Assembly: GCA_021785795.1 (NCBI GenBank) | Contig: JAJYEK010000061.1 | Coordinates: forward strand, 1-19,636 | Reading direction: 5' to 3' | DNA length: 19,636 nt | Source: Pseudomonadota bacterium | Lineage (GTDB): Bacteria > Pseudomonadota > Gammaproteobacteria > Acidiferrobacterales > UBA6901 | Shown here: positions 1-19,636 of the stretch, piece by piece | Position numbering within the stretch: the stretch's first letter is position 1 | Layout of the letters: the number at the start of each line of letters is the position of its first letter | The notes under the pieces: model-generated | Told to the model about the DNA's origin: nothing | The model's input: only the letters and a program-made list of their open reading frames with translations | Database searches by the model: none | Program-made: the position numbers and the translations under genes

Positions 1-120
1 GCGATCGTCTTCGGACATCGCTTCGCCGACCGCCTTCCGGTGCGATGGATCCATGCCATTGCTGCGGTGTTCTTTCTGGTTCTCGGCGGACTTGCGCTTC
101 GTAGAGCACTTGAGGGATGA
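1..120 (+). CDS. GDT1/TMEM165 (UPF0016) family membrane protein, C-terminal fragment
   Basis: The first frame is open from the left edge and ends at TGA 118-120, giving the last 39 residues of a protein whose start lies outside the window. The fragment has a short polar stretch (GHRFADRLP) followed by one hydrophobic helix (WIHAIAAVFFLVLGGLAL) and a basic end. This pattern matches the C-terminal end of GDT1/TMEM165-type transporters, which move manganese or calcium out of the cytoplasm and usually have six helices with two E-x-G-D-(K/R) motifs. Those signature motifs would lie upstream, so the family call rests on the tail only. The gene converges on the lipoprotein gene to its right. Confidence 0.55.
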   Translation, partial: AIVFGHRFADRLPVRWIHAIAAVFFLVLGGLALRRALEG

Positions 121-283
121 CTTCGGGCAACCCGATCCGGGGTAGTGGGCAACCCGCGGATTGGGGCCAAGCGCAGCGAAGTCCGGCAAGATAGCCGAAA
201 CGAGCCGCATGGACCTATTCGCCGAGGACAGGTCTGGGCAGTCGATTCAGACAGGCCGGACTACTTGCCGGAGCGTGACGGTC

Positions 284-760
284 TCAGCGTGGCGGCGGTG
301 CCGACGGCGGCGGTGGTGCGTAATACCTCGGCGCCGGATAGCCTGGGATCAGGTTGCCTTTGGAGTACATGCATTGTTCGTAAGCGATGTTATAGCGATC
401 CTGCAGAGACATGGTACTGCCGGTAGCGGCATTGGCGCCGGCAGCCGAGCCCAGGAGCAGACCCGCACCCGCTCCCGTCCCGACCGCCTCCTGACCATGG
501 CCCAGGAGCGCACCGGCCGCCGCGCCAAGCACCGCTCCGGTGGCCGCCCCGGTCAACACCTGTTCGTGCGCAATCTCGTTCGGCCGGGCGCCAATCTGCT
601 CGCGTGCGAATTCGCGGCAGACAAGATTATCCTCCTGAAACTGGCTGAACGGTTTGCCAGGTCCCGGCATAACCGCCACGCTCGGCCCAGTCGGGATCGA
701 GACGCATCCCGCAAGCACCATGCCTATGGCAGTACTCAAAACCAGATTACGCAGTCTCAT
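284..760 (-). CDS. Glycine-zipper outer-membrane lipoprotein
   Basis: This is a 158-residue lipoprotein of unknown role. The start at 760 is chosen because GGAAGGAG lies about 8 bases upstream; an in-frame start at 835 would put a non-signal sequence in front. Residues 1-19 form a lipoprotein signal peptide ending in the lipobox LAGC, with Cys19 as the expected lipidated residue. Residues of about 68-110 are rich in Gly and Ala at regular spacing (GAVLGAAAGALLGHG and a second GAGAGLLLGSAAGA block), the glycine-zipper pattern of membrane-embedding helices. The C-terminus is Pro/Tyr-rich (PAPRYYAPPPPSAPPPR). It follows the secreted-protein gene 20 bases away on the same strand, so the two probably share a transcript. 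Confidence 0.8.
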   Translation of the reverse strand: MRLRNLVLSTAIGMVLAGCVSIPTGPSVAVMPGPGKPFSQFQEDNLVCREFAREQIGARPNEIAHEQVLTGAATGAVLGAAAGALLGHGQEAVGTGAGAGLLLGSAAGANAATGSTMSLQDRYNIAYEQCMYSKGNLIPGYPAPRYYAPPPPSAPPPR

Positions 761-780
761 TGCTGTACTCCTTCCCAATA

Positions 781-1221
781 TCACTGATTTGGTGCGGACG
801 GGGTGGCAGGCACGCGTACCCAGCCACCCGGGCAAGTCTGAACGTAGGGATAATAGGCCTTGGCGGCGTTACAATAATACCAGTATTGCACCGGCGGTGG
901 TGCCGGTATCGGCAATTCCGGCTGAACCGGAGGGTAATACAGTGGAGCATAGGGCTCCGGATAAGGATAGACCGGCTGCGGATAAAAATACCACAGGCCG
1001 GCGACAACCCACCACCAGCCCAGGCGGCCATCATGATCTCCGTGGACCCAATAGCCACCACGCCAACGGTCCATATCGGGCCCACGAAAACCCCAATCGC
1101 GATGCCAGCCCTCACGCCAGCGCCCACCACCACGCCAGCGCCAATCGTCGTGATCGGCGAAGGCGGAGAACGACACCGCCAGCATTACACCGGCGATTGC
1201 CCAGCTAATCGTTTTGCTCAT
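781..1221 (-). CDS. Secreted aromatic- and proline-rich protein of unknown function
   Basis: I do not recognise a named family. The 146-residue product starts at 1221 with a clear Sec signal peptide (MSKTISWAIAGVMLAVSFSAFA, cleavage expected before DHDDW), which is why I prefer this start to the in-frame one at 1320. The mature part has a Trp/Arg/Gly-rich segment (about residues 25-65, WRWRGGGRWREGWHRDWGFRG) and then a Tyr/Pro-rich segment (about 80-125). It has two late cysteines, in YYCNAA and QTCPGG. Similar low-complexity exported proteins accompany glycine-zipper lipoproteins in many proteobacteria, and here such a gene follows directly. A perfect FNR/FixK box lies upstream at 1514-1527, facing this gene, which suggests low-oxygen control with a leader of about 258 bases. 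Confidence 0.75.
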   Translation of the reverse strand: MSKTISWAIAGVMLAVSFSAFADHDDWRWRGGGRWREGWHRDWGFRGPDMDRWRGGYWVHGDHDGRLGWWWVVAGLWYFYPQPVYPYPEPYAPLYYPPVQPELPIPAPPPVQYWYYCNAAKAYYPYVQTCPGGWVRVPATPSAPNQ

Positions 1222-1485
1222 CTTCACTTGATTACCCTCTCGCCGATCAACCGTTTGTCCCGACATATTCTGATAATTCACACCACAAAATTCAATGGAT
1301 CTGCAGCCGCTTTGCGTCACAATGCCTGTCCCGGCTCCCAGCCTCTCCTAACGGAATGAGCAGCGGTTTGTTGACCCGCCTTACGCAAGAATTTGCAAGG
1401 TTTTGTAAAGATCCAACCAATATCAGCAGCCTTTCGTGGACCATCGGATGATCGCCAGATTGATCCGAAACACAGTAATTTATTG

Positions 1486-1491
1486 ACATTA
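1486..1491 (-). promoter_or_regulatory. Candidate -10 hexamer TAATGT of an FNR-type promoter
   Basis: Read leftward, the hexamer is TAATGT, which keeps the three most important positions of TATAAT (first T, second A, last T). If position 1479 is the start point, this hexamer occupies -12 to -7 and the centre of the FNR box at 1514-1527 falls at -41.5. That is the class II activator geometry. This is a prediction from spacing only. Confidence 0.45.
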
Positions 1492-1513
1492 CGGCGGCAA
1501 TAGTGCACCTGCC

Positions 1514-1527
1514 TTGATACAAATCAA
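1514..1527 (-). promoter_or_regulatory. Perfect FNR/FixK box TTGAT-ACAA-ATCAA
   Basis: The 14 bases match the FNR/FixK consensus TTGAT-N4-ATCAA at all ten defined positions. The site is palindromic, so orientation is taken from the -10 hexamer TAATGT, correctly spaced only on the leftward side. The rightward side has a GC-rich stretch where a -10 would be needed. The window encodes a matching activator with the E-x-x-S-R recognition-helix motif (gene at 9459). The likely target is the leftward unit of the secreted protein and the glycine-zipper lipoprotein. Confidence 0.65.
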
Positions 1528-1825
1528 TAACGGCTATACGCCGACGGCGGCAGGCTCCCGGGATTTCCGATGCGCCTTGAGGTGGGTGAAATCAGGACAA
1601 CTTGCTGAAATGCTCCAGGAGAAAACGTTCTGCTGAGGTCCTCCATTGCCGCCGGAGTGATGTATCTTATGGGACGTATCTGAAAACCCGGCGTGGGACA
1701 AATGTAATGTTGCCGCGACTCAGCCGAAGGACAACCGGCTGCTTGCCGCTTCATCGGGGCTCGGACATTGGGTTTTGCCACACGCCACTGCAAGCCACGA
1801 AGCCATCCATCGTTTTCGAACGGCG

Positions 1826-2164
1826 CTATGGAAAATCCCTGAATCTGCGATCCTCTTCGAACCCGCGCTTCTTTCTCCTGGCGACCACAATGGATGCCAA
1901 CCAGGCGCCGCCAATCAATCCCAGGCTTCGAAGAAGCTGTACCACGAGCGGGTGCGGAACAGACATGCCCAAAAAACCGGCACCATACTCATGCACGTGC
2001 CACCCATCGATACTGCCGGAAATGAAGATCACGCTCACCGCTGCAATGACGAGAACCACACCCCACGCCAGCAGATTCCTCTTCGAGGCGGCCCAGGCAA
2101 GCCGAAACACGATTGCGCCGATGACGCCACTCAACAGGAACTCAATGATAAGCGCTCGAATCAC
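1826..2164 (-). CDS. Small membrane protein of unknown function
   Basis: A 112-residue product that I cannot assign to a family. It starts with GTG at 2164, with GAGG 7 bases upstream. Hydropathy suggests three membrane helices: about residues 4-25 (IIEFLLSGVIGAIVFRLAWA), 32-50 (AWGVVLVIAAVSVIFISG) and 79-97 (LLRSLGLIGGAWLASIVVA). The end is charged and probably cytoplasmic (RRKKRGFEEDRRFRDFP). The positive-inside pattern (SKR after the first helix, RRKKR after the last) supports a real membrane protein. It lies on the same strand as the two PilZ genes but 300 bases downstream, so operon membership is uncertain. Confidence 0.6.
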   Translation of the reverse strand: MIRALIIEFLLSGVIGAIVFRLAWAASKRNLLAWGVVLVIAAVSVIFISGSIDGWHVHEYGAGFLGMSVPHPLVVQLLRSLGLIGGAWLASIVVARRKKRGFEEDRRFRDFP

Positions 2165-2464
2165 GTGCTAACCTCGCAGGTCGCACCCGCACATCGCCAC
2201 CCACCAGGCCGCAATCACATTGGAAGTCCGAACCGTCCGGAACCTGATCATATCTCGCAGGCAGGATCGGGAAGAAGCGACCGGCATCGAATGTGCCCTG
2301 CTCGTTGCGCTAGCACGTCCGTCCGCGGACCATCTCTATTTCCGCAATCCGGTTTCCACCGTTCGGCAATCCATGCCCCGGCCCTAACTGCAGGCAACCG
2401 CCAATTCCGGCCAGTCAACAGCGATACCAGCCCCCACAACAGACAGGGGGCCCCATGCGGCGAT
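2165..2464. other. Intergenic region of 300 bases, nothing recognised
   Basis: This stretch separates the PilZ pair from the small membrane protein, all leftward. A minus-strand ORF (2248-2514) crosses it and overlaps the PilZ gene, but it lacks a ribosome site and recognisable sequence. I see no clear promoter, terminator or repeat. Confidence 0.5.
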
Positions 2465-2821
2465 TCAACCGTGCGCCGGAGACTGGCCTCTTTCGCGACC
2501 GTAGATGGCATCACGCAGCGTCTTCACGTTCTCCAGCTTGAAACCGCTGAACATGAGCCCTGCCCCTTCAGCGCCGATACGCACGACTCGGGCTGGAATG
2601 GGGTGATCCTTCTGCTGCCCGGAATTTCCGAGATGGAGATCGATGTAGAGTCCCTCATTGAGTGAAATCGCCTGCGGGTCTATCTCGACATACATGCCGC
2701 CGAAGCCGAGGTCTCGGCACACCGCCTGCTGCGGCGGCTGCCCATCCGCGTTAAGATTGACTTCGAACTGAACCGCTCGCCGTTCGTTCCAGCGCTGCTC
2801 AACCTGTCTTGCCGTTGTCAT
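2465..2821 (-). CDS. PilZ-domain protein with a degenerate c-di-GMP motif
   Basis: This 118-residue protein is essentially one PilZ domain, a fold that binds cyclic di-GMP and passes the signal to a partner. The first half of the binding signature is present near the N-terminus (RWNERR, containing R-x-x-x-R). The second half, normally (D/N)-x-S-x-x-G, reads DLGFGG, with Gly in place of the Ser. Nucleotide binding could therefore be weakened or lost, although the Arg pair remains. The ATG at 2821 has AGGAG 6 bases upstream and lies inside the preceding PilZ gene (23-base overlap), so the two are translationally coupled. The product is predicted to be cytoplasmic. Confidence 0.8.
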   Translation of the reverse strand: MTTARQVEQRWNERRAVQFEVNLNADGQPPQQAVCRDLGFGGMYVEIDPQAISLNEGLYIDLHLGNSGQQKDHPIPARVVRIGAEGAGLMFSGFKLENVKTLRDAIYGRERGQSPAHG

Positions 2822-3305
2822 GATCTTCTCCTGTCACCGTGTTGTGATCGTCGACCGAATCCGCGGCTGGGACCTCACCCGCTATTGCGGCCTTCCGGCG
2901 GCTCATGGTAGAAAGAAGCGCGCCATGATTGCTGATGTATTCTCCGAAACCGCCATGTGAGTCGGATCTCCGGACCCTGAGCATCGACCCGCTGCTCCGC
3001 AGCAATGCGACGAATCGGGAAATTTTGCCGGCGTCGTGCAGCGCAAACATTAACCCGATGCCCTGTTCGGTCAAGCGCGCCACTTCCGCGGGTATCTGCT
3101 GAGTCCACGTGACGCCATGCGCATGCCGTGTCACCACCAGATCCACCAGCGTTCCTAGATGCAAAGCGGCTTTCCGTCCGGCTACGAAAATTCCGTCGAA
3201 ACTCACATTTTGAGTTTGCCCGCAAACCGGCTTCGCACCACGACCATATATCACGGCTTCACGTTCGATTGGTTCGCGGAATCCCCAGCGGTGATTCATT
3301 CTCAT
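2799..3305 (-). CDS. PilZ-domain protein, intact c-di-GMP motif
   Basis: This 168-residue cytoplasmic protein has an N-terminal PilZ domain (about residues 5-105). Both parts of the c-di-GMP signature are intact: R-x-x-x-R in RWGFR and N-x-S-x-x-G in NVSFDG. After the barrel it has a polar tail of about 60 residues (rich in Ser, Arg, Asp, ending GEDHDNGKTG) with no recognisable domain. AAGGGA lies about 8 bases before the ATG at 3305; a second in-frame ATG at 3299 is also possible. It is the first gene of a leftward PilZ pair diverging from the signalling block to its right, which encodes a diguanylate cyclase. It is therefore a plausible receptor for that enzyme's product. Confidence 0.82.
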   Translation of the reverse strand: MRMNHRWGFREPIEREAVIYGRGAKPVCGQTQNVSFDGIFVAGRKAALHLGTLVDLVVTRHAHGVTWTQQIPAEVARLTEQGIGLMFALHDAGKISRFVALLRSSGSMLRVRRSDSHGGFGEYISNHGALLSTMSRRKAAIAGEVPAADSVDDHNTVTGEDHDNGKTG

Positions 3306-3732
3306 GAAGTGTTTCCCTTAAACGGACTTGCCCCGCTCGCGCGGGATAGCCCTGTGCGCAATTTTCCCACTATGGCACCCCGGCGGCCGCGGACGGTCGG
3401 AGAACATGGATTAGACCACCGGTGGCACAACGCGAAAATCCGTGTATCTACTTATCTGACCGCAGTCCCATGAAGTAGCCACCCGTGTGACTGCCCGCAT
3501 CCCCGCTCCCGCCCGGGTCCCGCATTTTTTTAATGGCAAAAAAATCCTCATTTGTCCGTAAAGCGGCATTTCACTCATCCGGTCACCCGCAAATGTTCCG
3601 CATGGCGCCAGCCTTGGGGCTAAACTGGGCCGCTGCTGAATTTCGTATTCGCGCGTGCTCGGCCGGCCCGATTCCAGGCAACACGGTGCCGCTCTTGCGG
3701 CCGACCGGCTGCCCGGATTTACGGACGGGATA
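3306..3732. other. Divergent intergenic region of 427 bases with an AT palindrome
   Basis: This region lies between the leftward PilZ genes and the rightward signalling block and should hold promoters for both. The most striking element is a perfect AT inverted repeat at 3524-3545, listed separately. A GGATAATGG stretch at 3728-3736 could supply a -10 for rightward transcription, but I find no matching -35. No gene is supported. Confidence 0.5.
3524..3545. repeat. AT inverted repeat, 8-bp arms around a 6-base spacer
   Basis: ATTTTTTT at 3524-3531 and AAAAAAAT at 3538-3545 are exact reverse complements around AATGGC. Runs of seven T and seven A stand out in a GC-rich region, and the preceding bases are almost pure G/C. 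The position between divergent units fits a bent-DNA, UP-element or nucleoid-protein site. A bidirectional terminator is less likely because the arms are A/T only. Confidence 0.5.
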
Positions 3733-3921
3733 ATGGTCGTGCTAAGCTCAAGACGGGTCGGGATCCGCGGCGCGGTCGTCTCGTTCGTTGCACTCAAACA
3801 TACCGGCTGCCCCGAATGCGGCATGCACACGTCGATCTGGGGCGGGACGGATTGCCCAGGGTGCACGCGCACCCACGGGGACGTATTCCGGAAATTGCAG
3901 CGATATGAACGAACGTGCTGA
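3733..3921 (+). CDS. Possible zinc-ribbon mini-protein
   Basis: This short ORF encodes 62 residues from ATG 3733; a GTG at 3655 would extend it by 26. The feature that makes it worth listing is CPECGMHTSIWGGTDCPGC (about residues 27-45). It is a C-x2-C ... C-x2-C zinc-ribbon pattern with the Gly and Trp typical of such knuckles. Third codon positions are mostly G or C, as in the neighbouring real genes. The start has only a short purine run (GGACGGG) about 4 bases upstream. It ends 28 bases before the preferred start of the haem-PAS kinase, so it could be the first gene of that operon. It may also be a chance ORF. Confidence 0.35.
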   Translation: MVVLSSRRVGIRGAVVSFVALKHTGCPECGMHTSIWGGTDCPGCTRTHGDVFRKLQRYERTC

Positions 3922-3949
3922 GCCTGTCGGCAGATCCTGGGGTCCGATC

Positions 3950-5737
3950 ATGAATAGATGGCGGGTCGAATCGCAGATCCTGTTCGCATTTACTCTCGCG
4001 CTCGTAGTGCTCGCGATCGTGGGTGCACTTGTCTATCGCGCGATGTCCGGATTCATCGATACCAGCAAGGCCGCTGCGGCCTCCCGGCAAGCACTCGCGG
4101 CATTCGATGGTATCGATTCATCATTGAATCAGGCCACCGCCCACGAACGCAGCTACCTCATCCTCGGAGACAATGGCGACCTTGCCGCGCGTCAGGCCGC
4201 AGTCACCCGCGTCAACGCGTACCTTGCCGAGCTCGATCGACTTCTGTCCAACGACCCGCAGCAGAATGCGCGGCTGCGCATACTCCGCCATACTATTGCT
4301 GATCGGTTGCTGGTGTTCGAGCAGCCGCCCTCAGGTCGCCTGCGCAGCTTTTCAGCAATCCGCCAGCGGCTCACCCGCGGACCGGGACGCACCTTGATGC
4401 GCCAGATCCGCAACCAGGTGGGCCAGATGGAGCGCGCGGAGATGGCTCGGCTGACCCAGCGGCGGGCGGCGATCGACCGGCACCTGCACGAGACGCTCGC
4501 CACCCTTGCGCTTCTGCTTCTTTTTTCCGCTGCATCCCTGTCACTTTTATATGTCGGTATCCGACGCGAGATTCACGAACGTCTCCAGGCTGAAGCTGCA
4601 TTGAAGAGGCATGCGGAACTCCTGCGTGAGAGCGAGCAGCGCATGCATGCCATCGTCGACACTGCGGCTGAGGCGATCATCGTGATCGACGGGAATGGAA
4701 TCATAGACCGTTTCAATGCTGCTGCTGAACGCACATTCGGCTACAGCGCGACCGAGGTCATCGGAAAAAACGTCTCAGTCCTGATGCCTGACCCGTACCA
4801 CGAACAGCATGACAGCTACATCAGCAACTACCTGCACACCGGCAAGGCGCGTATCATCGGCATGGGGCGCGAGACGGAAGGAAGACGCAAAGACGGTCGC
4901 ATCTTCCCCATAGAGCTTTCTGTGAGCGAGATACGGATTGCAGGAAAGCACTTGTTCACAGGGGTGCTGCGGGACATCAGCCGACGCAGGCAACGGGATC
5001 AGGAGCTTGCCAACACGATGCAGGAACTCCAAAGCAGCAACGAAGAGCTCAAGAACTTCGCCTACATTGTATCGCACGATCTCAAGGCGCCGCTGCGTGC
5101 CATCGGCTCGCTCGCCGACTGGCTTCGTGCCGATTACACCGATCGACTGGACTCCGAAGGCAAGGAGTATCTGCGCCTGCTTGCCGGCCGCGTACGACGC
5201 ATGGATCAGCTCATCGAAGGAATTCTTGAGTACTCGCGCGTTGGCCGTGTCAGGGAGACAAGAGTTTCTGTCGATCTCGATGAGATGATCCACGAGATCC
5301 TGGACCTTCTTTCCCCGCCTCCGCACATTCGCGTCGAAATCGAAGGTCCGCTGCCGGTTCTGACCGCCGAGCCGACACGCATGCGCCAGCTCTTTCAGAA
5401 TCTGATTTCCAATGCCATAAAATATATGGATAAGCCCGAAGGGCTTATCCGCATCGCCGGACAGGCGGCGGATGACGAATGGCGCTTCAGCGTCGCCGAC
5501 AACGGGCCGGGCGTCGAACCCCGGCATCATGAGAAGATTTTTCAACTGTTTCAGACGCTCGCTCCTCGCGACCGCATCGAGGGTACGGGCGTAGGGCTGG
5601 CGCTGGCAAAGAAGATTGTCGAACTTTACGGTGGTCGAATCTGGATCGAATCAACACCCGGCCAGGGAAGCAGCTTCTTCTTTACCTTGCGACAAGCATC
5701 ATCGACACGACTTTCAAATACGGAAGGCGCGCTATGA
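3950..5737 (+). CDS. Membrane histidine kinase with FixL-like haem PAS domain
   Basis: This 595-residue sensor kinase has membrane helices at about 10-29 and 183-205, enclosing a helical CHASE3-like periplasmic region. A PAS domain follows (about 232-345), then HisKA with His376 in VSHDLKAPL and an HATPase domain ending at a GTGVGLALAKKI box. The PAS resembles FixL closely. His287 lies in HDSYISNY, matching the haem-ligating His200 of Bradyrhizobium FixL. Twenty residues on, Arg307 ends IIGMGR, matching the oxygen-contacting Arg220. The transmitter is not FixL-like; it is of the phytochrome/CphA class (SHDLKAPLRAI). ATG 3950 is chosen because it precedes the first helix; ATG 3905 is an alternative. 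The gene overlaps the next by ATGA, so the receiver is its likely phosphorylation partner. Haem binding is inferred from residues only. Confidence 0.88.
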   Translation: MNRWRVESQILFAFTLALVVLAIVGALVYRAMSGFIDTSKAAAASRQALAAFDGIDSSLNQATAHERSYLILGDNGDLAARQAAVTRVNAYLAELDRLLSNDPQQNARLRILRHTIADRLLVFEQPPSGRLRSFSAIRQRLTRGPGRTLMRQIRNQVGQMERAEMARLTQRRAAIDRHLHETLATLALLLLFSAASLSLLYVGIRREIHERLQAEAALKRHAELLRESEQRMHAIVDTAAEAIIVIDGNGIIDRFNAAAERTFGYSATEVIGKNVSVLMPDPYHEQHDSYISNYLHTGKARIIGMGRETEGRRKDGRIFPIELSVSEIRIAGKHLFTGVLRDISRRRQRDQELANTMQELQSSNEELKNFAYIVSHDLKAPLRAIGSLADWLRADYTDRLDSEGKEYLRLLAGRVRRMDQLIEGILEYSRVGRVRETRVSVDLDEMIHEILDLLSPPPHIRVEIEGPLPVLTAEPTRMRQLFQNLISNAIKYMDKPEGLIRIAGQAADDEWRFSVADNGPGVEPRHHEKIFQLFQTLAPRDRIEGTGVGLALAKKIVELYGGRIWIESTPGQGSSFFFTLRQASSTRLSNTEGAL

Positions 5738-6153
5738 AAATAACAAGCAGGCCCATATTGCTGGTCGAAGACGACGATGTCGACTCAATGGCGGTACATC
5801 GTGCATTCAAAGCACTGCACATCACGAACCGCCTGGAACGTGCCGAAAATGGTGAGAAAGCGCTCGCCTACCTGCATGACGACACCAAGGAGCGCCCCTG
5901 TTTGGTCCTTCTCGACATCAACATGCCTGTTATGGGCGGCATAGAGTTTTTGCGGGTGGTCAAGGACGGCAACCACAACCTGAGACGCATCCCGGTGGTC
6001 GTGCTCACGACCTCCGCAGAGCAGCAGGACAAGATCGAGAGTTTCGACCTCGGAGTGGCCGGCTACATGAAGAAGCCCGTGGACTACCAGCAGTTCATCG
6101 AGACCGTGCGCACAATCGACCGCTACTGGACGGTCAGCGAGATGCCGGAGTAG
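5734..6153 (+). CDS. Single-domain response regulator, Rcp1-like
   Basis: A 139-residue stand-alone receiver domain with no output domain. The acidic pocket is in LLVEDDD (residues 9-15), the phosphoacceptor is Asp61 in VLLDINMPVMGG, the switch Thr is in VVLTTSAE, and the conserved Lys is in MKKPVD. The sequence is of the Rcp1 type, the class of small receivers paired with phytochrome-like kinases. That matches the transmitter class of the upstream kinase. Its ATG overlaps that kinase's stop codon (ATGA), with GGAAGG in front. It probably acts as a relay or phosphate sink between the haem-PAS kinase and a later component, but the sequence alone does not identify its target. Confidence 0.9.
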   Translation: MKITSRPILLVEDDDVDSMAVHRAFKALHITNRLERAENGEKALAYLHDDTKERPCLVLLDINMPVMGGIEFLRVVKDGNHNLRRIPVVVLTTSAEQQDKIESFDLGVAGYMKKPVDYQQFIETVRTIDRYWTVSEMPE

Positions 6154-6162
6154 CCAGACCGC

Positions 6163-7680
6163 ATGAGTACGCCAATCGTACGCCTGCTGCTCATAGAGGA
6201 TGACCAGGTAGACCGTCTGGCCTGCCGGCGCGCGCTCAGCCGCCTGACCGATAGCGTCTTCGACATACACGAGACTGATCTGGCCCGGGATGGACTCGCC
6301 TACGCGCGCTCCCATCATCCCGACCTCATTCTGCTTGATTACCGCTTGCCCGATCTGAACGGCGTGGAAGTCCTGTCTGAGCTCCGCATGTTCGAGGACG
6401 CACCTCCGGTGATCATGCTGACCGGTGCCGGAGATATCTCGATCGCGGTCGAAGCCATGCGCTCCGGGGCGCGTGACTACCTCCTCAAGGATACGGCCGG
6501 CGAATACCTGGCGCTGCTGCCCACGGTCATTGAGCGCGCGATGCGGGAGCAGCAGATGCGCACGGAAAAGCGTTGCATGGAAGAGACCCTGCGGCTGGAA
6601 CGGGACTTCATCTCCGCAGTACTTGCCACTGTGGGCGCCGTGGTCATTGTGCTCGATCGCGAAGGGAGGATCGTGCGCATGAACCAGGCCTGCGAAACCA
6701 TATCCGGATACAGTTTCGAGGAAGCACAGGGGAAATTCGTCTGGGACCTGATGCTACCCGCCAAGGAAATCAGTACGGTAAAAAAAGTTTTCGCTCAACT
6801 GCAGGATGGCCTGTTTCCAAACAGCTTCGACAACTGCTGGCGCCACAAGAACGGCTCGGAGCGCCTCATTGCCTGGTCGAATACGGCGCTAACCAACTCT
6901 GCCGGCAAGGTCGAATACGTGATTGCGACCGGACTCGACATTACCGAACGTCGCGCTGCTGAGGAAGCGGCACTTCGCTACCAGGCCGAAATCGAGCGGA
7001 TCTACCGCCAATACGCTCTTGGCGCATTTGCTTCCGTTTTTGCGCATGAACTCAGTCAGCCGCTTGCAGCGATCGTCAGCTACAGTGATGCCAGTCTGCG
7101 GATGATCCGCAACGGTCAGGAGAACGGACAACTCAACCGCAACATCGAGCAGACGGCGCTACAGGCGCAACGTGCTGCACATATCATCCGCGATATAAGA
7201 CACTTTTTGCGTCGTGGCGCGCCTGAGACGTCGGTGGAAGACCTGAACAGCCTCGTTGACAAGGTCGTTTCCCAGGTCGCACCCGAGGCCGAGGCAGCCG
7301 GCATCAACCTGAAACTGGACCCGGGCATCGTACCGAAGGTGCGCGTCGGACGCATCGCGGTCGAGAAAGTGCTGCTCAATCTGCTGCAAAACGCGCTGGA
7401 AGCAGTGCGCGACAGCGATACGCGAAACGGCGCGGTCACTGTGCGCACCCAGACGGATGATGCTGGCTTTGTGCGAATCAGCGTTGCGGACACGGGGCCG
7501 GGCCTCGACCCGGAAGATGCAAAACGGCTGTTCCAGCCTTTTTTTACCACCAAAGCTGAAGGACTCGGCATGGGCCTTGCCATCAGCCGCACCATCGTAG
7601 AGGCTCAAGGGGGCCGGCTGTGGTCCGAAACCGCGCAGGGAGGCGCCATATTTCACTTTACGGTCCCTATAGAACCATGA
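6163..7680 (+). CDS. Hybrid regulator: receiver-PAS-FixL-type histidine kinase
   Basis: This 505-residue soluble protein has its receiver at the N-terminus (about 1-125; Asp59 in LILLDYRLPDLNG, Lys in YLLKDT). A linker helix, a PAS domain (about 150-265) and a kinase core follow. His295 lies in FAHELSQPLAAI and the ATP-binding part contains LLNLLQNALEAV and GLGMGLAISRTI. These kinase motifs are those of FixL (HELNQPLAAI, NLFRNALEAM). The PAS lacks the FixL haem His/Arg pattern. No membrane helices are present. The start is 9 bases after the receiver gene, and the stop overlaps the FixJ-like gene by ATGA, so the FixJ-like protein is its expected substrate. The N-terminal receiver suggests that it takes input from the upstream kinase. 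Confidence 0.9.
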   Translation: MSTPIVRLLLIEDDQVDRLACRRALSRLTDSVFDIHETDLARDGLAYARSHHPDLILLDYRLPDLNGVEVLSELRMFEDAPPVIMLTGAGDISIAVEAMRSGARDYLLKDTAGEYLALLPTVIERAMREQQMRTEKRCMEETLRLERDFISAVLATVGAVVIVLDREGRIVRMNQACETISGYSFEEAQGKFVWDLMLPAKEISTVKKVFAQLQDGLFPNSFDNCWRHKNGSERLIAWSNTALTNSAGKVEYVIATGLDITERRAAEEAALRYQAEIERIYRQYALGAFASVFAHELSQPLAAIVSYSDASLRMIRNGQENGQLNRNIEQTALQAQRAAHIIRDIRHFLRRGAPETSVEDLNSLVDKVVSQVAPEAEAAGINLKLDPGIVPKVRVGRIAVEKVLLNLLQNALEAVRDSDTRNGAVTVRTQTDDAGFVRISVADTGPGLDPEDAKRLFQPFFTTKAEGLGMGLAISRTIVEAQGGRLWSETAQGGAIFHFTVPIEP

Positions 7681-8297
7681 CTCCGACCGTCTTTCTCGTG
7701 GACGACGACGCTGCTGTACGCGATGCGCTCGGCGTCCTGTTCCGTACCGAGGGATTCGCGGTGTGCGCCTATGAAAGCGCCGAGGATTTCCTCGCGACCT
7801 GTCCGCCCGATGTCTGCGGCTGCCTCGTGCTGGACTTGCACATGCCGGGCATGAGTGGCATCGAACTGCAGAAGGCGCTTTCCGAGCAAAATATTTTACT
7901 GCCCGTCATCTTTCTCACGGGGCATGGCGATATTCCCATGTCAGTGCGTGCGCTCAAGGCCGGCGCCGTGGATTTTCTGGAGAAGCCGGCCAACCCGGAT
8001 GTGCTGCTCGCGCGCGTGCGCGACGCGCTTGCGCAGGATTCGCGCCGTCGCACGGTCAGCGCGGAGCAGGCCGCCCTTGGCGCCCTGTACGATCGCCTTA
8101 CCGTGCGCGAGCGCGAAATTCTGATACAGGTCGCGGAAGGAAAAACCAGCAAGGAGATCGCCCGTTCGCTCGGGATCAGCCCGCGAACTGTCGAGGTCCA
8201 TCGCAGCCACATCATGGGAAAACTCGGCGCCGACAGTCTGGCCGATCTGATCAGGATCGGGCAACTCTGCGCCTCCGCCACTTTTCCGGTCCATTAG
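7677..8297 (+). CDS. FixJ-family response regulator (receiver + LuxR-type HTH)
   Basis: This 206-residue transcription factor has a receiver (1-120) with VDDD at 8-11 and the phosphoacceptor Asp53 in LVLDLHMPGMSG. The receiver also has FLTGHGDIPMSV and a FLEKPAN lysine, the FixJ/TodT signature. The LuxR-type helix-turn-helix (about 141-196) contains LTVREREIL and SPRTVEVHRSHIMGKL, nearly the FixJ sequence. The ATG overlaps the stop of the FixL-type kinase gene, which indicates the cognate pair; an upstream in-frame GTG at 7620 is a less likely start. When phosphorylated it should activate target promoters. A GTACGTAG motif that resembles a FixJ site lies 47 bases after this gene, in front of the diguanylate cyclase. 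Confidence 0.92.
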   Translation: MTPTVFLVDDDAAVRDALGVLFRTEGFAVCAYESAEDFLATCPPDVCGCLVLDLHMPGMSGIELQKALSEQNILLPVIFLTGHGDIPMSVRALKAGAVDFLEKPANPDVLLARVRDALAQDSRRRTVSAEQAALGALYDRLTVREREILIQVAEGKTSKEIARSLGISPRTVEVHRSHIMGKLGADSLADLIRIGQLCASATFPVH

Positions 8298-8343
8298 CCG
8301 GGGTTCACCCGAACCGCGTCGCAAATTCGCCGTTTTCCACCCT

Positions 8344-8362
8344 GTACGTAGTTGTCCGTACG
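8344..8362 (+). promoter_or_regulatory. Candidate FixJ-type operator (GTACG inverted repeat)
   Basis: The sequence GTACGTAGTTGTCCGTACG contains GTACG at 8344-8348 and its complement CGTAC at 8357-8361, 8 bases apart. It includes GTACGTAG, which fits the GTAMGTAG pattern that I recall being reported for FixJ binding. It lies just after the FixJ-like gene, 113 bases before the diguanylate cyclase start. AATAAT at 8399-8404 could be the -10. This is a motif match, not proof of binding. Confidence 0.4.
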
Positions 8363-8475
8363 CATTCGCACCGATTACAAAAATGGGCACCGCCGGACAA
8401 TAATCCCCCAAGTCTGCGAGACAACGCGGGCCTTCTCTGGAAATTCCGGGCAGAAAGCCGTTGGTGGAAACCATC

Positions 8476-9372
8476 ATGACCGCAGAGCCAACCAGCACGT
8501 CCGTCTTTACTACGGCAGAGATTTGCGCGACCGTGCTCGAATCCTTGCCAGACCCGGTCATAGTCACCGACTTTACCGGAAAGGTCCTGTATCTGAATTT
8601 CGCGGCGATACGCCTGATCGGCTTGAATCGCGGCAGCGTGCGTGGCCGGATGCTGTCTGACGTCATTACGATCCTGGATGGGGTCACACATAAACGCGTT
8701 TCTGATCCGCTCACACGCTTTATCGCCCGCAGCACCCGCCCCAGACCGAACGAATTCGATCTGCTGCAACAGTGGACGGGGACTGAGATACCGGTGGAGG
8801 ATTCCTGCTCCGTTTTGAGAGGTCCGGACCGTGAGTCGGAAGGAGTGGTTCTGGTGCTGCGCGACGCTACCGGCTTGCGCGAGCTCGCACTCAATGCTAC
8901 ACACGACTCCCTCACCCGTCTCGCCAACCGCCGGGAATTCGAGCGCCGCTTGGAACGCCTGCTTGAAACGCTTCGCGCTGGCGAACAGCATGCACTGCTC
9001 TATATGGATCTGGACCACTTCAAGCTGGTCAATGACACTCACGGACACGCGGCCGGAGATTCCGTCCTGCGCAAAGTAGCCGAAATATTCCGCGCTTCGG
9101 TTCGCGAGCGTGACACGCTCGCCCGTCTCGGCGGTGACGAATTCGCACTTCTTCTCGAGCACTGCCCGATCGACCTGGCCAACGCGCATGCACGCACGCT
9201 TGCGCAGACGCTCGCAGAGCAGAAATTCATTTGGTCCGGAACGAGTTTCCGGCTCGGCGTAAGCATTGGCGCTGTCGCCATTACCGCCGGGAACCATACG
9301 CCGGCTTCCGTGCTCGCCGCCGCGGACCTTGCCTGTTATGCCGCAAAGCGCCACGCCGTCGAACGGCTCTGA
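8476..9372 (+). CDS. PAS-GGDEF diguanylate cyclase
   Basis: This 298-residue cytoplasmic enzyme is predicted to make cyclic di-GMP from two GTP. A PAS domain (about 18-130, including LPDPVIVTDFTGKVLYLNFA) precedes a GGDEF domain (about 140-298). The active site GGDEF is intact at 219-223. The product-inhibition I-site R-x-x-D is also present as RERD at 210-213, exactly five residues before GGDEF, so feedback inhibition is expected. There is no EAL domain. ATG 8476 is preferred over a TTG at 8461, with GGTGGA about 8 bases upstream. The gene lies between the FixJ-like and FNR-like genes and has its own 178-base upstream region with a FixJ-type motif. The PilZ proteins at 2465-3305 are possible receptors. 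Confidence 0.92.
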   Translation: MTAEPTSTSVFTTAEICATVLESLPDPVIVTDFTGKVLYLNFAAIRLIGLNRGSVRGRMLSDVITILDGVTHKRVSDPLTRFIARSTRPRPNEFDLLQQWTGTEIPVEDSCSVLRGPDRESEGVVLVLRDATGLRELALNATHDSLTRLANRREFERRLERLLETLRAGEQHALLYMDLDHFKLVNDTHGHAAGDSVLRKVAEIFRASVRERDTLARLGGDEFALLLEHCPIDLANAHARTLAQTLAEQKFIWSGTSFRLGVSIGAVAITAGNHTPASVLAAADLACYAAKRHAVERL

Positions 9373-9417
9373 GGAGTCGACACGTTGCCGGCCGTGTACG
9401 CGCCTCTACCCGCACTT

Positions 9418-9430
9418 CCGCATGATGCGG
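9418..9430. repeat. Palindrome CCGCAT-G-ATGCGG before the FNR-like gene
   Basis: A perfect 6-base inverted repeat around a single central base lies 28 bases upstream of the FNR-like start codon. It could be an operator or a small hairpin next to the ribosome site. It does not match the FNR consensus. Confidence 0.3.
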
Positions 9431-9458
9431 ATTCTCCAATTCCCTCAAGGAGGTATCG

Positions 9459-10220
9459 ATGAACATTAACCTTGGCAACAGCACTTCCCGCACGACACCT
9501 TTCCTTCCAGTCCGCGGAACACCGGCCATTTCCGCCACTACGCGGGGCACACGCGAATTGCTCATGTCGATTGCAGGGCCACCACGCCGGTACGTGCGCG
9601 GCCAGCACCTGTTCCACGCCGGAGACAGCGACCCAAGTCTGTATGTCGTCGAATCAGGGTCAGTCAAGCTATACGGCATCACCAGCAGCGGCGCCGAGCA
9701 GATCTTCGCATTTTGCCTGCCCGGAGAGTTCTTCGGGCTCGATGTCCTGGGCGAACCCACGCATGGTTCGTCCGCCGGAGTGCTCGAACCCACGACAGTG
9801 CGTGCGTTGCCGGTGCCAGAGATCAGGGCAATGTACCGGCGCATCCCGGCGGTCCAGCAACGTGTCCATCGGCTTCTCGCGCACCGCATAAACGAGCTGT
9901 ACGAGCAGATGATGGTGCTGAGCAAGAAGCACGCCGATGAGCGTCTTGCCGGCTTTCTGCTGGGAATCGACGCACGCCTGCCTGAACCTCAGCGTGCCGC
10001 CCACAGTCTGCGGTTGAGCATGTCGCGCTATGAAATCGGCTGCTACCTCGGACTGGCCCTCGAAACCGTGAGCCGGATTCTGCGGCACTTTGACGACGAG
10101 GGTCTGACGCGCACGCGCGCACGCCACATCCAGTTGTGCGATCTCGAGCGCTTGCGCGCGCTCGCAGGGTTGGCGCTGGGCGGACCGGCCAGGGCGACGC
10201 CGGGCATATTCTTCGCCTAA
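9459..10220 (+). CDS. FNR/FixK-family transcription activator without Fe-S cysteines
   Basis: A 253-residue regulator with a cyclic-nucleotide-like sensor barrel (about 45-145; RGQHLFHAGD, LYVVESGSVKLY, LPGEFFGLDVLG), a dimer helix and a C-terminal winged HTH (about 180-235). The recognition helix contains LETVSRILRHF with Glu202, Ser205 and Arg206, the E-x-x-S-R triad that reads TTGAT half-sites. FNR needs three N-terminal cysteines and one equivalent to Cys122; the N-terminus here has none and the Cys122 position is Arg. It should therefore not sense oxygen through a 4Fe-4S cluster. This is the FixK situation, in which oxygen is sensed upstream by FixL/FixJ. AAGGAGG lies 6 bases before the ATG. 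Two matching boxes occur in the window, at 10440 and 1514. Confidence 0.88.
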   Translation: MNINLGNSTSRTTPFLPVRGTPAISATTRGTRELLMSIAGPPRRYVRGQHLFHAGDSDPSLYVVESGSVKLYGITSSGAEQIFAFCLPGEFFGLDVLGEPTHGSSAGVLEPTTVRALPVPEIRAMYRRIPAVQQRVHRLLAHRINELYEQMMVLSKKHADERLAGFLLGIDARLPEPQRAAHSLRLSMSRYEIGCYLGLALETVSRILRHFDDEGLTRTRARHIQLCDLERLRALAGLALGGPARATPGIFFA

Positions 10221-10439
10221 CATTCCTAAGGCGGCAAGCTGACAAAGGCGGACGGCATGGGATTTTCCTTTATGGATCCCCCTGTCCATCGCGGGCCCGC
10301 AAACCAGGGCAGGTGTGGTGACGCCGGCACTGCCCGTCAGATCCGGAGATCAACCACGGATCGGCTTTCCGGCGTTTCCGAAGGCCGAGGTCACGAAAAC
10401 ATTGCCAAGTGGTGAATTTCTTCTCCGGTCCTGCGATTT

Positions 10440-10453
10440 TTGACGCACATCAA
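10440..10453 (+). promoter_or_regulatory. FNR/FixK box TTGAC-GCAC-ATCAA
   Basis: The site matches TTGAT-N4-ATCAA at nine of ten defined positions. Its centre lies between 10446 and 10447. With the -10 hexamer at 10476-10481 the start point is about 10488, which puts the box centre at exactly -41.5, the class II position. The FNR-like regulator gene ends 219 bases upstream and has the matching recognition helix, so it is the likely activator of the leader ORF and the cytochrome b561 gene. Confidence 0.72.
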
Positions 10454-10475
10454 CACACTTCCGGGCGCTCCACCT

Positions 10476-10481
10476 TACTTT
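10476..10481 (+). promoter_or_regulatory. -10 hexamer TACTTT of the cytochrome b561 promoter
   Basis: TACTTT keeps the first T, second A and last T of TATAAT. It lies at -12 to -7 if transcription starts at A10488. There is no -35 hexamer; the FNR box takes its place, as usual for activator-dependent promoters. The transcript would begin 13 bases before the leader ORF and include its AAGGAG ribosome site. Confidence 0.55.
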
Positions 10482-10500
10482 AAATAAAGAAAGGAGCGGG

Positions 10501-10554
10501 ATGGATAGGATCTGCAACCCGAAAACCTACATCCATCAGCAAGTCGAGAGGTGA
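10501..10554 (+). CDS. 17-codon leader ORF upstream of cytochrome b561
   Basis: An ATG at 10501 is preceded by AAGGAG at a good distance and opens a short frame encoding MDRICNPKTYIHQQVER. The TGA at 10552-10554 comes 4 bases before the cytochrome ATG, and the GAGAGG that serves the cytochrome lies within the last codons of the leader. Ribosomes terminating on the leader would thus be placed to restart on the cytochrome. The predicted FNR-type start at 10488 gives a leader of only 13 bases. A regulatory or coupling role is inference; the peptide itself is not recognised. Confidence 0.42.
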   Translation: MDRICNPKTYIHQQVER

Positions 10555-10558
10555 AACG

Positions 10559-11113
10559 ATGAAACGCACAGAAGGCATTCTGGTCTGGGACCCGGAAGTG
10601 CGCCTGTTTCACTGGGTGACCGCCATCTCATTTTTCGTGGCCTACTTTACGGAGGATCTGCTCACGCCCCATGTCTGGGCAGGCTATGTCGTCCTCGCGC
10701 TCGTCATATTCCGGATTCTTTGGGGCTTCATCGGGTCAGAACACGCGCGCTTCCGCGATTTTACGTATCCGCCTTCGGCAGTACTTTCCAACCTGAAGGA
10801 AATTGTGCTTGCGCATCCCCGACGCTATCTCGGACACAGCCCGGCCGGAGGAGCGATGGTTCTGCTGCTGCTTCTGTTTCTTCTGGCGACGACGGTAACG
10901 GGAGTAATGCTATACGGAGCCGGTGAGCATGCCGGGCCGCTGGCCAGCGCCATGAGCGGAATCAGCAAGCGAGCCCTCAAGGAACCCCATGAGCTGCTTG
11001 CAAACGTCACGCTCGCTCTGGTGATGTTGCATATCGTCGGTGTCGTTGCTGCCAGTGTGATGCACAAGGAAAATCTCGCGCGTGCAATGTTGACCGGACG
11101 CAAGTGCCCTTAA
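10559..11113 (+). CDS. Prokaryotic cytochrome b561 family protein
   Basis: A 184-residue inner-membrane protein with four helices (about 18-34, 38-59, 97-119 and 144-168). It carries the histidines expected to bind b-type haem: His18 in RLFHW, His38 in HVWAGY, His144 in HELLANV and His158 in VMLHIVGV. Such proteins pass electrons between the quinone pool and a soluble or membrane partner such as a cytochrome c, and the partner is often encoded next door. None is seen here. GAGAGG lies about 8 bases before the ATG. The upstream FNR-type promoter suggests use under low oxygen, in line with the oxygen-sensing genes just before it. Confidence 0.9.
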   Translation: MKRTEGILVWDPEVRLFHWVTAISFFVAYFTEDLLTPHVWAGYVVLALVIFRILWGFIGSEHARFRDFTYPPSAVLSNLKEIVLAHPRRYLGHSPAGGAMVLLLLLFLLATTVTGVMLYGAGEHAGPLASAMSGISKRALKEPHELLANVTLALVMLHIVGVVAASVMHKENLARAMLTGRKCP

Positions 11114-11140
11114 CCGGAAATCTCACGACCGCTGGATTGA

Positions 11141-11331
11141 ACTGCAACATCGTCGTCGACACCCGGGATCTTCGGCCCGACCGAACTGCATTTCTTCATC
11201 AATGGATCCAACCCGCTGACGCAGTCGGCCGAATACGTCCCGCTCCGTCCCCTGGCCAACGCCAGCGTCTTCACGCCGAATCGCTTGCCGACAAACCGAC
11301 CGCCCGGTGCTGGCTGACAGGATGGCCATCC
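11141..11331 (+). pseudogene. Possible remnant of a coding sequence, family unknown
   Basis: Downstream of the cytochrome gene one frame reads protein-like for about 55 codons (IFGPTELHFFINGSN, AEYVPLRPLANASVFTP, NRLPTNRPPGAG). Its third codon positions are rich in G/C. It ends at TGA 11329-11331 and has no ATG or ribosome site. The frame one base over supplies a natural-looking lead-in (NIVVDT) just before, as if a single-base frameshift split an older gene. I do not recognise the protein. Confidence 0.25.
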
Positions 11332-11431
11332 GGTATTCGACTCGCGCTGACAATCCAGCGCATCCATTCGCGCACAAACCATACAGGCCGCGGTTGCGTT
11401 AGCTGCTGGCTCTCATCGGCCACGCCTCGGG

Positions 11432-11728
11432 TCAGCCTCCCGCAATTGCCCCTACGATCAGAAACGGTTCCTCACCGCTGGCCACCGCGCCCGGCAACAG
11501 GGTATCCGGAGGAACGAAAGACAGATCTTCCTTGCAGGCGAAAAACCGCACGAACGGCCGGCGTTTCAGCGTAGCATGGTCGCGGACCGTTCCGCGCAGC
11601 ACGGGATAGCGCGCTTCAAGCGCGTCCAGCGCACCACCGAGCGTCACGGAGCCTTCCAGCGCCAGGCGCACCTCCCCGTCAACGCCCGCCAGACGGCACA
11701 GCTGGTGCGGGAGCACGACGCGGATCAC
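11432..11728 (-). CDS. MoaD/ThiS-like ubiquitin-fold protein with C-terminal Gly-Gly
   Basis: The 98-residue product has the size and pattern of beta-grasp sulfur carriers such as MoaD and ThiS. It starts with a beta strand (IRVVLPHQL), has a helix in the middle ([15 protein letters not shown]), and ends [11 protein letters not shown] with the terminal Gly-Gly that E1-like enzymes adenylate. GTG 11728 is chosen because it overlaps the stop of the upstream BNR-repeat gene (GTGA) and fits the family's N-terminus; ATG 11788 would add 20 unrelated residues. No MoaE, MoeB, ThiF or protease gene is present here, so a role in molybdopterin or thiamine synthesis has no local support. Its partner is more likely the propeller protein to which it is coupled. 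Confidence 0.82.
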
Positions 11729-12891
11729 GGCAGCACCTGCGCTTCGACCGACAGAACAGCCGGCAGATGACAGGCAATGGGGTCCCATGAGTCCCCGCCA
11801 TCAGCCGAAACATAGACCTGCCCTCCGGTCGTTCCGAAATAGATGCCGCAGGGGTCCAGGGAATCCACAGACATCGCCTCGCGCAGCACGTTCACATAGC
11901 AATCCCGTTGCGGAAGCCCCTTGGTTAGCGCCTCCCACTCATGGCCGCCGCTGCGGCTTCGATACACACGCAAGCGGCCGTCCACCGGATAATGTTCCGA
12001 ATCGCTCTTGATTGGCACGACAAATATGGTCTCCGGCTCATGCGCATGCACCTCGATCGGAAATCCGAAGTCAGAGGGCAAATTTCCGCTCACTTCGATC
12101 CACGATTCCCCGGCATTGTCGGTACGCATCACGTCCCAGTGCTTTTGCATGAACAGAACGTCCGGACGTGACGGATGCATCGCGATCCGGTGGACACAGT
12201 GCCCTACTTCGGCGCTTGGGTCCGGAAGTTCGTATTTCGACAACAATCCGCGATTCGTGGGCATCCACGTCCTGCCGCCATCATCGGTGCGGAAAACGCC
12301 CGCGGCAGAGATAGCGACGAACATCCGGTCTGCATTGCGTGGATCCACAATGATGGTGTGCGTGGCCATACCGCCGGCGCCAGGCTGCCAGAGATGGCCT
12401 TTGGCGCTGCGCAAAGCCGAAAGCTCCTTCCAGGTCTTGCCGCCGTTCGATGTCTTGAAGATCGCGGCGTCTTCCGTGCCCGCGTAGACGGTGTCGGGGT
12501 CGGTCAGGGACGGCTCCAGGTGCCACACCCGCTTGAACTCCCATGGGCGCTGCGTACCGTCATACCATTTGTGCGTCCCGACCTCACCGGCGTAGACGAA
12601 CTTATTGCTCTCGCCCCTGGGGAATCCATCCGCGCCGGTCAGCTGTCCAGGTTCGCTGCCGGGCGTTCCCCAGGTCCTGCCGCCATCATCAGAACGCTGG
12701 ATGACCTGGCCGAACCAGCTGCTAGTCTGCGACGCGTAAATACGGTCGGGATCGAGCGGTGAACCCTTCATATGATAGATTTCCCACCCCGCAAAGAGCG
12801 GGCCGATGATCGACCAGCTCCTGCGCTTGCCGTCCGAGGTAAGAAGGAACGCACCCTTCCGGGTGCCGACCAGGACCCGTATTCTGCTCAT
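11725..12891 (-). CDS. BNR/Asp-box beta-propeller protein (sialidase/VPS10-like fold)
   Basis: A 388-residue protein built from Asp-box repeats (S-x-D-x-G-x-T-W): SDDGGRTW at 67, SNGGKTW at 148, TDDGGRTW at 202, TDNAGESW at 257, SRSGGHEW at 312 and SADGGDSW at 362. Spacing of about 50-80 residues suggests a six- or seven-bladed propeller. There is no signal peptide ([17 protein letters not shown]), so it should be cytoplasmic, unlike secreted sialidases. I see no sialidase FRIP motif or arginine triad, so annotation as an exo-sialidase would be misleading. ATG 12891 has AAGGAGGGA 8 bases upstream; the in-frame start at 12951 is rejected. The stop overlaps the MoaD-like start, indicating linked function. 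Confidence 0.85.
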
Positions 12892-13782
12892 TACACATTC
12901 CCTCCTTATTTTGCTCGGCGCTCCGCGGCGGACGCTGCCGGCTGTCGTCACGCACCTGAAGCCATCCCCGGCCGCACCCGGAGCAGAGCCAGACTTTAAT
13001 AAAGACCCAGCTCGCGCCGACCGGCATCTTCACCGACCGGTAGTTCATCGGCGGCGCTGACACAAACCAGGATGCGCCCGGAAAATGATATCCCAAACCT
13101 GTCCGTGGCCAGATATCGGGCGCGAGTGGCATTCCCATTATCGGGAACCTGAATCCCGTACATTCCCTGGTGTCTTCGCATTTACTTTGAGGATTGGCCC
13201 ATCGCAAACATCAAGAACCCGCCCTTCCCCGTTATCATTTACTCCGGCCCCGGAGACGGCGGTATGCACACGCACACGGGCCAAACTGACAGCTGCAACG
13301 GCATTTACAGATCGCGCCAGTCCTTCGTCAACTGGCGGTCGACGGCGACCCAACTGGGTCTCATCTCGGCGCGTGACGGTTCAAGGTCAGGAGCACGCCG
13401 GACTGGCCGTGGCCGGCTTTATGATTCATGCCAGAGGACTGATTTGTCCCCGCCCGGTTGGAATCGAAGACAACCCCTCGCGAATCTGCCTCATCCGCAT
13501 CCGGTGCGCCCGGGCCGAGGCACCAGCTCCGCCTGGAACCGATGCCGAAACAGGGCCACTTCGCCTCCTCGTCCGGCTTACACTGAATCCAGAATGCTAA
13601 TGTTTTCCGTGCCGCATCCGATAACTCGAAAGAAGACTCGGACGCTGGAACGCTCCCGGCCTGGCAAGCGAGAACAGACCCACGGAACGGACGACTGCCA
13701 TCGCTGTTGCAAGGCCAGTACGGGCCAGTTTGTTTTTTCCGCAAGTCGGCGGCGGTGCAGGCAGCAATACGGAGGCAATCAC
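12892..13782. other. Long divergent intergenic region, 891 bases
   Basis: This region lies between the leftward BNR gene and the rightward chemoreceptor. Several ORFs cross it in both directions (for example 13085-13600 plus and 13361-13840 minus). They lack ribosome sites, are rich in Arg, Pro and Ser, and resemble no protein family. An AT patch (TTTAATAAAG, 12996-13005) about 105 bases before the BNR start may be part of its promoter. A short palindrome TCCGG-CC-CCGGA lies at 13243-13254. I see no RNA gene or mobile-element end. Confidence 0.5.
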
Positions 13783-15180
13783 GTGGCCCAGCCATTTTTC
13801 CTGAGAACCAGTCTCGCGCTCTCTCTCCTGCAGGCAGCATTCGCCGCCGACCGTGACGCGGTCCTGAAGTTCTTGCAACGTCCCTCAGCTACGGCGGCGG
13901 GTCTTTCCCCGATTCTCGGGATCATCGATGCGCGCAATGCAAGCCTTATCGAGTCCGCCCAGCAATCCGTGTCGGCGCTCAATCAGGGCGTGTCAGTACT
14001 GATCAAAACCGTCGCGTTTACCCGTGAAATCGATACTTCCCTGGACCAGGTCACGAGTGTCGCCGCAGCGGTCGAGGAGATGGCGAATACCGCCACCGAA
14101 ATTTCGAAAAACGCACAGGAGGCCGCCGCTCGTGCCGACGAAAGCCGTGCCAAATGCGCAGCGGGCGACTCGTCCGTCAAGCTGCTTACCGAGGACATGA
14201 ATCTCCTGGGACAGGCCGTATCCTCAATGGGCTCGAACATGAAGGAGTTTCTCGATTTCAACCAGAGGATCGGGAAGCTGACCAGCAGTGTGCGAGACAT
14301 CGCACGGCAGACAAACCTGCTCGCACTCAATGCGGCGATCGAGGCGGCGCGTGCCGGGGATGCAGGCCGGGGCTTTGCTGTGGTCGCGGACGAAGTAAAA
14401 AAACTGGCCGAAAAGACGACGCTCGCGACCGGGGAAATAGAGTCCGTGACGGCCACCATGAACGAGCTTATCTCCAAGGCTGACGAATCGCTCCTGACGA
14501 GTCTTGCGCGGCTTAGCAAAAGTGTAGGCGCCCTTGAAACAGTCGCTGGCGCGCTCGGTGAAAGTGCGCACGTCGCCCAGGACGTCAATGACCGTGTCCA
14601 CCAAATCGCGGCAGCTGCTGAGGAGCAAAGTTCGGTTTCCGCCGAAATGGCCCGCAGCCTTTCCGAGATCACCGCCTCACTGCAGCGCGAAGGCGTCGAT
14701 GTGGAGCAGATCAATGATCTCGTGCGCTCCGTCAACGCAACGATGGGACGTCAGCTTTTCACCATTTCGCAGCAGGGTCCGGAGAAGGTCTTCTTCGAAT
14801 CGGTCAAGGCCGACCATCTTCTTTGGAAGGCGCGCCTTGCGGATGTCGTGCACGGAGACGCCGACATGAAGGCGTCGGAACTTGTCGATCACACACAATG
14901 TGGACTCGGCCGCTGGTATTACGGCGAGGGCAGGACGCGCTTCGCTGACCTGCGTGCCTTTAGCGAGCTGGAAGCAGTGCATGCGCGCACACACGCTATC
15001 GGCCGCGAGATCGCAAAATCCCGCGGTAACGCGTCGCGCGATGTGATGCTTGATCTGTACCGGGAACTGGAATCCGAGAGCCAGCGCCTGTTCGCGCTGA
15101 TCGATCAGCTCAGCAGCGCCTCTGCCCGCCACGCTGCCGGCACACCCGCTCAGACAGGCATCGTTCTTGCCGGAACCTGA
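13783..15180 (+). CDS. Soluble chemoreceptor (MCP) with C-terminal zinc-binding CZB domain
   Basis: A 465-residue protein with no membrane helix. The GTG start at 13783 has GGAGG 7 bases upstream; the open frame further upstream is low-quality and not included. After a short helical N-terminus comes a long coiled-coil signalling domain with the canonical hairpin tip [20 protein letters not shown] and [11 protein letters not shown] (about 173-205), which contacts CheA and CheW. The C-terminal CZB domain has all four zinc ligands: His345 in HLLW, Cys373 in CGLGRW, and His400 and His404 in HARTH, at the family's spacing. CZB domains sense zinc or zinc-thiol oxidation. The layout resembles Helicobacter TlpD. 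No che genes are nearby, so it must act through an array encoded elsewhere. Confidence 0.9.
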
Positions 15181-15363
15181 GAACGTGCCGGGCCGGGTTA
15201 CCGCAGACCGTCTGAGCTGCCACCAGGCTTCTTCGCCCCCGTCCGTCCACTGAGACTGCCCCGCCCTGTCGGTTTTCTCGCGAATTTGCCCGGCTGTTGC
15301 CCCCGGCGCAAGCCATCAACCCGGCAATTTCCTGGTGATCCGGCTGTGCGCACCGCAGCGGAC

Positions 15364-15372
15364 TGATATATA
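15364..15372 (+). promoter_or_regulatory. Candidate extended -10 promoter TGA-TATATA
   Basis: TG-N-TATATA is the extended -10 arrangement that can work without a good -35, and no -35 is seen 17 bases upstream. It is an AT island in a GC-rich intergenic region, 72 bases before the small ORF at 15444. It could also serve the NUDIX gene beyond. Confidence 0.35.
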
Positions 15373-15443
15373 TTCGAAAAAGGCGACTACCCACGGATTC
15401 CGCCACCGGTCGCCCGAATGAGCACGGACAAGGAAAGAAGACC

Positions 15444-15725
15444 ATGGGCGTGTGTGTCCCTGAAGCGGTCAGGCCGGCGCGCGTCAGCCTGCGCCGCCAC
15501 ATTCCTGCGATCCGCTGCTCCGAAACCCGCAAGCATGGCGAACCCCGGGGATTCCCGGGTGACCGGCACCCGCCCATGGTTCCAGCCACGATCCTGACTG
15601 CGCAGGTGCTTCCCGGTACCGTCCCGAGCCATGCAAGGCAGTCGGCCTGGCGGCAGCATTTGCCAAGTCCTGCGGCCACGGTCGCAGACAAGCTATCCGG
15701 AACGGAATTCCGGAACATCCTGTGA
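15444..15725 (+). CDS. Doubtful small protein of unknown function
   Basis: A 93-codon ORF beginning MGVCVPEAVRPARVSLRRH and ending TEFRNIL. I do not recognise it. In its favour are AAGGA about 10 bases before the ATG, an extended -10 motif 72 bases upstream, and many G/C third positions. Against it are a composition rich in Arg, Pro and Ala with no hydrophobic core or motif, and long ORFs in other frames across the same DNA. It ends 118 bases before the NUDIX gene. Confidence 0.28.
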   Translation: MGVCVPEAVRPARVSLRRHIPAIRCSETRKHGEPRGFPGDRHPPMVPATILTAQVLPGTVPSHARQSAWRQHLPSPAATVADKLSGTEFRNIL

Positions 15726-15843
15726 ACCCTCGCGCGCCTATCCACCTGCACAACACACTCCGTATCCATGCCATTGCCTGGTCCCGGCCCTGCGCTCCCC
15801 GCGCTTTGCGGCCGGAACCAAAACGTTGAACGGGGTAGGCACA

Positions 15844-16272
15844 ATGGCAGGCACTGCAGTCACGATGCGCTCGGCAGGCGTTGTCGTGGTGCGGAAAAGC
15901 GGTCAATCATGGCGCTTTCTGGTGCTGCGTGCTTACGCAAACTGGGATTTCCCGAAAGGCCAGGTGGAGGCCGGAGAACAGGACCTGCAGGCAGCAATCC
16001 GGGAAACGCTGGAGGAAACCGGCATTTCCGACCTCAGCTTCCCCTGGGGGACCGCTTACCGAGAGACCGGTCCGTACGGACGGGGCAAAGTGGCGCGCTA
16101 CTATGTTGCACGGACCCGGAAGGAGAATCTCACGCTTCCGGTAAGCCGCGAACTGGGACGCCCGGAACATCATGAATACCGCTGGCTCAGCTATCGTGAC
16201 GCGCATGGGCTGCTGTCGGCACGCCTGCGGCCGATCCTGGATTGGGCTGAGTCGCGGGTACTCGGGCATTAG
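15844..16272 (+). CDS. NUDIX hydrolase, Ap4A-hydrolase-like
   Basis: A 142-residue NUDIX enzyme that should cleave a nucleoside diphosphate linked to another group. The NUDIX box is complete: GQVEAGE, seven residues, then RETLEETGI (G-x5-E-x7-RE-x2-EE-x-G-hydrophobic), with the glutamates that hold magnesium. The preceding WDFPKG and the RET-x-EE variant are those of diadenosine tetraphosphate hydrolases of the NUDT2 type, and the C-terminal part (HHEYRWLSYRDA) also fits. It would remove Ap4A or a related alarmone, but substrate cannot be fixed from sequence alone. ATG 15844 is weakly supported by GGGGTAGG; ATG 15865 is an alternative that would still keep the whole domain. Confidence 0.88.
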   Translation: MAGTAVTMRSAGVVVVRKSGQSWRFLVLRAYANWDFPKGQVEAGEQDLQAAIRETLEETGISDLSFPWGTAYRETGPYGRGKVARYYVARTRKENLTLPVSRELGRPEHHEYRWLSYRDAHGLLSARLRPILDWAESRVLGH

Positions 16273-16424
16273 GGAACCCGAAGCTGCGATGCCCCGGCTG
16301 GAATCGACTTCTGTCCCGGCCCCATCGCGATGGATTTTCGCCGGAGGACCCGTTAGTGTTACGGTCGCACGGGATCGGGTTCGCGTGCCGGCCCGGATGC
16401 TGTGTGCCATTATAGGGTTAAAAA

Positions 16425-16441
16425 TTGGCACAACCTTTGCT
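16425..16441 (+). promoter_or_regulatory. Sigma-54 (-24/-12) promoter
   Basis: TTGGCACAACCTTTGCT matches the sigma-54 consensus YTGGCACGRNNNTTGCW at all defined positions but one (A for G after TGGCAC). The GG (16427-16428) and GC (16439-16440) are exactly 12 bases apart, as RpoN requires. Transcription would start near 16452, 33 bases before the ankyrin-membrane gene. An AAA-type enhancer-binding activator is required, and none is encoded in the window. Confidence 0.78.
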
Positions 16442-16484
16442 AACTGTATGAACTATAGGTCCTGGTCAAAGGGGAGGCGGGGTA

Positions 16485-17153
16485 ATGGTACAAATAAAAA
16501 AATATTCGTCCTGGGCCCAGGACGTCACAATCATAGTGCTGGTCACTCTGATGAGCATCGGCGCCAACCTTCCCGACAGGATATCCAAGGGCATCGGGCT
16601 GAACAAAGACTACCTGCTCATTGGATTGATAGCCATCATCGGCGTATCGCTCGTCCGCTATCTCAAGTTTGCGCTGATCCTCGTAATCGCGATCCTCGCC
16701 ATTGGTGCAAACCTTCCCAGCGATATCGCCCAGCGACTCGGCGTTGATCCGCATATCATGCTCTTTGCGCTGGTCGCCATGGTTATCACTTCTTTCATAA
16801 ACTTCGCGCTGAAGCTGCCGAAGGGGGTGAAACCGATCGCGCAGATCAACAGCGCCCACGGGGCGCGCGCGCTGTGCCATGCGGCACAAAAAGGCCACGC
16901 GTCCATGGTCTATTCGCTTGTCAGCGCCGGCATCAATCCGAACTTCCGGGATGAAAATGGCCATTTGCCGCTGGTGTTAGCCGCTTCCCATGGGCATGCT
17001 CTGGTCGTCAAGCTCCTGCTCGACAACGGCGCGGCAGTGGATGCCACCGACGGTGCCGGCAACACGGCGCTGACAGTGGCAACCAAGGGTGGGTTTACTC
17101 AGACCGCCATTCTCATCAAGAACGCCCAGGTGCGCCAGAAAGCCGCAGCCTGA
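16485..17153 (+). CDS. Four-helix membrane protein with C-terminal ankyrin repeats
   Basis: A 222-residue protein with membrane helices at about 14-30, 43-60, 63-78 and 91-109, followed by ankyrin repeats from about 118 to the end. Ankyrin signatures include GARALCHAAQKGHASMVYSL, NGHLPLVLAASHGHALVVK and GNTALTVATKGG. The membrane half is an internal duplication: residues 25-62 and 73-110 align at a period of 48 (IGANLPDRI and IGANLPSDI; LIAIIG and LVAMVI). GGGGAGG precedes the ATG. A strong sigma-54 promoter lies directly upstream. The ankyrin part should bind a partner protein at the cytoplasmic face; the function is unknown. Its 3' end overlaps the convergent copD gene by 38 bases. Confidence 0.82.
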   Translation: MVQIKKYSSWAQDVTIIVLVTLMSIGANLPDRISKGIGLNKDYLLIGLIAIIGVSLVRYLKFALILVIAILAIGANLPSDIAQRLGVDPHIMLFALVAMVITSFINFALKLPKGVKPIAQINSAHGARALCHAAQKGHASMVYSLVSAGINPNFRDENGHLPLVLAASHGHALVVKLLLDNGAAVDATDGAGNTALTVATKGGFTQTAILIKNAQVRQKAAA

Positions 17154-18219
17154 TGCTGGTTGTTCCCGGCAGCGCGTGTTCCGCAAGCACCAGCGATGCC
17201 GGCCGGGACAGCTGTGAGGTTGGCGCGTTTTTCATTTCGGATGCCGGCATGCTGTGAAGCAGCGCCGATGCAGCCAGAATCACACCCAGCCCCAGCAGGC
17301 CCTCGATGCTGACCGTCCGGAAGCAGGCCCGAACCGCCGCCTCCTCGGATGGCCGCGTGACCTTGTGTTTGTCGCTTGCTGTGCCGAAATGGCATAGCAG
17401 CCGCAGCCGACGCGACGGCCGTCCCGACAACCGCTGCAGATTCGGCAGATGGCCGTACCGGTTTCTTGCGCCAAGGGCGGTCATGCCGGCTACGAGCAAC
17501 AGCTTCACCGTGAGGATCCTCCCGTACTGCGAATCCCATAATGACTCCCAGCTTCCGAGTTCGTGCCAGGCCGTATAGGCTCCTGTGAGCAGAACGGCGC
17601 CGAGCGCGAATCCCGCGAGTCTGGAAAGGCGCTCGAAAATCTCGGCGGCGAGCAACGGTGGATTCTGCGCCTGCGCCAGGAGCTGCGGAAAAACGGCAAG
17701 CGACATGCCTAACAGGCTTCCGACCCATGCGGATCCAGCCAGCAGATGCACCCAGTCTATCCACACCGCCAGGGTGAAGTCGCCGTTGTCGGCCGGATGG
17801 CCGGTTTCGCTGCGCGTGAGCGCAATGGCCGCCGCGGCTGCCACCATGAGCCACGCCGGCCACGCACGCCGTTCATGCTGCCCGATCTTGCGCCATCCGT
17901 ACCACAACAGAGCCAGCGCCGGAAGGCGAAAGCTCCAGATATGCCCGTAATGTGTGACCTTCAGCACGATCGGTAACGCGGACAGCAGCCCCGTCCACCG
18001 GCCACCTTCCATTTCAAGCGTCCTGGCAATGAGAATCCCGACGCTGCTGAGTGTGAGCAACACGGCCGCCATAGCGAGCAGACGCGACATCGCCGCATCG
18101 ACCCGCGCTACAGGCGCCTGCGGCAGCACCCCGAGCCAGCATGCGAGCAATCCAAGCACCGCAACCACAGACAGAACGTCCAGCGCCGTGAAGCCGATAT
18201 ACAGCGGATGCATATGCAT
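17116..18219 (-). CDS. copD: CopD family copper-transport membrane protein
   Basis: A 367-residue inner-membrane protein with about eight helices and the CopD/PcoD pattern. It has a conserved THYGHIWSFR segment, DWVHLLAGSAWVGSLLG, HELGSWESLWDSQYGRIL, VKLLLVAGMTALGARNRY, and a final helix after FRTVSIEGLLGLGVILAASALLHS. The N-terminus MHMHPLY is rich in potential copper ligands. CopD works with periplasmic CopC to move copper across the inner membrane. AAAGGGA precedes the ATG, which lies 15 bases after copC, so the two are co-transcribed. The end overlaps the convergent ankyrin gene, and the last 30 residues look poorly structured. Confidence 0.88.
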   Translation of the reverse strand: MHMHPLYIGFTALDVLSVVAVLGLLACWLGVLPQAPVARVDAAMSRLLAMAAVLLTLSSVGILIARTLEMEGGRWTGLLSALPIVLKVTHYGHIWSFRLPALALLWYGWRKIGQHERRAWPAWLMVAAAAAIALTRSETGHPADNGDFTLAVWIDWVHLLAGSAWVGSLLGMSLAVFPQLLAQAQNPPLLAAEIFERLSRLAGFALGAVLLTGAYTAWHELGSWESLWDSQYGRILTVKLLLVAGMTALGARNRYGHLPNLQRLSGRPSRRLRLLCHFGTASDKHKVTRPSEEAAVRACFRTVSIEGLLGLGVILAASALLHSMPASEMKNAPTSQLSRPASLVLAEHALPGTTSIRLRLSGAPGRS

Positions 18220-18234
18220 AAAACAATCCCTTTC

Positions 18235-18606
18235 TCACTTTACCCGGAACGGAAAACGCCCTTCGGTATGATGGCCATCGCGCGCGATGACGCTCCAGTA
18301 GACATAGTATTTTCCCGGCACCAGCTTCTTCGGCAGGTCCGTTTCGAGCAGTGTACTGTTGGATGCAGAAACCCGGCCCCGACCGGTGCTCACTTGCGTG
18401 CCCGTCGCAGTCTTAACGATCAGCGTCGAGAATACCGGCTCGATGTCCCCATCGAACCAGATGCGCACTGACGTCGGCGCGCTGGCCAGTTCCGACCCCA
18501 CTTTGGGCAATGAGTGGTCCGGAAAGGCATGGGCTTTCGCCACTTGGGTAGCCAGCAACAGGACGAACAGGCCGATTGCGAACTGCACGATGCGCACTTT
18601 AGCCAT
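18235..18606 (-). CDS. copC: CopC periplasmic copper-binding protein
   Basis: A 123-residue protein with a signal peptide (residues 1-25, ending VAKA) and a mature domain starting HAFPDHSLPKVG, the CopC N-terminus whose first histidine is a Cu(II) ligand. The rest fits the family: VRIWFDGDIEP, LVPGKYYVYWSVIARDGHHTEG and FPFRV, with the Asp and His of DGHHTEG completing the Cu(II) site. The methionine-rich Cu(I) site of some CopC proteins is absent, so this is a Cu(II)-only type. ATG 18606 is preferred; a TTG at 18630 overlaps the upstream stop (TTGA) but would put extra residues before the signal peptide. It lies in the copper operon between the outer-membrane protein and copD. Confidence 0.92.
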   Translation of the reverse strand: MAKVRIVQFAIGLFVLLLATQVAKAHAFPDHSLPKVGSELASAPTSVRIWFDGDIEPVFSTLIVKTATGTQVSTGRGRVSASNSTLLETDLPKKLVPGKYYVYWSVIARDGHHTEGRFPFRVK

Positions 18607-18626
18607 GACGCTGCCGTCTCCGTTAT

Positions 18627-19514
18627 TCAATTGAACAGTGGCGCACCCAGACTGTGCGGTGCGATGTCGTCGAAATAGAAATCCATGCCCAGCAGGATTC
18701 CAACCGAATTGCCGGTACGGCTGTTTACCGGGACCTGCGCCTCAACTCCCCATTGCAGGTAATGCCCGACCCAGATGACTCCGGGGTTTATGTAACCGGT
18801 GGTCTGATCAGCGCATCCGCGATCGAGGCAGGTCTGCATGGGGACCTCGATGATCGGCACCATGTTCCTGAACGGCCCCTTGATGCCCACATCGCGCACG
18901 AAGTCCTGCAGATAGGGAATGCTGTATTGCAGCGAGAAACTCCAGTTCAGCATGTGCGGAACCGTCGGATCCGAGGGAAAATCCTCGGACATGGCGGCCG
19001 TGAACGCCATTGGCCGCAGCATCCGCCAGCGATGCGACAGGCCGCCGAAGCCCTTCCCGAACGCGAATTCGGGAGCGTAGATCGAGTACGGCGCACCGAT
19101 GCTTCGGCTGCCGCTATGGCCGATGGTGTCGGCGAATTGCAGCATCCCTATCGACTCCGCGCCCGGATGCACAAACAGCTGATAGGAGCCGGCCACCGTC
19201 GTGTTGTCCCAGCCCTCGGCATTCGGGACTCCACTCCCGAACAGCAAACGCTGGTAGTCGGTGCTGGCCACCACACCGAAGCGTCTGGTCAGACGCTTGG
19301 CGAATGCCAAATTAAGCGTATCCTGACCCGTTCCCCCGTTGTCGATGTGATTGAAAACCCACGAGCCCTCATCGGCCACACCGGGATCATCGAAGCTCAT
19401 CGTGGCCGGAAATACGCGCATGCCGGCGATGGCATGGGCGTGTGCCACAGGTGCGATGCCCGCTGCAAGCAGCGATACGATAAGCGGTACACCGAGTACG
19501 CGCCACCGAGTCAC
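18627..19514 (-). CDS. Outer-membrane beta-barrel-like protein of the copper operon
   Basis: A 295-residue exported protein. GTG 19514 has AAGGA about 8 bases upstream and overlaps the stop of the preceding cupredoxin gene. Residues 1-26 are a Sec signal peptide ending VAHA. The mature sequence has alternating strand patterns with many Phe, Tyr and Trp, typical of outer-membrane barrels (LNLAFAKRLTRRFGVV, LNWSFSLQYSIPYL). It ends in a C-terminal Phe-Asn (GAPLFN). It resembles transporter-like barrels of the MetA-pathway/phenol-degradation type, and such proteins recur beside copC and copD. Two cysteines in QTCLDRGCADQ may form a disulfide. Its role is probably copper or metal handling at the outer membrane; the substrate is unknown. 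Confidence 0.78.
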   Translation of the reverse strand: MTRWRVLGVPLIVSLLAAGIAPVAHAHAIAGMRVFPATMSFDDPGVADEGSWVFNHIDNGGTGQDTLNLAFAKRLTRRFGVVASTDYQRLLFGSGVPNAEGWDNTTVAGSYQLFVHPGAESIGMLQFADTIGHSGSRSIGAPYSIYAPEFAFGKGFGGLSHRWRMLRPMAFTAAMSEDFPSDPTVPHMLNWSFSLQYSIPYLQDFVRDVGIKGPFRNMVPIIEVPMQTCLDRGCADQTTGYINPGVIWVGHYLQWGVEAQVPVNSRTGNSVGILLGMDFYFDDIAPHSLGAPLFN

Positions 19515-19636
19515 CGTGCGGTCCTTGCTGCCGGGCCGCGCACATGGATATATCCCACCATACCGGCGGCAAAGTGCCCGGGCTCATGGCAGGCGTATTC
19601 CAAAGTCATGGCATGCCGCGGGAAACGCCAGATGAG
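19511..19636 (-). CDS. Cupredoxin (plastocyanin-like) C-terminal fragment
   Basis: The frame is open at the right edge and ends at TGA 19511-19513, which overlaps the GTG start of the outer-membrane protein (GTGA), so the genes are coupled. The 41 visible residues contain LEYACHEPGHFAAGMVGYIHV. This is the type 1 copper motif of cupredoxins, with Cys16, His21 and Met26 (fragment numbering) as ligands; the remaining histidine would lie upstream outside the window. It is probably a periplasmic copper-binding or electron-transfer protein at the head of the copper operon. A domain of a multicopper oxidase is possible, but the short spacing after the motif favours a small cupredoxin. Confidence 0.78.
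   Translation of the reverse strand, partial: LIWRFPRHAMTLEYACHEPGHFAAGMVGYIHVRGPAARTAR

Follow-up and report, generated by a model that had tools for sequence, protein, structure and literature searches.

The window, a stretch of 19,636 nucleotides, carries a signalling cassette on its forward strand. In order, the genes encode a first kinase (HK1, 3950..5737), a single receiver (RRa, 5734..6153), a second kinase (HYB, 6163..7680), a FixJ-like response regulator (7677..8297), a PAS-GGDEF diguanylate cyclase (DGC, 8461..9372) and an FNR/FixK-like regulator (9459..10220). The genes listed in the preliminary description of this DNA are all present, but that list overlooked the DGC gene lying between the FixJ-like and FNR-like genes. 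All five same-genus genomes searched (G001-G005) share the HK1-RRa-HYB-FixJ-DGC-FNR order; G001 is almost identical to the window, and the remaining four are more diverged. The arrangement is thus not unique to one strain, and because its order is retained in all five, we regard it as more than a chance arrangement. Two divergent PilZ-type genes (2465..3305, reverse strand), one of which scores slightly under the Pfam cut-off, adjoin the cassette in the same five genomes. Outside the genus, the core of HK, RRa, REC/PAS/kinase and FixJ was seen once, in a genome of a different family (G388). Scans of the window against Rfam (at the gathering threshold) and for tRNAs returned nothing, and counts of promoter-like and terminator-like signals were at chance level. 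No description of the cassette was found in the accessible portions of the open-licence PMC literature.

According to Pfam, HK1 has a CHASE3-PAS-HisKA-HATPase architecture; it starts at the ATG at 3950, and relatives use the same start. The top structural match of its PAS domain was the FixL haem PAS (1dp6, E = 1.5e-34), followed by DosP (1.2e-16), and the best matches of its transmitter were bacteriophytochrome kinases. These matches bear out the earlier claim that the first kinase combines a FixL-like haem PAS with a phytochrome-class transmitter. Both the proximal haem His and the distal Arg of FixL are found in HK1 (His287, codon 4808-4810; Arg307, codon 4868-4870), and the phospho-accepting residue is His376 (codon 5075-5077). 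Among the matches listed, 119 of 120 HK1 homologues have the haem His, 116 have the Arg and 116 have both. Against the FixL family NF041777 of NCBIfam, HK1 scored 205.6 bits, under the curated cut-off of 850. Searches of 369 class genomes with HK1 under strict limits, in which at most three candidates were scored per genome, found matches in 3 and 7 genomes, G001 included; in plasmid records searched with HK1 and HYB, all matches were below 60% identity.

The residues and structural matches of the PAS domain suggest that oxygen is probably sensed by HK1. That oxygen enters through this kinase had been proposed before, and the FixL-like haem PAS favours it. A fixed oxygen input is another matter. 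In G002, the stretch of HK1 bearing the haem His is deleted with the rest of the cassette retained; in G003, the distal Arg is replaced by Trp, again in a retained cassette; and the first kinase of G388 has no PAS domain at all. Because haem residues are lost or changed in two of the five genus genomes, and because the G388 kinase lacks the domain, oxygen is no fixed input. The same losses lend some weight to the view that HK1 is no oxygen sensor, its PAS domain binding another ligand or being purely structural and CHASE3 being the true sensor. We nevertheless think this unlikely, given the near-invariance of the haem residues among the listed homologues and the first rank of FixL among the structural matches.

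Pfam and similarity searches identify RRa as an Rcp1-like single receiver. As had been claimed, it matches RcpB, Rcp1 and RcpA (E values of 4e-19 to 5e-18), though five other receivers rank ahead of these, and it is 80-97% identical to its counterparts in G002-G005. A transfer of phosphate from RRa to the HYB receiver would run from Asp to Asp with no histidine carrier. On these general grounds, RRa was rejected as an in-line carrier to HYB, and its likelier place is beside the main route, as a parallel target of HK1 or a phosphate sink.

HYB is a REC-PAS-HisKA-HATPase protein by Pfam. Its receiver Asp59 (codon 6337-6339) and Lys109 and its transmitter His295 (codon 7045-7047) are invariant across 30 aligned homologues. 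The structures matched first by its transmitter were FixL chimeras (E = 2e-50), in keeping with the earlier description of it as FixL-type; that label is imprecise, as the class is shared with TodS and StyS. The scores of HYB against FixL (NF041777, 214.7 bits) and LvrB (NF047466, 113.4 bits) fell under the respective cut-offs of 850 and 500. Among loci with visible neighbours, the HYB receiver is closest to those of HK-RRa modules, with identities of 58% in G388, 56% in G225 and 54% in G382; more distant modules of this kind drop to 30-47%. Six of seven comparators with no HK-RRa pair seen adjacent have receivers only 24-32% identical to that of HYB; the other, G764, has 41%, and this value and the drop in the distant modules count against the pattern. 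This kinship goes beyond mere relatedness of the proteins, because the transmitters of G388 (41% identity to HYB) and of G045 and G047 (44 and 41%) are equally distant from that of HYB.

These comparisons bear on whether two independent systems merely lie side by side, with HK1 and RRa signalling elsewhere and another kinase driving HYB and the FixJ-like protein. HYB-like kinases do occur next to FixJ-like, FNR and PilZ genes with no HK1 or RRa adjacent in G045 and G047, both on short contigs. Against this stand the gene order kept in all five genus genomes, the recurrence of the core in G388 and the resemblance of the HYB receiver to those of HK-RRa modules, which the receivers of G045 and G047 do not share. 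We therefore consider independence quite improbable. Our preferred reading, held with moderate confidence, is a receiver-controlled switch of the FixJ-FixK type with HK1 upstream of HYB. The support for it at the level of sequence covers domains, gene order, catalytic residues, a FixJ box and receiver kinship. HYB, which is without a FixL-type oxygen sensor, would come under the control of HK1, a distinct kinase in the membrane, by way of the N-terminal receiver of HYB; HK1 would pass phosphate to two receivers, RRa and that of HYB.

The phosphorylated receiver might alter the output of the HYB transmitter in either of two ways. As an allosteric gate, it would modulate the autokinase of HYB, and the phosphate reaching the FixJ-like protein would come from HYB's own ATP; we give this form an even chance. 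The HATPase domain of HYB is indeed complete, which a gate would use and which sits less well with a relay. Moreover, in a survey of 16 RRa loci the commonest third protein was REC-GGDEF-EAL (8 of 16), with no transmitter seen in these cases; the HYB receiver may therefore gate output rather than relay phosphate. In the accessible part of PMC5863495, the presence of LvrA raises LvrB autokinase activity unless the receiver Asp of LvrB is changed. The other form, which the preliminary description had proposed, is a His-Asp-His-Asp phosphorelay from HK1 through the HYB receiver and His295 to the FixJ-like protein. It draws on StyS, the domain order of which is here split over two proteins: HYB corresponds to the REC-PAS-kinase half of StyS (residues 441-970, aligned over nearly the full length of HYB), and the FixJ-like protein is 48% identical to StyR. 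StyS is built like TodS, for which such a relay is reported in the part of PMC4321377 available, and this also tells against a gate. The HYB and StyS receivers, however, are merely 24% identical, and we regard the relay as possible but on the doubtful side.

HYB would in either case hand phosphate to the FixJ-like protein, whose gene, as had been noted, directly adjoins that of HYB. Family scores, structural matches and the recognition helix place this regulator in the FixJ/StyR class, confirming its earlier assignment. Its top-scoring family was FixJ (NF006900 of NCBIfam), at 217.6 bits against a cut-off of 255. Among structures, 1yio (a "response regulatory protein", which we take to be StyR) ranked ahead of FixJ (5xso). 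The recognition helix (ISPRTVEVHR) is nearer that of FixJ than that of StyR (IAEVTVKVHR), and a candidate DNA site is FixJ-like; the regulator was therefore rejected as a StyR/TodT protein. This type of helix is not unique, as G579 carries ISQRTVEIHR with no box adjacent.

The candidate FixJ box, GTACGTAG, lies at 8344..8362 on the forward strand, with TACGTAG-N5-CGTACG at 8345-8362, between fixJ and the DGC-FNR pair. The motif searched was as given in the accessible parts of PMC4999443 and PMC13327599. In each of the five genus genomes, the 18-base pattern occurs exactly at a single place, always in the fixJ-DGC gap; G005 and G002 have a C in place of the G that opens GTAMGTAG. G018 has one exact copy, adjoining a fixJ-like gene, and G388 has one with a single mismatch, between a fixJ-like gene and rpoS. 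No such sites were found adjoining the regulators of G045 and G579 or StyR. With up to two mismatches allowed, the pattern was found at 20 places in G001, fewer than the 128 of a reversed control; because the loose pattern is rarer than its control, we count only exact or near-exact sites at the conserved place. This predicted output side is the strongest new evidence in the analysis, and it substantiates, at the level of a predicted site, the proposed link from FixJ to a FixK-like gene. By binding this box, the FixJ-like protein would turn on both the diguanylate cyclase, whose GGDEF and RxxD motifs are intact, and the FNR/FixK-like regulator.

The latter regulator fits the earlier description of an activator without Fe-S cysteines: its cysteines lie only at 86, 195 and 227, with no N-terminal cluster, and it carries ETVSR, presumably an FNR-type recognition helix. 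Both features are those of FixK. Its scores against FixK (NF050806, 100.2 bits, cut-off 300) and Fnr (NF008365, 144 bits, cut-off 228) missed both cut-offs. The regulator may act on a cytochrome b561 gene (10559..11113, forward strand, by Pfam) and on further genes with FNR-type sites. The gene is preceded by an FNR/FixK-like site, TTGACGCACATCAA (10440..10453, forward strand), identical in G004. It adjoins FNR in the window, G001 and G004, and was not found there in G005 or within the 0.9 kb available in G003; the G002 contig ends inside FNR. In the window, FNR-type sites with up to two mismatches were at chance level (6 found, 5.6 expected). FNR paralogues with N-terminal cysteines number at least one in each of G001-G005 and at least two in G001, G002 and G005. 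Because of these paralogues, FNR-type sites are not assignable to the cassette regulator and were rejected as support for it. The cbb3 oxidase was likewise rejected as a FixK target: ccoN exceeded its cut-off in none of G001-G005, and once in G007.

For the whole circuit, we infer haem binding, the oxygen signal, each phosphotransfer, the sign of regulation and the targets. FixL is the textbook oxygen sensor and kinase in a single protein. Here, the haem PAS and the FixL-like signalling part are predicted on separate kinases, and it looks as though a one-protein sensor has been rewired. If so, oxygen sensing would reside on a different kinase, with FixJ, the site it binds and the FixK-like target left as a unit, an example of signalling circuits rewired through receiver domains. 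The earlier label of a split FixL serves this poorly; judged by its sequence relatives, the circuit seems to consist of a FixLJ output attached to a pre-existing HK-RRa-REC front end. Tentatively, and at somewhat less than even chance, we would extend this to a general plug-in class, in which the front end has sensors and outputs freely swapped and a FixJ-FixK oxygen switch has become receiver-controlled and tied to c-di-GMP through the DGC in the FixJ target operon. The sensors of such a class would include haem PAS, Cache-like and other domains, and the outputs either GGDEF-EAL or a FixL-class transmitter with FixJ. The cassette would also make a convenient case for deciding between phosphate relay and kinase gating as the role of such receivers.

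Several known systems invite comparison. With FixL-FixJ-FixK of rhizobia and Rhodopseudomonas, the cassette shares a FixL-class haem PAS, a FixL-class transmitter, a FixJ-class regulator and a GTACGTAG box before the FNR/FixK-like gene. It differs in placing the haem PAS and that transmitter on two proteins, in adding two receivers and a DGC gene, in the phytochrome-class transmitter of its haem kinase and in scores below curated cut-offs. HK/Rcp1-like receiver/REC-GGDEF-EAL modules, which came to light in this analysis and for which we know of no name, have the same front end of an HDLKAPLR kinase, an RRa-like receiver and a REC domain on a third protein, but their output is GGDEF-EAL rather than a FixL-class transmitter with FixJ. 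By analogy of function, precedents already exist in TodS/TodT and LvrA/LvrB, the latter with no link to a FixJ box to our knowledge. TodS/TodT and StyS/StyR likewise have a first kinase, a REC-PAS-second kinase and a FixJ-class regulator; their PAS-HK-REC-PAS-HK chain, however, is one protein, here divided between HK1 and HYB, and they have no separate RRa adjacent. According to the accessible part of PMC4321377, TodS binds aromatic ligands. In Leptospira LvrA/LvrB, named alongside KipF/PakF, a REC-kinase protein is likewise phosphorylated by an upstream kinase, but LvrB has no PAS domain and its DNA-binding partner is merely predicted, as far as the available part of PMC5863495 goes. Finally, the route from FixL to FixK is also rewired in hFixL-FxkR-FixKf of Rhizobium etli, where a hybrid FixL and FxkR replace FixLJ (PMC4999443, in the part available); the cassette, in contrast, retains FixJ and relocates the sensor.

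Pfam assigned CHASE3, PAS, HisKA and HATPase domains to the membrane kinase HK1 (3950–5737), one receiver to RRa (5734–6153), a receiver, PAS, HisKA and HATPase to the hybrid kinase HYB (6163–7680), a receiver plus GerE to the FixJ-like protein (7677–8297), PAS plus GGDEF to DGC (8461–9372), and a cNMP-binding domain with a Crp-type helix to the FNR-like protein (9459–10220). The preliminary description left the DGC gene unmentioned. Two divergent PilZ-type genes lie upstream of the cassette, and a cytochrome b561 gene comes after the FNR-like gene (both Pfam). A chemoreceptor whose C-terminus carries a zinc-binding CZB domain is encoded at 13264–15180.

Conservation of the gene order had been proposed as a check, and the order (PilZ genes, HK1, RRa, HYB, FixJ, DGC, FNR) proved to be the same by tblastn in all five genomes of the genus that were searched (G001–G005; the G002 contig stops within FNR). 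The nearest of these, G001, has 94% of sampled words in common with the window and is nearly identical to it; independent support thus comes from four genomes. G006 and G007, from two further genera of the family, gave no match to HYB (E 1e-30, seven candidates scored each). A HYB homologue with 77% identity carries the label Acidiferrobacterales, an order within Gammaproteobacteria. In another family, G388 has a second cassette, HK-RRa-HYB-FixJ in identical order, with 62% identity to the window in the HK transmitter and 70% in RRa; its HK has HAMP and a Cache match that is weak (one model falls below its cut-off, another just reaches it), and no PAS was found in it. Contigs of equal size across the HYB and HK1 homologue lists (104288, P0134/P0022; 46297, P0170/P0043; 6607, P0136/P0010) hint that further HK1/HYB pairs may exist.

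The PAS domain of HK1 ranked FixL haem domains first (E 1.5e-34), with DosP next (1.2e-16). The FixL haem-PAS residues described for this kinase are prevalent: among the best 120 of 3381 passing homologues, 119 carry the haem His equivalent, 116 the distal Arg and 116 both. Of the four exceptions, two correspond in this stretch to genus members G003 and G002: the distal Arg is Trp in G003, while G002 has lost the stretch bearing the haem His and has Cys for Arg. Identity between the G002 and window kinases is 54% in the PAS domain and 73% in the transmitter. As judged from these residues, the losses weigh against oxygen sensing as a genus-wide requirement of the cassette.

A search for RRa in 369 genomes of the class (E 1e-28, no more than 11 candidates scored per genome) returned 16 places in 15 genomes; neighbours were identified with Pfam at a few loci and with blastp and motifs at the others. 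Eight loci combine HK and RRa with REC-GGDEF-EAL (G382, G109, G341, G365, G304, G138, G332, G157). HK-RRa-REC/PAS/kinase-FixJ is found at two (G001, G388), a related REC-kinase in another arrangement at two (G134; G247, cut by the contig end), and HK-RRa with a different or no third protein at two (G225, G238). No HK was seen beside RRa at the other two, which are on short contigs (G235 and the second place in G109). The third protein of the G225 module (L136:6333-7643) is REC-PAS-PAS, in which Pfam found no output domain. G001 has, about 3.4 kb past a CopD-like gene (L128:5629-9506), a second set of HK, RRa-like and REC-GGDEF-EAL genes, a c-di-GMP version of the cassette's front end.

The HYB receiver resembles those of such modules (G388, 58%; G225, 56%; G382, 54%). 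Seven comparators with no HK1/RRa seen alongside gave 24–32% in six cases (G045, G047, L001, G579, StyS and a TodS-like protein) and 41% in the seventh, G764. The values were 30–47% for more distant modules, 42% for the REC-kinase of G134, 40% for that of G332, and 53–63% for database proteins of unknown neighbourhood. The transmitters of G388, G045 and G047 served as a control: they are 41, 44 and 41% identical to that of HYB, with receivers at 58, 31 and 30%; because the transmitters are equally far while the receivers differ, kinship alone is not enough for this pattern. In the receiver alignment, the first helix of the HYB receiver is nearer to that of RRa than to that of FixJ. Taken together, the sequences point to HK1, without proof, as the partner of both RRa and HYB. 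HYB might relay phosphate in the manner described for TodS in PMC4321377, or its activity might be gated in the manner described for LvrB in PMC5863495; the GGDEF-EAL cousins of the front end tilt us slightly toward gating.

For the transmitter of HYB, described earlier as FixL-type, FixL chimeras came first among solved structures. HYB residues 3–504 align, with 27% identity, to 441–970 of StyS from Pseudomonas sp. VLB120, and StyR shares 48% identity with the FixJ-like protein. In 30 HYB homologues chosen from 120 listed (14 of the 30 are without PAS), receiver residues Asp59 and Lys109 never vary, nor does the kinase His295. The recognition helix of the FixJ-like protein, ISPRTVEVHR in the window, G004, G003, G005 and G002, compares with ISPRTIEVYR in FixJ (5xso) and IAEVTVKVHR in StyR.

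In the fixJ-DGC gap, most of which has diverged, TACGTAG-N5-CGTACGCA is present in the window, G004, G003, G005 and G002. Whole-genome scans for TACGTAG-N5-CGTACG found one exact place in each of G001–G005, always this gap. PMC4999443 gives GTAGTTTCCC and GTAMGTAG as SELEX consensus sites, and PMC13327599 reports that FixJ bound strongly to a fixK promoter bearing GTACGTAG. The latter occurs at 8344, as the sole GTAMGTAG on either strand of the window; the G003 site holds GTAGTTTCCC too, and in those of G005 and G002 the first G is replaced by C. G018, of another family, has one exact site, 17 bases past a fixJ-like gene that shares 61% identity with the window's, and ahead of a YeiH-like gene (which passes the cut-off of PF03601 and scores below that of TIGR00698). 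In G018 (L193), three kinase and FixJ-like pairs, an FNR-like gene and two PilZ-like genes lie inside about 15 kb. The genome-wide results used here leave out G388 and G006; a local scan of G388 found a one-mismatch site between fixJ-like and rpoS (L190:1803-2915), just before rpoS, which clears two curated RpoS cut-offs; this suggests a possible two-component route to RpoS. G047 has a two-mismatch site 3' of fixJ-like, and no site was found next to the regulators of G045, G579 or StyR. With up to two mismatches the pattern occurs at 20 places in G001 vs. 128 for the reversed control; it is thus rarer than the control, and little weight can be given to loose sites.

Downstream, the only cysteines of the FNR-like protein are at 86, 195 and 227, and it so lacks the N-terminal Fe-S set, as had been described; other FNR paralogues of these genomes retain it. 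The GGDEF and RxxD motifs of DGC are present in the window, G004, G003, G005 and G002. TTGACGCACATCAA lies 5' of the b561 gene and is identical in G004; FNR-type sites in the window are not above chance in frequency. Outside the cassette, an exact FNR-type site, TTGATACAAATCAA, is at 1514–1527, and is exact also in G001 (C2:59933-59946) and G004 (C66:168775-168788). Exact sites at G001:C4:112933 and G001:C17:86103 (L195, L196) lie 2.2–2.5 kb from weakly ccoN-like genes (below cut-off), and similar pairs occur in G002, G003, G004 and G005.

We favour a scheme in which HK1 would pass phosphate to RRa and to the HYB receiver in parallel, HYB would phosphorylate the FixJ-like protein, and the latter would activate DGC-FNR; haem binding, oxygen input, and the direction and sign of regulation are putative. 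Such a cassette would function like TodS/TodT and like FixLJ-K, although by the tests made it is a member of neither.
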